A DNA stretch of 64,000 nt from Pedobacter sp. V48 (GTDB taxonomy: Bacteria; Bacteroidota; Bacteroidia; Sphingobacteriales; Sphingobacteriaceae), in contig NZ_AWRU01000002.1 in assembly GCF_000523515.1 (NCBI RefSeq), forward strand, positions 200,022-264,021, given 5' to 3'. Below, in pieces: positions 1-64,000 of this stretch. Position numbers and translations under genes: made by a program. The first letter of the stretch is position 1, and each line of letters begins with the position of its first letter. Under the pieces are notes generated by a model. The model worked only from the letters and a program-made list of their open reading frames with translations, was not told where the DNA came from and ran no database searches.

Positions 1-103
1 TTCAGTTATTGGAGCAAATTCAGTTGTGACCAAAGATATAGAACCGTTCTCAATTTATGGTGGCGTGCCTGCAAGATTAATCAGAATGAAAAAGGATGCT
101 TAA
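1..103 (+). CDS. Hexapeptide-repeat acetyltransferase, C-terminal end (partial)
   Basis: The window opens inside a gene read from base 2, ending with a TAA at 101-103. The 33 visible residues contain IGANSVVTKDIEPFSIYGG followed by VPARLIR, the usual last coil and C-terminal tail of left-handed beta-helix sugar O- or N-acetyltransferases (the GxPAKxI/GxPARxI ending). The N-terminus lies outside the window. Its stop overlaps the start of the flippase gene by 8 bases, so it belongs to the same operon and probably acetylates a sugar of the same polysaccharide. The sugar acceptor cannot be told. Confidence 0.8.
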   Translation, partial: SVIGANSVVTKDIEPFSIYGGVPARLIRMKKDA

Positions 104-1502
104 AAAACTATTTTCTCATACTGCAATTTATGGATTGGCACCGCAGATTCCCAAAATTGCTAGTATTGTGGCCTTGCCAATAATAACAAAATACTTAACC
201 GAGGTGGATTTTGGGGTTTATGGAGTTATTACGGCTATTGCTGGAAGCATAGCGGTTCTATCTAACTTAGGATTAAATGTAATTTTGTCCAATGTTTTTT
301 ACAAAAGTCCTGGACAATATAAATGGGCCTGGCGGCAAATTTATGGGTTTTTAATGCTTTGGAATATTCCTTTTTCAATTTTACTTTCAATTATTCTTTA
401 TTTTTTTATTCCCCCTGAAGCGATACATGATGCTGGATATATAATCTTACTTAATGTCTTACCCGTGGTTTTTTTTGGTCCTACATCTATTCTTGGTAAT
501 ATGTATTATCAATTGAAACAGAAACCCATGCAAATAGCGATAAGATCAATTATTTTTGGCTTTTTATCAGTGGGATTGAACGTGTTATTTATTGCAGGGT
601 TAAAGATGGGATACATGGGTTGGTTTTTATCTATATGTATTTCCGGAATGCTTAGCCAAATCTCATATTGGTGGCCTTTGAATCGTAAACTTGGACTAAG
701 ACCGATTTTTAATTTTAAAAGAAGGTATATTAGAAATTCATTGAAAGTCTCATTGCCAACTGTTCCACATTATTATTCGGCTTATTTGTTGGATGCTTCA
801 GATCGAGCGGTGATGAAGATACTCAATGTAAGTACTGGAGATATAGGGAAATACAATGCTGCCTATATAGTTGCTAATATTATTCAAAAACTAGGGATTG
901 CAGCAGGTCAAGCAGTTGCGCCAATGCTTAATCAATCCTACAAGAACAATAAGGAGATCGAGGCTAGAAGTCTAATTTTTGTATTACAGATCGCTTTTCT
1001 TTGCTTGACATTTATTTTGTCTATTTGGCTCAAAGAGATATTTGTGCTACTTATTAAGAATAAGGATCTTGCAAGTGTTTATCCATTGGGTATTATAATA
1101 GTGATGTCTTATAATTATAGACCGATGTATTTAGGGGCTAATGGCAAATTATTTTTCTATGAAAAAACAAAGGTGTTATTGAAAGTGACATTTTCTGCAG
1201 GTATCATTAATTTAATACTTAACTTTATTTTGATTAAATATTTCGGCTACAAAGCCGCCGCTTTTACCACCTTTTTTGCCCTTATGTACATGGGATACGC
1301 TGGATATTTTTCAAAAGAATACAAAGAAACCAAGAAAATTGAGTATTATCCACTTATTTGGCTTGTTTGTACAATCTTATTGACTTGTGTGGCATACTTT
1401 TCTGTTGAACTAAGTATTGGCTTCAAAGTCTTGATGTCGTTCTTGTTAATGTCGATAGCTTTAATTGCCCTAAAGAAAATTGTTTTAAATGAAAAGAGAT
1501 GA
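96..1502 (+). CDS. Wzx-type polysaccharide flippase
   Basis: A 468-residue, almost wholly hydrophobic protein with about 12-14 predicted membrane segments. It starts with the pattern of a short basic N-terminus, a helix, and a IPKIASIVALPIITKYLT stretch that is typical of MOP-superfamily polysaccharide transporters (PF01943/PF13440). Members flip undecaprenyl-diphosphate-linked oligosaccharide repeat units across the inner membrane in Wzx/Wzy-dependent pathways. The gene overlaps the preceding acetyltransferase by 8 bases and the next gene by 14 bases, so translation is probably coupled. It is one of two flippases in the window (the other starts at 22276) and likely serves the cluster whose polymerase is at 4593. 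The family call is firm; the substrate is inferred from context only. Confidence 0.9.
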   Translation: MLKKLFSHTAIYGLAPQIPKIASIVALPIITKYLTEVDFGVYGVITAIAGSIAVLSNLGLNVILSNVFYKSPGQYKWAWRQIYGFLMLWNIPFSILLSIILYFFIPPEAIHDAGYIILLNVLPVVFFGPTSILGNMYYQLKQKPMQIAIRSIIFGFLSVGLNVLFIAGLKMGYMGWFLSICISGMLSQISYWWPLNRKLGLRPIFNFKRRYIRNSLKVSLPTVPHYYSAYLLDASDRAVMKILNVSTGDIGKYNAAYIVANIIQKLGIAAGQAVAPMLNQSYKNNKEIEARSLIFVLQIAFLCLTFILSIWLKEIFVLLIKNKDLASVYPLGIIIVMSYNYRPMYLGANGKLFFYEKTKVLLKVTFSAGIINLILNFILIKYFGYKAAAFTTFFALMYMGYAGYFSKEYKETKKIEYYPLIWLVCTILLTCVAYFSVELSIGFKVLMSFLLMSIALIALKKIVLNEKR

Positions 1503-2841
1503 GGTTATAAGGATCCTGGAGGAAATTGAATTAAGTATTCCTGTGGATCAATGGACATTTGGAGATATATCTGTTTGGCCAATCCTAAAAATGGATATTT
1601 TCTTCCAATGGATAAGAACTAACAGCGTGGATTCAGAGACTGCACATACAGCGGTTCGTACAGGGTTTGGTAACAGAATTCGTAATTTACTATCTGCAAT
1701 TTATAACTACGGCAGATTATATTTTGGAAAAAAGAAGAAAATAGATGTGGTTTATTGTGGAACATCTTCACATAGAGTAGACTATGAGGGACTTTTCATA
1801 AATAGATATTTTCAACCATGGATCCAAAGTGAATCTAATAATTATGTCCAATTTGAATTTGAAAAGCCACTTGAAAAGGAATATGCTAATAAGCGTAATA
1901 TTATTTACATTGATGAGATAAAATTACCTTACAGTGTTGTTAAGCCTTTTTTGAAGACTAATAGTTTGAACTTGCCAGAATGGAATAAGTTTCTTTTATT
2001 AATTGATGATTTAAAATTGCCTACAGCGGATTTGAAAAACAGATTATTGAAACGATTGGAATCGATCGTATCGTACACTTGCTTGTTCAAAATGTTGTTG
2101 AAGAAATATAGGCCAAATAAAATATTTGGCTTATGTTACTATAGTGCGCCAATGTTTGCCCTAAACTATGCAGCTAATATATTGGATATACCGACTTATG
2201 ATATGCAACATGGTGGACAGGGGAAATTACATCCGATGTATAATTTTAAAAAAGTTCCCTCTTTAGGGTATAATACCCTACCTAAAACTTTTTTATGTTG
2301 GGATAATACGTCCAGTAATAATCTTCAACTATGGTTAAAAAATCAAAAATATCATAGCACTGAAATTTCAGGTAATCCATGGATAGATTTTCAACTCGCA
2401 AAGAATAACATTGATGGCCCTTCCTTTTCGCAGAAGAAAATTATCTTATTTACCCTTCAGGAAAGCAATTTAGAGCCATATATATTAGAGAGTATTAGCA
2501 ATACACCAGACGGTTATGAATGGTGGTTGCGAGTTCATCCTCGTATGAAAAATGCTAGATCAAACATAACAAACCAATTGATGGAAAAAGGAATTTTACA
2601 TAGAGTAGAATTTGATAAAGCCTTTGAAAGTCCTCTTCCAATTCTGTTGAAAAAAAGTTCTGTTCATATTTCTAAATTTTCGGGATCAATTATTGAGAGT
2701 GCACTAGTAAGAACCCCAAGTATTATAATTGATGAGATTGGGGTTGAGATTTTTGGTGACTATATAGTCGATGGCTTAGCAGTTTCGATTCTATCCAAAG
2801 AACCGGAAGATCTTTTAAAAGCAATATTAAACTTCAAATAG
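1489..2841 (+). CDS. Putative GT-B-fold surface carbohydrate synthesis protein
   Basis: A soluble protein of 450 residues with no signal peptide. I see several features that recall capsule-type transferases of the CDP-glycerol glycerophosphotransferase/KpsS-like kind: a MQHGGQGKLHPMY segment at about 239-251, GNPWIDF at about 295-301, LRVHPRM at 347-353, and a late S-x-S-x-x-E-S-A pattern (KFSGSIIESALVRTPSI) at about 396-412 like the nucleotide-sugar-binding end of GT-B proteins. The exact family is not certain and the donor cannot be named. It sits between the flippase (14-base overlap) and an acetyltransferase (6-base gap), so it very likely acts on the same glycan, either as a glycosyltransferase or in adding a phospho-linked decoration. 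Confidence 0.55.
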   Translation: MKRDEVIRILEEIELSIPVDQWTFGDISVWPILKMDIFFQWIRTNSVDSETAHTAVRTGFGNRIRNLLSAIYNYGRLYFGKKKKIDVVYCGTSSHRVDYEGLFINRYFQPWIQSESNNYVQFEFEKPLEKEYANKRNIIYIDEIKLPYSVVKPFLKTNSLNLPEWNKFLLLIDDLKLPTADLKNRLLKRLESIVSYTCLFKMLLKKYRPNKIFGLCYYSAPMFALNYAANILDIPTYDMQHGGQGKLHPMYNFKKVPSLGYNTLPKTFLCWDNTSSNNLQLWLKNQKYHSTEISGNPWIDFQLAKNNIDGPSFSQKKIILFTLQESNLEPYILESISNTPDGYEWWLRVHPRMKNARSNITNQLMEKGILHRVEFDKAFESPLPILLKKSSVHISKFSGSIIESALVRTPSIIIDEIGVEIFGDYIVDGLAVSILSKEPEDLLKAILNFK

Positions 2842-2847
2842 ATTTTT

Positions 2848-3513
2848 ATGATGAGTATTTTTCAAAAGATTAAAAACAGAATAGGACTGAAGCGCTGGAT
2901 TCAGAATCAAAATTATATAGGCTCTAAGGTAATAATTGGAAAAAATACGATTGTAAAAGCGAGTTTCTTATCTGGTGAAATTTCAATTGGTAATAACTGT
3001 AAGATATATGGGGCTAGCTTAAATGGTAGAATTCAAATTGGAGATTTCACTTCGATTTGGGGGCCGAACATCGATATAAATTCTTCAATCAACTCTATTC
3101 GAATTGGGAAATTTTGTTCAATTGCAAAAAACGTTACTTTTCAAGAATTTAATCATGATCACACAAAATTTACAACTTTTTTTATTCATAAAAATATATT
3201 GAAAGATGAAAGTTTTGGAGCAGACATCGTATCGAAAGGAGAGATTATAATTGAAAATGATGTATGGATTGGTGCCCATTCTGTTATCTTAAGTGGAGCA
3301 CATGTGTCTACTGGATCTGTGATAGCTGCTAACAGTGTAGTTACGGGATTTGTCCCTCCATATTCGATCGTTGGTGGAACACCTGCAAAAATTATAAAAT
3401 CTCGATTTTCTCCGGATGTTTGCGAGAAACTATTGGAGTCTAAATGGTGGGATTTGTCATTCGATGAATTAAAAAGTAATATAGCACATTTGGAGAAAAT
3501 TGTAGGTAATTGA
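2848..3513 (+). CDS. Hexapeptide-repeat (LbH) acetyltransferase, CatB/WbbJ type
   Basis: 221 residues. Repeated isoleucine-led hexapeptides (for example IGNNCKIYGASLNG, IGDFTSIWG, IRIGKFCSIAKNV) form a left-handed beta-helix. A loop with FQEFNHDH at about residues 98-105 supplies the usual catalytic histidine, and the tail reads VWIGAHSVILSGAHV followed by YSIVGGTPAKII, the xenobiotic/sugar O-acetyltransferase ending. The family transfers acetyl from acetyl-CoA to a sugar hydroxyl in the cytoplasm. Two adjacent ATG codons (2848 and 2851) could both start it. It lies in tight series with the neighbouring transferases, so O-acetylation of the region A repeat unit is the likely job; the acceptor is unknown. 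Confidence 0.85.
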   Translation: MMSIFQKIKNRIGLKRWIQNQNYIGSKVIIGKNTIVKASFLSGEISIGNNCKIYGASLNGRIQIGDFTSIWGPNIDINSSINSIRIGKFCSIAKNVTFQEFNHDHTKFTTFFIHKNILKDESFGADIVSKGEIIIENDVWIGAHSVILSGAHVSTGSVIAANSVVTGFVPPYSIVGGTPAKIIKSRFSPDVCEKLLESKWWDLSFDELKSNIAHLEKIVGN

Positions 3514-3524
3514 AAACTAGATTT

Positions 3525-4592
3525 ATGAAAGAACAATTTAAATTTGCAATAATAATTCCTCTTTTCAACAAGGAAGCATATATAGAAGAAACTATAAATT
3601 CAGTAAAACTTCAGACTTATAAAGATTGGCAGTTAATTATTGTAGATGACAATTCAACCGATAACTCTTACGAAATTGCTTCTTCATGTTTAGATGGCGA
3701 TGACGCAAATAAATTTAAACTTATAAGAAGAAGTGAATACAGCGAGAACAAGAGAGGTGGTTCGGTTTGTAGAAATATTGGAATAAATCAATCAAACGCA
3801 CAATATTTGCTCTTTTTAGATGCAGATGACATTTTATTGCCGTTTTGCTTAGAGCAGAGAGTTAAATATGTGGATACAAATCCGGGGTCGGACATGTTTA
3901 TCTTTAACGTTGCCTACTGCAAGGGAGAAAAAAAAGAAGTCGTTGCAAAACAGAGACCAAAATATCTTTATATGCTGAGATACTTGCTGGCAGTTAATAA
4001 GAGGGATTTTTTCTTAAATGAGTTTCTCAAAACAAATATTCCCTGGCATACATCTGGCCCAGTGTGGAATACAGATTTTATAAAGCTCTTAGGTGGATTT
4101 AATGAGGATTTCGAAAGATTGCAGGATCCAGAGATTCATACCAGAGCTCTTATGCAGAATAAAATTAATATTGAATATTTAATGAATAAAACGGCCTTCG
4201 ACACTCTGCATAGGACAGATGAAGATCGAATTGTTTGGGATGAAATGATATTTTATAGGAATAGGATCAATGCTATCAGGAAATATTTGAACTATTTTTC
4301 TGATAGTTTGATAAGAGAAGATAAAAAGAAAGCCGTCAAGAAATTACGAGGATATCTGATTTTGGCTGAAACGATGTATTATAGAAGCATTAGAGATTCA
4401 AAAGATATAAAAAGAATAGAAATTTTTCGATCCTTAACGGAAGAAGTTTATAATGTCAATCACATTGAGATGATAAACACGACATCATTTAAGAGATTTA
4501 TCAACTTATTTAAGTCTTCAATGAGTAGTGCGATTTTGGTCAAATTTAAACTGCCTGGTGTTTTATTGTTAACTTACAAACGGAGCATTTAG
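3525..4592 (+). CDS. Family 2 glycosyltransferase (GT-A)
   Basis: 355 residues from the ATG at 3525. A longer reading from TTG at 3510 is possible, but it would only add five residues ahead of the GT2 core, which normally begins right after the start. The protein shows the GT2 signature order: AIIIPLFNKEAYIEETI at about 8-24, IIVDDNSTD at 38-46, and LFLDADD at 96-102 (the DxD metal-binding site). A HTSGPVWN segment follows in the acceptor part. GT2 enzymes of this kind add one sugar from a nucleotide-sugar donor to the lipid-linked repeat unit on the cytoplasmic face. It follows the acetyltransferase closely and abuts the polymerase gene, fitting a role in region A repeat-unit assembly. Donor and linkage cannot be read. 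Confidence 0.88.
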   Translation: MKEQFKFAIIIPLFNKEAYIEETINSVKLQTYKDWQLIIVDDNSTDNSYEIASSCLDGDDANKFKLIRRSEYSENKRGGSVCRNIGINQSNAQYLLFLDADDILLPFCLEQRVKYVDTNPGSDMFIFNVAYCKGEKKEVVAKQRPKYLYMLRYLLAVNKRDFFLNEFLKTNIPWHTSGPVWNTDFIKLLGGFNEDFERLQDPEIHTRALMQNKINIEYLMNKTAFDTLHRTDEDRIVWDEMIFYRNRINAIRKYLNYFSDSLIREDKKKAVKKLRGYLILAETMYYRSIRDSKDIKRIEIFRSLTEEVYNVNHIEMINTTSFKRFINLFKSSMSSAILVKFKLPGVLLLTYKRSI

Positions 4593-5876
4593 ATGAAAAA
4601 ACGAGGTCTTTTTTCCAATTTATTTGACTCATTTTTGATTTTCATCTTTATTTACGGCTTAGTATTTAATGGTTTAGGTTTTGCAACGTCTAAAATAGCT
4701 TTATTTTACGTTGTTCTAGTGGTTAATAAGAAAGAGTTGATAATTCAAATTTCAAAAAATAAGTTTTTGAAATATTGTCTTGTAATTTGGATTCTGTTTA
4801 GCGTGTATTTCTTCGGTGTTACGGTGTTTTCTGGACGGTATCATTTTGGCTTTCTTCAACAGACATTTTGGTTTTTTTGGGAAGGGGTACTTGGATCTTT
4901 TATTTTTGCATTCTATTTACTTAAAAGATATGAAATTAAGCAAGTGCTTTATTTAGTATCTCTCGCAATTGCGATTCAAAGTGCCTTTGTTCTGTTGAGT
5001 TTTTTGAGCGGAGGATTTAGAGAATTTATAGATACAATACTTGTTAGTCAGGAGCGGGCGATATCTGCGGTGAGACTTAGGGGGATTTCTAATGGTGGAG
5101 GCGCGGGTTTATCCTATTTGCAATCGCTTGGTGTTTTTACATTTGGATATCTTTATTTGTCTAATTTTCGGGATGGTAGAAGCAATAAAATAATTATAGT
5201 ATCTATTTTGTTAATTTTTGTTTCCCAAATATTTATTGCACGTACGGGAATGCTTTTTTCTGGTCTTTTCATTGCGGCATTAGTATTCCAGAATGCATTA
5301 AATAAGGGATCTTTAAAGCCCCTAATTATACAAGTGTTCTCACTAATATTTGTTTCGGCTCTTGTTTATAATTTCTATTCTTTGTTTATACCTAGAGATA
5401 AGATCGCAGTTTTTAATGAAAGAATTGTTTCTCGAGCATTTGAATTTATTGATAGCTATAATGAGACAGGCAACTTGAAGACTCAATCGACAACAGCCTT
5501 AAATAATATGTACTTTTTACCTAAAAGTGAGGCAGGGATACTGTTAGGAGAAGGTATTTGGGATAGTAACGAAAATAGAAAAGAGACGGGTAGAATAGTC
5601 AGTTCCGATGTTGGATATGTGAGAATTGTATTTGCTGTAGGGGTAATAGGGGCGCTGATTTTTTATTCTATATACTGTAGTTACATCAACGTATTATTAA
5701 AAACTAATATAACTACTGTTTTTAAATTAGGTATTTTTGCTCTTATCATAGTTTTTGCTTTAGGTGAACTTAAAGAGCCGTTTTTGGTTCGATCATCTGG
5801 TATAATAAAAATATTATGCCTTTGCATATTCGTCTTTATTCCTATTAAGAAAAACATCATTAGAAATTCTTTATGA
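4593..5876 (+). CDS. Wzy-type O-antigen/polysaccharide polymerase
   Basis: 427 residues with roughly ten hydrophobic segments and one larger hydrophilic loop (about 255-330), the layout of Wzy polymerases, which join undecaprenyl-linked repeat units in the periplasm. Sequence conservation in this family is poor, so the call rests on topology, length and position between glycosyltransferases in a cluster that also has a flippase. The loop carries conserved-looking arginine and glycine patches (ISAVRLRGISNGGGAGLS at about 155-172; GEGIWDSN near 312). It starts directly after the stop of the GT2 gene and overlaps the next gene by four bases (ATGA). It differs from the second polymerase candidate at 25966, consistent with two distinct glycans. 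Confidence 0.8.
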   Translation: MKKRGLFSNLFDSFLIFIFIYGLVFNGLGFATSKIALFYVVLVVNKKELIIQISKNKFLKYCLVIWILFSVYFFGVTVFSGRYHFGFLQQTFWFFWEGVLGSFIFAFYLLKRYEIKQVLYLVSLAIAIQSAFVLLSFLSGGFREFIDTILVSQERAISAVRLRGISNGGGAGLSYLQSLGVFTFGYLYLSNFRDGRSNKIIIVSILLIFVSQIFIARTGMLFSGLFIAALVFQNALNKGSLKPLIIQVFSLIFVSALVYNFYSLFIPRDKIAVFNERIVSRAFEFIDSYNETGNLKTQSTTALNNMYFLPKSEAGILLGEGIWDSNENRKETGRIVSSDVGYVRIVFAVGVIGALIFYSIYCSYINVLLKTNITTVFKLGIFALIIVFALGELKEPFLVRSSGIIKILCLCIFVFIPIKKNIIRNSL

Positions 5877-7096
5877 GTTCTGTAATTATTTGCTTTACTG
5901 CTTCCTATCCATATGGAACAAAAGAAACCTATTTTGAAAATGAATTAATAAGCTTAGCTAGTGCATTTGACACCGTTCATATAGTTCCTACTTATAATCC
6001 ATACGGGACAAAAATCTTGAGATCTACGCCAGATAATGTTGTTGTGCATAAACCAGTTGTAAATCAGGGGATAGGACGATTGTTCCGCGGATTATTTAAT
6101 TTAAGCCCGTTCGTTGTTTATTTAAGAGATTTTTTTAGTAAAAAAGTTTATTTAAGTGGTAATAATAGCAAGAAATGGTTTAATTCCTTGTTGGTATATA
6201 GAATTTCATACGCTAATTTTTCTAAACTAAAGAAAAACCTCCCTACTGATGCAATAATGTATTCATACTGGGCAGAGGCTCCTATATTTGTTAATAACAT
6301 TGCTAAAGACCATCTAAGAGTAGTTAGAATGCATGGCGGAGATTTCTACTTAAACAGGAATAATGGTTATTTGCCTGTAAGAAATAACATATATGAAGCT
6401 TCAGATTTGCTTTTGCCGATTTCTATCGATATCAAAGAAATTTTAAAGTCAGATTATAACATCTCTTCTCAAAAAATTTTCGTTAGTTATTTGGGGACAT
6501 ATAATAATTTTTTGGCCTCTGCTTTACCTGGTGACGATATAATTAGAATTGTATCGTGTAGTAACGTTTATGGTCTAAAGAGAGTTCATCTTATTGCCAA
6601 CATATTAATGTTATTTAAATCGGATGTTAGGCTAGAGTGGCATCATTTTGGTGACGGTGAAGGTATGGGATTATTAAGAAGTCAAATAACAGAAATTAAC
6701 AATCCAAATTTAAAAGTTGTATTACATGGGAATGTATTACAAGACCAACTTTTTGATTTTTATTCTAGAAATTATATTCATTGGTTTATTAATACAAGTA
6801 GGTTTGAAGGATTGCCCGTAAGTATCATGGAAAGTTTTTCATTTGGGATACCCGCTATAGCAACAGACGTCGGTGCTACAGGTGAAATAGTCAATTCGGA
6901 AAATGGTTTTCTTATTCCTGTTGACTTTAACCCGATAGACATTGAGAAAATAATCCTGTCAGCTAACGACGAACTGACTTATAAAAAGAAGAGAATTAAT
7001 GCATATATGACTTGGTCTTTGAAATTTAATGCAGTAAATAATTATGGGCAATTGGTCGATGAATTAAAAAAAAATAGTTTAAACAGAAGAAAATGA
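5873..7096 (+). CDS. Family 4 glycosyltransferase (GT-B)
   Basis: 407 residues. The C-terminal half has the GT4 nucleotide-binding pattern: FEGLPVSIMESFSFGIPAIA at about 310-329, containing the E-x7-E motif, followed by TDVGATGEIV. The N-terminal half includes RMHGGDFYLNR at about 150. GT4 enzymes are retaining transferases using NDP-sugars. The gene starts within the last codon of the polymerase gene (ATGA overlap) and its own stop overlaps the next start by four bases, so it is part of a translationally coupled run. The acceptor and donor are not predictable from sequence alone. The family is secure. Confidence 0.88.
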   Translation: MSSVIICFTASYPYGTKETYFENELISLASAFDTVHIVPTYNPYGTKILRSTPDNVVVHKPVVNQGIGRLFRGLFNLSPFVVYLRDFFSKKVYLSGNNSKKWFNSLLVYRISYANFSKLKKNLPTDAIMYSYWAEAPIFVNNIAKDHLRVVRMHGGDFYLNRNNGYLPVRNNIYEASDLLLPISIDIKEILKSDYNISSQKIFVSYLGTYNNFLASALPGDDIIRIVSCSNVYGLKRVHLIANILMLFKSDVRLEWHHFGDGEGMGLLRSQITEINNPNLKVVLHGNVLQDQLFDFYSRNYIHWFINTSRFEGLPVSIMESFSFGIPAIATDVGATGEIVNSENGFLIPVDFNPIDIEKIILSANDELTYKKKRINAYMTWSLKFNAVNNYGQLVDELKKNSLNRRK

Positions 7097-8241
7097 AATT
7101 TAGAATTTTCGCATATGCAATATTATCATTTGCTTTTATCAACGCGAATGGTCAGTCAAGTTTTTTTAAATCAAGATTTAACAATACATTAAATTCAGGG
7201 AATTCTTATAATTCTAAAATAAGGATTAAGAAGTATTCTACTGATGGCAATACCTATAATTTTCTTTTACTCGGGTATTATTTGAATGCTAATAATATGA
7301 TGTATAAGAGTACGAATGACATTAGTTATTTAGAAAATAATGCTGACGTTATAAAGGGTATTAGAGAGTCTGGTCTTCAAAATCCTAAGAATGGTAATTC
7401 AGCCTCTTATAGATGGACTGCGAAGATTAAGTCTAATCAGTCTAATTATTCAAAGAATAACCAGGAGTTTATTTTATATGAAGGTTATGTTTTTAGGTAC
7501 ATTGCAGAATACTACTATCTTGTGTCTAAATTACCCAACAAAAGTGGCCTGGAGGTCGATGTTGATTTTATAAAAGCCGATTTTTTTAAATGGTATAAAT
7601 TATCTATGTCAAGTTTTGGAGATGATTCATTATTGCAATCCCTTCGTACGCATATGGGATCACATTGGGCTACTTTGGCTATGTATCTCTATATCTTAGA
7701 TAATAATGACGCAGATAAGATAATTTATAAGAAAGTATATTCAAAATATAGTAATTCACTAAGAGCAAATTTAAAGGTGGTCGATCTCGATGGTAAGAAA
7801 GGATATATTTGGAATTCTACCTGGGATAAACCTTTCACCAAATATTTAGTCGATAAGAGTAAAAAAACAAAAAGTGAAATCCAAGATGTTAGCCATGGTA
7901 ATCACATAGTGCAATTTGTTCTTGATTCATACGAGCTTCATTTAAATGATTGGTCATTAACAGATATCCAATATTTTGCGAATACACTCAAATATAGGAT
8001 ATGGGATGATAACTTAAATAAGTTTTCTGATAACGTGGATGGTACCTCCCTAGTTGGGAAATATAAAGGGTCAGGTTGGAAACAGTCGGATGGTTGGATG
8101 AAATTAATGATGTATGACAGAACTTTATACCCAATTTATAAAAAGTTTTATTTGAAAAATGCTAGTATAATTGATAGTTCGTCTCTTAATTTGCAGTTTT
8201 ATTCAAACTTTACTAAATATGAAAACAAATTTGGAAAATAA
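7093..8241 (+). CDS. Secreted protein of unknown function, possibly an (alpha/alpha)-toroid glycan-active enzyme
   Basis: 382 residues with an N-terminal signal peptide (a KFRIFAYAILSFAFINANGQ-like stretch, cleavage probably at NGQ near residue 21). I do not recognise the family with certainty. The mature part is rich in W, Y and N, with helix-rich stretches such as GSHWATLAMYLYIL at about 196-209 and a DVSHGNHIVQFVLDSYEL segment at about 266-283. Paired His and Asp residues in helical repeats recall alpha/alpha-toroid polysaccharide lyases and hydrolases. It is cotranscribed with cytoplasmic glycosyltransferases (four-base overlap upstream), so a periplasmic role on the nascent glycan, such as trimming, editing or clearing stalled polymer as AlgL-type lyases do, is a reasonable guess. 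No catalytic residues can be assigned. Confidence 0.5.
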   Translation: MKFRIFAYAILSFAFINANGQSSFFKSRFNNTLNSGNSYNSKIRIKKYSTDGNTYNFLLLGYYLNANNMMYKSTNDISYLENNADVIKGIRESGLQNPKNGNSASYRWTAKIKSNQSNYSKNNQEFILYEGYVFRYIAEYYYLVSKLPNKSGLEVDVDFIKADFFKWYKLSMSSFGDDSLLQSLRTHMGSHWATLAMYLYILDNNDADKIIYKKVYSKYSNSLRANLKVVDLDGKKGYIWNSTWDKPFTKYLVDKSKKTKSEIQDVSHGNHIVQFVLDSYELHLNDWSLTDIQYFANTLKYRIWDDNLNKFSDNVDGTSLVGKYKGSGWKQSDGWMKLMMYDRTLYPIYKKFYLKNASIIDSSSLNLQFYSNFTKYENKFGK

Positions 8242-8272
8242 AGGAAGTGCCACAAAATAGACAAAGTAAGTA

Positions 8273-9397
8273 GTGAAAAATAGAATTTTGCACTTAGCAA
8301 ACGACTTTTCAGGGTCAACTGTATATAAGAATTTATTTCAAGAACTAGATTTTTTAGGCTTTAGCCAATCTATCTATACTGCAGTAAGATCAACGGAGCA
8401 ATTTGATAGGAACCGGATAGATTTTAAGATTGATAGTTCAAAAATACTATATAGAGATATTTTAAGTAATTATACCCGAATTAATTATAATGCTAAAATA
8501 AAGAGGGTAGTGTCTGACGTTAATAAGTCATTAAGTCTCATCGATTTTGATTTAATTCATGCCCATACTTGGTATAGCGATGGAGGGGTTGCTTATGAAC
8601 TACATAAGTTATATGATATTCCATATGTTATAACTATTAGAAATACTGATCTAAATTTATTTTTTAGATATATGCTGCATCTTAGGTCCTACGGGATCAA
8701 AATACTGCTTAATGCAAAGAGCATTATATTTATTTCACCTGTATATAGGGAACGATTCTATAGACACCCTTATATCAAGAATCATCTCTCTATTTTGAGT
8801 TCTAAGAGTATGGTAATACCTAATGGAATTGATAAATTTTGGTTGAAACAATTTGGTGTTCAAAAGCATTTGGACGAACATGCCGTTCAAATCCTTTACA
8901 TAGGTAAATTTACTAAGGGTAAAAATGTCGAGGCATTAATTAGAGCTGTCGAGGTGGTTAGAGCTGGCGGAAAGAATTGCGTGCTAAACCTTATTGGAAA
9001 GGGGGGAAGTCAATTTGATAATGTTATGAAGCTTTGCAAAGCGAGAAGTTCTTGGATAACTTATCACGGGGAGATTCTGGAAAAAGAAGTTCTTCTTAAC
9101 CATTATAAGCAAAATCATATTTTTGCAATGCCTTCTAAGAACGAAACTTTTGGGCTTGTTTATATTGAAGCCTTGACACAAGGACTTCCTGTATTATATA
9201 CAAAAGGTGAGGGCATAGATGGTTTGTATGATAGTCATATTGGAGAAGCCATTAATGCAAGTAAGATAGATAGTATTGCGATGGGAATTGAAAACATCAT
9301 AAGCAATTATCAAAAGTATCGATTTAGCCCAGAACATATTGGAGAAAATCATAATTGGTCGACGATCGCGTTAAAAATGCAAAAGGTATATAGTTAG
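8273..9397 (+). CDS. Family 4 glycosyltransferase (GT-B)
   Basis: 374 residues from a GTG start at 8273, which gives a natural N-terminus (KNRILHLANDFSGST) with the first Rossmann strand at once. Visible GT4 marks are LIHAHTWYSDGGVAYEL near 95-111, IPNGIDKFW near 182, ILYIGKFTKGKNVEALI near 208-224 and MPSKNETFGLVYIEALTQG at about 285-303, which holds the E-x7-E donor-binding pair. It would add a sugar to the lipid-linked repeat unit. A 31-base gap separates it from the secreted protein gene upstream; the next transferase follows after 7 bases. Donor unknown. Confidence 0.88.
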   Translation: MKNRILHLANDFSGSTVYKNLFQELDFLGFSQSIYTAVRSTEQFDRNRIDFKIDSSKILYRDILSNYTRINYNAKIKRVVSDVNKSLSLIDFDLIHAHTWYSDGGVAYELHKLYDIPYVITIRNTDLNLFFRYMLHLRSYGIKILLNAKSIIFISPVYRERFYRHPYIKNHLSILSSKSMVIPNGIDKFWLKQFGVQKHLDEHAVQILYIGKFTKGKNVEALIRAVEVVRAGGKNCVLNLIGKGGSQFDNVMKLCKARSSWITYHGEILEKEVLLNHYKQNHIFAMPSKNETFGLVYIEALTQGLPVLYTKGEGIDGLYDSHIGEAINASKIDSIAMGIENIISNYQKYRFSPEHIGENHNWSTIALKMQKVYS

Positions 9398-9404
9398 GTA
9401 GTTT

Positions 9405-10607
9405 ATGAGAATTTTATACATCCATCAGTATTTCAAAACACCAGCTGAGCCTGGAGGAACTAGATCTTATTGGGTAGCAAAAGAGCTTGTAAATGCGGGG
9501 CATCATGTGACGATGCTAACCACAAGTTCATCTATAATTTCAAAGAAAGAGACCAAAATCATAGATGAAATTGAAGTTGTATATCTTAAAGTTCCTTATG
9601 ATCAAAAAATGAGTATTTTGGGAAGGATGAAATCTTTTTTAAGCTTTATGTATAAGGCTTCTGTGACTGCTTTGAAGACTAAAGATATCAATTTGGTAAT
9701 AGCTACTTCAACTCCATTAACGATAGGATTTCCAGCTTTATTGATGAAAAAAATAAAGAATATTCCTTATGTTTTCGAAGTGCGAGATTTATGGCCTGAA
9801 GTTCCAATTCAGATGGGGGGGCTAAAAAATTCATTTTTAATAAGGATTGCAAAATGGTTCGAACGTACCATTTACTTAAACGCTGAGCATGTTATTGCAC
9901 TATCTCCTGGCATGGCTGATGGTATAATCTCTAATGGAGGAGATAAACAAAATACTACAATGATTCCGAACATGGCAAAGATTAATGAATTTTGGCCAAG
10001 AGCAAAAAATTACGAATTGCTTAAAGACTTAGGCCTGCGCGTCGATAGCTTTAAGATAGTACATTTTGGATCTCTCGGCTTAGCAAATGGGGCGAACACT
10101 ATTATTGAAAGCGCCAAACTTCTAAAAGGAATCAACGTAGAGTTTATTTTTTTAGGCGGTGGGTCAACTGAAGAATCATTAATAAAGCTGTGTGAGGAAT
10201 ACCAAATTGTAAATGTTCACTTTTTAGGTAAGTTCCCGATGGCTAAAACTTCAGAAATTGTTAATTTTTGTGATGTCTCAATAGTAAGCTTTTTAGACAT
10301 TCCAATTTTATATACAAATTCACCAAATAAGCTTTTTGATTCTTTATCCGCGGGCAAGCCAATTATTGTAAATTCTGCAGGATGGACCAAGAACTTAGTA
10401 GAAGAAGAAGGCTGTGGATATTATGTGAATCCGAATAATCCGGAAGAGTTAGCAGATAAAATTGTTTTTTTGCAAAATAATCCAGAGATAGTGCAAAGAC
10501 TAGGAGAAGAATCCAGAAAACTTGCAGAGCATAAATTTGATAAGTCAATTTTGTGCCGTGAGTTTAGTAATGTAATAAACAATTTAAATATTAATCAGAT
10601 CAACTAG
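9405..10607 (+). CDS. WbuB-like family 4 glycosyltransferase
   Basis: 400 residues with the WbuB-type N-terminus, [20 protein letters not shown] at residues 3-22, then [14 protein letters not shown] at about 124-137 and the C-terminal [19 protein letters not shown] at about 308-326. WbuB (E. coli O26 and relatives) is reported as an N-acetyl-L-fucosamine transferase acting early, often directly after the initiating phosphoglycosyltransferase. Here the next gene is exactly such an initiating enzyme, so this protein is a candidate for adding the second sugar. The donor is inferred from the family and may differ. The stop TAG ends two bases before the next ATG. Confidence 0.85.
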
Positions 10608-10609
10608 TG

Positions 10610-11215
10610 ATGTATAAAAATATTATAAAACCAATTTTAGACTTCATTTTAGCTTTGATTGGATTCTTACTATTATCTCCTGTATTTATAATTGTTACAC
10701 TTTTATTGTGTATAACGAATTCTGGAGCTCCGTTTTTTTTTCAAGAGCGCCCGGGTAAGCATGGTCGCATCTTTAAAGTTATAAAGTTTAAAACGATGAA
10801 TGACAGAAAAGACAGAGAGGGTAAATTGCTTTCTGATTCTGATCGTTTAACAGGTATAGGAAGATTCATTCGTAAAACATCCCTGGATGAAATTACACAA
10901 TTAATCAACGTAATAAAGGGAGATATGAGTTTAATTGGTCCAAGACCTCTTCTGCCAGAATATTTGCCATTATATAGCGAAATACAGTTACGCAGACATG
11001 AAGTTAAGCCGGGTATAACTGGTTGGGCGCAGGTAAATGGGCGCAATGCAATCTCTTGGGAACAGAAGTTTATATATGATGTTTGGTATGTGGATAATAT
11101 ATCTTTAATTTTGGATGCAAAGATATTTTGGTTAACTATACTTAAAGTTGTTAAAAGTGAGGGTATTAGTCAGGAGGGACATGTAACAGCTCAAAAATTT
11201 AGGGGTAATATTTAA
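10610..11215 (+). CDS. pglC: PglC-like monotopic phosphoglycosyltransferase (initiating sugar-phosphate transferase)
   Basis: 201 residues from the ATG at 10610; a GTG three bases earlier is also open but the ATG gives the standard [12 protein letters not shown] start. It has one reentrant or membrane helix (about 8-30), then the small catalytic domain: [10 protein letters not shown] near 59-68, [20 protein letters not shown] near 87-106 with the catalytic Asp-Glu dyad, [10 protein letters not shown] near 109, and [20 protein letters not shown] near 131-150. Enzymes of this size (no N-terminal four-helix part) transfer a phospho-sugar, often di-N-acetylbacillosamine or a related amino sugar, from UDP to undecaprenyl phosphate to start repeat-unit synthesis. 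The pglD-, pglE- and pglF-like genes downstream support bacillosamine as the first sugar. Confidence 0.9.
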
Positions 11216-11811
11216 TGATATATTTAATTGGTGCGAGCGGCCACGCTAAAGTTATTTTAGAGATTTTGGAATTGCAAAATCGCCAAATTTTAGGATTGGT
11301 TGATAGCAATCAAACTATCGAAAAGCTTCTAGACTATAGTGTTTATCATGAGTTTCCAAAATCTTTTAATCAAACTGATAATGTTATCATAGCTATTGGA
11401 AATAATAAGATTAGAAAAAATATTGTTGCTAATAATTCTTATAATTACACATCAGCAGTGCATCCTAAGTCGAATATTTCTTCCAGATCGTATATTGGAA
11501 TAGGGTCAATTATAATGGCTGGTGCAACTATTAATTGCGACGTTAAGATAGGTGACCACGCTATAATTAATACAAATTCTAGTATTGATCATGATTGCTT
11601 CATCGAGGATTATGTTCATATTTCACCTAATGTAGCCTTGGCTGGGAATGTATCAATCGGAGAAGGAAGCCATATAGGTATCGGCGCTTCTATAATTCAG
11701 GGTATAACTATTGGAAAGTGGTGCATTATTGGAGCCGGTTCAGTGATTATAAAAGATGTTCCAGATGGGTGTACTGTTGTTGGAAATCCAGGCAGGATTA
11801 TTAAACAATAA
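11215..11811 (+). CDS. pglD: PglD-like sugar N-acetyltransferase (NeuD/PglD family)
   Basis: 198 residues. The N-terminal small Rossmann-like domain begins IYLIGASGHAKVILEILEL (UDP-sugar binding), followed by a left-handed beta-helix with IGIGSIIMAGATINCDVKIG and HISPNVALAGNVSIGEG. The catalytic histidine is H126 in NSSIDHDCFIED, matching the His-Asp pair of Campylobacter PglD. The family acetylates the 4-amino group of UDP-4-amino-4,6-dideoxy-N-acetylglucosamine to give UDP-di-N-acetylbacillosamine, although NeuD-type members act on sialic acids. No sialic acid genes are visible here, while PglC-, PglE- and PglF-like partners are, so the bacillosamine role is preferred. The start ATG overlaps the previous stop by one base. 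Confidence 0.85.
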   Translation: MIYLIGASGHAKVILEILELQNRQILGLVDSNQTIEKLLDYSVYHEFPKSFNQTDNVIIAIGNNKIRKNIVANNSYNYTSAVHPKSNISSRSYIGIGSIIMAGATINCDVKIGDHAIINTNSSIDHDCFIEDYVHISPNVALAGNVSIGEGSHIGIGASIIQGITIGKWCIIGAGSVIIKDVPDGCTVVGNPGRIIKQ

Positions 11812-11909
11812 TTAGTCATTTGGAATGATTTTTGGTGATAGGGGCGAGAAAGATAATTTATATCGATAAGCAATAAATAGTCTTAAGCTTTAAAATTAAA
11901 TATAATTAA

Positions 11910-13301
11910 ATGATCATTAAAAAAATATGTTGTATAGGGGCTGGCTATGTAGGCGGACCCACAATGTCGGTTATTGCAAATCAATGTCCAGATATTAAGG
12001 TAACTGTTGTTGACTTGAACGAAGCAAGAATTGCTGCATGGAATGATGCTGATATCAACAATATACCCGTTTACGAACCTGGCTTAGGCGATATAGTTAA
12101 TGAAGCCAGAGGCCGTAATTTATTCTTTTCAACTGACGTGGAAAAGGCAATTGATGAGGCTGACGCAATTTTTATTTCAGTAAATACTCCAACTAAAACT
12201 TATGGAGCTGGCAAGGGCCAAGCCGCCGATCTTAAGTGGATCGAACTCTGTGCCCGTCAGATTGCACGTGTTAGCACGAGTGACAAAATAATTATCGAGA
12301 AGTCAACACTCCCAGTTAGAACTGCAAGTACATTAAAAGAAATTCTTAAACACACAGGGAACGGAGTTAAATTTCATATTCTTTCTAACCCTGAGTTTTT
12401 AGCTGAGGGTACTGCAGTTCAAGATCTATTAGCCCCTGATCGTGTATTGATTGGGGGAGAACAAACGGATGAAGGGATTAAATCCATCAATGCACTGGTT
12501 GAGGTTTATGCGAGATGGGTGCCATTAGAAAAAATCCTTACAACTAATATTTGGTCCTCAGAGTTGTCAAAATTGACTGCAAATGCATTTCTGGCCCAAA
12601 GAGTATCTTCTATTAATTCTTTGTCGGAATTATGTGAGTACACTGAAGCGGACATTAATGAAGTGGCAAAAGCAATTGGTACCGATAGTCGAATTGGTTC
12701 GAAATTTCTGAAGGCGTCAGTCGGATTTGGAGGTTCATGTTTTCAAAAAGATATTTTAAATCTTGTTTATATTGCTCGTTCTTATGGATTGAATCAGGTA
12801 GCGGACTATTGGGAACAAGTGATTATTATGAATGATCATCAGAAACTCCGTTTCGCTAATAAGATCATAAAGAATTTGTACAACACAGTAAATGGCAAAA
12901 AAATTGCTTTTTTAGGTTGGGCATTTAAAAAAGATACGAATGATACCCGTGAATCAGCAGCTATTTATGTTGCAGATCACCTTTTATATGAGCAAGCCGA
13001 GATTTCGGTTTATGATCCTAAAGTTCCAGAGCAACAGATTTATGTTGATTTGGACTATTTAGCTACCCGAAGTAGCAGCGAAAATAAACAATTGTTGAAA
13101 ATTGAAAATGATCCATATGACACGTGTAAAAACGCACACGCAATTGCGGTTCTTACGGAATGGGACGAATTTAATGACTATGATTGGCAACGAATATTTG
13201 ATAACATGTTAAAACCTGCCCATGTTTTTGATGGCCGAAATATTTTAGATAAGACCAAATTAAAACAAATTGGCTTCTTAGTTAATGGTGTTGGCTCATA
13301 A
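11910..13301 (+). CDS. ugd: UDP-glucose 6-dehydrogenase
   Basis: 463 residues of the longer, eukaryote-like UDP-glucose dehydrogenase subgroup. N-terminal NAD-binding motif [13 protein letters not shown] at 7-19, VNTPTKTYG near 91-99, [10 protein letters not shown] near 130-139, [11 protein letters not shown] at 160-170, and the catalytic cysteine C277 in [11 protein letters not shown] second Rossmann part ([18 protein letters not shown]) closes the protein. It oxidises UDP-glucose twice to UDP-glucuronate with NAD, supplying uronic acid for the polymer. A 98-base gap separates it from pglD. A paralogue of 473 residues is at 36335; the proteins are very similar but the DNA has diverged widely, with this copy more AT-rich. 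Confidence 0.93.
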
Positions 13302-13338
13302 TTTGAGTTTATTTAATAAATAGTTATAATACAGGAAA

Positions 13339-14466
13339 ATGAACAATAAAATATGGCTTTCTTCTCCTCATATGGGAGACAATGAACTTAAATATGTTAC
13401 TGAGGCCTTCGAAACTAATTGGATTGCTCCTCTTGGCCCTCATGTAGATGGCTTTGAGGACGACCTCGTAACTTATACTGGTTCAAAATATGCGGCTGCC
13501 TTAAGTTCTGGAACTTCTGCTATTCATCTTGCTTTAATTATGCTTGATGTAAAACCAGGTGATGAGGTGATTTGTCAATCTATGACTTTTTCGGCAAGTG
13601 CGAATCCAATTGCATATGTAGGAGCAACACCAGTTTTTATAGATAGCGAAAAGGAAACCTGGAATATGTGCCCGGATTTGTTACGCGAAGCGATCATAGA
13701 CCGAATTGCAAAAGGCCGCAAGCCTAAAGCGATCATCCCTGTACATTTGTATGGGATGCCCGCGCAAATGGATAAAATTATGGCGATTGCCAATGAATTT
13801 GAAATTCCAGTTATCGAAGATGCTGCGGAGGCTCTTGGTTCAAGTATCAATGGAAAAGCCATGGGCACCTTTGGCCTAATGGGGATTCTCTCATTTAATG
13901 GCAATAAAATTATCACTACCTCTGGTGGGGGCGCTTTAATTTCTGATCAGGATGATTATATTAAGCAAGCCCGGTTTTTAGCAACGCAAGCAAGAGATAA
14001 GGCACATCACTATGAGCATAGTGTTATTGGTTATAACTATAGAATGAGCAATGTTTCTGCTGGAATTGGGAGAGGGCAAATGGAAGTTTTGCAGGATCGC
14101 GTAGATAAAAGAAGATCAAATTTTGAATTTTATAAAAAAGAATTAACTGCCTTTGAAGGTATAAGTGTTTTGGAAGAGCCCGAAGGTTATTTTTCAAACA
14201 GATGGTTGAGTACAATTCATGTGAATCCTGCTAAAACTAATGGGATTAACAAAAAGAGCCTCTACAATATACTTTTAGAAGACAACATTGAAAGTAGACC
14301 ACTTTGGAAACCGATGCATATGCAGCCTGTTTTTGCAAATAGTCCTTTTTATGGCAATGGAGTCTCTGAGGAGTTGTTCCGTAATGGTTTGTGTCTTCCT
14401 TCAGGATCTAATTTAACTGAAGAAGATTTGCAGAGAGTAATAAAAGGAATCTCAAGAGTATTTTAA
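13339..14466 (+). CDS. pglE: PglE-like PLP-dependent sugar aminotransferase (DegT/DnrJ/EryC1/StrS family)
   Basis: 375 residues. The start IWLSSPHMGDNELKYV and ALSSGTSAIHLAL (about 54-66) are characteristic, EDAAEALGS at 160-168 supplies the Asp that contacts the PLP ring nitrogen, and K190 in SFNGNKIITTSGGG is the Schiff-base lysine. The family transfers an amino group from glutamate to a 4-keto NDP-sugar. With the PglF-like dehydratase next to it, the likely product is UDP-4-amino-4,6-dideoxy-N-acetylglucosamine, the substrate of the PglD-like enzyme. A clear intrinsic terminator follows the stop codon, so this gene ends the first transcription unit. Confidence 0.9.
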   Translation: MNNKIWLSSPHMGDNELKYVTEAFETNWIAPLGPHVDGFEDDLVTYTGSKYAAALSSGTSAIHLALIMLDVKPGDEVICQSMTFSASANPIAYVGATPVFIDSEKETWNMCPDLLREAIIDRIAKGRKPKAIIPVHLYGMPAQMDKIMAIANEFEIPVIEDAAEALGSSINGKAMGTFGLMGILSFNGNKIITTSGGGALISDQDDYIKQARFLATQARDKAHHYEHSVIGYNYRMSNVSAGIGRGQMEVLQDRVDKRRSNFEFYKKELTAFEGISVLEEPEGYFSNRWLSTIHVNPAKTNGINKKSLYNILLEDNIESRPLWKPMHMQPVFANSPFYGNGVSEELFRNGLCLPSGSNLTEEDLQRVIKGISRVF

Positions 14467-14482
14467 ATATTCTATTAAGTCT

Positions 14483-14519
14483 AAAAGCCTTAATTACTAG
14501 TTAATTAAGGCTTTTTGTT
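14483..14519 (+). terminator. Intrinsic terminator after the pglE-like gene
   Basis: A 14-base-pair stem (14483-14496 with 14502-14515) around a 5-base loop CTAGT, core AAAGCCTTAATTA, ends in a run of T. It lies 17 bases after the aminotransferase stop and before the pglF-like gene. The stem begins with A, so it could also work from the other strand, but no minus-strand gene ends here. Confidence 0.85.
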
Positions 14520-14615
14520 TTGCATTATTTATGGTTTAATAAATACCTATTTATGGGTATTTAAAATTTGGTTTAATTATTGTTAGTTTGCTTTTGGATA
14601 AAAATCGCCCAATGA

Positions 14616-16550
14616 ATGTTCACTAAACTAGAAATTGTACCGCGCTGGATTATATTCACAATAGATATTTGCTTGAGTATATTTGCACTCGTGCTTGCAA
14701 AAGTTCTGAAGAATAACTTTATAATAGAAAATATAAATTTATTAGCATTATATAAATCGGTATTACTTGTTGTTGTTGTAAATACCCTTGTTTTTTTCAA
14801 TATTAAGACTTTTGCTGGTATTGTTCGGTATACAAGTGCACAGGATTCGTTCAGAATTCTATTTGCGGTAGTGTTAAGTTCTCTAACAATTTTCTTTTCA
14901 AATGCAATAATTATCGTATTGGGAGGGGACCGGATTCTCAGCAATGTTACTATAATCATATACTCCTTATTTAGTTTTCTGTTCTTAATAACCTACAGAG
15001 TGATTGTAAAGTACTTTTTTATGTACATCAAAAACGCGAAACTGGATAAGATCAGAATAATTATTTATGGCGCCGGCGAGGCAGGCGTTGCAACCAAAAG
15101 AACTTTTGATCATGATGCCAAAGTAAACAAAACAATCATTGCTTATGTAGACGATGATTTGCGAAAAGTTGGAAAAACCATTGACGGAGTTAAAATCCTT
15201 GATGCGGCTACACTTGAAACCTTAATCATCAAACATGAAGTGGATGAAGTGATATTTGCTTCATATACCATCCCATCGGATAGAAAAGAGCAAATCGTTG
15301 ATGTTTGTTTGGAGAATGATGTTAAGATTCTTAATATCCCACCACCGGATGTTTGGGCCCGTGGTGACGTAAGTACAGCACAGATTCAGAACCTGAACAT
15401 TGAGGATTTACTAAACAGAAAACCAATTCAAATCGATACTGAAGGGATAAAAAAACAACTACAAGACAAAAGAATTCTAATTACTGGCGCTGCGGGATCT
15501 ATTGGTAGCGAAATAGTAAGACAGGTCTTGAAGTTTGAATCTGGCCTGATCATTCTATGTGACCATAGTGAGACTGCGCTTCACCACCTATATCTTGAGC
15601 TTGAGGAAACCCATAAAGACATTAATTTCCACGCGTTTATAGGAGATGTGAAAGACGAGAAACGCATGAATTTCTTGTTTGATACCTTTAAGCCCCACTA
15701 TGTATATCATGCGGCGGCATACAAACATGTGCCTATGATGGAAGATAATCCGGCAGAGGCAATTAAAACGAATGTATTGGGCACAAAAACAATTGCTGAC
15801 CTATCGGTAAAACATGGTGTTCAAAAATTTGTTATGATCTCTACCGATAAAGCAGTTAACCCAACCAATATAATGGGTGCTTCTAAACGCATTGCTGAGA
15901 TCTATGTGCAGTCATTAAATAACTCATTAACCACTAATGATTTTGTATTCTCAAATGGATTGGGGTACATTAATGATTTAAACGTAAAACCGATCACCAG
16001 GTTTATTACTACTCGTTTTGGAAATGTTTTAGGATCTAATGGGTCAGTAATTCCAAGGTTTAAACAACAAATAGAAAAGGGTGGACCCGTAACGGTTACT
16101 CATCCGGAAATTACCCGCTATTTTATGACCATCCCTGAAGCGTGTAGGTTAGTGCTTGAAGCAGGTTGCATGGGTAAAGGAGGTGAAATCTTCGTTTTCG
16201 ATATGGGTAAGTCAGTTAAAATTGTAGAACTGGCAAAGAAAATGATTCGCCTTGCAGGTTTGGTGCCTAATGAAGATATAAAAATTACCTACTCTGGTTT
16301 AAGACCAGGTGAGAAATTATACGAAGAGCTTTTGAACGATAATGAAAACACCATGCCTACGCATCATGAAAAGATCATGATTGGCAAAGTGCGCGAATAT
16401 GTTTTCAATGAAATAGAAGCCCAAATCTATAAATTGGTGGACCACGCTGTAATCAATGATAACAGAAAAGTAGTTATACAAATGAAAACTATTGTTCCGG
16501 AATTTAAAAGCAAGAACTCTAAGTTTGAAGAGTTTGATGTCGTTTCCTAA
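14616..16550 (+). CDS. pglF: PglF/CapD-like UDP-N-acetylglucosamine 4,6-dehydratase (membrane form)
   Basis: 644 residues, the usual length of the membrane-anchored dehydratases. Four hydrophobic segments occupy about 1-125, then a first Rossmann motif IYGAGEAGVATKR near 149, and the catalytic SDR domain starts at ILITGAAGSIGSEIV near 287. STDKAVNPTNIMGASKR near 408-424 carries the altered active site of this group, in which Met replaces the usual Tyr of YxxxK. It removes water from UDP-GlcNAc to give the 4-keto-6-deoxy sugar, the first step toward di-N-acetylbacillosamine. Capsular CapD-type proteins look alike and may make other 6-deoxy amino sugars; the neighbours favour PglF. It has its own upstream gap after a terminator, so it is probably transcribed separately. 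Confidence 0.9.
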   Translation: MFTKLEIVPRWIIFTIDICLSIFALVLAKVLKNNFIIENINLLALYKSVLLVVVVNTLVFFNIKTFAGIVRYTSAQDSFRILFAVVLSSLTIFFSNAIIIVLGGDRILSNVTIIIYSLFSFLFLITYRVIVKYFFMYIKNAKLDKIRIIIYGAGEAGVATKRTFDHDAKVNKTIIAYVDDDLRKVGKTIDGVKILDAATLETLIIKHEVDEVIFASYTIPSDRKEQIVDVCLENDVKILNIPPPDVWARGDVSTAQIQNLNIEDLLNRKPIQIDTEGIKKQLQDKRILITGAAGSIGSEIVRQVLKFESGLIILCDHSETALHHLYLELEETHKDINFHAFIGDVKDEKRMNFLFDTFKPHYVYHAAAYKHVPMMEDNPAEAIKTNVLGTKTIADLSVKHGVQKFVMISTDKAVNPTNIMGASKRIAEIYVQSLNNSLTTNDFVFSNGLGYINDLNVKPITRFITTRFGNVLGSNGSVIPRFKQQIEKGGPVTVTHPEITRYFMTIPEACRLVLEAGCMGKGGEIFVFDMGKSVKIVELAKKMIRLAGLVPNEDIKITYSGLRPGEKLYEELLNDNENTMPTHHEKIMIGKVREYVFNEIEAQIYKLVDHAVINDNRKVVIQMKTIVPEFKSKNSKFEEFDVVS

Positions 16551-16816
16551 TAATTCTTATGAATTAATTACCGGTATTTTATGTTTTTGAAGCACCGGAA
16601 ATTAGCCTAAATATCTGCCGGGCCGAAAAAATGCTCAGTTTTAACTGCTGCGTTTCGGATACCCTTTTCAAAAATGATTGCTTAAAAGCATGCAAACGTT
16701 TGATTTTGCCATTAGAGCCCGATTTTTAGAAAAAATCATTATTAAATTTGAGTTTAAAGCCTTAAGTTTGACAAATTTTATTAACGTTTTTTTATTTATT
16801 TACCTATTGAAAAAAT

Positions 16817-18655
16817 ATGTGTGGAATAGTTGGTTACATAGGCCATAGAGAAGCCTGGCCTTTAGTTATTAAAGGATTAAAGCGGTTAGAATATCGCGGT
16901 TACGATAGCGCTGGTATAGCACTAATCAATAATGACGGCTTGAATATATACAAGAAAGCCGGAAAAGTACAGGAACTTGAAAATTTTGCTGAAGGCAAAA
17001 ACCTTTCTGGAACCATTGGTATTGGACATACAAGATGGGCAACACATGGTGCTCCTTCTGACAGAAATTCGCACCCGCACACTTCGCATAGTGGCGATTT
17101 ATCCATCATCCATAACGGAATCATTGAAAATTATGCTACCCTTAAAGAAATGCTGATCAGCAAAGGGCATGAGTTTAACAGTGATACGGATACCGAAGTA
17201 TTGATTCACCTGATTGAAGAAATCTATAAAGAAGAAAACATTGATCTGCTGGAAGCAGTAAGGCTTGCCCTTCATGAAGTGAGCGGAGCTTATGCGATCG
17301 TAGTAATGGACGAAGCAAAGCCTGATCAGCTGATTGCGGCAAGAAAAGGTAGCCCTATGGTTATAGGTGTTGGCCAGGGCGAATATTTTATCGCTTCTGA
17401 TGCTACACCAATTGTAGAATATACTAAAAACGTGATCTACCTGAACGATAATGAAATCGCATTTTTAAAACGCGATGAGTTAATGATCAAAAGGTTAGAT
17501 AACGTGGTGCAGACTCCTTATATCCAGGAGCTGAATCTGAAACTGGAAATGCTTGAAAAAGGTGGTTACGATCACTTTATGCTTAAAGAGATTTATGAGC
17601 AGCCACGTTCTGTCAGAGATTGTTTAAGAGGTCGCATCTATCCTAACGAAGGAAGAGTACAGCTTGGTGGAATCAGTGAGTTCGCGCATAAACTGAAAAA
17701 TGTAGACCGCATTATCATTGTGGCCTGCGGTACTTCTTGGCATGCCGGATTAGTTGGTGAGTACCTAATTGAAGAATACTCAAGAATTCCGGTTGAAGTT
17801 GAATATGCTTCGGAATTCAGATATAGAAACCCAATCATTACCGAAAAAGATGTAGTAATTGCCATCTCTCAATCGGGAGAAACTGCTGATACCATGGCTG
17901 CTATTGAAATGGCCAAAGAAAAAGGGGCAACTATTTTCGGGGTATGTAATGTGGTTGGTGCATCTATTCCACGTCTTACCCATGCTGGTGCATATACGCA
18001 TGCCGGTCCTGAAATTGGTGTGGCTTCAACTAAAGCCTTTACTGCTCAGGTTACCGTGTTAACTTTGATCGCTTTCCACCTTGCACAGCAAAAAGGAACC
18101 TTAACAAGCTCAAAATTAACAGAGTTGTTAACCGAATTGGATAACATCCCTCAGAAAATTGAAAAAGCATTGCAATCAGAAAGCCTGATCAAAGAAATCT
18201 CCGCTAAATTTAAGGATTCACGGAACTGCTTATTCTTAGGTAGAGGAAGTGGTTTCCCTGTAGCACTGGAAGGCGCATTAAAGCTTAAGGAGATCTCATA
18301 CATCCATGCCGAAGGTTATCCTGCTGCAGAAATGAAACACGGTCCTATCGCCTTAATTGACGAGGAGATGCCGGTTGTGGTTATTGCAACCAAAAACTCA
18401 TCTTACGAAAAAGTAATCAGCAACATCCAGGAAGTTAAAGCCAGAAAAGGAATTGTTTTGGCAATCGTAACAGAAGGTGATACTGAAGTTAGAAAAATGG
18501 CAGATTACTGCATCGAGATTCCTGATGCCAGCGAAGCTTTCTTGCCATTGTTAGCGACCATACCATTGCAATTATTGTCTTACCACATTGCGGTAATGAG
18601 AGGCTGTAACGTAGATCAACCAAGAAATCTGGCCAAATCGGTTACTGTAGAATAA
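16817..18655 (+). CDS. glmS: Glutamine--fructose-6-phosphate aminotransferase (isomerizing)
   Basis: 612 residues, full length. It begins MCGIVGYIG, so Cys2 becomes the N-terminal nucleophile of the class II glutamine amidotransferase domain (about 2-230; RLEYRGYDSAG near 23-33, HTRWATHG near 72-79 and HNGIIENY near 98-105). Two SIS isomerase domains follow, with CGTSWHAGLVGEY near 301-313, SQSGETADT near 349-357 and the closing DQPRNLAKSVTVE. It makes glucosamine-6-phosphate, the precursor of UDP-GlcNAc, for peptidoglycan, LPS and the amino sugars of region A. A 266-base AT-rich gap precedes it and a strong terminator follows, so it is a single-gene unit between the two polysaccharide clusters. 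Confidence 0.97.
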   Translation: MCGIVGYIGHREAWPLVIKGLKRLEYRGYDSAGIALINNDGLNIYKKAGKVQELENFAEGKNLSGTIGIGHTRWATHGAPSDRNSHPHTSHSGDLSIIHNGIIENYATLKEMLISKGHEFNSDTDTEVLIHLIEEIYKEENIDLLEAVRLALHEVSGAYAIVVMDEAKPDQLIAARKGSPMVIGVGQGEYFIASDATPIVEYTKNVIYLNDNEIAFLKRDELMIKRLDNVVQTPYIQELNLKLEMLEKGGYDHFMLKEIYEQPRSVRDCLRGRIYPNEGRVQLGGISEFAHKLKNVDRIIIVACGTSWHAGLVGEYLIEEYSRIPVEVEYASEFRYRNPIITEKDVVIAISQSGETADTMAAIEMAKEKGATIFGVCNVVGASIPRLTHAGAYTHAGPEIGVASTKAFTAQVTVLTLIAFHLAQQKGTLTSSKLTELLTELDNIPQKIEKALQSESLIKEISAKFKDSRNCLFLGRGSGFPVALEGALKLKEISYIHAEGYPAAEMKHGPIALIDEEMPVVVIATKNSSYEKVISNIQEVKARKGIVLAIVTEGDTEVRKMADYCIEIPDASEAFLPLLATIPLQLLSYHIAVMRGCNVDQPRNLAKSVTVE

Positions 18656-18677
18656 CATAAAACATTTCAATGATGTT

Positions 18678-18704
18678 AAAGGGTCCCAATTGGGACCCTT
18701 TTTG
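18678..18704 (+). terminator. Intrinsic terminator after glmS
   Basis: A perfect palindrome at 18678-18701 (half-site AAAGGGTCCCAA) gives a GC-rich stem with a short AATT loop followed by T residues. It lies 22 bases beyond the glmS stop. Confidence 0.9.
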
Positions 18705-19091
18705 TTTATATATATTTTTTATGTGGTTTATTTTAAGTTTTTTATGTTAATTTATGGTTGTTTTAATGTTAATTATGACTTTTATTAATGATTTTTCTTA
18801 ATTTTTTGTAATAATCTCAGTATATTTGGTCAATCATTCCTCTTTTTATTGCAATTATTGTGCTTTTTGGGATGATTACGTAGTAATTACTTATGATTGC
18901 ATGTGAAATGAAGATAAACTATGTATTAAGTTTCTGTTATGTTTGGATTTTTTTAATATTCATTCCTTTTTTCGTTTTTATTTTCATTTTTCTTCAAGAT
19001 TTTGTAATTGCTTGCTCAAATAAATTACGCACCTCTTTTTGTCGGAACACTTTTTTAGAATCTACCTATTATAGACTATTGCTACCTACCT
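18705..19091 (+). other. Long AT-rich leader upstream of the Wza-like gene; no convincing gene
   Basis: This gene-free stretch precedes the first gene of region B. It is rich in T runs. Two matches to the Bacteroidota -7 element TAnnTTTG are present (TATATTTG at 18821-18828 and TATGTTTG at 18938-18945), but neither has a TTG at the expected 17-23 base spacing, so a promoter is likely but not located. An open frame from 18893 (107 codons) overlaps the lipoprotein gene in another frame and has no recognisable product. A long 5' leader is a common place for antitermination control of capsule operons, but I see no specific element. Confidence 0.35.
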
Positions 19092-19895
19092 ATGAGAAAA
19101 AGAAAACCCAGTATCCCTTTAAAGAATTTAGCAGGATTGCTAATTACATTGTTTATTACTTCCTGCGTCAGCACCAAGAACGTCCCGTACTTTCAGGACA
19201 TTTCCCTCGCAGATAAATCTGCAATGGAAAAGACGGCTCAATTTACAGACCCTGTAATTCAGCCCGACGACATACTTGCTGTGTCTATTTTTACAATAGA
19301 TCCCCTAAGCTCGGCAGTGGTTAATCAAACTACCACCGGACAGGCCTTGGGAGCAAGTTCCGCATCTACCATTGGTCAGCAGCAGGTTAGCGGTTATCTG
19401 GTTGATAAGAACGGAGAGATTGAACTGGCGGTTATTGGAAAAATCAAGCTGGTTGGATTGACTACTTTCGAAGCAAGAGATCTTATCAGAAAAAAAGCTG
19501 CCGAACTTTATAACAACCCCAGTGTTCAGGTACGCTTCGCAAATTTCAAAATTACCATATTAGGAGAGGTGGTAAGACCCGCAGCCTATACCTTGCCTAA
19601 TGAAAAGGTTAACATTTTAGATGCGATTGGTCTTGCAGGCGATCTCACCATTTATGGTAAACGAGAGAATGTATTGCTTATCCGCGACAACAACGGGAAG
19701 AAAGAATTCGCCCGCTTTAGCCTGAATTCCTCAGAATTATTTAACAGCCCATATTTTTATTTGAAACAGAACGATGTGATTTACGTAGAGCCAAATAAGG
19801 CACGTATAGCTGCGAACAACGCATCGAGAACCCAGACTTTTGCAATACTCGGATCAGCGCTCTCCGTTTTAATTATTTTAATTACAAGGCTTTAA
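19092..19895 (+). CDS. Wza/BexD-like polysaccharide export outer-membrane lipoprotein (OPX)
   Basis: 267 residues. A basic N-terminus and hydrophobic stretch end in a lipobox, FITSC, with the lipidated Cys at 25. A Poly_export domain (PF02563) follows (PDDILAVSIFTIDP near 57-70 and the GYLVDKNGEIELAVIGKIKL strand near 99-118), then a SLBB-like part (FKITILGEVVRPAAYTLP near 151-168). A final hydrophobic helix (about 250-265) suggests a membrane-spanning C-terminus. The protein is shorter than E. coli Wza, as is usual in Bacteroidota. It forms the outer-membrane exit for the polymer together with the Wzc-like partner 27 bases downstream. Confidence 0.93.
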   Translation: MRKRKPSIPLKNLAGLLITLFITSCVSTKNVPYFQDISLADKSAMEKTAQFTDPVIQPDDILAVSIFTIDPLSSAVVNQTTTGQALGASSASTIGQQQVSGYLVDKNGEIELAVIGKIKLVGLTTFEARDLIRKKAAELYNNPSVQVRFANFKITILGEVVRPAAYTLPNEKVNILDAIGLAGDLTIYGKRENVLLIRDNNGKKEFARFSLNSSELFNSPYFYLKQNDVIYVEPNKARIAANNASRTQTFAILGSALSVLIILITRL

Positions 19896-19922
19896 TCATT
19901 TTTTCATTAGTAATCATCCCCT

Positions 19923-22274
19923 ATGAGTACAAGATCAAATCAACTTCCAAAAGATGAAGGCCTGGATATTAGTAAGCTACTGCCCAAGATTATCAGAAAA
20001 TGGCCATTAATATTGTTGTCGGTAATATTTTGTTTAGGCCTGGCCTATTTATACCTGCGATACACCACACCTATGTTCCGGATCTCGGCAAGGGTTTTAG
20101 TAAACGATGAAAAAAAGGGAGGTAGCGCGCTTGGTGCCGCTGCCGATGCTCTCGGTGATCTTGGCGGCCTGCTTGGCACCAAAAGCACCGTAGACAATGA
20201 AGCAGAAATTCTGCAGACCAGGTACCTGATGGAACAGGTGGTAAAGGACATGCACCTTAATATTACCTATATTAAAAAGGGTCGTGTTAACGACATAGAA
20301 ATTTATAAAAGCCCGTTTACAGTTCAATTTGTTGTACCGGAAGATACCATTAAGGCAACAGGTTTTGATTTGGAACTGCTGAAAAATGGCAAAATCTCGC
20401 TAAAATCTGGCCTGTTAGATACTGTAGTAGAGTTTAACGGTAAAATCACTTTCCCTAAAGTCGGGACATTTATCATTACCAAAACACCCGGACAGCTTTT
20501 TGTTCAAGATGAGCGCTATAAGTTCTCTATTGTTTCCATAGATGAGAAGGTAGCCGGATTAATGAACGACCTGACCGTGTCAGTTGGAAATAAGCTGATC
20601 ACGGTAATTGACCTGACCATTAATCACCCCATTCCTAAAAAAGGTGAGGATATTTTAACGGAGCTCATTCATAAGTACGTTCAGGGAAATATTGACGACA
20701 AAAATGAAGTTGCCGACAGTACCATTAAATTTATAAGGAACAGGCTGGCCTTTATCAGCTCGGAACTGGGTGATCTGGAAGGGAACATTCAGGGTTTTAA
20801 GCAGAAAAACAACCTTGCCGACATGACCGAGCAATCTAAATTGCTGGTGCAAAATACGAGCTCGTTTATGAATGAGTTGTCGAAGGTAGAAACGCAGCTG
20901 AGTATCTTATCGAATCTGCAGGATTACTTAAAAGATGAAAGCGGAAATCGTGTACTACCCAGTTCAATTTTGCCGGGAGATATGGTTTTTACTGGATTAA
21001 TAGATAAGTATAATGCCTTACTTTTAGACCGCGACAGGAGATTGCTTGGTGTAACGGAAACGAACCCGGTGATTACCAATCTGGATAAGCAGATCAAAAA
21101 TATGCGCACAGATATGCTGGCCAATTTGATCTCTACTAAAAACGGACTGGAGATTACCAAAGCGCAGTTACAAGGACAGATGAAGTCGGTTGAAGGACAA
21201 GTTCAGCAGATACCTGCTACTGAAAGAAATTATTTAAACCTGGCCAGACAACAACAGATTAAGCAGGAGCTATACATCTACCTGATGCAAAAGAGCGAGG
21301 AAACTGCGATTTCCAAAACCTCTAATATCGCGAATTCGCGGACTATTGATCCGCCAAAATCTGAATTTAAGCCTTTTAGTCCAAAGAAATCTGTAGTGGC
21401 GCTGGTTGGTTTGTTTATGGGTTTAGCCATCCCAATTGGAATCATCTATCTGCTGGATGTATTAAATAATAAAATTAATACCAAGGAGGACATCACTGAA
21501 GCCACAGAGGTTCCGATTTTGGGAGAAATTAGCCATAGTGATGATTCGGCTAACCTGGCCGTTTCCGACAATTCAAGGTCTGCCATTTCCGAACAGTTCA
21601 GGGCATTGAGAACCAATTTGTCTTTTTACCATAACGACAACGAAAAAACCAAGGTTATCTTGCTTACCTCCAGTATGTCTGGAGAGGGCAAGTCCTTTGT
21701 GGCAATTAACCTGGGGAATGTGTTGGCCATTACCGGAAAGCGTGTGTTGCTGATGGAGCTGGATTTACGAAAACCGGGTATGTCTGGTAAATTAAATACA
21801 TCTAACGGTGTTGGTTTTACCAATTACATTGTCGACAAAAGCCTTACCGCTAAAGATATTGTAAAACCTCTGGATATCCACGAAGATCTGTTTATTGTAA
21901 GTTCGGGCCCTATCCCGCCGAACCCTGCGGAAACGTTGTTGAATCCGCGTACCAAAGAGTTAATAGATGAGCTTAGAACGCAGTTTGACTATATAATTAT
22001 TGATGCCCCGCCAATAGGTATAATTACCGATGCCCAGTTGCTTGAGCCCCATGCTGATGTTTGCCTGTATTTAGTGCGGCATAAGTTTACGCTTAAAAAC
22101 CAGCTGCATATTGTAGATGATCTGTTCCGCACTAAAAAAATGAAAAAAGTAGGAATAGTGATAAACGATATCGTGCTGTCTGATTCTTATGCTTATGGAT
22201 ATGGTTACGGCTATGGCAGTTATGGAGAGGAAATAGCGAAAAAAGGTTTCTGGAAACGAATTTTTAAAGGGTAA
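19923..22274 (+). CDS. Wzc-like polysaccharide co-polymerase and tyrosine autokinase (BY-kinase)
   Basis: 783 residues: Wzz domain with a first membrane helix at about 27-45, a large periplasmic coiled-coil part, a second helix at about 487-509, and a cytoplasmic kinase domain. Kinase motifs are Walker A SSMSGEGKS near 583-591, Walker A' MELDLRKPG near 611-619 and Walker B IIIDAPPIG near 691-699. The C-terminus holds a tyrosine cluster (alternating Tyr and Gly near 755-766) that is the expected autophosphorylation tail. The protein controls chain length and export with the OPX partner. No cognate low-molecular-weight tyrosine phosphatase gene is seen in this window. The family is certain. Confidence 0.95.
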   Translation: MSTRSNQLPKDEGLDISKLLPKIIRKWPLILLSVIFCLGLAYLYLRYTTPMFRISARVLVNDEKKGGSALGAAADALGDLGGLLGTKSTVDNEAEILQTRYLMEQVVKDMHLNITYIKKGRVNDIEIYKSPFTVQFVVPEDTIKATGFDLELLKNGKISLKSGLLDTVVEFNGKITFPKVGTFIITKTPGQLFVQDERYKFSIVSIDEKVAGLMNDLTVSVGNKLITVIDLTINHPIPKKGEDILTELIHKYVQGNIDDKNEVADSTIKFIRNRLAFISSELGDLEGNIQGFKQKNNLADMTEQSKLLVQNTSSFMNELSKVETQLSILSNLQDYLKDESGNRVLPSSILPGDMVFTGLIDKYNALLLDRDRRLLGVTETNPVITNLDKQIKNMRTDMLANLISTKNGLEITKAQLQGQMKSVEGQVQQIPATERNYLNLARQQQIKQELYIYLMQKSEETAISKTSNIANSRTIDPPKSEFKPFSPKKSVVALVGLFMGLAIPIGIIYLLDVLNNKINTKEDITEATEVPILGEISHSDDSANLAVSDNSRSAISEQFRALRTNLSFYHNDNEKTKVILLTSSMSGEGKSFVAINLGNVLAITGKRVLLMELDLRKPGMSGKLNTSNGVGFTNYIVDKSLTAKDIVKPLDIHEDLFIVSSGPIPPNPAETLLNPRTKELIDELRTQFDYIIIDAPPIGIITDAQLLEPHADVCLYLVRHKFTLKNQLHIVDDLFRTKKMKKVGIVINDIVLSDSYAYGYGYGYGSYGEEIAKKGFWKRIFKG

Positions 22275-22275
22275 T

Positions 22276-23829
22276 ATGAAAGCCGCTAAAAAAGTTTTTT
22301 ACAACACCGGTTTCCTTTACGGAAAAGTGGTGATTACCATGTTTATCGCATTGTTTTCGACCCGTTTGATATTGAAATCTCTGGGAACAGAGGACTTTGG
22401 TATCTTTAATTTGCTGGCCGGGGTTATTCTGATGCTTTCTTTTTTGAACGGTGCGATGACAGTAACCACACAGCGCTATCTCTCGTTTTTCCTTGGAAAG
22501 GGAGAGGTAGACAAAAACAAAGAGGTATTTAAAACCAGCATCACCCTGCACTTAATTATTGGTTTGCTGGTTGTTGCCCTGTTGGAAATTGCCGGACTGT
22601 TTCTTTTTGATGGTGTGCTGAACATACCCCACGGCAGGATTGAAACGGCAAAGTATGTTTTTCATTTTATGGTGGTGAGTACATTTTTTACCATAAACGC
22701 GGTGCCGTACGATGCGGCAATTAATGCAAATGAGGATCTTTTATTCGATTCGTTAAGTGGTATCCTGGAGGCGGTATTGAAACTGGGTATTGCTTATTAC
22801 CTGTTGTATACGCATTTTGATAAGCTGATCACTTACGGGATTCTGATTGCAGCGGTAACCATCCTGATCAGGATGATCAAGACGATCTGGTGTTCGGTGA
22901 AATATGCAGAATGTAAGTTTAGTTTCGGTTTTTCGGCCAATTATACACTGCTGAAAGAAATGGCCTCTTATGCAGGATGGAATTTGTTTGGCGCCTTGTG
23001 TTATGTGGCCAGCTCTCAGGGGTTGAGCATCATATTGAACAGGTTCTATGGTGCCAAGATCAATGCATCTTATGCGGTTGCCAATCAGGTTAACTCACAA
23101 ATGCAATCTTTTTCTGTAATGATGGTAAGGGCCTTTAATCCGCAGATCGTTAAAAGTGAAGGCGGTGGCGACAGGGAAAGGATGATCAGACTGGCTACTC
23201 AATCCAGTAAGTTTTCTGTTTTTCTGCTGTTGTTCATGGTTATTCCCATGCTCATTGAGATGCCCTTTATTTTGAAGTTCTGGTTATCTAATGTGCCTCA
23301 GTATACTGCTGCCTTTTGTACGATTGTGCTGATGACCAGTGTGGTTAGTCAGATGTCGACCGGATTGAAAACAGCGGTTCAGGCTACTGGCAAGATTAAG
23401 CTTTATCAGTCCGTTGTGGGCTCTACCGTTTTACTCACTTTGCCACTCTCGTATTTTCTGCTTAGGTCCGGTTATCCTGCTTACTCGGTTTTAATAGGTG
23501 GTTTGTGCCTGGAAGCGATTTCGCTGGTGATCAGGTTAAGGATTGTTCACACCTTAACCGGCTTGTCTATAAATGCTTTTTTCAAGAATATAATTTTAAA
23601 GGTTGCGGTGATTACTGCAGTAGGAATAGGGGTGTCATTTTTACCTGGACTTTTTATGCCGGAGGGCTTTATTAGGTTGGGTGTGGTACTGGCACTGAGC
23701 TTCTGCTCTACCTCGTTATTGATATGGAACCACGGCTTTGTGCAAGCTGAACGTGATATGGTGGCCGGAATTGCAAAAGGCCTTACAAAAAAGTTATCCG
23801 GAATTCAGGTGAAATTCGCCGGAAAATAA
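22276..23829 (+). CDS. Second Wzx-type polysaccharide flippase
   Basis: 517 residues with about 12-14 hydrophobic segments and the MOP-superfamily start (ALFSTRLILKSLGTEDFGIFNL near 22-43). GAMTVTTQRYLSFFLGKG near 56-73 is a pattern seen in Bacteroidota oligosaccharide flippases. It starts one base after the kinase stop, so it is in the region B operon and presumably flips that cluster's repeat unit. It shows little resemblance to the flippase at 96, supporting two different lipid-linked oligosaccharides. Confidence 0.88.
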   Translation: MKAAKKVFYNTGFLYGKVVITMFIALFSTRLILKSLGTEDFGIFNLLAGVILMLSFLNGAMTVTTQRYLSFFLGKGEVDKNKEVFKTSITLHLIIGLLVVALLEIAGLFLFDGVLNIPHGRIETAKYVFHFMVVSTFFTINAVPYDAAINANEDLLFDSLSGILEAVLKLGIAYYLLYTHFDKLITYGILIAAVTILIRMIKTIWCSVKYAECKFSFGFSANYTLLKEMASYAGWNLFGALCYVASSQGLSIILNRFYGAKINASYAVANQVNSQMQSFSVMMVRAFNPQIVKSEGGGDRERMIRLATQSSKFSVFLLLFMVIPMLIEMPFILKFWLSNVPQYTAAFCTIVLMTSVVSQMSTGLKTAVQATGKIKLYQSVVGSTVLLTLPLSYFLLRSGYPAYSVLIGGLCLEAISLVIRLRIVHTLTGLSINAFFKNIILKVAVITAVGIGVSFLPGLFMPEGFIRLGVVLALSFCSTSLLIWNHGFVQAERDMVAGIAKGLTKKLSGIQVKFAGK

Positions 23830-23852
23830 ATAAGATAATAAAATTTAATTAT

Positions 23853-24836
23853 ATGTCTTTCATAAAAAAAATCGTCCCGAAAAAAGTTAAAATTATAGCC
23901 AAGTTGTCGAAACTTTATGCTTACGATTTTAATCGATTTATTAAGAATTCGAATGTTTATCAAACCTTCGATACTGAAAACAAACTTAAAGGTAAGCTAA
24001 CCATCTATTACCATGTTTTGGAGAAGGGGCTGACTATGCCCGATACCAGGCTTGGATTTGGGGAGCCTGTTGTGCTTGAACTGATAGATATGATGAATAT
24101 GTATTTGGATAAAAAATACAATTTGTCTAGTCTGGAGTTTGTTCATTCCATGAATGTGCTGGAAGAATATGTTGACTTCCACGACAAAAAAAGCTTTGCG
24201 TTAAAGCAGGCCATTACCGATCAGGTAGCCAAATTAAGGCTGAGAATTACCGCCTACCAGACGCCAAAACAATTCGAATTTGACAGAGACGTTTATTTTG
24301 CGCACAGGGAATCTTCGTTCGATAAGTTCTGCCTTTCGAGATACAGCTCCAGAAATTACAGCAACGTGGAGATCCCGGAAGAGGTGTTGATGAAGTGCGT
24401 AAGGCTGGCGCTAAAATCTCCTACTTCCTGTAACAGGCAGGTGAACCGGATTTATATGGTTAGGTCTGCTGAGATGAAACAGGAGGTGCTGAAACTGCAA
24501 TATGGCAACAGGGGATTTGGACATTTGGCCGACACGCTATTTGTGATTACAGCTGATATTTCAGTTTTCCAGGGCCCAAATGATAGAAATGAATCTTTTG
24601 TGAATTCAGGAATGTTTGCGATGTCGCTATTGTATGCGCTGCACAGATATGACATAGGGGCCTGCCCTTTGAACTGGAGTGTGGAGGTGCACAGGGATTT
24701 AAAATTAAGACAGCTGCTGGGCATCCCGAACAATGAAAGAGTGGGTCTTGTGGTTTCCTGCGGATACCTGCCTGAGAAAATTAAAATAGCATCCTCGCCA
24801 AGGCTGGAAGCAGAAGAAGTGGTTAAAATTTTATAA
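23853..24836 (+). CDS. Nitroreductase-family flavoprotein in a polysaccharide cluster
   Basis: 327 residues. The C-terminal two thirds is a nitroreductase domain (PF00881): FCLSRYSSRNYSNVEIPEE near 156-174 with the FMN-phosphate-binding Ser/Arg pattern, ALKSPTSCNRQVNRIYMV near 187-204, and a late VGLVVSCGYLPEK segment near 303-315. The N-terminal 140 residues are family-specific and include HVLEKGLTMPDTRLGFGEP. Known family members reduce nitro groups, quinones or flavin-dependent substrates with NAD(P)H; the in-cell substrate here is unknown. The gene lies between a flippase and a pyruvyl transferase three bases downstream, an association I recall from other Bacteroidota capsule loci, so a role in glycan modification or redox supply is likely but unproven. 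Confidence 0.85.
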   Translation: MSFIKKIVPKKVKIIAKLSKLYAYDFNRFIKNSNVYQTFDTENKLKGKLTIYYHVLEKGLTMPDTRLGFGEPVVLELIDMMNMYLDKKYNLSSLEFVHSMNVLEEYVDFHDKKSFALKQAITDQVAKLRLRITAYQTPKQFEFDRDVYFAHRESSFDKFCLSRYSSRNYSNVEIPEEVLMKCVRLALKSPTSCNRQVNRIYMVRSAEMKQEVLKLQYGNRGFGHLADTLFVITADISVFQGPNDRNESFVNSGMFAMSLLYALHRYDIGACPLNWSVEVHRDLKLRQLLGIPNNERVGLVVSCGYLPEKIKIASSPRLEAEEVVKIL

Positions 24837-24839
24837 TAT

Positions 24840-25955
24840 ATGAAAGACCAACAAGCAAAGAATATTGGGTTAGTCACCTTCCATAATGTGTACAATTACG
24901 GAGGCGTTTTACAGGCTTATGGCTTATGCAGGGCGCTGGAAACACATAATATAGAGTGTATCGATTATCAACAGCAGGATCTTGATCTGAAATACAATCA
25001 TAAACTGTACGACGGCAGAAGATCACTAAAGCAGAATGCGAAACATTTTGTAAAGCACTTTATTTTAAAAAAAGGTGTTAAAAAAGAAAATAAGATCAAA
25101 GAGTTTATTACCGAGTATATTCCATTGAGTAAGGGTTCTTATAAGAACCTTACCGAGGTGGATGTGAACAGTAAGCAATATGATGTGCTGATCAGTGGCA
25201 GCGACCAGATCTGGAACCCTCAGTTTACCGGAGGCAAACTGGATCCTGTGTACTTGCTGGCCTTTGGAAACGATAGGGTAAAAAGATTGTCGTACGCCTC
25301 CAGTGCGGGTGCGCATAAGTTCGCCAATGGCGACAGGAAGACTTTAACTGCATCTTTAGGTGCCTATAAGAACATCTCGGTAAGGGAGCAGTTTTTAAAG
25401 GATCAGATTTCAACCTTTATGGATAAAGATGTGCAGGTGGTGGTGGATCCGACATTATTGCTGACCGGTGAGCAGTGGAGGACGATTGCCAAACCGCTGT
25501 CGCGCGAAATGCCAAAGGACTATGTGCTGATCTATACCTTTGACAACAATAGTGTTTGCATTAACCTGGCGAAAGACATTGCTAAAAAATTAGGCTGCAA
25601 GGTGGTGTTCATCAGCAGTAAAAAACAGAAAGCCGATCTGGTGGATGTGTGCTTAGAGGATGTTGGGCCTAATGAATTCATCTGGTTGTTTGATAATGCC
25701 AGGTTTGTGGTAACCAATTCTTTCCACGGAACTACTTTCTCCCTTATTTTCAAAAAGAACTTTTACAGCATTTATAAGAATTCTAACCCTTACAGGGTAT
25801 TGAACTTATTGGATGTGCTGGGGCTGAAGGATCGGTTGATCAAAAATGCGGACGATCTGGCTGATGTAACTGCGCCTATTGACTATACCATCCCGTCGAA
25901 ATTATTAAGTGAACGTAGGGAAGACTCAATTAAATTTCTATTTGACTCCCTGTAA
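24840..25955 (+). CDS. Polysaccharide pyruvyl transferase family protein (PF04230)
   Basis: 371 residues. It starts with the characteristic VTFHNVYNYGGVLQAYGLCRALE run (residues 12-34), then ISGSDQIWNPQF near 118-129, SYASSAGAHKF near 151-161, and NSFHGTTFSLIF near 293-304, which has the His of the donor-binding site. The family adds a pyruvyl ketal from phosphoenolpyruvate to a sugar of the polymer (CsaB, WcaK relatives), giving a negative charge. Many members are found beside nitroreductase and FrhB-like genes in Bacteroidota. It starts three bases after the nitroreductase stop. A second member is at 28363. Confidence 0.88.
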   Translation: MKDQQAKNIGLVTFHNVYNYGGVLQAYGLCRALETHNIECIDYQQQDLDLKYNHKLYDGRRSLKQNAKHFVKHFILKKGVKKENKIKEFITEYIPLSKGSYKNLTEVDVNSKQYDVLISGSDQIWNPQFTGGKLDPVYLLAFGNDRVKRLSYASSAGAHKFANGDRKTLTASLGAYKNISVREQFLKDQISTFMDKDVQVVVDPTLLLTGEQWRTIAKPLSREMPKDYVLIYTFDNNSVCINLAKDIAKKLGCKVVFISSKKQKADLVDVCLEDVGPNEFIWLFDNARFVVTNSFHGTTFSLIFKKNFYSIYKNSNPYRVLNLLDVLGLKDRLIKNADDLADVTAPIDYTIPSKLLSERREDSIKFLFDSL

Positions 25956-25965
25956 TACATATTAA

Positions 25966-27216
25966 ATGACAGTTACTGAAGAACTTTTACCCGAGCAGCA
26001 GATAGAAAACGAAGAGCAGATAGAGAAAAAGGCGAAACTCATCTCATTCATTCTGATCTTTAATCTTTCTTACTTCTTTTTTTTCAGGCCATTAAATTTA
26101 AATGATGACCTGTTAAAGGCATTCTATTATGTGCTGTTAGCCGGGATGATCTTCTATTCGAGAAATTACATATTCGGGTCGTACAGGGACAGGTTCTCTT
26201 ATGTCATAAGGACGATGTCGTTGTTTACTTTCATCTCCGTATTTTGTGCAACGCTGTTCTGGAAACAGGGATTCCTGGATACCTTCATTTCGACTATACC
26301 TAATTTTTCGTTCCTGTTTTACTTCTATTTAGCAAAGAAGCGGCCTGAAATGAATGAGGTGGAGCGCTTTATCTGGGTGTTTGTGGCCATTTACCTGGTT
26401 TGCTTTTATGTGGGTCTGGCGGTTTCTCCGTTCAGGCTGTTTAAAGGCTATGGTGAGTTGGATAAGGAGATTGATACGAGTCGCGGGATTTCGAGAATAA
26501 GGCTCACCTTGATTGGGGCAGGTCCGCTTTACCTTGCCTATTTTCTGTCCATTTCGAAAATAAAGTATGCTTTTAATAAGAAATGGGTGGTGGTATGTGT
26601 GGTATTGTTTGTGACCATTGTGCTTCACCTGGGCAGACAGGCGATTATTTTCAGCTTCATTTTAGGCTTGCTGTATTTTCTGGATAACCTGAGTCTGATG
26701 AAAAGGCTTTTGGTTGTTTTTGGCTTTGTTGCAGCCTTTTGGGTGCTTTTGATCGTGAGTCCGGTGATCTCCGCTTTAATTGAAAAAAGTGAGACGGAGT
26801 ATTCCGGTCAGAAGGAAGGAGATGAGAACCCAAGGGTAGGGGCTTACCGGTTTTATTTTACAGAGGTATCTCCAAATGTGATCACCGATCTGCTTGGCAA
26901 TGGCAGGTACTCGCTTGGCAAATCAAAATATGGAGATTTTATAGATAAGTATGGCCGCTCTCAGGGCTATGTGGCTGCTGATGTGGGCTACGCGTCCATA
27001 TTTTTATATTTTGGTTTTGTAGGGCTGTTCCTGTTTTTCAAACTCCTGATCTCTACTTTGAGAACCCGGGTGCCGAATGAATTTGCCTACGCAAAATATT
27101 ACATTTTTTTCCTGTTCCTGGGCAATATTGCAGGGAGCACATTATTAGGAACTGTCCCCGTTTTATGCGTCGCTTTATATGTAATCAATATTTCCAGAGA
27201 GCTGGTTTATAAGTAA
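25966..27216 (+). CDS. Second Wzy-like polymerase/O-antigen ligase-family membrane protein
   Basis: 416 residues with about ten to eleven hydrophobic segments after a charged N-terminus (about 1-25) and one larger loop near 265-330 containing GQKEGDENPRVGAYRFYF. A HLGRQAIIFSFILGLLYF segment near 221-238 resembles the Wzy_C/RfaL pattern. Position among glycosyltransferases and export genes argues for the repeat-unit polymerase of region B. Ligase activity cannot be excluded by sequence alone. Confidence 0.8.
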   Translation: MTVTEELLPEQQIENEEQIEKKAKLISFILIFNLSYFFFFRPLNLNDDLLKAFYYVLLAGMIFYSRNYIFGSYRDRFSYVIRTMSLFTFISVFCATLFWKQGFLDTFISTIPNFSFLFYFYLAKKRPEMNEVERFIWVFVAIYLVCFYVGLAVSPFRLFKGYGELDKEIDTSRGISRIRLTLIGAGPLYLAYFLSISKIKYAFNKKWVVVCVVLFVTIVLHLGRQAIIFSFILGLLYFLDNLSLMKRLLVVFGFVAAFWVLLIVSPVISALIEKSETEYSGQKEGDENPRVGAYRFYFTEVSPNVITDLLGNGRYSLGKSKYGDFIDKYGRSQGYVAADVGYASIFLYFGFVGLFLFFKLLISTLRTRVPNEFAYAKYYIFFLFLGNIAGSTLLGTVPVLCVALYVINISRELVYK

Positions 27217-27244
27217 TAAGTTTTAAACAATAAAATTAACGTAT

Positions 27245-28360
27245 ATGTGTAAAGTTAAAGTTGTCCACGTTGTCCATGATTTCCTTTTTGGCGGAATTGA
27301 AGCCTTTCTCTTTTATTTAACCCAGGCGCAGGCAAAAAATCCGGAGCTTGATGTGAGTATACTTTGCTGTCAGGATAAAGATGCGGTTGCCAATAAACGG
27401 ATCGTTAATACCGGAATCCCGATTTTTTATGTGAAGTTAAATCCTTTTGACTATAACATAAGGACGTATAAAAAGATCCTGAAGATCACCAATACACACG
27501 ACATTGTTCACCTGCATATTTTTAAACCGTTAATGGCCGAGGCGCTACGGTTTTCTAAGGCGAAGATCATCTATACCAATCATAGTGCGGGAGTAGACGG
27601 CCGGCCCGATACCATTTCTTTTAAAGCGAAAACCAGATTGCTGGTGCGCTTTCTGAATTCTATTTGCGATTCGGTGACCAATAATTCACTCTACACAAAA
27701 GATTTTTGGATTAAGATGGGAGTTAAAAACCCGTATAATTCGGTGATCTATAACGGGGTTTTGTTTAAGGACAGCTGGAATGAAAAACGGGCGTTGGAGG
27801 AATTCCCATCATTAAATGAAAAGTTCATTATCGGTACAACCTCCAGATTTATCAGCTGGAAGCGTGTGGAGTATTTGATTGAAGCGTTTTTTGAAATGCA
27901 AAAGAATAACGACGATGTGATGTTATTGCTGGTGGGAGATGGGGAGACCAGGGAAAAGCTGGAGGCTTATGTAGAAGAGTTGGGGATAACCAAAAAAGTA
28001 ATATTTGCAGGCTTCCAAACCAATGTGATCGATTACCAGGCGGTAATGGATTTATGCGTGTTTGCATCGAGCTCTGAGCCTTTTGGTTTGGTTGCTGTTG
28101 AATGTTTGCATCTGGGTAAGCCAACTATTGTGTTTAAAGATGGTGGTGGCATAACAGAGATCATTGAAGGCATTGAAAAGGATTTTATTGTAGATGATAT
28201 CCCGCAGCTTACCAACTTATTGCAGACAAAATATACGGAGTTTGTGGAAGGTGAGGTTGATGATTCGGCCCAAAAACGAATTGAATATGCGGAAAGGTTT
28301 AATGTTGTGGAGATCGAAAAGGAGTTTTATGATTTATACAAACAAACGGTAAATTTTTAG
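27245..28360 (+). CDS. Family 4 glycosyltransferase
   Basis: 371 residues. HVVHDFLFGGIEAFLFYL at residues 8-25 is the N-terminal acceptor-side start; GTTSRFISWKRVEYLIEAF near 198-216 and SSSEPFGLVAVECLHLGKPTIVF near 275-297 give the GT4 donor site with the E-x7-E pair. It would transfer one sugar onto the region B repeat unit. The gene follows a 28-base gap after the polymerase and is followed 2 bases later by a pyruvyl transferase. Donor unknown. Confidence 0.9.
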   Translation: MCKVKVVHVVHDFLFGGIEAFLFYLTQAQAKNPELDVSILCCQDKDAVANKRIVNTGIPIFYVKLNPFDYNIRTYKKILKITNTHDIVHLHIFKPLMAEALRFSKAKIIYTNHSAGVDGRPDTISFKAKTRLLVRFLNSICDSVTNNSLYTKDFWIKMGVKNPYNSVIYNGVLFKDSWNEKRALEEFPSLNEKFIIGTTSRFISWKRVEYLIEAFFEMQKNNDDVMLLLVGDGETREKLEAYVEELGITKKVIFAGFQTNVIDYQAVMDLCVFASSSEPFGLVAVECLHLGKPTIVFKDGGGITEIIEGIEKDFIVDDIPQLTNLLQTKYTEFVEGEVDDSAQKRIEYAERFNVVEIEKEFYDLYKQTVNF

Positions 28361-28362
28361 TT

Positions 28363-29499
28363 ATGAAGAGCTTTATATATCCTTCGAGAATAAAGGATTC
28401 TAACCTGGGTGATGTTTTGATCAATGCCTTGCTGATACGCGAAATATCAAAATTCGGAAAGGTTTTTATAGATGGTAAAGTGCCTTCATTGTATGACCTG
28501 GTAACCTTAAATAATCCCTTTGCTGAAAACATCGTTATTGTTGAGGGAATTAAGGCTTTTGAGGGTAAACCGGTGCTGAGGTGGGTGAATTTAGCTTCGG
28601 TTATTGGTAAGGTTGACTTCGTTTTTGACCCTCCGGGTGCTTATTTTGAAGGCAAGGATGCGGCTAAGGCGAAGTTTAAGTTTTATAAGTATTTTTTGAG
28701 AGCGGTAGTATTAAAGACCGCCAAAATAGGCGTGCTGAGGTGGGGGGTTAGTTTAGGCCCGTACTCTGATGGCGGCTATGCTGATCAAAGGAAGCTTTCG
28801 AACGTTTATGCTGATATCGCAGTTAGGGATTCTAATAATTATGACCATTTGAAAGAGAAGGGTTTTAAGAATCTTTCTTTGATTGATGACCTGGCGTTTT
28901 TATATGATATAGGTGATTTTCAATCTGTAATTGACAGCGTTGAGCTGGATTATAAGGGCGATAATTATGTAGTAGTTTCAATAAGGGGCGACATTGAGGG
29001 CAAGGAGCTAAACAAGACTTACCTGGATCAGATTGCGGTGAACCTGGTGCGGATGTTTGCAGATACAATTGTAAAAAATGAAGAGATTGTTCTGGCCTAC
29101 CAGGTGGTAGAAGACCTGGAGTCTTTACGGTACCTGAAAGACATTCTGGAAAGGAACAATTATACCTGTAAGCTGCTGGATAAGCAACTGAGCTTTGCGC
29201 AGGCTATTGGCCTGTATGCGGGTGCAAGATTTCTATATACAAACCGCTTGCATGTAGCCTTATTGTCTATTTTAAACAATACGGTACCTATTATTCTGAC
29301 GGATCTGAAATTGCACCATAAGCTGGTAAACGTGTTTAAGGACCTGGATCTTGAAGCGTTGCTGATCGATACCAAGCCGGATACCGAGATTAAGTTTAGC
29401 ATAGATGCTGAGCATTCTTATCTGGAAAAATTCAGTCATTTTAAAAAACAAAAAGCCAAGACGATTACCGATCACTTTGGCCGGCTTTTCCTGAACTAA
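28363..29499 (+). CDS. Second polysaccharide pyruvyl transferase family protein
   Basis: 378 residues. IKDSNLGDVLINALLIREI near 9-27 is the PF04230 N-terminal pattern; FVFDPPGAYFEG near 86-97, SLGPYSDGGYADQRKLS near 130-146 and NRLHVALLSILNN near 296-308 (His of the active site) follow. The family places pyruvate ketals on polymer sugars, but some members lack that activity. Two divergent members in one operon suggest two modified positions, or that one has a different role. It is the last of a tight run; the beta-helix gene follows after 48 bases. Confidence 0.82.
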   Translation: MKSFIYPSRIKDSNLGDVLINALLIREISKFGKVFIDGKVPSLYDLVTLNNPFAENIVIVEGIKAFEGKPVLRWVNLASVIGKVDFVFDPPGAYFEGKDAAKAKFKFYKYFLRAVVLKTAKIGVLRWGVSLGPYSDGGYADQRKLSNVYADIAVRDSNNYDHLKEKGFKNLSLIDDLAFLYDIGDFQSVIDSVELDYKGDNYVVVSIRGDIEGKELNKTYLDQIAVNLVRMFADTIVKNEEIVLAYQVVEDLESLRYLKDILERNNYTCKLLDKQLSFAQAIGLYAGARFLYTNRLHVALLSILNNTVPIILTDLKLHHKLVNVFKDLDLEALLIDTKPDTEIKFSIDAEHSYLEKFSHFKKQKAKTITDHFGRLFLN

Positions 29500-29547
29500 C
29501 GCTGCTCTACAGTTTACGTTAATAGGATACAATTTGAAATATTAATT

Positions 29548-31539
29548 ATGAAAAGTATGAGGTTATTGGTTTTTTTTCTTCTCTGTTCATTCAATATTTT
29601 CGCTCAAAATAATGATAAGATTTTTTATGTTGCTCCTGGTGGAAACGATCAGTCGGCCGGAAGCATCGATCAGCCTTTGCGCAGCTTAAATGGCGCATTG
29701 CAAAAGGCTGCTTCAGTAAAAGGTGGAACCGTTTCCATCCTGATCAGGGGTGGCACTTATTTTACGGATAAAACGATAAGCATTGGCAATAACAGCAATG
29801 TGCAGCAACTGACCATTGCCAATTATAAAGGCGAAAAGGTGTTGCTTAGCGGAGGAGTTAAAATTGATAAATCTGCCGTGAAGAAAACTGCTGCAAACAT
29901 TTATCAGATTGACCTGAAGAAAGCAGGCATCACCGATTATGGCGAGTTGCAGCAGCATGGCCACAGAAATGCCGTTACCGCGCCGCTGGAGCTGTTTTAT
30001 AAAGGTCAGGCGCTGGAGCTGGCCAGGTGGCCAAATAAAGACTTTTTGCCTATTGGAAAAGTGACCAATCCGGGAATAAAGGATAAAAGTGTGACAGGTG
30101 ACCAGGCGGGAGCGGTGTTCGCTTACAGTGGAGACCGGGCTGCAAAATGGAAGAAAACAGACCAGGTATGGGTGAGTGGTTTTCTGGCCAATGGGTTTGC
30201 GAACGATAATGTGCCGGTTAAATCTATCGATGGAAATGAAATTACTTTAGATGCTACTACAAGTTATGGGGTAAAAAGTACGGATGCTTCATCTCCTTTC
30301 AGGAGGTTTTTCCTTTACAATATCCCCGAAGAACTGGACAGTTCAGGCGAGTATTATTTAGACAGGGCAACCGGAATCCTTTCTTTTTACAATTCGGGTG
30401 ATCTGGCAGATGAGCTCTTTGTTTCTATGTGCAGTACACCGATCATTTCCTTAATCAATTCGGACAATGTAACATTGAGCGGATTGGAAATTGGATATGG
30501 CAGGGATATGGGTATTTATGCGCAGGGCACCAAAAACATTAACATCAAGAACTGTACGGTGATGAACCTGGGTACGGTGGGTATCGGAATTGGAAAGAAC
30601 ACTGCTGATAAATCCTTGTATAAGAGTTATGAAGAGCTGATCTCTTTTGATAAGACTTCGGCCTTTGCCATAAAATCGTGCAAGATTTACAATACCGGAA
30701 CCGGGGGTATCTTCATGACGGGAGGTGATAGACAAAATCTATTGCCGGCAGGGAACATAATAGATAATACCGAGATCTACAATTATGCAAGAAGGAATTG
30801 GGTAAGTTCTCCTGCTGTATTTTTGGGTGGGGTAGGCAATACCATAAAGAACTGCTTTATTCATGATAGCCAGGGGCAGGCCATTATGTACTGGGGAAAC
30901 AATCATGACATTTCTTACAATAAAATTCAAGATGTGGTGCAGGAAATAAATGATCAGGGCGCAGTGTATACGGGCCGCGACAGATCATCCACAGGGACAC
31001 GGATACATAACAACCTTTTTGAGGATTTGGTGAGCCCTCGAGGCTATATGGTTGCTGCGGTATACATAGATGATGGCAGTGGAGGAATTAAGGTGGACAG
31101 TAATGTTTTTAAGAACTGTGGATCTGTACAGGGAAAGCAGAAGTTTGGTGCGGTTCATATAAATGGTGGAGGGGACAATACCTTTGCCGACAATAACTTT
31201 GTAAACTGCGGACTGGCGGTTTCGATGACTTCCTGGACCGATGAGAAATGGAAGACCCTGATGGGTACAAAAGAGATGAGCAAGAAGTTGAAGAGTGATG
31301 TGAACACTAACTCGGCACTTTTTCTAAAGCGGTATCCCTATTTAAAGAAGCTGGCTTCAAATGATTACAGGCCGGGGCCAAATAAATTTAAAAATAGTTT
31401 ATGTATTAATGTTGGCCGCTTTTCTTCGAATAAATCGGTATTAGACAGCAATACGGTTTCCCTTAGTAAGGACCCGGGGGCTGCGCGCTTAAAAGGATTA
31501 AAACAAATTAATGTTTCGAACATCGGATTGAGAAAATGA
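29548..31539 (+). CDS. Secreted right-handed parallel beta-helix protein (pectate-lyase-like fold)
   Basis: 663 residues with a signal peptide (about 1-20, ending IFAQ). FYVAPGGNDQSAGSIDQPLRS near 27-47 is the standard start of secreted beta-helix proteins, and many N-rich turns (NITLDA-, NIKNCTV-, NTIKNCFI-, HDISYNKI-type repeats) fill about 290-570. A IDDGSGGIKVDSNVFKNCG segment lies near 508-526. Such proteins include polysaccharide lyases, hydrolases and alginate-type C5 epimerases. Inside a biosynthesis operon a lyase or epimerase acting on the exported polymer is plausible, as AlgG and AlgL act on alginate. No catalytic residues can be assigned from sequence alone. Confidence 0.8.
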   Translation: MKSMRLLVFFLLCSFNIFAQNNDKIFYVAPGGNDQSAGSIDQPLRSLNGALQKAASVKGGTVSILIRGGTYFTDKTISIGNNSNVQQLTIANYKGEKVLLSGGVKIDKSAVKKTAANIYQIDLKKAGITDYGELQQHGHRNAVTAPLELFYKGQALELARWPNKDFLPIGKVTNPGIKDKSVTGDQAGAVFAYSGDRAAKWKKTDQVWVSGFLANGFANDNVPVKSIDGNEITLDATTSYGVKSTDASSPFRRFFLYNIPEELDSSGEYYLDRATGILSFYNSGDLADELFVSMCSTPIISLINSDNVTLSGLEIGYGRDMGIYAQGTKNINIKNCTVMNLGTVGIGIGKNTADKSLYKSYEELISFDKTSAFAIKSCKIYNTGTGGIFMTGGDRQNLLPAGNIIDNTEIYNYARRNWVSSPAVFLGGVGNTIKNCFIHDSQGQAIMYWGNNHDISYNKIQDVVQEINDQGAVYTGRDRSSTGTRIHNNLFEDLVSPRGYMVAAVYIDDGSGGIKVDSNVFKNCGSVQGKQKFGAVHINGGGDNTFADNNFVNCGLAVSMTSWTDEKWKTLMGTKEMSKKLKSDVNTNSALFLKRYPYLKKLASNDYRPGPNKFKNSLCINVGRFSSNKSVLDSNTVSLSKDPGAARLKGLKQINVSNIGLRK

Positions 31540-31582
31540 AAACTCATATCCGCAAAAAAATAATCAAACCCTATCTAAAAAA

Positions 31583-32491
31583 ATGAACATAGCTCCAATT
31601 TTATTATTTACCTACAAGCGATTAGATACCCTGAAAACTACGGTTGAAGCGCTTGCAAAAAATGAACTCGCAGCGGATAGCGAGCTCTTTATATTCTCTG
31701 ATGCTGCCAAATTTGAAAAGGATGAAGTGATTGTAAAACAGGTTAGAGATTTTATCAAAACGATAACCGGATTTAAGGCGATTACAGTAGTGGAGGCAGA
31801 GAAAAACAAAGGTTTGGCAAAGTCGATCATTGATGGCGTTACTGCTGTCTTTCAAAAATTTGATACAGTTATTGTGCTCGAAGATGACCTGAGTACCACC
31901 AGTAATTTTCTTACGTTCATGAACACCTGCCTGGACAAATACAAGTCGGATCCGGCAGCATTTTCTATTTCGGGTTATGCTTTTAACCTGGGGCAGTCTA
32001 AGGATGATCATGATGATGCTTATTTCTTAAAGCGTGGGTGGTCCTGGGGCTGGGCTACCTGGAAAGATCGCTGGGCAGATGTGGATTGGGCGGTTAAAGA
32101 CTATGCGCTTTTCAAAAAGGATTCCAGAGCGCAAAGAGAATTTGCTGTTGGCGGTTCGGATTTAAATAAGATGCTGGCCGAGCAAATGGAAGGTCGCCTG
32201 GATTCCTGGGCGATACGTTGGTTCTACCATCAGTTCAGAAAGGGCGGGTTAACCATTTACCCGGTTTTCTCGAAGGTATTTAACAATGGCTTTGACCAGT
32301 TCGCTACGCATACCAATGGTTCCGGCAGAAGGTATTTGCCTGCATTGGATACCGAAGAACGGATGAGCTTTTCGTTGCCGCATAAAGTTCAGGTAAATCA
32401 ATTTTATCAAAATAAGTTTATCCTTAAAATGGGATTGGTATCGAGGGTCATCTCGAAAGTTGAAACAATTTTTCAAAGGGTGTTCAAATGA
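31583..32491 (+). CDS. Glycosyltransferase, GT-A fold (GT2-like)
   Basis: 302 residues. [21 protein letters not shown] at residues 4-24 and [17 protein letters not shown] near 93-109, with the EDD metal site, give the GT-A fold. [20 protein letters not shown] near 149-168 is a W-rich acceptor-site pattern known from Bacteroidota capsular sugar transferases related to GT2 and GNT-I. Donor unknown. Its stop overlaps the start of the acetyltransferase gene by four bases (ATGA), so both are in one operon. Confidence 0.85.
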
Positions 32492-33030
32492 GTGTAGTTG
32501 GCTTAATAAAGGATTTGAGGGATTTGTATCTGGCCAAAGTGAAATGGGCGAAATACGATATTGCTGAGGGTTTCCATGCGGGTGTAAGGGTAAGGTTGTG
32601 GGCGAAAAATCAGATTAAGATCGGTAAGCATTTTTACATCGGGAGAGATTCGTTAATAGAGACCGACTGTGTGATTGGCGATTACGTGATCTTTGGAAAC
32701 AGGGTAGGGATTGTTGGACGATATGATCATCATTTTCAGCAGATAGGCACTCCGATAAGAATAGCTTCATCTATTCGTGAAGAAAGTTATGATTGGAAGG
32801 GGAAGGGGCTGGTGACCAGGATTGGCAATGATGTTTGGGTGGGTTATGGCGCAACGATAATGCAGGGGGTAGTGATAAATGATGGGGCAATTATAGCCGC
32901 GGGATCTGTAGTGACAAGGGATGTGGAGCCATATAGTATTTATGGGGGCAACCCGGCCAGAAAAATCAAGGACAGGTTTGATTCGGCAGAAGATTTGGAA
33001 AGGCATTTGAAGGGGATTAGCGGATCGTAA
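32488..33030 (+). CDS. Hexapeptide-repeat acyltransferase
   Basis: 180 residues with left-handed beta-helix hexapeptides ([33 protein letters not shown] near 43-75, split here by loops), a DHHF histidine loop near 79-82, [27 protein letters not shown] near 117-143 and the ending [12 protein letters not shown]. It transfers an acetyl or similar acyl group to a sugar. It is the last plus-strand gene before the minus-strand fucose block. Confidence 0.85.
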
Positions 33031-33032
33031 TG

Positions 33033-33068
33033 CAAAAAAAAGAGGACGCCCAATGTGGTGCGTCCTCT
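33033..33068 (-). terminator. Intrinsic terminator of the gmd-wecG-fcl operon
   Basis: Read on the minus strand, a 9-base-pair GC-rich stem (33060-33068 with 33041-33049, half AGAGGACGC) with a 10-base loop is followed by eight T residues (33040-33033). It lies about 30 bases beyond the fcl stop. On the plus strand there is no T tail, so it mainly serves the minus-strand operon. Confidence 0.85.
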
Positions 33069-33099
33069 CAGCTTAGGGAGGTTAGGTATTAATAGGGAC

Positions 33100-34032
33100 T
33101 TAATTCCAATTCATTTCTTTTACTTCGTTGTATACTTTTTTGATTCCTTCTTCGAGGGATACTTTTGCTTTCCAGCCTTGTGCATTTAATTTACTTACGT
33201 CCATTAATTTTCTTGGTGTGCCGTCGGGTTTGGAAAGGTCTTTGATGACTTCGCCCTGGTAGCCCACAACCTTTACCACAAGATCGGCTAAGTCTTTAAT
33301 CGAGATGTCTTCTCCAACACCAATGTTAACCAGGCCTGGTTCATTGTAGGTTTCCATCAGGTGGATACAGGCATCCGCAAGATCGTCTACGTATAGAAAC
33401 TCTCTTTTTGGTGTTCCTGTGCCCCAGATGGTTACAGAAGGTTCTGCGTTGTTTTTTGCGGCAATTACCTTTCTGATCAAGGCAGGTAAAACATGTGAGT
33501 TATTCAGGTCGTAATTGTCGTTAGGGCCATACAAATTGGTAGGCATAACGGAGATGTAATTACAGCCATATTGTGACCGGTAAGCGTCGCACAGTTTAAT
33601 GCCGGCGATTTTTGCGATGGCATAAGGTTCGTTGGTTTGCTCCAGTTCGCCTGTAAGCAGATATTCTTCTTTTAATGGCTGTGGTGCCATTCTAGGATAG
33701 ATGCAGGACGAACCCAGGAACATCAGTTTGGTAACGTCATTTAAGTAGGAGGCATGGATCACATTGTTCTGGATCATTAAATTCTCATATAGAAATTCGC
33801 CCCTGAAAATGTTGTTTGCCATAATGCCGCCCACTTTAGCTGCGGCCAGGAATACGTATTCTGGTTTTTCGGTTGCGAAAAAGTCATTTACTTCCTGTTG
33901 ATTCCTTAAATCTAATTCTTTTGAACTGCGTGTGATGATTTGGGTATAGCCTTGCTGCTGCAATTTTCTTGCTATTGCAGATCCGACCATACCGTTGTGA
34001 CCGGCTATATAGATTTTTGAAGTGTGTTTCAT
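33100..34032 (-). CDS. fcl: GDP-L-fucose synthase
   Basis: 310 residues, the normal length. YIAGHNGMVGSAIARKL near 8-24 is the NADP-binding start, LGSSCIYPRMAPQPLKEE near 105-122 contains the catalytic Ser, and YAIAKIAGIKLCDAYR near 136-151 is the YxxxK pair. PTNLYGPNDNYDLNNSHV near 163-180 is typical of the family. The enzyme epimerises and reduces GDP-4-keto-6-deoxymannose to GDP-L-fucose, completing the pathway begun by gmd at 34790. Its start overlaps the preceding WecG-type gene by four bases. Confidence 0.95.
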   Translation of the reverse strand: MKHTSKIYIAGHNGMVGSAIARKLQQQGYTQIITRSSKELDLRNQQEVNDFFATEKPEYVFLAAAKVGGIMANNIFRGEFLYENLMIQNNVIHASYLNDVTKLMFLGSSCIYPRMAPQPLKEEYLLTGELEQTNEPYAIAKIAGIKLCDAYRSQYGCNYISVMPTNLYGPNDNYDLNNSHVLPALIRKVIAAKNNAEPSVTIWGTGTPKREFLYVDDLADACIHLMETYNEPGLVNIGVGEDISIKDLADLVVKVVGYQGEVIKDLSKPDGTPRKLMDVSKLNAQGWKAKVSLEEGIKKVYNEVKEMNWN

Positions 34033-34778
34033 GACTTGGTTTTCAGTTTTTCTTTGGCAAGCAAGTATAAAAACTTACTGTTTGTTGTTAAATACCTCTT
34101 AAAGAGTCTTTTTGGTTCCTGTACTAAACGATACACCCATTCCAGACTATTGTCCTGCATCCACTTTGGTGCCCGCTTTTGTGATCCTGTGAACACAGGT
34201 AGTGCGCCACCGATACCAATCATTAATGCAGGTACCTTGCCTTTCATTTCGGCCATCCACATTTCTTGTTTAGGGCAGCCCAGGGCAACAAAGATCAGGT
34301 GGGCTCCGGAATCTCTTATTCTTTGTTCATCCTCGAGCTTTTCTGCTTCAGTAAGCTTGCGGAAGGGTGGGGAATACAGTCCTGCTACCCTTAAAGTTGG
34401 ATAGGCCTCACGGATATGTGTTTCTGCGGTGTTCAGTGTTTTCTGGTCACCACCATAGAAATAAACGGACAGGTCACTTTTCTCGCACTCGGCAAGGAGT
34501 GCAGGCAGCAGACTCATTCCGTCTACACGGTCCTGCTTCAGGTTGTATTCGTATTTGAAGCCTTGAGCTAAAGGCATGCCATCTGGAGTTACTATATCGG
34601 CTTGATTTACCACATCTGCAAATTTAGGGGTGTTGTGCGCCTCAATGAGCATATGCACATTGGCCACACAAACGTAAGAAGAAACCCTTTCTATGGCGTA
34701 TTTAAGAATAGCGCCTATAAATTCGTTGTACGATCCACTTGATACATCAATGGAAAGAAGTCGTTTTTTTACTAACAT
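34029..34778 (-). CDS. WecG/TagA/CpsF family glycosyltransferase
   Basis: 249 residues. CVANVHMLIEAHNTPKF near 37-53, ADIVTPDGMPLAQGFK near 60-75 and a late FVALGCPKQEMWM near 162-174 with GIGGALPVFTGSQKRAPKWM near 187-206 are the family signatures (GT26). Members add N-acetylmannosamine, its uronic acid or a similar sugar to a lipid-linked intermediate. It lies between gmd and fcl on the minus strand with a four-base overlap to fcl, so the fucose pathway and this transferase are made together. The donor is not known. Confidence 0.92.
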   Translation of the reverse strand: MLVKKRLLSIDVSSGSYNEFIGAILKYAIERVSSYVCVANVHMLIEAHNTPKFADVVNQADIVTPDGMPLAQGFKYEYNLKQDRVDGMSLLPALLAECEKSDLSVYFYGGDQKTLNTAETHIREAYPTLRVAGLYSPPFRKLTEAEKLEDEQRIRDSGAHLIFVALGCPKQEMWMAEMKGKVPALMIGIGGALPVFTGSQKRAPKWMQDNSLEWVYRLVQEPKRLFKRYLTTNSKFLYLLAKEKLKTKS

Positions 34779-34789
34779 AATGATGCATT

Positions 34790-35902
34790 TTATTCAAATT
34801 GATTTTTAACTGCATATCCCGATTCCTTTAGCATTCTTTCCTTTTGGAAGTGCTGTAAGTCTGAGTTCATCATATCGTTGACCAATCCTGCCAGGTCATA
34901 TTTTGGCTTCCATTTTAATTTTTCTTTACATTTTGAAGGGTCACCGATCAATAGATCCACTTCTGTAGGGCGGAAGTAACGCTTGTCGACCGCGACAACT
35001 TCTTTTCCGATTTCTACCAGGTAATCCGGATTGCTGCAGGAAACAACTGTTCCTACTTCGTCTACACCTTCGCCGGTAAACTCCAGGGTAATGCCTACTT
35101 CATCAAATGCCATTTTGATAAAATCACGTACGGTTGTGGTGATTCCTGTTGCGATCACGAAATCCTCAGGAGTGTCGTGCTGTAGAATTAACCACATCGC
35201 TTCAACATAATCTTTGGCATGTCCCCAGTCTCGTCGTGCATCGAGATTTCCCAGGTATAATTTATCCTGCAATCCCAGTGCGATTTTAGCCGTTCCGCGG
35301 GTGATTTTTCTGGTTACAAAAGTTTCTCCGCGCAAAGGACTTTCATGGTTGAAGAGTATCCCGTTGCAGGCAAACATGCCATAAGCTTCGCGATAGTTGA
35401 CTGTGATCCAGTAAGCATACATTTTTGCGACCGCATAAGGTGAGCGCGGATAGAAAGGAGTAGTCTCTGACTGAGGCACTGCCTGTACAAGGCCATATAG
35501 TTCAGAGGTTGAAGCCTGGTATACTTTTGTTTTCTTTACCAACCCCAGAATTCTGATGGCTTCCAGGATTCTGAGTGTTCCAATGCCATCGGCATTGGCG
35601 GTGTATTCAGGCGTTTCGAAACTTACCTGAACATGGCTCATTGCGCCTAAATTATAAATCTCATCAGGCTGTACTTGCTGAATGATCCTTATTAAGTTAG
35701 TTGAGTCGCTTAAATCTCCGTAATGTAATACGAAGCGGATGTCGCTTTCGTGTGGATCCTGATAGAGGTGATCAATACGGTCGGTGTTGAATAGTGAGCT
35801 GCGACGTTTAACGCCATGCACTTCGTAACCTTTTTTTAACAGCAAATCTGCCAGATATGCTCCGTCTTGTCCTGTAATACCTGTGATAAGTGCTTTCTTC
35901 AT
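34790..35902 (-). CDS. gmd: GDP-mannose 4,6-dehydratase
   Basis: 370 residues. [20 protein letters not shown] near 6-25 is the NADP-binding start, HGVKRRSS follows, [20 protein letters not shown] near 130-149 includes the catalytic Thr/Ser-Glu region, and [20 protein letters not shown] near 155-174 gives the YxxxK pair. [17 protein letters not shown] near 184-200 is diagnostic of GMD. It converts GDP-mannose, supplied by ManC at 42135, into GDP-4-keto-6-deoxymannose. It is the first gene of the minus-strand operon. Confidence 0.96.
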
Positions 35903-36334
35903 AAATAGGGATGATTTAATTGGGAATGATTTACTTGTTTTTTAAAATTTGAGGCAAAAACAACAATTTGGTGGTGTTGTTTGTGTATGCTTGCCTTATT
36001 TGTTTGTAAAAATAAGGTTATATGATGAGAATTGGTAATTATTTATGATAAAATAGTAAATTTTTTTATCTTTTTTAGTTTATGTGTGTTTAAGGAGCGA
36101 CTTTTTGCCTTATATTGTTACTATAATGATATGTTATTATGAATAATTGGTTATTTTAATATTATTTTTTTGTTAAAATTGGGAAGTCCTGTTCTTTTTG
36201 TAGCTTAAATTATATATTTGTAAGGCATTTGGTTGTTTTGTAAGAAAAAAAGACGGCCAATGTTATCTTTTTGTTAAGTTTTATTAAAAATCATCTGAAT
36301 CCTTATTGTTTTACTTAAATAATGTTAACTTATC
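35903..36334 (+). other. AT-rich divergent intergenic region between gmd and the second ugd
   Basis: No gene is seen. The region must carry the start signals for the minus-strand gmd operon and for the plus-strand ugd gene. One TAnnTTTG match (TATATTTG at 36213-36220) could be the -7 element for ugd, but no TTG lies at the usual spacing, so this is tentative. T- and A-rich runs are otherwise unremarkable. Confidence 0.3.
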
Positions 36335-37756
36335 ATGCAAATTACAAACATATGTTGTATCGGAGCCGGTTATGTAGGTGGTCCTACAATGGCGATTATT
36401 GCTAAGCAGTGTCCTGAAATAAAAGTCACAGTGGTGGACCTGAATGAGGCCCGGATTGCTGCCTGGAACGACCAGGATATGGATAATATGCCGGTGTATG
36501 AACCGGGGCTTAGCGATGTGGTTGCTCAGGCAAGGGGTAGGAACCTTTTTTTCTCTACTGATGTGGATAAAGCCATAGACGAAGCGCAAATGATTTTCAT
36601 TTCTGTGAATACGCCAACAAAAACTTATGGTTCGGGCAAGGGGATGGGTGCTGATTTGAAATGGATTGAATTGTGTGCAAGACAGATTGCAAGAGTTTCG
36701 AAGTCGAATAAAATTATTGTGGAGAAATCAACCCTGCCGGTAAGGACCGCAGAGGCGATAAAGGATATTTTGCAATACGCAGGCAATGATATCGAATTCC
36801 AGGTATTGTCTAATCCTGAGTTTCTTGCTGAAGGTACTGCGGTGGAAGATCTGCTGAATCCTGATCGGGTGCTGATTGGTGGGGATTCTTCGCCGGAAGG
36901 CAAGCGTGCTATTGAGTCGCTGGTTGAAATTTATAACAACTGGATTCCCAGAGAGCGTATTTTAACAACTAATGTATGGTCATCTGAGCTTTCTAAATTG
37001 GTTGCGAATGCATTTTTGGCGCAGCGGATCTCTTCGATCAATGCGATATCTGAGTTGTGCGAGAAAACTGAAGCGGATGTAAATGAAGTTGCCAGGGCGA
37101 TAGGGATGGATAGTCGTATCGGTCCTAAGTTCCTGAAGGCATCTGTAGGTTTTGGCGGTTCGTGTTTTCAAAAAGATATCTTAAACCTGGTATATATATC
37201 GAGGTCCTTTGGGTTGACTGAGGTGGCTGATTACTGGGAGCAGGTGATCATTATGAATGATCATCAGAAAAAAAGATTTGCGCTGAATATTGTTCGTAAG
37301 CTTTACAATACAGTTTCGGGTAAAAAGATTGCGTTTTTGGGCTGGGCCTTTAAAAAGGATACCAATGATACCCGTGAATCTGCAGCGATCTATGTGGCAG
37401 ATTATTTGTTGAATGAGCAGGCTGAGCTACGGGTGTATGATCCAAAGGTTGTCGAAAGGCAGGTTTATGCGGATCTGGATTATTTGGGTTCCAGAACTGC
37501 TGAGCAGAACAGGGCAAGTATCGGTGTTGGGGCTGATCCTTATGAGGTGTGTAAAGGTGCACATGCGATAGCTGTGCTTACTGAGTGGGACGAGTTCAAG
37601 GATTATGATTGGGAAAGGATTTATGACGGCATGTTGAAGCCGGCGAAAATTTTTGACGGACGAAATTTGCTGGATGCAGACAAATTAAGGGCGATTGGCT
37701 TTATTGTTCAGTCCATAGGAACCAAGTCTTTAAAGAAGCAGCTGGTTGCTGTTTAA
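36335..37756 (+). CDS. ugd: UDP-glucose 6-dehydrogenase (second copy)
   Basis: 473 residues, the same eukaryote-like subgroup as the copy at 11910. [13 protein letters not shown] at 7-19, [10 protein letters not shown] at 130-139, [15 protein letters not shown] at 160-174 and the catalytic Cys in [10 protein letters not shown] near 272-281 are all present. It makes UDP-glucuronate. Protein similarity to the first copy is high throughout, but third-position differences are many and this copy follows the more GC-rich usage of region B, so it is not a recent duplication. It has a free upstream region and probably its own promoter, shared with the nucleotidyltransferase 38 bases downstream. Confidence 0.93.
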
Positions 37757-37794
37757 AATCTATATATTCGTTAATTAACATCCCTAAGTTTATT

Positions 37795-38736
37795 ATGTTT
37801 AAGTCGAAACCTTCTTTGGTAATTCTGGCTGCCGGTATGGCGAGCCGTTATGGTGGTAACAAGCAAATCGAATCATTTGGCCCTTCGGGCGAAACAATTA
37901 TGGAGTATTCCATATACGATGCCATTAAGGCCGGGTATGGAAAGGTAATTTTTATTATCCGGGAAGAGTTTTCGGATTCCTTTAAGGCGGCAATTGAGCC
38001 CAAGTTAAAAGGTAAAATTGAGCTTGAATATGTTTATCAGCGTTTAGATAAATATAGTGGCGGGCGCACAATTCCCCAGTCACGTGTGAAGCCTTTTGGT
38101 ACCCAGCATGCCTTGTTGTGCTGTAAGGATGTTTTGGATGCTCCTTTCTCGGTGATCAATGCAGATGACTTTTATGGGTTTGATGCCTTTAAGCAATCGT
38201 TCGATTTTTTGAGTAATGGTATTGAAGATGGCAAGTATGCTTGTGTTGGATATGAGTTGAAAAATACGTTAAGTGATAACGGGTCGGTTACCAGGGGAGA
38301 GATTAATGTGAATGCCGAAGGTAATATTATTGGCATTACAGAGCGGAAAGAAATCTACAAAAAAGACGGAAAAGCATTTACTAAAATTGCAGAGGCTGAT
38401 CTAGAGCTTCCTTTGGATACCAAGGTGAGCATGAATTTCTTCTGTTTTACGCCGGCCTTTGTGAATTGGAGCGAATTGGAGTATTATAAATTCCTGGACG
38501 CAAACCTGGATGACCTGAAAGCAGAATTCCTGATTCCTGAGGTAACCGATGCGCTGATTAACTCGGGAAAAGCTGCGGTGAAAGTGATTCCTACCGAGGC
38601 CAGGTGGTTTGGTGTTACGTTTAAAGAAGATGCGCCCATTGTGAAGGCGCAACTTCAAAAACTTAGTGATCAGGGGGTTTACCCTGCAAATTTATGGGAG
38701 CAGGAAGTGCTTTCGGTAGTTGACCAGGAGGCTTAA
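37795..38736 (+). CDS. NTP-transferase-domain sugar nucleotidyltransferase
   Basis: 313 residues. The N-terminus VILAAGMASRYGGNKQIESFG (9-29, cut here for length) is a variant of the GxGxRxxPxTxxxxK signature of nucleotidyltransferases, with YGGNKQ in place of the usual; NADDFYGFDAF near 122-132 gives the Asp metal site. The family couples a sugar 1-phosphate to a nucleoside triphosphate. This subgroup, with SRYGG, is often left unnamed; the sugar is unknown. Its stop overlaps the convergent Wzi-like gene by four bases, where a short palindrome AGGCTTAAAAGCCT at 38729-38742 could act as a weak bidirectional stop. Confidence 0.8.
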   Translation: MFKSKPSLVILAAGMASRYGGNKQIESFGPSGETIMEYSIYDAIKAGYGKVIFIIREEFSDSFKAAIEPKLKGKIELEYVYQRLDKYSGGRTIPQSRVKPFGTQHALLCCKDVLDAPFSVINADDFYGFDAFKQSFDFLSNGIEDGKYACVGYELKNTLSDNGSVTRGEINVNAEGNIIGITERKEIYKKDGKAFTKIAEADLELPLDTKVSMNFFCFTPAFVNWSELEYYKFLDANLDDLKAEFLIPEVTDALINSGKAAVKVIPTEARWFGVTFKEDAPIVKAQLQKLSDQGVYPANLWEQEVLSVVDQEA

Positions 38737-40241
38737 AAGCCTTTAATCAACCGAATCGACGCTCCGAAGGAATTGTTTAAAAGTTTGCCCTGGTCCAGCG
38801 CTGTAGCAAAACCAATCCTGTAGTTATTTTTCAACGCCTTTAATCCTTCAAGGTAGACTGAAAATTGCTGAACCGGGATAAATATGTTGTTGGTACTGGG
38901 GCTGCTGTTGTTTCCTGTTGTATTTCCGTAAATACTTGTTCCGAAGGTTCCGTAGTTCCAGGAATGAGTGATTTTAGTTGCAAACGTCCAGGTGTTGATT
39001 TCGCCTTCAAAGCCCAGGTGTATCGCTACGACCCTGTTGTTGATAAAATAATCTGCCTTTTTTGATGCCTGACCTTCTTTTGCGTCGCTTGCGGGTGTGA
39101 TTAAAGGGTTCCCGATTCCCGGCCCGAAGTAAGACCAGCCATTTCTGTAAAAGGCGTTATTGTAGTAATCCTCGTCGCCGGACTTGGTTTTTTTGGACCA
39201 TGGATAGCCTGCCTGATCTTTGGAGTAAAAGAATTCCAGTAGCACTTTTTTCCATTTGAACCCGCTGCTTTTGGTGGTTTGGGCTGTGTTCTCGATGCTG
39301 ACTCCATTTAGGCCGTCGGCAATGTTGGCGAGTTTTGCCAGTGCGCCAACGTCGTAGAAGTTCTGGCGATAGATCATGATCTTGAATTTCTCGAAACTGT
39401 ATTCGGCACCCAGGTCCAGTGATCCGATCTGATTGCCGATCTTGGAGCGCCCAACGCCTTTACCCTTATAGGTTTTTCCGAGGAAGACATAATAAAGCGT
39501 TTCGAATTTGGACAGGTCGAAATCCGGGCCGTAAAGGTCTTTTTCGTTGCCCCAGAAAGTCTGATGGTTGAAACCTCCGTAGAGTTTTAATTTCCAGTCG
39601 GGCTTACCAAGTCGAATGTAAAGGGATTTTTGATGTAAATAGCTGCTTTCTGTGGAGCCTTTTATTTTTCCGAGCAAGCCGTGTGCGAAATTTCCCTTTA
39701 TGGAAAAAAGGCCCTGGAATACCGGGATCGTATAGTAGTTAGGGATGGAGATTTCTAATTTAGGTATTCCCAGTGCGTTTCCCGACATGGTAAAATTACC
39801 TGAGCTTAATGAAGTGTCGCCGTTTAGTCCCATGACATCCTTACTTCTGCCTGCTTTTAGCTGGAATACGCCAACTCTTAATTTTGCGTAGGCTTCAATT
39901 AGGGTGAGGTTGGATTTGTTGCCTGCATTTCCTCTTCCTTCAAAGCCCATGCCCCAGTCGACCAGTTTCTTTCTGTTGTTATTGCTGTCAGTTTGCAGGT
40001 ACTGGCTATAGGGTTTGTATGCTCTGAGGATAAGACTGCCGGATACGCCATCGAGCGGTACGGATCCATATTGATTTGAGCGCATCCAGAAAGGCACCAC
40101 ATCTCCGGTGGTTCCGGTGGCTTGCAGTTCGGCTTCTGTCTGGATTTTATCGAAAATTTGGGCGTTTGTTTTGATGACAAACGCAATGGTTATAAATAGA
40201 AAAAGTACTAAAGATCTGATAATAGGGTAGATAAAATTCAT
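38733..40241 (-). CDS. Wzi-like capsule assembly outer-membrane protein
   Basis: 502 residues with a signal peptide (about 1-27, ending KTNAQ). The mature start AELQATGTTGDVVPFWMRSNQYGSVPLDG (36-64) and the alternating strands of a beta-barrel with aromatic ends are the pattern of the Capsule assembly protein Wzi family (PF14052). In E. coli, Wzi attaches or organises capsule at the cell surface. It is transcribed opposite to its neighbours and ends inside the stop of the nucleotidyltransferase gene. Its presence argues that the region B polymer is retained as capsule at least in part. Confidence 0.85.
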   Translation of the reverse strand: MNFIYPIIRSLVLFLFITIAFVIKTNAQIFDKIQTEAELQATGTTGDVVPFWMRSNQYGSVPLDGVSGSLILRAYKPYSQYLQTDSNNNRKKLVDWGMGFEGRGNAGNKSNLTLIEAYAKLRVGVFQLKAGRSKDVMGLNGDTSLSSGNFTMSGNALGIPKLEISIPNYYTIPVFQGLFSIKGNFAHGLLGKIKGSTESSYLHQKSLYIRLGKPDWKLKLYGGFNHQTFWGNEKDLYGPDFDLSKFETLYYVFLGKTYKGKGVGRSKIGNQIGSLDLGAEYSFEKFKIMIYRQNFYDVGALAKLANIADGLNGVSIENTAQTTKSSGFKWKKVLLEFFYSKDQAGYPWSKKTKSGDEDYYNNAFYRNGWSYFGPGIGNPLITPASDAKEGQASKKADYFINNRVVAIHLGFEGEINTWTFATKITHSWNYGTFGTSIYGNTTGNNSSPSTNNIFIPVQQFSVYLEGLKALKNNYRIGFATALDQGKLLNNSFGASIRLIKGF

Positions 40242-40595
40242 AGGGTTGATGTGATTTGTGTTTGATATACAGGATAAAACGAATTATTTTTTGATTTTCT
40301 TACATTTTTAATGTTATTTTTTGGTTAAATGTTGCTTTTAACAATTTATTTACATTTAGTTATCGATTATTTAATGTTAAAAGTATAGTTTTATTATTTT
40401 TTGGTTTGAATTTTGTTGTTTTATTAAGGTAAAATTCCTTTTTTACTGAAAATTATATCAAATATATTCTTTTTTCTGCTTAAAAATTTTAAATTTGTGT
40501 ATGTTTTACACTAAGCCCTCTCCGTAATATGAATTAAACGACGAAATACCAGAAAATACCATTAATAACAGACATATAAATAAAAATCACTCCCT
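40242..40595 (+). other. AT-rich intergenic region upstream of the WcaJ-like gene
   Basis: No intact gene. It lies between the divergent Wzi-like and WcaJ-like genes. TAAATTTG at 40490-40497 matches the -7 consensus TAnnTTTG for plus-strand transcription, about 230 bases before the WcaJ-like start, but a matching TTG at -33 is not evident. The dehydratase remnant described separately begins at 40596. Confidence 0.3.
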
Positions 40596-40730
40596 ATGAT
40601 AATAAAAAAAGTCTTAACAGCAGGAGGTGTCCGAGTGATCGGTGCCTGTATAGTCCATCGGCTTGTTAATAACCCTATGCACTATGAAATTATAATTGCG
40701 GATAATACTAATCCATTCTTCCTATGTTAA
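40596..40730 (+). pseudogene. Remnant of a dTDP-glucose 4,6-dehydratase-like N-terminus (44 codons)
   Basis: An ATG at 40596 opens a 44-codon frame ending at TAA 40728-40730, overlapping the start of the WcaJ-like gene by 7 bases. The product begins IIKKVLTAGGVRVIGACIVH and continues RLVNNPMHYEIIIADNTN. This lines up with the N-terminus of RfbB-type dehydratases and related SDR epimerases, whose consensus is KKILITGGAGFIGSHVVR then RFVNNYPxYxIxNLD. The glycine loop is damaged (GGVRVIG instead of GGAGFIG, with one extra residue before it). Everything after the first beta-alpha-beta unit is missing. The simplest reading is a decayed gene end left by cluster rearrangement. A translated leader peptide for the next gene is the alternative. 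Confidence 0.55.
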
Positions 40731-42115
40731 CACGTTACATCTACCTCCTCAGGTATGTTTTGCTGGTTACAGACGTAATCATGCTGAACATCATTTATTT
40801 TAGCGCATATTATCTCTCTCTTAGTTTTGGAAAGTCAATTCCAGATGAACTTCACCAGCATTATCTTGTGGTTTGCAATTTAATCTGGCTATTTAATACC
40901 GCCGTATTTGGTTTGTATACACTATACGGCGCCAGAAAACTCACCAGGATCTATCGTGGAACCTGGAGAAGTGTGGCTTTACACATTGTCCTGTTTACGG
41001 GATACCTGATGTTGTCCAAGGATCATGACTTTTCGAAAACCTTCCTGCTAACCTTTTATGTAATGCTTTGCTTTTCTTTCTTATTGAACCGGTTTTTGGG
41101 GACTGCTATACAGTACTACTTCTTAAGCAAGTTTAACGGAGCGAAAAAAGTTGCCGTAATGGGCTCAAACAGAACTGCTGTCCGCATTTCAAATTACTTC
41201 CAAAAACAAAGAAACGTACAGTTTTGTGGCTTTGTTGGTGGTGATGAGCACATGTTTTCGGTGAGCGGGAATGAACTTTCTGAAGCGACTTGCACCAAGC
41301 TTGCAGAGGCTGCAGGTAATGGTGTAGTGGACCTTTACGTTGCCGTAGCGCCTGAAAGAATGACTGATGTGAAGCCGCTTATGCTAGAGGCCGAAAAGCA
41401 TTGCATCCGGCTTAAATTTATCCCTGATTTCGGAGGATCTTTAGGAACTCCTTATACCGTAAGTTATCTTGGGGGCGAGTTTCCTATTATAACGCTGCGT
41501 AAAGAACCACTTGAAGAAATGAGCAGCAGGTTTAAGAAAAGGGTATTTGACGTGGTATTCAGTTCTTTGGTGATCATTTTTATTTTGAGCTGGCTTTATC
41601 CTTTAATTGCTATACTGATAAAGATGCAAAGCAAAGGGCCTGTTATGTTTAAGCAGTTGAGAAGCGGCAGAAATGATGAGCCTTTCTGGTGCTATAAGTT
41701 CAGAAGTATGAAGGTGAATGATGCCAGTGATAAGAAGCAGGCCACAAAGGATGATGACCGGATTACGCCTATTGGTAAATTTCTGAGAAGATCCAGTCTG
41801 GATGAAATGCCGCAGTTCTTTAATGTATTTATGGGTAGTATGAGTGTAGTTGGCCCAAGGCCTCATATGCTGAAACATACCGAAGAATATAAAGCGATAA
41901 TTAACCAATATATGGTGAGGCAGTTTTTGAAGCCCGGAATAACCGGCTGGGCGCAGGTTAATGGATTTAGAGGGGAGACAAAAGCGACAGAGGATATGGA
42001 GAACCGTGTGAAATGCGATATCCACTACCTGGAAAACTGGGATTCTATGTTTGACGTGAAAATTATTTTTATGACCGTATTAAATGTGATGCACGGTGAG
42101 GATAATGCTTTCTAA
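40724..42115 (+). CDS. WcaJ-like undecaprenyl-phosphate hexose-1-phosphate transferase
   Basis: 463 residues: four to five N-terminal membrane helices (about 8-125), a soluble middle domain (KVAVMGSNRTAVRISNYF near 144-161), a further helix near 275-300 and the C-terminal catalytic domain. The latter has WCYKFRSMKVND near 323-334, RSSLDEMPQFFNVFMGSMSVVG near 361-382 with the Asp-Glu dyad, and [15 protein letters not shown] near 405-419. The family (exopolysaccharide biosynthesis polyprenyl glycosylphosphotransferase) moves glucose-1-P or galactose-1-P from UDP-sugar to undecaprenyl phosphate to start repeat-unit synthesis. It differs in architecture from the PglC-like enzyme at 10610, so the two clusters begin on different sugars. 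Confidence 0.93.
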   Translation: MLTRYIYLLRYVLLVTDVIMLNIIYFSAYYLSLSFGKSIPDELHQHYLVVCNLIWLFNTAVFGLYTLYGARKLTRIYRGTWRSVALHIVLFTGYLMLSKDHDFSKTFLLTFYVMLCFSFLLNRFLGTAIQYYFLSKFNGAKKVAVMGSNRTAVRISNYFQKQRNVQFCGFVGGDEHMFSVSGNELSEATCTKLAEAAGNGVVDLYVAVAPERMTDVKPLMLEAEKHCIRLKFIPDFGGSLGTPYTVSYLGGEFPIITLRKEPLEEMSSRFKKRVFDVVFSSLVIIFILSWLYPLIAILIKMQSKGPVMFKQLRSGRNDEPFWCYKFRSMKVNDASDKKQATKDDDRITPIGKFLRRSSLDEMPQFFNVFMGSMSVVGPRPHMLKHTEEYKAIINQYMVRQFLKPGITGWAQVNGFRGETKATEDMENRVKCDIHYLENWDSMFDVKIIFMTVLNVMHGEDNAF

Positions 42116-42134
42116 TTTTTAACCTATAAAATTA

Positions 42135-43211
42135 ATGAAAAACACCTACGTTTTAATTTTGGCAGGAGGCATCGGAAGCCGTTTCTGGCCAAAAAGCAGG
42201 AATAACTTTCCTAAGCAGTTTATTGATATTTTAGGTACGGGGAAATCATTGTTGCAACTCACTTTTGAGCGATTTTCTGAGCTTTGTCCGCCCGAGAATA
42301 TTTATATCTTAAGTAATGATCAGTATGCAGGTTTGATTGCCAAACAATTGCCAGAGCTGCCAGCCTCAAATATTATTGCAGAACCTACCAGAAACAATAC
42401 TGCACCCTGCATTGCCTATGCATCATTTAAAATAGCCGACCTGAATCCGGATGCAAATATTATAGTTGCGCCATCAGATCAGCTGATATTGAAAGAAGAT
42501 ATATTCCTGGAGAAGATTCGGATAGCGCTTGATGGAGCAGATAAAGAAGACAGGTTATTTACTTTAGGCATTTCTCCAAGCAGACCGGATACAGGTTATG
42601 GATATATAAAATATAACCCGACCACCTCAGGTGAGATACATCAGGTGATTCAGTTTCTGGAAAAACCAAACCTTGAAAAGGCTAAAGAATTTGTTGCCAG
42701 TGGTGATTACCTGTGGAATGCCGGTATTTTTGTATGGAACGTAAAATCGATATTAAAGGCATTGGAGCTACATGCACCCCAGATCTATGATCTTTTCAAT
42801 AAGGGAAGGGTTTTTTACAATACCGATGGTGAAAGAGATTTTATAAAGGAGTATTACCCATTGTCGCCTAATATTTCCATTGATTATGCCATAATGGAAA
42901 AGGCCGACAACGTTTATACCGTGCCGGGCGATTTTGGATGGTCGGACCTTGGCACCTGGGCTTCACTTTATGAGGTGCTGGACAAAGACCAGTACAATAA
43001 TGTTTTCTCTGGTCACCGGGTAAACCTGGCCGACACAGAGAATTGCATGGTTCAGATTCCCAAGGATAAAGTAGCAGTGATTAAAGGACTGAACGATTAT
43101 ATTATCGTTGATGATGGCAAGATTTTGTTGATTTATCCAAAAGCCCTTGAACAGGAGATAAAGGCGGTATCCAACGATGTAATTGAAGTGTGTGGAAACG
43201 ATTTTTCTTAA
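42135..43211 (+). CDS. manC: Mannose-1-phosphate guanylyltransferase
   Basis: 358 residues. LILAGGIGSRFWPKSRNNFPKQ near 7-28 (given only as the pattern GGxGSRxWPxSRxxxPKQ), EPTRNNTAPCIAY near 83-95, a QFLEKPNLEKAKEF block near 173-186 and YLWNAGIFVWNV near 193-204 are diagnostic. It makes GDP-mannose from GTP and mannose-1-phosphate. The length shows only the guanylyltransferase part; the C-terminal isomerase domain of bifunctional enzymes is absent. Its product feeds gmd and fcl for GDP-L-fucose. It starts 19 bases after the WcaJ-like gene and is followed by a terminator. Confidence 0.95.
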   Translation: MKNTYVLILAGGIGSRFWPKSRNNFPKQFIDILGTGKSLLQLTFERFSELCPPENIYILSNDQYAGLIAKQLPELPASNIIAEPTRNNTAPCIAYASFKIADLNPDANIIVAPSDQLILKEDIFLEKIRIALDGADKEDRLFTLGISPSRPDTGYGYIKYNPTTSGEIHQVIQFLEKPNLEKAKEFVASGDYLWNAGIFVWNVKSILKALELHAPQIYDLFNKGRVFYNTDGERDFIKEYYPLSPNISIDYAIMEKADNVYTVPGDFGWSDLGTWASLYEVLDKDQYNNVFSGHRVNLADTENCMVQIPKDKVAVIKGLNDYIIVDDGKILLIYPKALEQEIKAVSNDVIEVCGNDFS

Positions 43212-43247
43212 GGATTTCTAATAAGGTAAGATGAAGTATGTTTTAAG

Positions 43248-43273
43248 AACCGGCTATCCCAGCCGGTTTTTTT
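43248..43273 (+). terminator. Intrinsic terminator after manC
   Basis: AACCGGCT (43248-43255) pairs with AGCCGGTT (43261-43268) around a 5-base loop, followed by a run of T. It closes the WcaJ-manC unit 36 bases beyond the manC stop. Confidence 0.9.
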
Positions 43274-43304
43274 GTTTCTGTCCTATTATTTCTATATTAC
43301 AAGT

Positions 43305-43324
43305 AAGTAATACCTATATTACTT
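43305..43324. promoter_or_regulatory. Perfect 8-bp inverted repeat in the SusC leader
   Basis: AAGTAATA and TATTACTT flank a CCTA spacer about 105 bases before the SusC start. It could be a protein-binding site for a regulator of the SusC/SusD operon, or a weak hairpin. No standard -7 element was found near it, so the role is open. Confidence 0.3.
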
Positions 43325-43428
43325 TATAACTAACCAGATTGTTCACCTGCTAATACTACCGCCTATGTAGCATCCCCCGAGTATTAAACTAAAAAACTAT
43401 TAACTAATCATTCCTAACCAAATATTTT

Positions 43429-46400
43429 ATGTTTAAAACAGTATCTTGTCTCAAAAGGAAGGCTTTCCTTTTGCTGACTGGCCTGCTATTGTCTATAGCC
43501 GCCAGTGCTCAAACCAAAATCACCGGTAAAGTAACCGGAAGCGATGATAATCTACCCATCATTGGAGCATCTATAAAAATCAAAAACACAAATGTGGGAA
43601 CAACGACAGATCCGTCGGGCGCTTTTGCCATCATGGCAAAACCAACTGATGTGCTGATTGTATCTTTTGTTGGCTACCAGGCCAAAGAAGTGCCGCTAGG
43701 TACACAAACCACACTTAACATAGTTCTTTCGCAGGACAATACCAGTTTGAGCGAAGTCGTTGTAACCGGTTATACCGCCCAGCGTAAAAAGGACTTAACG
43801 GGTGCCGTATCTGTTGTGGATGTGGCCCAGTTAAAGTCCCAGCCTGCAGCGAGTGCTGTTGAGGCATTACAGGGAAAGGCACCAGGCGTGCAGATCGTAA
43901 ATGACGGGGCGCCGGGTGCAACGCCTCAGATCCGTGTGCGCGGGGTAACTACCATCAATAACAATGATCCTTTATATGTAATTGATGGGGTGCCTTACGA
44001 AGGAAAACTGAGCTGGTTAAATCAAAACGACATTGAGAGCATGCAGGTGCTGAAGGATGCCTCATCGGCATCAATCTATGGTGCCAGGGCAAATAATGGT
44101 GTGGTGATCATTACCACCAAGAAAGGACTTTTGGGTGCACCTAAAATCACGTTTGATACGTATTACGGAACCCAAACGCCAAGAAAAGGATCATTCCCGA
44201 AAATGATGGATCCGATGCAGTATGCAGAATATTTATTTAGTGCCTACCGTAATGCAGGAGAGACCCCCGCAACCGGGGATAATTATGGCAGCGGGGCTAC
44301 GCCTACCTTGCCGGAATACCTGGTTGCCGGCGGTGCATCAGGACAGACGGTGACCCCGGCAGATGCCGATCCTTCTAAATATAATTACAGCAGGGACCCG
44401 GCTACGTTTTATCAGATTACAAAAGCAAACCAGCAGGGAACAAACTGGTTTGATGAAATTACGAAGAATGCACCAGTACAAAATTACCAGCTGGCTGCTT
44501 CGGGTGGTGGCGAAAACTCTACCTATAGTTTCTCTGCAGGCCATCTGAACCAAAAAGGAACCATTCAATACACCGGGTTTAAGCGCTATAACGTAAGGAC
44601 CAATACCACTTTTAGTGCTTTAAACAAGAAGTTTCGCTTTGGTGAAAATGCACAATACAGTTACTCTGAGGGCTTTGGTGTGGGTGTAAACCCGAATGTT
44701 TCCGGAGAATACCAGGATGAAGGAAGCCCGGTTGGCTGGGCGTATCGGATCCCGAGCATCATTCCGGTTTATGACATCAGAGGGAACTTTGCGGGTAGCC
44801 GGGGTAGTCAGCTTGGTAACGCTGAAAACCCATTGGCAACCTTGTTTAGGGCTAAGGACAATAAAAACAAAAGCAATCTCTTTTTCGGGAATGTATTTGG
44901 CGAATTGGACCTTATAGCGGGATTGGTAGCTAAAACCAGTTTCGGGATCCGTTATGAAAACTATAATGGCATGACGATGCGTTATCCCAACCTGGAGTTT
45001 TCTGAAGGAAACAACTCAAACAACTTAAATGAAAGCCAGGGTTACAATACAGAATGGACCTGGACCAATACCTTGACCTATTCTAAAGTTTTTGCCGAGA
45101 AACACCGGTTAAACATTTTAGCAGGTACTGAAGCAATACGCTCGCGCAGCCGATTGCTGGAGGGTGGCCGTAATGATTTCTTTGTGCTCGGTAATCCGGA
45201 TTACTATTATCTTGGTGCCGGTTCATCGAACATCAGCAATAACAGCAGCGGAGGCGTAGGCTCCTTGTTCTCTGTATTTGGACGTGTTGATTATTCATTT
45301 GACGACCGATACCTAGTCAGTGCTACGATTCGTCGTGATGGTTCTTCTAACTTCGGGCCGGAAAACAAATATGGAAACTTCCCGGCGGCCAGTGTTGCCT
45401 GGAGATTGTCGGAAGAGCATTTCATTAAAGACAATATAAAGTGGGTAACCGACTTAAAGCTACGTGCGGGGTATGGGGAGACCGGTAATCAGCGGATTCC
45501 TGGATTTCAGTACCTGAACAGGTTTCAGTCTTCACTGATCAATTCATCTTATGGTCTGGGCGGCGGAAACAATGTAATTCCGGGCGTTTGGCAGAACAAC
45601 TACCAAAACCCGGCCATCAAATGGGAGTCGCTAAGCTCCGTAAACCTAGGGCTGGACTTTACCTTGTTTGACGCGGTGCTTGATGGTTCGGTAGACTGGT
45701 ACAACAAGAAAACCAGTGATATGCTTTACCCGGTTCCATTGCCTGCCACGGCAGTAGGTATGGGTACTTCGCCTTATGTTAACGTTGGTGACATGAGCAA
45801 CAAAGGGTTTGAAATAGCATTAGGCTATCATTACGGTAAAAAAGACAACAAGCCTTTTACGTTTGATCTGGGGGTTAACTTTTCGCGAAATGTAAACGAA
45901 GTGGTTAAACTTGCTCCGGGCGTGACCGAGCAGCCATACGGTGCATTTAGAACTTTACAGACCAGTATCCTTAAAGTAGGTGCGCCGTTTGGTTCATTCT
46001 ATGGCTATGATGTAGTTGGCATTTATCAGGATCAGAACCAGGTAACTGCAGGGCCTTCTTATACGGGTGCCCGTATTGGAGGCTTTAAGTTCAGAGATGT
46101 AAACGGCGACAATAAGATTGATCCATCAGACAGGACGATTATCGGTAATCCGAATCCAGATTTTCTGTATTCATTTAGTGTGAATGCGTCTTACAAAAAC
46201 TTTGATGTGGCCATGTTCTTTAATGGTGTGCAGGGTAATGAGTTGTATGAGGCCACCCGCTATTTTACAGACTTTTCTACATTTAACGGGGCCAGAAGTA
46301 CCAGGCTGCTGGATGCCTGGAGCCCAACTAACACAGGAAGTTTAACGCCTTCTCCAAACATCCGTGCTTCTGATTTTGAATATGCTTCTTCGAGCTATTA

Positions 46401-46662
46401 TGTTCAGGATGGAAGTTTCTTCAGGATGAAAAATTTGCAGATCGGTTATTCTTTGCCAACAGATAAGATTTTTGGGGCTAAGCTGGGCATAAGCAAAATC
46501 AGGATTTATGCCAGTGCCACTAACCTTTTCACGATCACCGATTATACGGGTCTGGATCCGGAGGTTAGTCAGGAAACAGAAACCTTTTCTGCACCTGGTG
46601 TAGATCGTGGTATTTATCCGAGCCCACGTCAGTTTCTGTTGGGTTTAAATGTTGGTTTTTAA
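43429..46662 (+). CDS. SusC-like TonB-dependent outer-membrane transporter (RagA/SusC family)
   Basis: 1077 residues. A signal peptide (about 1-27, ending SAQ) is followed by a CarboxypepD_reg-like domain (ITGKVTGSDDNLPIIGASIK near 31-50; SFVGYQ near 84), the TonB box/plug region (SEVVVTGYTAQRKKDLTGAV near 108-127; DPLYVIDGVPYEG near 181-193; IYGARANNGVVIITTKKG near 215-232) and a long beta-barrel ending in a terminal aromatic residue (NVGF). No N-terminal STN domain is present, so control through a FecR-type anti-sigma factor is not expected. It imports a glycan together with the SusD partner directly downstream. Its substrate is not evident; no glycoside hydrolase is adjacent. Confidence 0.96.
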   Translation: MFKTVSCLKRKAFLLLTGLLLSIAASAQTKITGKVTGSDDNLPIIGASIKIKNTNVGTTTDPSGAFAIMAKPTDVLIVSFVGYQAKEVPLGTQTTLNIVLSQDNTSLSEVVVTGYTAQRKKDLTGAVSVVDVAQLKSQPAASAVEALQGKAPGVQIVNDGAPGATPQIRVRGVTTINNNDPLYVIDGVPYEGKLSWLNQNDIESMQVLKDASSASIYGARANNGVVIITTKKGLLGAPKITFDTYYGTQTPRKGSFPKMMDPMQYAEYLFSAYRNAGETPATGDNYGSGATPTLPEYLVAGGASGQTVTPADADPSKYNYSRDPATFYQITKANQQGTNWFDEITKNAPVQNYQLAASGGGENSTYSFSAGHLNQKGTIQYTGFKRYNVRTNTTFSALNKKFRFGENAQYSYSEGFGVGVNPNVSGEYQDEGSPVGWAYRIPSIIPVYDIRGNFAGSRGSQLGNAENPLATLFRAKDNKNKSNLFFGNVFGELDLIAGLVAKTSFGIRYENYNGMTMRYPNLEFSEGNNSNNLNESQGYNTEWTWTNTLTYSKVFAEKHRLNILAGTEAIRSRSRLLEGGRNDFFVLGNPDYYYLGAGSSNISNNSSGGVGSLFSVFGRVDYSFDDRYLVSATIRRDGSSNFGPENKYGNFPAASVAWRLSEEHFIKDNIKWVTDLKLRAGYGETGNQRIPGFQYLNRFQSSLINSSYGLGGGNNVIPGVWQNNYQNPAIKWESLSSVNLGLDFTLFDAVLDGSVDWYNKKTSDMLYPVPLPATAVGMGTSPYVNVGDMSNKGFEIALGYHYGKKDNKPFTFDLGVNFSRNVNEVVKLAPGVTEQPYGAFRTLQTSILKVGAPFGSFYGYDVVGIYQDQNQVTAGPSYTGARIGGFKFRDVNGDNKIDPSDRTIIGNPNPDFLYSFSVNASYKNFDVAMFFNGVQGNELYEATRYFTDFSTFNGARSTRLLDAWSPTNTGSLTPSPNIRASDFEYASSSYYVQDGSFFRMKNLQIGYSLPTDKIFGAKLGISKIRIYASATNLFTITDYTGLDPEVSQETETFSAPGVDRGIYPSPRQFLLGLNVGF

Positions 46663-46678
46663 TTTAAAAAAAGAAGTC

Positions 46679-48391
46679 ATGAAAAAGATTAATTATATCG
46701 TATTTATAGCATTGCTGTTTACGGCAATGGGGTGTGGCAAAGATTTTCTTGAGAAAAATCCACAGGCTGAACTCAGTCCGGAGCAATTGACCACGCAGGA
46801 AGGCGTTGAAGGGATGCTTACCGGGGCGTATGCCTTATTAAATGGAAACCTGAATGGTACTTTTGGAAATTATGGTGCCGCACCTAGTCAGTGGCTTTTA
46901 GGTGAGGTAACATCTGATAATGCACATAAAGGGAGTGATAATGGTGACCAGCCAAATATGAATTTGTTAGAGCGCCACTCGCCAACCAGCACCAACGATA
47001 ACCTGTCCAATTTATGGGTGCGTTGTTTTGAGGGCATCCAGAGGTGTAACAATACTTTACGTTACCTGGCCGCATTGCAGGGCGGAAGCGGAATTAAATT
47101 TCCGGAAGCAAGGGCTATCGAGATTCAGGGTGAAGCCCGTTTATTAAGAGGCCATTTCTATTTTTTCCTTGCAAGGGTATTTAAGAATGTGCCGCTGATC
47201 ACTGAAGCCACCAAAGAGAATGCAGTGGATAATAGGACAGATATTTATCCGCAAATTGTAGCAGATCTTAAATTTTCGGTCGACAATTTGGCTGCGGTAA
47301 ACTCAAAGCAGCAGGTTGGTCGTGTGAATAAGGTGATTGCCCAGGCCTATTTAGGTAAGGTGTATCTCTATCAAAAGAAATACGCTGAAGCTTTGCCTTT
47401 GTTTAACAGCGTAATTGCCAGCAGGGCAAACATAGAGACTTTACCTTACACAGATAACTTTGACATTACTAAAGAAAATGGCCCTGAATCGATATTCGCG
47501 GTGCAACATTCTGTAGGAAGTGATGGTTCGGGCGGTGACAATGGAAATGTTGGGGATATCTTAAACTTTCCATATGGTACAGGATTGCCGATTACCTGCT
47601 GTGGATTTTTTCAGCCCTCAATTGACCTGGCCAATTCCTTTAAGGTAACCGCTGCCGGTTTGCCTTATCTGGATGGCACCTATCGTGCGGATCCTTATAA
47701 GTCGGATTTTGGATTGGCTGGGGCGGATAAGACCAATTACAAGGTTAACCGTACGCTGGCGGTAGATCCGCGGATGGATTATACAATGGGCAGAAGGGGA
47801 GTTCCTTTTCGCGATTGGGGAATCATGCAGGGCGATTCATGGATCCGTGAACCTTCTAACGGAGGCCCTTTTGTAGCGTATAAAAATGTAATTGAAGCGG
47901 CACAGGTTTCGAGCGGCACAGGCCCGGGAAATACCAATGTGACGGGCTTGAATGTAAATATCATCCGTCTGGCCGATGTGTATCTTATGGCCGCTGAGTG
48001 TGAAGTTGAAGCAGGTAGTCTTGGACGCGCGCTTACGCTGGTCAATAACATACGGACCAGGGCGGCTAAACTTCCGGGTAAATCAGCAGATGGCAGTCCG
48101 GTTGCCAGTTATAAAGTGAGCGTGTACCCATCTTTTCCTACTCAGGAATATGCGCGTACTGCGGTTCGTTTTGAGCGGAGACTGGAGTTGTCTCTTGAAG
48201 GACATCGCTTTTATGACCTGGTACGCTGGGGTATCGTTAAGCAGACGCTGGAAAGTTATTTTGGCTTTGAAGGGGGATATTTTGCTTACCTGAAACCGGT
48301 TTTGATAGAACCCAGGGATGAGTATTTCCCGATTCCGCAGGATCAGATAGATAGAAGCGGAGGGGTATTGAAGCAGAACGAAGGGTATTAA
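46679..48391 (+). CDS. SusD-like glycan-binding surface lipoprotein (RagB/SusD family)
   Basis: 570 residues from the ATG at 46679, which gives a proper lipoprotein signal (FTAMGC, lipid Cys at 19). An earlier in-frame ATG at 46649 would overlap the SusC gene and add a non-signal extension, so it is not preferred. Family marks are GKDFLEKNPQAELSPEQLTT near 20-39, the RGHFYFFLARVFKNVPLI region near 155-172, and the C-terminal ERRLELSLEGHRFYDLVRWG near 502-521, the classical SusD ending, with FPIPQDQIDRSGG. It caps the SusC barrel and binds the glycan outside the cell. A hairpin terminator follows. Confidence 0.96.
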   Translation: MKKINYIVFIALLFTAMGCGKDFLEKNPQAELSPEQLTTQEGVEGMLTGAYALLNGNLNGTFGNYGAAPSQWLLGEVTSDNAHKGSDNGDQPNMNLLERHSPTSTNDNLSNLWVRCFEGIQRCNNTLRYLAALQGGSGIKFPEARAIEIQGEARLLRGHFYFFLARVFKNVPLITEATKENAVDNRTDIYPQIVADLKFSVDNLAAVNSKQQVGRVNKVIAQAYLGKVYLYQKKYAEALPLFNSVIASRANIETLPYTDNFDITKENGPESIFAVQHSVGSDGSGGDNGNVGDILNFPYGTGLPITCCGFFQPSIDLANSFKVTAAGLPYLDGTYRADPYKSDFGLAGADKTNYKVNRTLAVDPRMDYTMGRRGVPFRDWGIMQGDSWIREPSNGGPFVAYKNVIEAAQVSSGTGPGNTNVTGLNVNIIRLADVYLMAAECEVEAGSLGRALTLVNNIRTRAAKLPGKSADGSPVASYKVSVYPSFPTQEYARTAVRFERRLELSLEGHRFYDLVRWGIVKQTLESYFGFEGGYFAYLKPVLIEPRDEYFPIPQDQIDRSGGVLKQNEGY

Positions 48392-48400
48392 TTGTTTCAG

Positions 48401-48440
48401 GAGGGTGTACAATGTCTTTAAGGGTGTGTACACCCTCTTT
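48401..48440 (+). terminator. Intrinsic terminator after SusD gene
   Basis: GAGGGTGTAC at 48401-48410 is complementary to GTACACCCTC at 48428-48437, followed by TTT. A shorter alternative hairpin (AGGGTG/CACCCT) uses the same right arm. It lies 10 bases after the SusD stop and separates the SusC/SusD unit from the MBOAT gene. Confidence 0.8.
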
Positions 48441-48605
48441 ATTAAAATTGTGTAGTCGGTTGTTACCTGTTTTCTTTGATTTTACAAAAATTAAATATTA
48501 CATTCTCAATTGAATCCAAAACGACCAGATCTCATTAAGCGCTATACCCCATAACAGAAGAATAAAGAAAAAGGGTTCAATTTCGAATTTTAAAAAATTA
48601 CGGTT

Positions 48606-50024
48606 ATGCTCTTTAACTCTCTCCACTTCTTCTTCTTTTTTATAGTGGTTACTCCGGCCTTTTTTCTATTGTCACATCAGCATAGGTGGAAACTATTGTT
48701 GGTGGCAAGCTGCTATTTTTACATGACTTTTGTTCCGGTGTATATCCTGATTCTGGGCTTCACGATCATCATAGATTATTTTGCCGGGATATTAATAGAG
48801 AATTCCAAGGGGAAAAGGAGAAAGAACTTCCTTATTTTAAGTCTGGTGGCAAACATTGGCGTGCTGGCCGTTTTTAAATATTACAACTTCCTTAATGATA
48901 ACCTCTCCTTTTTGCTGGGAAATATCGGTTATCAGAACCGCGTACCTTATTTGGAAATTCTATTGCCCATTGGGCTTTCTTTCCATACGTTCCAGGCGAT
49001 GAGCTATACCATTGAAGTTTACCGGGGAAATCAAAAGGCCGAGAAACACTTTGGGATATACTCTTTATATGTAATGTTTTATCCTCAGCTGGTTGCCGGA
49101 CCGATAGAGCGGCCGCAAAATATCCTTAATCAGTTTCATACCAAACAGTATTTTAATTATACGAATGTGGTAGAGGGTTTGAAGCTCATTACATGGGGCT
49201 TATTTAAAAAGGTGGTGATTGCAGACAGGTTATCCATTTATGTAGACGCGGTATACAATAATGCGGATCAGCATAGCGGGCTGACACTTATTGTGGCGAC
49301 CGTATTTTTTGCCTTTCAGATTTACTGCGATTTCTCAGGCTATTCTGATATCGCGATAGGCTGTGCAAGGGTTATGGGCTATAACCTGATGATCAACTTC
49401 AGGCGGCCCTATCTGGCGGGAAGCATAAAAGAATTCTGGTCGAGATGGCACATTTCCCTATCCACCTGGTTCAGGGATTACCTTTATTTCCCTTTGGGGG
49501 GCAGCAAGGTGGCGATACCCCGGTGGTACCTTAATCTTTTTATTGTATTTATGGTAAGTGGCCTATGGCATGGTGCAAACTGGACTTTTATTATCTGGGG
49601 GGCATTACATGGCATCTATCAGATTTTTAGTGTTTCATTTAAAAAATTCAATGAAAGGAATATTCTGGGTTATCGTCCCTTAACAAATGCGCTTCACGTT
49701 TTCATCACCTTCGCGCTCGTCTGCTTTGCCTGGATATTTTTCAGGGCAAATAATGTAACGGAGGCCTTTAACATCTGCAAGAGCATATTTACATTAAAAG
49801 GTGGAGGCTTATTTATTGGCACTCCTGAAGGTTTTGTATATGCGCTTATCTGGATTTTGTTTCTGCTGGTTGTGGAGTACATTACGGAATACCACTCGGA
49901 TATCATTAAGGTATTTTATAGCTCAAACAGAGTGGTAAGGTATGCGGGATATACGGTTATTGTGTTGTTTATCATCCTGTTTGGCGTGTTTAACGGGGGG
50001 CAGTTTATCTATTTTCAATTCTAA
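48606..50024 (+). CDS. MBOAT-family O-acyltransferase (AlgI-like)
   Basis: 472 residues with about ten to twelve membrane segments. YYNFLNDNLSFLLG-type and LPIGLSFHTFQAMSYTIEVYRG motifs (near 119-140, shortened here) and LVAGPIERP near 162-170 precede the IYCDFSGYSDIAIGCARVMGY region (near 239-259). GLWHGANWTFIIWGALHG near 318-335 contains the invariant MBOAT histidine. AlgI-type proteins move acetyl groups across the inner membrane for O-acetylation of an exported glycan, with a periplasmic SGNH-type partner, here encoded 2 bases downstream. It has its own 170-base leader after a terminator. Whether it acetylates the region A or B polymer, or another envelope glycan, cannot be told. Confidence 0.92.
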   Translation: MLFNSLHFFFFFIVVTPAFFLLSHQHRWKLLLVASCYFYMTFVPVYILILGFTIIIDYFAGILIENSKGKRRKNFLILSLVANIGVLAVFKYYNFLNDNLSFLLGNIGYQNRVPYLEILLPIGLSFHTFQAMSYTIEVYRGNQKAEKHFGIYSLYVMFYPQLVAGPIERPQNILNQFHTKQYFNYTNVVEGLKLITWGLFKKVVIADRLSIYVDAVYNNADQHSGLTLIVATVFFAFQIYCDFSGYSDIAIGCARVMGYNLMINFRRPYLAGSIKEFWSRWHISLSTWFRDYLYFPLGGSKVAIPRWYLNLFIVFMVSGLWHGANWTFIIWGALHGIYQIFSVSFKKFNERNILGYRPLTNALHVFITFALVCFAWIFFRANNVTEAFNICKSIFTLKGGGLFIGTPEGFVYALIWILFLLVVEYITEYHSDIIKVFYSSNRVVRYAGYTVIVLFIILFGVFNGGQFIYFQF

Positions 50025-50026
50025 TT

Positions 50027-50956
50027 ATGGAACCATTTTATAAACTATTGAGGAACGGGCTGATCATACTGGTTTTGTTATTTGCGACAGACAGGGCCCT
50101 TGGTGCATTAATTGAGCACTTTTTCTTTAATGAAAAACAAGGCGATTCGGCAGTTACCACCCATGGGATTCTGGACGCCAATGAAGACATCCTTATTTTT
50201 GGGAATTCCAGGGCCAGCCATCACTATATCCCCGAACTGATCACTGAAAAAACCGGACTATCCTGCTATAATCTTGGTAGGGATGGCATGAAGATGCTTT
50301 ATTATGAAACCTTGTTGAAATCTGTTTTAAGTTATCATACTCCAAAAGTGGTGATATTGGATTTGAACCTGAACGATTTTGAGTATCAGCACCAGGAGGA
50401 ACAAAAGCTAACGGCCGTTTTGATGCCGTATATTAACAAGAATAAAGAGATCAGTGAATTGATTTATACGCAGAGTAAAATGGAATTCTCGCTGGCACAT
50501 ATTTCAACCCTTTACCGGGTTAACTCTTTGCCCATGTCAATCGTGCAGCATCATTTAGAAATAGGCCAGAAGCATTTTAACGGATACGAACCGCTTTCTG
50601 GCAATATGCCCCAGAGCGCTAAAGTAAGACACATTGACAATGCGAATTATAAGGAATCGAAAGATCAGCTCACCGCCTTTGAAAATTTTGTCAAAGCAAC
50701 AAAATCAAAAAACATAAAATTACATGTTTTGGTATCACCCGGAATGAAGATCCATAAGCACAATGCATTGAAAACTGCTGACCGTATTTTAAGTAAATAT
50801 GATTTGAAGTGTTACAACTATTCGGAGCTATTTAATGCAGATGCAAATAAGCTATTTTACGATGTTGGCCATCTAAATGAGATAGGGGCAAAGGCGTTTA
50901 CAGACGCTGTGATTGTTGACCATTTAGCGGAAATGCCTGCCACAGAAATCAATTAG
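50027..50956 (+). CDS. Membrane-anchored SGNH-hydrolase-like partner of the MBOAT protein
   Basis: 309 residues. One N-terminal membrane helix (about 8-28) anchors a periplasmic domain. ILIFGNSRASHHYIPEL near 55-71 carries the nucleophile-type Ser61 in a GNSRxSH block, and a DVGHLNEIGAKAF segment near 278-290 holds the DxxH pair, so a Ser-His-Asp triad is possible. Proteins of this type (AlgX/AlgJ-like in function) take the acyl group delivered by the MBOAT protein and put it on the glycan. The family name is not certain, but its position directly behind the MBOAT gene makes the pairing strong. Confidence 0.75.
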   Translation: MEPFYKLLRNGLIILVLLFATDRALGALIEHFFFNEKQGDSAVTTHGILDANEDILIFGNSRASHHYIPELITEKTGLSCYNLGRDGMKMLYYETLLKSVLSYHTPKVVILDLNLNDFEYQHQEEQKLTAVLMPYINKNKEISELIYTQSKMEFSLAHISTLYRVNSLPMSIVQHHLEIGQKHFNGYEPLSGNMPQSAKVRHIDNANYKESKDQLTAFENFVKATKSKNIKLHVLVSPGMKIHKHNALKTADRILSKYDLKCYNYSELFNADANKLFYDVGHLNEIGAKAFTDAVIVDHLAEMPATEIN

Positions 50957-50980
50957 CCTCAATTCTGCTGGCTGCAGAAA

Positions 50981-51697
50981 CTAAAAATAATCTTGCAGGA
51001 AGTGCTCTTCGGTATTACAATACAGAGAAGAATAGATGTTAAGGTCCTGGATATTGGTTTTAAGCTTTCTTTTCATGTGCAGGATGGGATGGCTTTTTTT
51101 AATATCGAGCAAATCGCTGATGGTTTTATCGCCGAGTATGGCCCAGATTTTCTGCTCTCCCTCTTTTACTTCTATGTTGTAGCTTTCCCTTAAAATTTTA
51201 AAGAGCGAAAGGTTTTCTAATCCCTTGGAAATAAACCCAGGTAAATTGATGTTGCTGATGTATGTTTCTTCGTAGAGTACAGGAATGTCATTGATGCGGC
51301 GGAGCCTTGTAAAGTAGATACAGTCGTGTTTCAGTTCTCCTTCATTTAATGGAAAGAAGAAATCCAGTGGCCAGTCTTGCTTTACCTGCTTTTGCAAAAT
51401 GGAAGTGCTGAGGTTTTGGCTGCCTACACCCGCGGTAACCCCGCTTAAGGAAAGAATGCCCAATCCCACTTTAGGCTCGGTAACGATACTTCCCTTGCCA
51501 TGACGCCGGGTAATATAGCCTAGATTGGTTAGCCCTGATAATGCCTGCCTAACGGTAACCCTTGTGGTGTTATAGGTTTTGCAAAGGTCGTTCTCCGAAG
51601 GCAGTAATTCACCTTTTTGGTATATACCTTTTTCGATCTGCGCTCTCAAATCATCAGTTACTTTTTTATACAGGGGGCTTACTTTATCTGGTTTCAT
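50981..51697 (-). CDS. GntR-family transcriptional regulator (HutC subfamily)
   Basis: 238 residues. The N-terminal winged helix (about 8-75) includes LPSENDLCKTYNTTRVTVRQ and ALSGLTNLGYITRRHGKGSIV; the C-terminal UTRA effector domain (about 90-235) includes RLRRINDIPVLYEETYISN. HutC-type repressors bind a small sugar or sugar phosphate and release DNA. The gene is divergent from the four-gene sugar operon at 51782, and a perfect palindrome (51698-51711) directly before its start is the likely operator, so it should repress the operon and itself. The ligand is probably an intermediate of that pathway. Confidence 0.92.
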   Translation of the reverse strand: MKPDKVSPLYKKVTDDLRAQIEKGIYQKGELLPSENDLCKTYNTTRVTVRQALSGLTNLGYITRRHGKGSIVTEPKVGLGILSLSGVTAGVGSQNLSTSILQKQVKQDWPLDFFFPLNEGELKHDCIYFTRLRRINDIPVLYEETYISNINLPGFISKGLENLSLFKILRESYNIEVKEGEQKIWAILGDKTISDLLDIKKSHPILHMKRKLKTNIQDLNIYSSLYCNTEEHFLQDYF

Positions 51698-51711
51698 CTT
51701 GTATATACAAG
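51698..51711. promoter_or_regulatory. Probable GntR operator, CTTGTATATACAAG
   Basis: A perfect 14-base palindrome of the form typical for HutC/GntR sites (core GTATATAC). It abuts the GntR start codon and covers the TTG of the -33 element of the divergent sugar operon promoter (51699-51701). A weaker related sequence, CTTGAATACAGA, lies at 51740-51751. Binding would block the plus-strand promoter and the leader of the regulator gene. Confidence 0.75.
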
Positions 51712-51729
51712 TTGTTTTTTATATGTTTG
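51699..51729 (+). promoter_or_regulatory. Promoter of the sugar-catabolic operon (-33 TTG, -7 TATGTTTG)
   Basis: TTG at 51699-51701 and TATGTTTG at 51722-51729, 20 bases apart, match the Bacteroidota TTG/TAnnTTTG promoter spacing. Transcription would begin near 51735-51740, giving a leader of about 45 bases before the aldolase start. On the other strand, TATATTTG at 51768-51761 could serve the GntR gene. Confidence 0.6.
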
Positions 51730-51781
51730 GTTAGCCCATCTTGAATACAGAGGGGCGGACCAAATATAAAAGTATGAAAAT

Positions 51782-52621
51782 ATGAAGACATACAAACTAA
51801 ATCGATTGTTTAACCGCAATTCAGGAAATTGTTTTGATGTAGCGATTGACCACGGTTTTTTTAATGAACATTCTTTTCTCAGTGGCATTGAAAATATCCA
51901 AAAAGCTGTTTCTATACTAGTTGATGCGGGACCTGATGCCATACAGCTTACCGTGGGACAGGCCCAATATTTACAGGCTATCCCTGGCAAAGAGAAACCG
52001 GCTTTGGTTTTACGAACAGACGTAGCCAATGTTTACGGAAAAGAACTGCCGAGAACATTGTTTAGCAGAATGATCGCTGACCCGGTGGAACAAGCTGTTC
52101 GGCTGGATGCAGCATGTGTCGTGGTAAACCTGTTCAGTATACCCGGAGAACCTGAAGTGACGGATCAGTGCATTCAGAATATCCTTAAAATTAAGCCTTT
52201 ATGCGAACGATATGCGATGCCTTTAATGGTTGAACCATTGGTGTTCAGACCCAATACCCAGGCCGGAGGATATATGGTAGATGGTGACCCGCAGAAAATT
52301 ATTCCTTTAGTGAGACAGGGTGTTGAACTGGGCGCGGACATCATTAAAGCGGATCCGACGGATAATGTTAATGATTATCATCGCATTATTGAGATAGCCG
52401 GAAATATACCCGTGCTGGTAAGAGGAGGAGGAAAAGCAACCGACCGGGAAATTCTGGAAAGAACATACGGCTTGATGAAACAGGGTGCCAGAGGGATTGT
52501 ATATGGCCGAAATGTCATACAACACCAAGATCCCCCAGGGATGACCAAAGCATTAATGGCAATCGTGCATCAGGGTGCAAGCGCTGCGGAAGCAGCCACT
52601 TTAATAGGAATAAAGCATTAG
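51782..52621 (+). CDS. DhnA-type class I aldolase (FbaB/LsrF-like)
   Basis: 279 residues of a TIM-barrel aldolase of the DeoC/LacD/FbaB superfamily. FDVAIDHGFF near 18-27 is the family's AxDHG motif; GADIIKADPTDN near 182-193 carries the likely Schiff-base Lys (about 187); VLVRGGGKATDREIL near 209-223 and GARGIVYGRNVIQ near 236-248 form the phosphate-binding loops. Relatives include archaeal-type fructose-bisphosphate aldolase, LsrF and sulfofructose-phosphate aldolase. With a PfkB kinase and an isomerase in the same operon, cleavage of a ketose phosphate is the likely reaction. It is the first gene of the GntR-controlled operon. Confidence 0.85.
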   Translation: MKTYKLNRLFNRNSGNCFDVAIDHGFFNEHSFLSGIENIQKAVSILVDAGPDAIQLTVGQAQYLQAIPGKEKPALVLRTDVANVYGKELPRTLFSRMIADPVEQAVRLDAACVVVNLFSIPGEPEVTDQCIQNILKIKPLCERYAMPLMVEPLVFRPNTQAGGYMVDGDPQKIIPLVRQGVELGADIIKADPTDNVNDYHRIIEIAGNIPVLVRGGGKATDREILERTYGLMKQGARGIVYGRNVIQHQDPPGMTKALMAIVHQGASAAEAATLIGIKH

Positions 52622-52626
52622 GGGTG

Positions 52627-53775
52627 ATGAAGAAAGTTAATATAGGGATTATTGGAGGCGGATTGATGGGCAAGGAAGCGGCAAGTTCTTTTGCCCGCTG
52701 GTTTGCGATAAGTGATTTACCGGTGCATGTTGAGCTCTCTGCAGTTTGTGACCTTAATGAAGACGTACTTTCGTGGTATAGGAATGTTCCCACGGTTAAG
52801 TTGCTGACGACCGACTATAAAGAATTATTAGCCGATGAGGAAATTGATGTAGTGTATGTTGCCCTGCCTCATCATTTACATAAACAGTATTACCTGGAGG
52901 TGCTGGCGGCAGGCAAAGATCTACTGGCCGAGAAGCCATTTGGGATTGATCTGGAAGCTGCTCTAGCGATAAAAAGCCAGGCCGACAGGTTGGGACGATT
53001 TGTGCGCTGCAGTTCGGAGATGCCCTTTTTGCCGGGGCCTCAACGGGTTGTTAAAGAAGTGGAGTCGGGCAGGTTAGGACAAATTATAGAAATTAAAGCC
53101 GGCTTTCTGCACTCAAGTGACCTGGATCCGAACAAACCTATTAATTGGAAAAGACAGGTGCCATTTTGTGGTGAAATAGGCGTCATGGGCGACCTGGGCA
53201 TGCATGTGCTGCATATTCCATTAAGACTGGGCTGGAAGCCTGAACGGATATATGCGCAGCTTCAAAAGATCATTACCCAACGGCCTGATGGAAAAGGCGG
53301 AATGGCTGAATGTGATACCTGGAACAATGCAACCCTAAACACTGAAGTCAGTATAGCGGGTAACCTTGTTCCAATGACACTGGAGATGAAACGCATGGCA
53401 CCCGGGGAGACCAATACCTGGTATATCGAAATATTGGGAACCGAAGGCGGCGTGAAATACAGTACCAAGGACATCAAAACATTATGGACTTTTAAACGTA
53501 GTGATGAACAGTGGTGGCAGCGGACTGATCTTGGATTTAAAGGGATGCCATTTACGACGATTACCGGTGGTATTTTTGAACCAGGATTTCCGGATTGTTT
53601 TATGCAAATGCTGGCCGCATATATTGCGGAAAGAGCAGGGGTGTTAAAGGGCCGGTTTGGTTGTGTAACCCCGGAAGAAGCACTAAATAGCCACTATATA
53701 TTTGAGGCGGCATTGAGATCGTTTAACAACCAAACATTAGAAAAAATAACGTACTTTAAAACCGAAAAAGCATGA
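52627..53775 (+). CDS. Gfo/Idh/MocA-family oxidoreductase
   Basis: 382 residues from the ATG at 52627; a GTG one codon earlier is also open. IGIIGGGLMGKEAASSF near 5-21 is the NAD(P)-binding motif, VVYVALPHHLHKQY near 77-90, and AEKPFGIDLEAAL near 101-113 has the catalytic EKP. GVMGDLGMHVLH near 186-197 supplies the Asp and His of the C-terminal active site. Such enzymes oxidise or reduce sugars, inositols and aminosugars. It follows the aldolase by 5 bases and overlaps the isomerase-like gene by 4. The substrate may be a sugar or polyol feeding the isomerase. Confidence 0.88.
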   Translation: MKKVNIGIIGGGLMGKEAASSFARWFAISDLPVHVELSAVCDLNEDVLSWYRNVPTVKLLTTDYKELLADEEIDVVYVALPHHLHKQYYLEVLAAGKDLLAEKPFGIDLEAALAIKSQADRLGRFVRCSSEMPFLPGPQRVVKEVESGRLGQIIEIKAGFLHSSDLDPNKPINWKRQVPFCGEIGVMGDLGMHVLHIPLRLGWKPERIYAQLQKIITQRPDGKGGMAECDTWNNATLNTEVSIAGNLVPMTLEMKRMAPGETNTWYIEILGTEGGVKYSTKDIKTLWTFKRSDEQWWQRTDLGFKGMPFTTITGGIFEPGFPDCFMQMLAAYIAERAGVLKGRFGCVTPEEALNSHYIFEAALRSFNNQTLEKITYFKTEKA

Positions 53776-54344
53776 AAAGATCAGCAATAAATAAAGCAAT
53801 AATTGATGCGGGTGAATGCTTTACGCGAAATGGCTGGTCTTTGCCACCGAACCCCAAATGGGACATTACTGATTTTGGTTTGGATTCTTTTTTAACTTCG
53901 GGACTGGTATTGGTGAACTTAGCCGAAGAAGAGGAGTACTGCGAAAAAATTATGTATGCGGTAAGGGGGCAGCTAACCCCTTGTCATGCACATAAAAAAA
54001 AGAAAGAGGATATCATTTGCAGATCAGGGCTTCTGGTTGTTCAGCTCTGGAGCGCAGATCCGGCTGTAGATGAAAATACAGATACTTTTAGTGTGAAAAT
54101 GAATGGTAGTTACCGCAGTATTACCTCCGGAGATATCATACCAATACCTCCCGGTCAACGGATTACAATTGAGCCGGGTGTTTGGCATGCCTTCTATCCC
54201 GAATCTGATGAATGTATCATCGGAGAGGTATCTACCGCCAATGATGATGTAAATGATAATTTCTTTTCGGATAAAAATATTGGCAGATTTACCGACATTG
54301 AGGAGGATGAAGCCTTAATTATCAAATTAGTAAGCGAATACTAA
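53772..54344 (+). CDS. D-lyxose ketol-isomerase-like cupin protein
   Basis: 190 residues of a cupin that resembles the D-lyxose isomerase family (PF07385). Metal ligands expected from the family are seen: CHAHKKKKEDI near 71-81 (His, His, Glu) and EPGVWHAFYPE near 134-144 (the later His). The DITDFGLDSFLTSGLVLVNL start near 31-50 is typical of the group. Known members interconvert D-lyxose and D-xylulose, or D-mannose and D-fructose, using Mn(II). Here it would provide the ketose for the PfkB kinase. The natural substrate may be a less common sugar. Start overlaps the dehydrogenase stop by four bases. Confidence 0.82.
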   Translation: MKRSAINKAIIDAGECFTRNGWSLPPNPKWDITDFGLDSFLTSGLVLVNLAEEEEYCEKIMYAVRGQLTPCHAHKKKKEDIICRSGLLVVQLWSADPAVDENTDTFSVKMNGSYRSITSGDIIPIPPGQRITIEPGVWHAFYPESDECIIGEVSTANDDVNDNFFSDKNIGRFTDIEEDEALIIKLVSEY

Positions 54345-54347
54345 CTC

Positions 54348-55358
54348 ATGAAAAACGGAATATTAGTTGGCGGTAACTGGATCATAGATCAGGTGAAGGT
54401 AATAGATGCTTTTCCTGAAGAAGAGAAGCTGGTTAATATTCTTACCGAGTACAGTAGTAATGGCGGATCTGCCTATAATATTTTGAAGGGAATGGCTAAA
54501 CTAAAGGCCGGTTTTCCTTTATACGGCCTTGGTTTGGTTGGGGATGACGACAGGGGGGATCACATCATTAAAGAGTGTAAAGACCTTGGAATTGATCCCT
54601 CGGGGATTCAGAAAGCGCCAAATACCGCCACTTCGTATACAGATGTGATGACGGTAAAAGGTACCGGGAAAAGAACCTTTTTTCATCAGCGTGGCGCCAA
54701 TGCCTTGCTTGATGTGGAGCATTTTGATTTTAGCTCAGCTACTGCAAAGATCTTTCATTTGGGTTACCTGCTGTTGTTAGATAAGCTCGATTTAGTGGAA
54801 AATGATGGAGAAACCCGGGCGGCAAAGGTTTTAAAAAGTGCAAAAGAAAATGGATTGATTACTTCGGTTGATATTGTAAGTGAGAAATCGGACCGGTTTA
54901 AGCAGTTGATCCCTTCTTCCTTAAAATACATTGATTATCTCTTTGTTAATGAATTTGAAGCCGGTATGATATCGGGCATAATGACGGTGGATGACGAGGG
55001 GGAAATCTTGCTTAATAACTGTTACAAGGCCGCTGCCGAATTGATACGGATGGGAGTGAACAAATGGGTTATCCTGCATTTCCCATCAGGTGCTATTGCT
55101 GTGGATCACCAGGGCGATACTTTGTTCCAGGCAAGTATTGACCTTCCGGAGGATAAGATTGAAGGTGCCGTAGGGGCCGGAGATGCTTTTGCTGCGGGCG
55201 TTTTAATCGGTGTCCATCACAACCAAGCAATGAGCACCTGTTTGGAGTTAGGCGTTTGTGCCGCGGCATCCAGCCTTTTTGCCGCTACTTCTTCTGACGG
55301 CATCACCTCAGCGGGAGAATGCCTGCTTTTAAAACAGCTTTACGGATTTCGTAAATAG
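54348..55358 (+). CDS. PfkB-family carbohydrate kinase
   Basis: 336 residues of the ribokinase fold. NGGSAYNILKGMAKL near 44-58 is the N-terminal substrate-binding loop, LGLVGDDDRGDHIIKE near 63-78, and EGAVGAGDAFAAGVLIG near 272-288 is PfkB signature 2, with the catalytic Asp near 280. The family phosphorylates sugars such as ribose, fructose, tagatose-6-P or sulfofructose with ATP. It is the last gene of the GntR-controlled operon, 3 bases after the isomerase-like gene, and should supply the phosphorylated ketose to the aldolase. Confidence 0.92.
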   Translation: MKNGILVGGNWIIDQVKVIDAFPEEEKLVNILTEYSSNGGSAYNILKGMAKLKAGFPLYGLGLVGDDDRGDHIIKECKDLGIDPSGIQKAPNTATSYTDVMTVKGTGKRTFFHQRGANALLDVEHFDFSSATAKIFHLGYLLLLDKLDLVENDGETRAAKVLKSAKENGLITSVDIVSEKSDRFKQLIPSSLKYIDYLFVNEFEAGMISGIMTVDDEGEILLNNCYKAAAELIRMGVNKWVILHFPSGAIAVDHQGDTLFQASIDLPEDKIEGAVGAGDAFAAGVLIGVHHNQAMSTCLELGVCAAASSLFAATSSDGITSAGECLLLKQLYGFRK

Positions 55359-55436
55359 CGGCGATAAATAGGGTAGCGCGCAGGCCTCGTCGATCTTCAG
55401 CCGTTGAGCCATTAGGGATAAAGGCTAATCTTGAGA

Positions 55437-55516
55437 AAGCATACGCCAGTGAATAGTTTCAGGCGAAGCTTCGCAAGCGAAACAATTAAGGTAAGCGTCA
55501 ATTGGAAAGTATGCTT
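55437..55516. repeat. Nested inverted repeats in the gap after the kinase gene
   Basis: An 8-base outer inverted repeat, AAGCATAC (55437-55444) and GTATGCTT (55509-55516), encloses an imperfect hairpin 55456-55483 (GTTTC arm, central CGAAGCTTCG, GAAAC arm). The 234-base gap between convergent genes holds no gene. The structure may be a transcription stop, a structured RNA or a mobile-element scar; I cannot choose. Confidence 0.35.
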
Positions 55517-55592
55517 CTTCCAAAAATTTCCTAACTGTCGTTCCCCAAATTACTACATGTAGACATAGCTACTTTAATTCTCCTTACCTATA

Positions 55593-57044
55593 TTAAGGTA
55601 AGAACAAATCGTGCATGGTGACCTGATTCTGGACCAGGCCAATAGAATAAACATTGTTTTTAACGCCATAGGTTGTGACCATGGCTAGAAACAATGCTTT
55701 TCTAGTCTTGCTCTGCTGACGAAATATATCAAGTTTGTACTGTAGTTCAGCAGCATAAGCTTTATCTATGACAAACTCCGTGTTTGAGAACTTTATTTCA
55801 CATATGCTGACGACATTATCTTGCCTGTCCAGCAACAGGTCGACCTGAGCACCATTTCCGGTTTTTGGGGCATGTCGCCAGGCTGAAGTTTCTGTAAATA
55901 CTCCGGAAATGCCCAGGGCCTGCTTAATATTATCTGAATGTTTCAGACAGATTCCTTCAAAGGCATAGCCACTCCAACTCCTCCATGAAGATGTCGATGA
56001 TTTTTTTAGCCAGGTACCTGCCCCGGTGGCCCGGGAATGTTCGATAAATTTGAGGTAGAAAAGGCTGTATTGGTCACTGAGTTTATAGATACTCTGATTG
56101 GCATTTTTTTGGAAAGGCAGCTGGGGGGTAATAAAGCCAGACTCTACAAGTTCCTCGAGTAACAGCGTGGTAGTCCCTCCACTTTGTAGGTTACATGTGG
56201 TAATGATCTCGTTTCTTGTCAATCCCGATGGCTTGTCCGCGAGTGCTTTGACTACAGAAATGTGCCTGTCTGCGTTTTCGAACAGAGAACGGTAAAGGTT
56301 TGCGAATTCTGTTGAAAGGAGACCGTCCTTAGTGAAGCAAAGCCTGTCAATGGCCTGGGTAGCACTTTCTCCTTTTTTGAGTTCTTTTAGATAATGTGGC
56401 ACACCGCCCATTGCCATAAAGATGGTCAATATCTGATAACGGTCAATATCGATATTTTTGCTTTTCAGGTATTGTTCTGTTTCGTGCAGTGTGAACGGTA
56501 AAAGGCGTATTTTCCGCGTTAACCGGTTGTGCAGACCTCCTTTGCTGTTGACAACTTTTTTGATCATCCAGGTGGCTGCAGATCCACAGATAGCGACGAT
56601 CAGATTAGGCTGTTGTGATGCCCATTGGTTCCAGAAATATTCAAATGCCGAAAGAAAGCCTGATTTATGCGAGCTTAGCCAAGGGAATTCATCAAAGAAA
56701 ATTACCGCTTTTCTTTTTTTAAGTATAGGGGTTGCAAATTCCCTGAGTTGCCAGAAGGCTTCTGTCCAGTTTTTAGGAGCTGCGAGAGTTAATGGAGAAC
56801 CTAGCGCCTCTGCCATGGCCTTGCTGAAATTGAGCAGTTGCTCGGTAGCATTCCCGTCGTGCACCCCCGAAAGTTCAAAGATGAGCTGTTCCCGGAAGAC
56901 CGAGCGTATCAGGAAAGTCTTTCCGACTCTTCGCCTGCCGAAAACTGCTAAAAGTTCCGACGAAGTCGACGCAAGCGCCTCCGATAGTATTTTTTTTTCC
57001 GCTATTCTTCCAATGAGCAATTCCATTTTTCTCCTTTTAATCAT
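55593..57044 (-). CDS. AAA ATPase with C-terminal PD-(D/E)XK-like domain (archaeal-type ATPase, DUF234-like)
   Basis: 483 residues from the ATG at 57044; another ATG at 57026 would give 477. An upstream TTG at 57122 is open, but it reads through the inverted repeats and is not credible. The ATPase part has Walker A VFGRRRVGKTF near 34-44, Walker B AVIFFDEFPW near 113-122, a sensor-like IVAICGSAATW, and a winged-helix region near 270-320 (GLTRNEIITTCNL). The C-terminus VDLLLDRQDNVVSICEIKF near 401-419 fits a PD-(D/E)XK nuclease-fold motif (D402, E416, K418). The cellular job of this family is poorly known; mobile or regulatory roles have been suggested. A hairpin, CTTACCT/AGGTAAG, spans the stop codon (55583-55602). 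Confidence 0.85.
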   Translation of the reverse strand: MIKRRKMELLIGRIAEKKILSEALASTSSELLAVFGRRRVGKTFLIRSVFREQLIFELSGVHDGNATEQLLNFSKAMAEALGSPLTLAAPKNWTEAFWQLREFATPILKKRKAVIFFDEFPWLSSHKSGFLSAFEYFWNQWASQQPNLIVAICGSAATWMIKKVVNSKGGLHNRLTRKIRLLPFTLHETEQYLKSKNIDIDRYQILTIFMAMGGVPHYLKELKKGESATQAIDRLCFTKDGLLSTEFANLYRSLFENADRHISVVKALADKPSGLTRNEIITTCNLQSGGTTTLLLEELVESGFITPQLPFQKNANQSIYKLSDQYSLFYLKFIEHSRATGAGTWLKKSSTSSWRSWSGYAFEGICLKHSDNIKQALGISGVFTETSAWRHAPKTGNGAQVDLLLDRQDNVVSICEIKFSNTEFVIDKAYAAELQYKLDIFRQQSKTRKALFLAMVTTYGVKNNVYSIGLVQNQVTMHDLFLP

Positions 57045-57054
57045 TAAAACAAAT

Positions 57055-57158
57055 TTATCCGCAGCCAAAATCCATTTCAAATATATGGTTTTGGCTGCGG
57101 ATAAAAAAGTATCCGCAGCCAAAACTTATGTAAATCATGTAATTTTGGCTGCGGATAA
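57055..57158. repeat. Two tandem copies of a long inverted repeat upstream of the AAA ATPase gene
   Basis: Four copies of TATCCGCAGCCAAAA alternate in orientation: forward 57055-57070 (with an extra leading T), reverse 57089-57104, forward 57110-57124 and reverse 57143-57158. Both pairs enclose exactly 18 bases, and the two spacers differ in sequence. The two units are 54-55 bases apart in phase. The array ends 10 bases before the preferred ATPase start. It could be an operator, an ATPase/nuclease recognition site, or a strong 5' leader structure. Confidence 0.9.
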
Positions 57159-57267
57159 GTAGCTTTATCTGAACGCTCCTTTATACAGCTAGCGTTAAAT
57201 CAGGCTTTTGCACAACAAGCGGTAGCCCTGGAATTTCCCGGCGTACCCGTTACAGTCTGTCTGTAAG

Positions 57268-58401
57268 TTACCTCTTTGCGGGTTGATATACGGCAACTGC
57301 GACTCTCGAATCAGCACATCCATAGTATAAAAACCATTTTTGCTGGTGGAAAATAAGCCCTTCTACAAATACAGTTCCTGCCGGGTATTGTCCGCTTTTT
57401 TCAAAAGATTCTGTGGGGACAAAGAAAGGCTTGTCAAGCCGGCCGATTACCTTTTCAGGATTTTTAGCATCGAAAAGAACTTGTCCGGCTGCATAGGTAT
57501 TGGCCGTGTAATTTTTATCAGCATTGTCGCCAGATGCGTTTTTTCCATTGTACAATACCAGTATGCCTTTGTCGGTTAGCAAGGCTGGAGGGCCGGCTTC
57601 TGTGAGGTCGCTGTCGAAATAGTTTTTTCTTGGTTTGATCAGTTCCTTGATCTTTCCTTCTGCATCCAGTCTAGGTGCCCAGTTTATTAGATCATCGGAG
57701 GTTGCGGCGTTCAGAAACTTTTCACCCCAGTACATCATGTATTTTCCATTCACTTTTGCGATGACCTGTTTTCCATTGACCAGTTGGGTAACGATGGAGG
57801 CAGATTTGGTGAACATGTTATAAAATTTACCATTGTAGGCCTTTGCAAATGCAGGCCCGTGTTTGGTCCATTTAATGAGGTCTTTGGAAGTGGCAACACC
57901 CAGGCGGGCAATTTTTTTGTTCCACTGCGTGTAAAACATGACATAAGTGCCATCGCTGGTTACCGCTATTCTTGGATCTTCACATCCACCCGGATTTTCA
58001 AGTTCTTTTTGGCTATCGTTGCCGGGATAAAACACAGGTTCAGCTTTTCTTTTAAAGGTTAATCCATCTGTGCTATACGCATACCCAAGTCTGGATGTTC
58101 TGTGGCCGATTCCAACACCTGATTTGTCTTCTGCTCTGTAAAGCACCACAATTTCTTTTCCTTTTACAGTGGCTGCAGGATTAAAAGTGTCGTTAGATTC
58201 CCAGTCGACATATTTACCTGAAAGCGGATCAAGAAAGGTTGTGCTGGTGTTGGGTGAAATGATTGGATTTACACCGGCAGGTCTTAAAAATGGTCCTAAA
58301 GCCCATTCGGGCAATTTTTCGGCGACAGCTTGAGCCTTGGTTTTTTCTGCCGGGAGCAGGAAAAGGAAGCCGATTAAGGCATATGGAAAAAATTTCTTCA
58401 T
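57268..58401 (-). CDS. GH130-family beta-mannoside phosphorylase/hydrolase (secreted)
   Basis: 377 residues with a signal peptide (about 1-24, ending TKAQ). The five-bladed propeller shows DTFNPAATVKGKEIVVLYRAED near 71-92 (cut to pattern NPAA...LYRAED), NPGGCEDPRIAV near 137-148 with the catalytic Asp142, LTEAGPPALLTDKGILVLYNG near 265-285, and YYGCADSRVAVA near 362-373. GH130 members act on beta-mannosides, releasing or phosphorylysing mannose. A secreted member next to a GH92 alpha-mannosidase suggests a hydrolase working on mannan or N-glycan fragments. Its start is one base from the GH92 stop, so the two are one operon. Confidence 0.88.
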   Translation of the reverse strand: MKKFFPYALIGFLFLLPAEKTKAQAVAEKLPEWALGPFLRPAGVNPIISPNTSTTFLDPLSGKYVDWESNDTFNPAATVKGKEIVVLYRAEDKSGVGIGHRTSRLGYAYSTDGLTFKRKAEPVFYPGNDSQKELENPGGCEDPRIAVTSDGTYVMFYTQWNKKIARLGVATSKDLIKWTKHGPAFAKAYNGKFYNMFTKSASIVTQLVNGKQVIAKVNGKYMMYWGEKFLNAATSDDLINWAPRLDAEGKIKELIKPRKNYFDSDLTEAGPPALLTDKGILVLYNGKNASGDNADKNYTANTYAAGQVLFDAKNPEKVIGRLDKPFFVPTESFEKSGQYPAGTVFVEGLIFHQQKWFLYYGCADSRVAVAVYQPAKR

Positions 58402-58402
58402 G

Positions 58403-60724
58403 TTATTTTGTTCCGAATTGTTTGTTTGGTTGTGCGCCCATGATCAGTTCCAGTTTACCGCCACGGGTAATATCTTGATGATCTAAATAGGCCTTGTTAT
58501 AGGGCTTGCCGTTAAGCTTAGCGCTTTGGATGTAGATGTTTTGTGCGCTGTTGTTCTTCGCCTCAATAGTGAAGCTTCCGCCTTTATAAAAGTTTGGATC
58601 GAGTCTGATCTCCGTTTTGCTGAAAACAGGGCTGGTCAGCTCATATCTGGTGCTTCCGGGGGTAATAGGATGGAAGCCACTTGCAGCCAATACGTACCAG
58701 GCCGACATCTGTCCTACGTCTTCGTTGCCAACCAAGCCTTCAACAGCGTTGTGATAGGCACGGCTACAGATTGCCCTAGTCCATTTTTGCGTAAGCCATG
58801 GCGCGCCAACTCTGTTAAATAGAAAGGGTACATGATGTACCGGCTCATTGGCATGGTTGTAATAATCGTTCCACATCATGTTTTGAGGAACTTTCTCAAA
58901 GAAATTGGTCAGGTCTGCCAATACTTTTTCTTTACCACCCATTAGGGCGGTCATTCCCTCTATATCCTGAGGCACAAACCAGCCTTGCTGATATGGGTTG
59001 GCTTCTACAGATCCGTACCATTGTTTTAACCGGCCCTCCTGGGGCCAGGGTTGCCATTTACCGTCTTTATCTTTAGGCCTGAACCATCCTTTTTCGGGAT
59101 CAAATATGTTTTTGTAAGATTGCGACCGCTTAAAATACTTTTGCTGATCGCCGGGCTTTTTCAAAGCTTCGGCTATTTTGGAAACACACCATTCAAAATA
59201 GGCATATTCGAGGGTATTTGAGATGCCAAACGGTTCATAGGCGTATCCCAGTTCCCCGTTGCCATATTTCTCCACACTGTTTACCGAAAGCTCATATGCT
59301 TTTGCAACATTGAAATTTCTTAACCCTTTGGCGTAAGCATCAGCAATTACCGATACAGCAGGGTTGCCAATCATACAGCCACTGTAGGCATTGAGAAATT
59401 CCCAGCGCTCCAGGTAGTTTTCCTGTTTCTCATCGGCCAGGGTAACCAATGAATTGATCATGTCGGTTACCACGGTGGGGTTAATTACAGTTTGTAAGGG
59501 CATCTGGCTTCTAAATACATCCCATCCGCTGAAGATGGTTCTTTTGGTAAAGCCGTCTGCTTTATGTGCCTTATGATCGCCACCGTAATATTGACCATCT
59601 GCATCCTGAAAGGTGCGGGGATCAATCTGCGTGTGATACAGGGCGGTGTAGAACACTGTCTTTTCTTCTTCAGTGCCGCCTTCGACTTTTATTTTTGAGA
59701 GCGACTGGTTCCATAGTTTCCTGGCATTGGCTTTTACTTTGTCGAAATCCCAGCCCTGGATGTCGGTGTTGAGGTTCAGTTTTGCACCATCTATGCTTAC
59801 GAAGGAGATGCCGCTTTTCATGGTGACCTGTTCGTTTTCGCTGGTCTGGAATTCAGTGAAAAAACCTAAATGCTTTCCTTCTTTTTCGTTTACGTTGTTT
59901 AAAACAGCAGCCCCTGCTACCTTTTGCTGATATTTATCGCTGGTAACGTCTTCTAGCTTTCTTTTCCAGTCGGCGGGAATATCGGCCGACCATATGCCAT
60001 ATTGCGTTAAAGGCTTACTGAATTCTGCGTAAAAATAAACGGTATAGTCGGCCTTTCCATCACCATTTCCCCATCCACCACCGTCAGGAGTGCATTTCAT
60101 CCATCCCTGGATGGTATTTTTATTGACAACTTTGATGTATTGAAGGGTAGAGGTTCCCCCAACCCTTCGGGCCAGGTCAATTTGTATGCGCGATTGTTTG
60201 TTCCCGGGAAAAGTAAAGCGCAGCATTCCGCTTCGTTTTGCTGCGGTAGCTTCTGCTTTGATGTGGTTTTCTGTGAGCATTACCGAGTAATAGCCTGCAG
60301 AGGCCTGCTCGGAATGCTTATCATAACTGGAGCGATAGCCGGATTTGGTGTCGTCTGGTTTGCCTGCGCTGGTTTGAAGTTTTCCGATGGTTGGCATCAC
60401 CAGGAAATTTCCCAGATCTCCGTACCAGCCTATGCCACTCATTTGAGTAAATGAAAAGCCCTCAATGGAGGTATGCTCGTTACTGTAGCCGGAACCGTTA
60501 TCGCCTCCGGTAATGGTATTGGGGCTTACCTGGACCATTCCGTATGGAGTGGTAGCTCCCGGGAAGGTTTTACCCAAGCCATGATAGGTGCCGGCAGCAT
60601 CGGCACTGGTGCTTGCACCAATAAAGGGGTTAACATAATCGGCAGGCAGTTTTTTGTCGGGGTTTTTATAGGCCGAAAGGGCAACTGAAAGAATAAGGAG
60701 GAGAAAGAGTTTGAAGTGTTTCAT
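58403..60724 (-). CDS. GH92-family alpha-mannosidase (secreted)
   Basis: 773 residues from the ATG at 60724, which starts a clear signal peptide (about 1-19). An earlier in-frame start at 60757 adds a non-signal extension and is not used. VNPFIGASTSADAAGTYHG near 31-49, PFGATTPYGMVQVSPN-type text near 53-67, GYSNEHTSIEGFSFTQMSGIG near 75-95 (cut), and the late GNEDVGQMSAWYVLAASGFHP near 685-705 are the diagnostic GH92 blocks; the last holds the acidic active-site residues. GH92 enzymes are calcium-dependent exo-alpha-mannosidases. No Cys follows the signal, so it should be periplasmic or secreted, not lipidated. It leads the operon with GH130. Confidence 0.95.
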   Translation of the reverse strand: MKHFKLFLLLILSVALSAYKNPDKKLPADYVNPFIGASTSADAAGTYHGLGKTFPGATTPYGMVQVSPNTITGGDNGSGYSNEHTSIEGFSFTQMSGIGWYGDLGNFLVMPTIGKLQTSAGKPDDTKSGYRSSYDKHSEQASAGYYSVMLTENHIKAEATAAKRSGMLRFTFPGNKQSRIQIDLARRVGGTSTLQYIKVVNKNTIQGWMKCTPDGGGWGNGDGKADYTVYFYAEFSKPLTQYGIWSADIPADWKRKLEDVTSDKYQQKVAGAAVLNNVNEKEGKHLGFFTEFQTSENEQVTMKSGISFVSIDGAKLNLNTDIQGWDFDKVKANARKLWNQSLSKIKVEGGTEEEKTVFYTALYHTQIDPRTFQDADGQYYGGDHKAHKADGFTKRTIFSGWDVFRSQMPLQTVINPTVVTDMINSLVTLADEKQENYLERWEFLNAYSGCMIGNPAVSVIADAYAKGLRNFNVAKAYELSVNSVEKYGNGELGYAYEPFGISNTLEYAYFEWCVSKIAEALKKPGDQQKYFKRSQSYKNIFDPEKGWFRPKDKDGKWQPWPQEGRLKQWYGSVEANPYQQGWFVPQDIEGMTALMGGKEKVLADLTNFFEKVPQNMMWNDYYNHANEPVHHVPFLFNRVGAPWLTQKWTRAICSRAYHNAVEGLVGNEDVGQMSAWYVLAASGFHPITPGSTRYELTSPVFSKTEIRLDPNFYKGGSFTIEAKNNSAQNIYIQSAKLNGKPYNKAYLDHQDITRGGKLELIMGAQPNKQFGTK

Positions 60725-60866
60725 TTGGTCATTAGCTGAATAGGGTACCCTGTTCATTTATATGCAAACCTAAATTAAGACAAAATAAAGCGTTTTAGCA
60801 AATCGATCAAATTTGATACAAAAGTTTTTATGGATTATCATTAAAAATTATTAACTCACACTTATT
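60725..60866. promoter_or_regulatory. Divergent promoter region between the GH92 and esterase genes
   Basis: A -7-like TAGGTTTG lies on the minus strand at 60772-60765, about 40 bases before the GH92 start. A perfect 12-base palindrome ATCAAATTTGAT is at 60806-60817, in the middle of the gap, and could bind a shared regulator. The -33 element is not clear, so details are tentative. Confidence 0.35.
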
Positions 60867-61706
60867 ATGAGAAAAATAATTTTATTTCTGTTCGGTGTTT
60901 TGTTGTATGCCCAAGGTTTTGCCCAGCAGACGAGCTATGAAACAAAGAAAGACATTAGCTATTACCCAACTTCGGCCAAAGGGGATGCTTATCGTGAGCA
61001 AAGGTGTAAGCTCGATGTGTATTATCCTAAAGATAAAACGAATAGCTCAACAATAGTCTGGTTTCATGGCGGTGGCCTGACCGGCGGCAACAAAGAAATG
61101 CCAAGAGAATTGCTTGAAAAGGGCTTTATTGTAGTTGCCGTGGGTTACAGACTGTCGCCTAAAGCACTTGTAAAAGATATTATTGAAGATGCAACAGCAT
61201 CTGTAGCATGGACCTTTAATAACATTGCGAAATATGGAGGAAATAATAAGCTGATTTTTGTTTCGGGCCATTCGGCCGGAGCTTACCTTGGGATGATGCT
61301 GACCTTAGATAAAAAATACCTTGCCGCGTACAACATAGATGCCGACTCCATAGCAGGATTGATTCCTTTTAGTGGACAGGCCATTACCCACTTTACCGTA
61401 AGACAGGAGCGCAAGATAAAAGATGTTCAGCCTATAATTGATGAATATGCCCCGCTGTATCACGTTCGTCCAACTGCACCACCAATGTTATTGCTTACCG
61501 GCGACAGAGAAATGGAAATGCTGGGGCGCTACGAAGAAAATGCCTATTTGGCAAGGATGATGAAATTAGCAGGAAACAAGACCACAGTGCTGCATGAGTT
61601 GCAGGGGTATGGACATAATATGGTTTATCCGGCGATTCCTTTGCTGATAGAAGAGGTAAACAGGCTTAGTAAAGAGATCAAGACAAAGAAGAAGATCAGT
61701 TTATAA
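60867..61706 (+). CDS. Secreted alpha/beta-hydrolase (esterase)
   Basis: 279 residues with a signal peptide (about 1-19, ending GFAQ). VWFHGGGLTGGNKE near 64-77 is the HGGG oxyanion-hole motif of hormone-sensitive-lipase-like esterases; SGHSAGAYLG near 133-142 carries the nucleophile Ser136. LLTGDREMEM near 209-218 and GYGHNMVYP near 257-265 supply the acid and histidine. The family cleaves acyl esters, often acetyl groups on glycans or phenolic esters. Being divergent from the mannosidase operon, it may deacylate the mannan substrate. The substrate is inferred only. Confidence 0.85.
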   Translation: MRKIILFLFGVLLYAQGFAQQTSYETKKDISYYPTSAKGDAYREQRCKLDVYYPKDKTNSSTIVWFHGGGLTGGNKEMPRELLEKGFIVVAVGYRLSPKALVKDIIEDATASVAWTFNNIAKYGGNNKLIFVSGHSAGAYLGMMLTLDKKYLAAYNIDADSIAGLIPFSGQAITHFTVRQERKIKDVQPIIDEYAPLYHVRPTAPPMLLLTGDREMEMLGRYEENAYLARMMKLAGNKTTVLHELQGYGHNMVYPAIPLLIEEVNRLSKEIKTKKKISL

Positions 61707-61878
61707 AACTACATTTTATTATTCCATATGTTGTTTCTGTTCCTGGTCTTCGAGTCTTATGTAGCTTTTGGACAGAATCCTCAGGCCTAAGTTTTTGCAT
61801 TTGCTGAAAAAATGGCGAAATTCCTGAGCATACATTGTCTCAACAAATCGCTGTGAATTACCCTTGTTCGTTAGGTAA
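61707..61878. other. Short gap before the broken ATPase gene
   Basis: No gene is supported. A minus-strand open frame of 64 codons (61719-61913) has no recognised family. The N-terminal coding part expected for the broken ATPase is not found here, because a TAA at 61876-61878 closes its frame. Confidence 0.3.
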
Positions 61879-63155
61879 AATTTACTAACCTGGAAAACTA
61901 AAAAGAACCGCAAACCGATGATTATCCGTGGAGCAAGGCAGGTCGGTAAAACATGGTTGATGAAGGCATTTGGTAAACAGGAATATGCACAAACTGCTTA
62001 TGTTAATTTCGAAAGTAACAACTGCTTAAAGGAGTCTTTGAGGAAGATTTTAACATCAACAGAATCATCACCGCATTACAAATAGAAACTGGGATAGTGA
62101 TACAGCCAGAAAACACACTGATTGTATTCGATGAAATACAGGGGGCGCCTGGAGCGCTGACCTCACTGAAATACTTTTATGAAAATGCACCGGAATATCA
62201 TATCATTTCAGCGGGTTCATTACTTGGGGTTGCCTGGAATAGACAAACGTCCTTTCCTGTTGGGAAAGTTGAGTTTTTAGACCTTTATCCGCTGAACTAT
62301 ATAGAGTTTCTTAATGCCAAAGGCCAGCAAGCGCTGGTGGAAGTGTTAAATAGCCAGGACTGGAGCCTGATTAAGGTGTATAAAAATAGATATATCGACC
62401 TGCTGAGGCAGTATTATTATGTGGGCGGCATGCCTGAAGCTGTTCTTGCTTTTACACAAGAGGAAAATTTCACAGAAGTAAGGGCAATACAAAAACGTAT
62501 TTTGGAGGCTTATGAGTAGGATTTTTCCAAACACGCACCTCATGAAATTGTGCCAAGAATCAGAATGCTATGGAATTCAGTTCCTTCTCAATTGGCAAAA
62601 GAGAACAAAAAGTTTATCTACGGATTAATCAAACATGGCTCCCGTGCCAAAGAATATGAACTGGCTATGTCATGGCTGATTGACTGCGGGCTTATCCATA
62701 AAGTATCCCGCGCAAGTAAACCTGCGATCCCCTTGAAAGCTTATGAAGATCAGAGCGCTTTCAAATTATTTCTGCTTGATGTTGGCCTGCTAGCAGCAAT
62801 GGGTGACATTGATGTAAAAACCCTCCTGGAGAGGAATGCAATATTTGAGGAGTTTAAGGGAGCCTTGACCGAGCAATATGTACTCCAGCAATTGAAAACA
62901 ACAAAGGAAATAACTGTTTACTATTGGTCAGCAGAAAATGCAACTGCAGAAATCGATTTTCTTGTACAATATGAGGATAACATTATCCCAATAGAAGTTA
63001 AAGCCGAAGAAAATCTCAGGGCCAAAAGCTTACGGAACTATGTAGATAAGTACGATCCAAAACTTGCCATACGAACCTCTATGTCCGATTTCAGGCGGGA
63101 GGCCTGGCTGAGCAATCTTCCTTTATATGCGATCAGCCAATTAACATCACTATAG
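61879..63155 (+). pseudogene. Broken AAA ATPase of the DUF4143 type
   Basis: Pieces of one gene of about 420 codons are read in two frames. In the first, TWKTKKNRKPMIIRGARQ followed by VGKTWLMKAFG gives the Walker A site (from 61891). Near 62031, a base seems lost in a G run (AAGGAG), and reading continues in another frame as VFEEDFNINRIITALQIETG and then VIQPENTLIVFDEIQ (Walker B) to an in-frame TAG at 62517-62519. The same frame resumes with DFSKHAPHEIVPRIRMLWNS and runs to 63155. The last part contains AEIDFLVQYEDNIIPIEVKAEE, the DUF4143 PD-(D/E)XK-like motif. The first codons are missing, as a TAA precedes the residual start. Three defects make function unlikely. A sequencing error could explain at most one. 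Confidence 0.85.
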
Positions 63156-63319
63156 CAGGATCACCTTTCCACATAGAATATACCAAGAGAAGGTAGAAAC
63201 ATATCGTCAGGTTTAGGGAATTGAATCCTGTGTAAAGCAAAAACGGGAGGAGATGTTGCCATCGGGACAGCCTAAGACATCCGAAGCCCAGCCCATTGGT
63301 GGTGCCCCTGGATGGCAGC
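63156..63319. other. Gap between the broken ATPase and the response regulator
   Basis: No gene and no clear terminator were seen in these 164 bases, though both flanking genes converge here. Confidence 0.3.
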
Positions 63320-64000
63320 TCACAGCCAGTTGCTGAGGAATTGCTTCATCGCCTCTTTATACTGTTCTCCGATGGCAATATTGATGCCGCCGATCTGTAC
63401 GGTATTTTTGGTAACGGCATCAATTTTATCGAGAGAGATGATAAATGAGCGGTGTACCCTCATGAAAAGGCGGGTTGGGAGTTTATCCTCAAGCGATTTC
63501 AGGGTAATCAGGGATAACAGGGGTTTGGTTTCATTAGCGAGATGGACCTTTGCATAATCTTTTAATCCCTCGATGTAAACGATATCTTTTATGGCCACCC
63601 GAACCAGTTGATACTCGACTTTTAGAAAAATGTATTCCTCATTATCGGCGGCCGGTTGTTTGGCAGTTAACATCTCGGTATATGTTTTGGCCTTGCCCGC
63701 TGCTTTTAAGAACTCCTCATAATCATAAGGTTTTAAAAGGTAGTCGAGCGCATCCACTTTATATCCTTCAATCGCGTAATTGTTAAATGCGGTAGTAAAG
63801 ATTACCCTTGGTTTTGCGTTTCCCGGTTTGCTTTCCAGTGTTCTGGCCAGTTGGATGCCCGTTAAATCGGGCATTTGTATGTCCAGGAAAATAAGGTCTA
63901 TTTGCTGATCGTGCAAAGCTTCTAAAGCTTTTATGCCACTCGAAAAGCTACCCACCAATTTTAGGAAAGGCGTTTGCTCAATAAAACTACAGATCAAACC
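63320..64000 (-). CDS. LytTR-family response regulator (partial, N-terminus beyond window)
   Basis: At least 226 residues are visible. The receiver domain lacks its first strand, which lies past the window end; the frame stays open to base 64000, and the TTG at 63997 is probably not the start. IDLIFLDIQMPDLTGIQLAR near 33-52 holds the phospho-acceptor Asp (the D of LDIQMPD), TTAFNNYAIEGYKVDALDYLLKPYDYEEF near 67-95 (shortened pattern: TAF...DYLLKPY) follows, and the C-terminal LytTR DNA-binding domain includes IVYIEGLKDYAKVHLAN, and FMRVHRSFIISLDKID. Such regulators are paired with a LytS/YehU-like histidine kinase, probably encoded just beyond the window. Target genes unknown. Confidence 0.92.
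   Translation of the reverse strand, partial: GLICSFIEQTPFLKLVGSFSSGIKALEALHDQQIDLIFLDIQMPDLTGIQLARTLESKPGNAKPRVIFTTAFNNYAIEGYKVDALDYLLKPYDYEEFLKAAGKAKTYTEMLTAKQPAADNEEYIFLKVEYQLVRVAIKDIVYIEGLKDYAKVHLANETKPLLSLITLKSLEDKLPTRLFMRVHRSFIISLDKIDAVTKNTVQIGGINIAIGEQYKEAMKQFLSNWL

Follow-up and report, generated by a model that had tools for sequence, protein, structure and literature searches.

In the 64,000-nucleotide stretch of Pedobacter sp. V48 DNA that we analyzed (the window), positions 55593 to 57026 of the minus strand hold a gene for an ATPase of 477 amino acids plus stop (P0001), identified from its open reading frame, Pfam, PADLOC and a structure model. An earlier note made from the sequence had proposed an AAA ATPase with winged-helix and PD-(D/E)XK-like parts, and Pfam, PADLOC and the AlphaFold model all agree with that description: an ATPase_2/AAA_14 domain (the two Pfam matches of P0001) is followed by a winged helix and then by a PD-(D/E)XK-like C terminus. 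The P-loop GRRRVGKT (residues 30 to 37; 56916 to 56939, minus strand) is invariant in an alignment of 71 relatives, V34 excepted (90% or more). The AlphaFold model, built with 71 sequences, reached a pLDDT of 93.4 and a pTM of 0.90. Model and covariation place the winged helix at residues 252 to 318 (56073 to 56273, minus strand), with helices at 252 to 264, 271 to 278 and 284 to 295, the last of which is the recognition helix, strands at 299 to 302 and 313 to 316, and a wing at about 303 to 312. Alignment and model place the PD-(D/E)XK-like part at residues 378 to 451 (55674 to 55895, minus strand), where D396, E410 and K412 are invariant among the 71 relatives, a pattern that we take to be the PD-(D/E)XK motif. 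In Foldseek, the best fold match of the model was 2qen (E 8.5e-13, TM 0.48 over the query), followed by NLR resistosomes, ORC/Cdc6, RuvB and TnsC.

The PADLOC model PDC-S27 covers P0001 at full length (residues 1 to 475, E 1.3e-202) and also matches 71/71 of the relatives in the alignment, and P0001 is its sole match in the genome. No NCBIfam model matched P0001 at E 0.001. Elsewhere in the window, positions 61900 to 63155 resemble an ATPase of the AAA_14/DUF4143 type in decay, with P-loop-like text near 61920 and two open reading frames (62097 to 62519 and 62550 to 63155) in place of one; by eye, no repeats lie ahead of it.

Upstream of the P0001 gene, four exact copies of a 15-nt sequence (arms) alternate in orientation between positions 57056 and 57157. 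From the gene-distal end, these are arm 1 (57143 to 57157, minus strand, its minus-strand text being TATCCGCAGCCAAAA), a distal 18-nt spacer (57125 to 57142), arm 2 (57110 to 57124, plus strand), a 6-nt gap that separates the two arm pairs (57104 to 57109), arm 3 (57089 to 57103, minus strand), a gene-proximal 18-nt spacer (57071 to 57088) and arm 4, nearest the gene (57056 to 57070, plus strand); the spacers and the gap have no strand. Read outward from the 18-nt spacer, the arm is TTTTGGCTGCGGATA. The repeat unit is 54 nt, the two 18-nt spacers are unlike in sequence, and the arm centers are 33 and 21 bp apart. The earlier note was therefore right about four alternating copies enclosing 18 differing bases. 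It had put the array about 10 bases from the ATPase start, but the ATPase starts at 57026, so that the nearest arm lies 29 nt from the ATG. Its remark that the repeats create a false longer reading frame applies to a 509-residue open reading frame (55593 to 57122) that begins at a TTG inside the array: this is a false extension, because 17 close homologues (clade A, below) align from residue 1 at the ATG.

The array is a single site in this genome. All four occurrences of the exact arm in the 6,459,990-base genome are in the array, the three one-mismatch arms outside it are each single and unpaired, and a second arm pair with 18-nt spacing and up to three mismatches is absent elsewhere in the 6.46 Mb. 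A dispersed generic repeat was rejected, since exact arms and the 18-nt pair occur at one site; scattered copies with no link to the ATPase, which the earlier note had suggested looking for, were not seen. Among the 43 open reading frames of at least 200 amino acids in the window, a repeated 13-mer was found in the upstream 200 nt of four, the ATPase gene included, at least three copies of a 13-mer upstream of one, and a 12-nt stem upstream of two.

Does the array accompany the gene in other genomes? Of 399 family genomes, 24 had arm pairs of the window type (22 of them from the genus), against 2/399 for the reversed pair pattern used as a control. It had been asked whether such pairs always precede ATPases of this kind. 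They do so in 15 of the 24 genomes, where the pair lies beside a P0001-like gene, but six genomes (G010, G019, G030, G232, G246 and G288) have a pair with no adjoining P0001-like gene, and three (G092, G162 and G397) have pairs spaced 34 to 35 nt, perhaps due to chance, with no P0001 match in the 3-kb loci. A PDC-S27 homologue at E ≤ 1e-60 was found in 39/145 genomes of the genus. The array stands directly upstream in 17/17 clade-A loci (86 to 100% identity, window included), so the loss of the array before close homologues, the other outcome raised beforehand, was not observed; in detail, in one locus the contig stops within the array (L077), one has degenerate arms (L083), and in one the gene is broken (L086). 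Thirteen further loci of the genus, at 57 to 74% identity, have arrays directly upstream with the same spacing and, by eye, other arm sequences; three of them (L095, L097 and L098) fail the strict stem test defined below. In genome G013, contigs C87 and C179 (L033 and L034) both end in the same kind of array and overlap there, so that the array probably broke the assembly. Homologues with internal stop codons, and so recently broken, occur in G226 (C2:105610-106979) and G451 (C38:446468-447898), and a homologue copy in G065 carries a single stop.

More distant homologues came from a scan of one genome per species, which gave 569 relatives; the best 80 of 569 were used, and as these are the relatives nearest to the query, the array frequencies that follow describe them rather than the whole family. 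Of these 80, mostly from Bacteroidota, 77 were used (the named set), since the contigs of L134, L149 and L188 have little or no sequence ahead of the gene. A strict stem (12 nt, at least 11 matches, loop of 3 to 30, within 200 nt before the start) was found upstream of 86/107 loci (30 from the genus and 77 named), including 61/77 of the named set, compared with 1 to 5 of 107 in ten rounds of shuffled upstream regions. In named loci, the same test found stems in 11/74 downstream regions, 0/72 regions 794 to 1000 nt upstream and 1/76 regions inside the gene. The test was failed by 21/107 loci, and in 3/107 (L144, L177 and L179) the array was unreadable. Repeated 13-mers, direct or inverted, were present in 134/153 upstream regions versus 9 shuffled ones, and at least three copies of a 13-mer in 92 of 153 versus 0. 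The array is clear in one Pirellulaceae locus (L175) and weak in another (L187). PDC-S27 relatives at 37 to 42% identity are also found on contigs labeled as viral (L237 to L241), with clear pairs in L239 and L241 and weak ones in L237, L238 and L240.

We determined array geometry in 142 loci, after dropping L266, L278 and L281 as duplicates and L236 and L237 with fewer than 11/15 pair matches. The L-R gap between adjacent arms was 18 nt in 160 cases, 17 in 53 and 19 in 3. The R-L gap was 6 nt in 116 cases, 7 in 19, 5 in 16 and 4 in 12, so that 6 nt accounts for 116/165 adjacent arm pairs with gaps of 3 to 8. The number of arms per locus ranged from 1 to 8, most commonly 4, and the arm logo across 101 loci is WTWTGGCNNNNTATA. 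These data indicate that distant homologues mostly keep the geometry of the array while the sequence of the arm differs.

We then asked about the protein: do its residues vary together with the bases of the arm? Corrected mutual information between residues and the 15 arm positions was calculated for 101/107 loci (Neff 71), with 19 training arms re-registered by hand; L144, L177 and L179 (unreadable), L118 and L119 (the same loci as L075 and L089) and L086 (broken) were dropped. The strongest covariations were residue 282 with arm position 5 (z 12.8), 121 with 14 (9.6), 285 with 8 (9.1), 310 with 3 (9.0), 288 with 8 (7.6) and 282 with 4 (7.4). Five of these six pairs fall on residues 282, 285, 288 and 310, and the sixth on residue 121; lower-ranked pairs (416 with 9, 285 with 9, 107 with 9, 62 with 9 and others) are spread across the protein. 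In the model, the recognition helix begins at or next to residues 282, 285 and 288, and residue 310 belongs to the wing. The training loci gave simple rules: S or T at 282 goes with G5 (74/74), N282 with A5 (9/12) and D or E282 with C5 (10/14); R310 goes with A or G at position 3 (25/27) and K or N310 with T3 (69/72); and R288 goes with C8 (16/17). These pairings make chemical sense, as asparagine pairs with adenine and arginine with the guanine opposite C. P0001 itself has S282, T285, L288 and N310, and its arms have T3, G5 and T8, as the code predicts.

The rules were written down first, and only then was the DNA upstream of the gene analyzed in 46 further loci. Because 19 training arms had been registered by hand, the hold-out arms were registered automatically, without positions 3, 5 and 8. 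Forty-four loci were used, L241 and L257 being dropped because the protein to the first stop is short. Over the whole hold-out, in which the near-identical pairs L230/L231 and L265/L266 are each counted twice, the predicted base was found in 41/43 cases at arm position 5, 40/41 at position 3 and 31/35 at position 8. For proteins with less than 80% identity to any training protein, a set that excludes L236, L278 and L281 (which match a training protein at a rounded 1.00), the figures were 30/32, 29/30 and 21/25, respectively; in these loci, a constant guess of G5 would be correct in 23/32 and one of T3 in 15/30. The failures were L229 and L240 at position 5, L267 at position 3, and L230, L231, L239 and L240 at position 8. 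The second-ranked training pair, residue 121 of the ATPase domain with arm position 14, was not clearly upheld: lysine went with T in 13/14 hold-out cases and arginine in 23/25, while histidine and asparagine had mixed bases. An ATPase-loop contact at this position is thus no more than a possibility, given these mixed bases and the use of position 14 in registering the hold-out arms.

As a control for relatedness, training and hold-out loci were pooled and divided into disjoint nearest pairs by identity outside the winged helix. In pairs with residues of unlike class, the base differed in 37/41 cases for residue 310, 23/27 for 282 and 20/22 for 288, with both members as predicted in 35, 19 and 18, respectively. 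In same-class pairs below 85% identity, the base class differed in 4/68, 7/69 and 10/71, respectively. Covariation and hold-out prediction thus point, from sequence, to recognition of the sites by the product of the adjoining gene. The proposal that the arms are recognized by a protein is well supported, and the ATPase's own winged helix is the probable reader.

The arms might instead be bound by some other DNA-binding protein of the host, for instance DnaA or a general repressor, and the string TTATCC(A/G)CA in clade-A arms resembles a DnaA box. With a host protein in common, however, one site would be expected throughout, and the arm bases follow the ATPase's residues. Arm sequence varies between homologues and even inside one genome, where the arms of co-resident paralogues differ at position 3, 5 or 8 in 16/17 pairs, a difference no greater than in identity-matched pairs. 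A DnaA-box cluster was rejected because arm sequences change widely among homologues and the consensus is not kept, and we regard binding by any such host protein as extremely unlikely. Avoidance of cross-talk between co-resident paralogues was likewise considered and rejected, as identity-matched random pairs differ about as often (P 0.38).

The position of the arms relative to the promoter bears on their function. In flavobacteria, according to the available part of PMC9723704, TAnnTTTG is the sigma-A −7 box. On that consensus, its sequence and its fixed offset, TATATTTG (57078 to 57085, minus strand), within the gene-proximal spacer, is a putative −7 box of the ATPase gene. In 73/139 loci, TAnnTTTG lies no more than 34 nt past the last L arm (shuffles: mean 7.3, maximum 16); in the other 66/139, it was not found within that distance. 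The offsets from the last L arm fall into 25 cases at 4 to 7 nt, 47 at 14 to 16 and one at 13. In the gene-proximal spacer, the box is present in 28/133 loci (shuffles: mean 2.8, maximum 6), compared with 4/84 more distal spacers and 0/133 on the opposite strand. The two offset classes are about one helical turn apart, as if the promoter faced a bound protein. The sites therefore appear to overlap the binder's own promoter, as the fixed −7 offsets in 73/139 loci suggest. Self-regulation, which the earlier note had listed among several possibilities, is now well supported, with arms at fixed offsets around the −7 box and arm bases that track the winged helix.

Could the arms act as nucleic acid structures, either as cruciform DNA or as hairpins in a leader RNA that work by attenuation or are cleaved by the nuclease part? 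The array stretch as RNA folds very stably, much more so than its shuffles (z −10.4), and arms are slightly more alike across the 18-nt spacer than across the 6-nt gap (2.04 versus 2.41 mismatches, p 0.0003), both of which favor such a role. However, within an array, facing arms resemble each other no more than nonfacing ones do (difference −0.01, n = 117, p 0.59), so complementarity does not go beyond sequence identity, and what is conserved seems to be the single arm and not the stem. With the −7 box inside the proximal spacer or past the last L arm, no full arm pair would be transcribed, and the arm bases track winged-helix residues, which a stem would not need. We consider a structural role very unlikely, and the claim that the arms form a structure was not borne out.

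Arms are also found apart from the usual arrangement. Arms of the clade-A type without a P0001 homologue occur at nine places in eight genomes (L103 to L109, L111 and L112). In L107 (G232) and L103 (G288), the array is kept and the gene is absent. The single array of G019 (L109) aligns with both arrays flanking the ATPase gene in G357, and with both flanks of that locus, and looks like a join of the upstream and downstream arrays, as if the gene had been lost between them. In a four-arm frame in which missing arms were scored as mismatches, gene-less arrays had a median of 8 core mismatches, compared with 0 in 16 gene-linked arrays; the array thus seems to be maintained only alongside the gene. 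Arms also lie behind the gene in 10/98 loci, five of which have a full pair of their own type within 400 nt behind the stop (L075, L148, L160, L173 and L175), so that the gene is bracketed by sites.

These observations can be read as the traces of a mobile gene, in which the arrays would be ends or attachment sites, the ATPase-nuclease would move or excise the gene, and the solo arrays would be empty sites. The downstream arms, the alignment of the G019 array with both arrays of G357 and the seven groups into which clade-A loci fall by their 1.3- to 1.5-kb flanks are in line with this reading. Set against it, no arms lie in the 400 nt behind the gene in 88/98 loci, the fixed placement of the arms relative to the −7 box favors expression control, and the gene-less arrays are shorter or decayed, their loss of the gene being accounted for by ordinary recombination or deletion. 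Mobility, another of the possibilities raised at the outset, thus fares poorly, since the flank groups and gene-less arrays that speak for it are explained equally well by gene loss; we think it improbable, although the downstream arms and gene-less arrays leave room for such a role and do not require one. Site-specific cutting was not borne out here. Some short flank pieces lie on one side of the gene in one locus and on the other side in another: the downstream flank of L076 matches the upstream flank of L078 over 200 nt at 89.5%, and L082 and L116 share such pieces with L085, which hints that the surroundings of the locus have been rearranged.

The explanation that we favor is that the array is a private operator through which the ATPase binds and autoregulates its own promoter, which we judge likely; very probably, it is a docking site of this same protein. 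The gene link, the conserved geometry, the predictive residue-base code and the fixed promoter offset support this in sequence statistics. Autoregulation is the function with the best support, given recognition by the gene's own winged helix, at its own promoter and at a site unique in the genome. Physical binding, a repressive rather than activating effect, the assembly of oligomers and any connection with phage defense are inferred. Each 15-nt arm would be a half-site for the winged helix of one ATPase protomer, with residues 282, 285 and 288 reading position 5 (along with 4) and position 8 (along with 9) of the arm, and wing residue 310 reading position 3. Because the arms alternate with center spacings of 33 and 21 bp, several protomers could form a row over the −7 box of their gene and its surroundings, and the length and phasing of the array, together with the NLR/ORC-like fold, suggest that they assemble. 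The bound protein would most likely repress transcription of the ATPase gene, repression being likelier than activation because the arms surround the −7 box. Arm sequence and winged-helix residues covary while geometry stays constant, so that each locus would keep its own lock and key.

How does this arrangement compare with known systems? The available excerpt of PMC12988326 describes PDC-S27 as an ATPase fused to PD-(D/E)-X-K, the same fusion as in P0001 and the 71 relatives that fit the model, and counts 3503 systems in Archaea and 4562 in Bacteria; in that excerpt, PDC-S27 and PDC-S01 are numerous unvalidated defense candidates without a known trigger or target, and there is no mention of an array, an operator or a winged-helix code. 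Among the matches listed, with preprints and most subscription papers outside the scope, we found no published account of such arrays for PDC-S27, DUF234, DUF4143, PF01637 or STAND/AAA_14 proteins. AbiE antitoxins (AbiEi, Rv2827c), as described in the accessible part of PMC7319586, repress their own promoter through inverted repeats, of which Rv2827c has two sets. The likeness lies in a defense-type DNA-binding protein with inverted repeats at its own promoter, but the binder there is a separate antitoxin, whereas P0001 joins ATPase, binder and nuclease-like part, and the window has a long phased array. Archaeal Orc1/Cdc6 and ORC-type ATPases (2qby, 7tji), which are among the Foldseek matches, share the ATPase with C-terminal winged helix and repeated sites in opposite orientations; P0001 differs in its PD-(D/E)XK-like C terminus and in having its sites at its own promoter and not at a known origin. 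With the Pfam match to ATPase_2, the best fold match to 2qen and the extra C-terminal domain, Orc1/Cdc6 is not its closest relative. The solved archaeal Walker-type ATPases 2qen and 2fna, matched by fold (2qen) and profile, have 350 and 357 residues, are without the C-terminal nuclease-like part and are of unknown function according to their entry titles. REP/BIME elements are inverted repeat pairs that adjoin a gene, RAYT, whose product matches them; the window array differs in being one in the genome and not dispersed, and P0001 lacks a REP transposase domain. Plasmid iterons are winged-helix sites upstream of the binder's own, autoregulated Rep gene; here, the array is chromosomal and alternating, with an ATPase-nuclease in place of Rep.

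AAA_14 (PF13173) genes of the genus, intended as a negative control, came out positive. A repeated 13-mer was found in the upstream 200 nt of 24/28, versus 2 in shuffled sequence and 2/28 far upstream, and at least three copies in 15/28 versus 0 shuffled. The geometry of these repeats is unlike that of the P0001 arrays, and some of the upstream stems look like terminators. In AAA_14 loci L198 to L227, direct or inverted repeats lie right before the start, and units of the TAATCCAAAATTATTATG type occur four times in L224.

Against the operator reading, a plain repressor would not need as many as 8 arms or arms behind the stop (10/98 loci). A tentative extension, which we consider possible and rather doubtful, is a one-gene immune system with an inactive nuclease, for which the array would serve as resting platform and as sensor. 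The NLR/ORC-like ATPase would be parked on its private array as an ordered oligomer that keeps the nuclease off and the gene repressed. Protein and promoter would be freed together when a phage replicates, DNA breaks or the array is lost, so that the cell would in effect be watching whether its array is intact. Through the residue-base code, every copy would be confined to a lock of its own, and the same principle may apply to AAA_14-type relatives that have promoter repeats.

On the operator reading, which we prefer, a DNA ligand readable from sequence would be a first handle on the control of a candidate defense family. With a residue-base code that extends to unseen members, binding, repression and release by phage could be assayed at once. 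The relatives form a natural set of many winged-helix/operator pairs with differing specificity, and the arrays suggest how ATPase-nucleases of the PDC-S27 type may be kept quiet.
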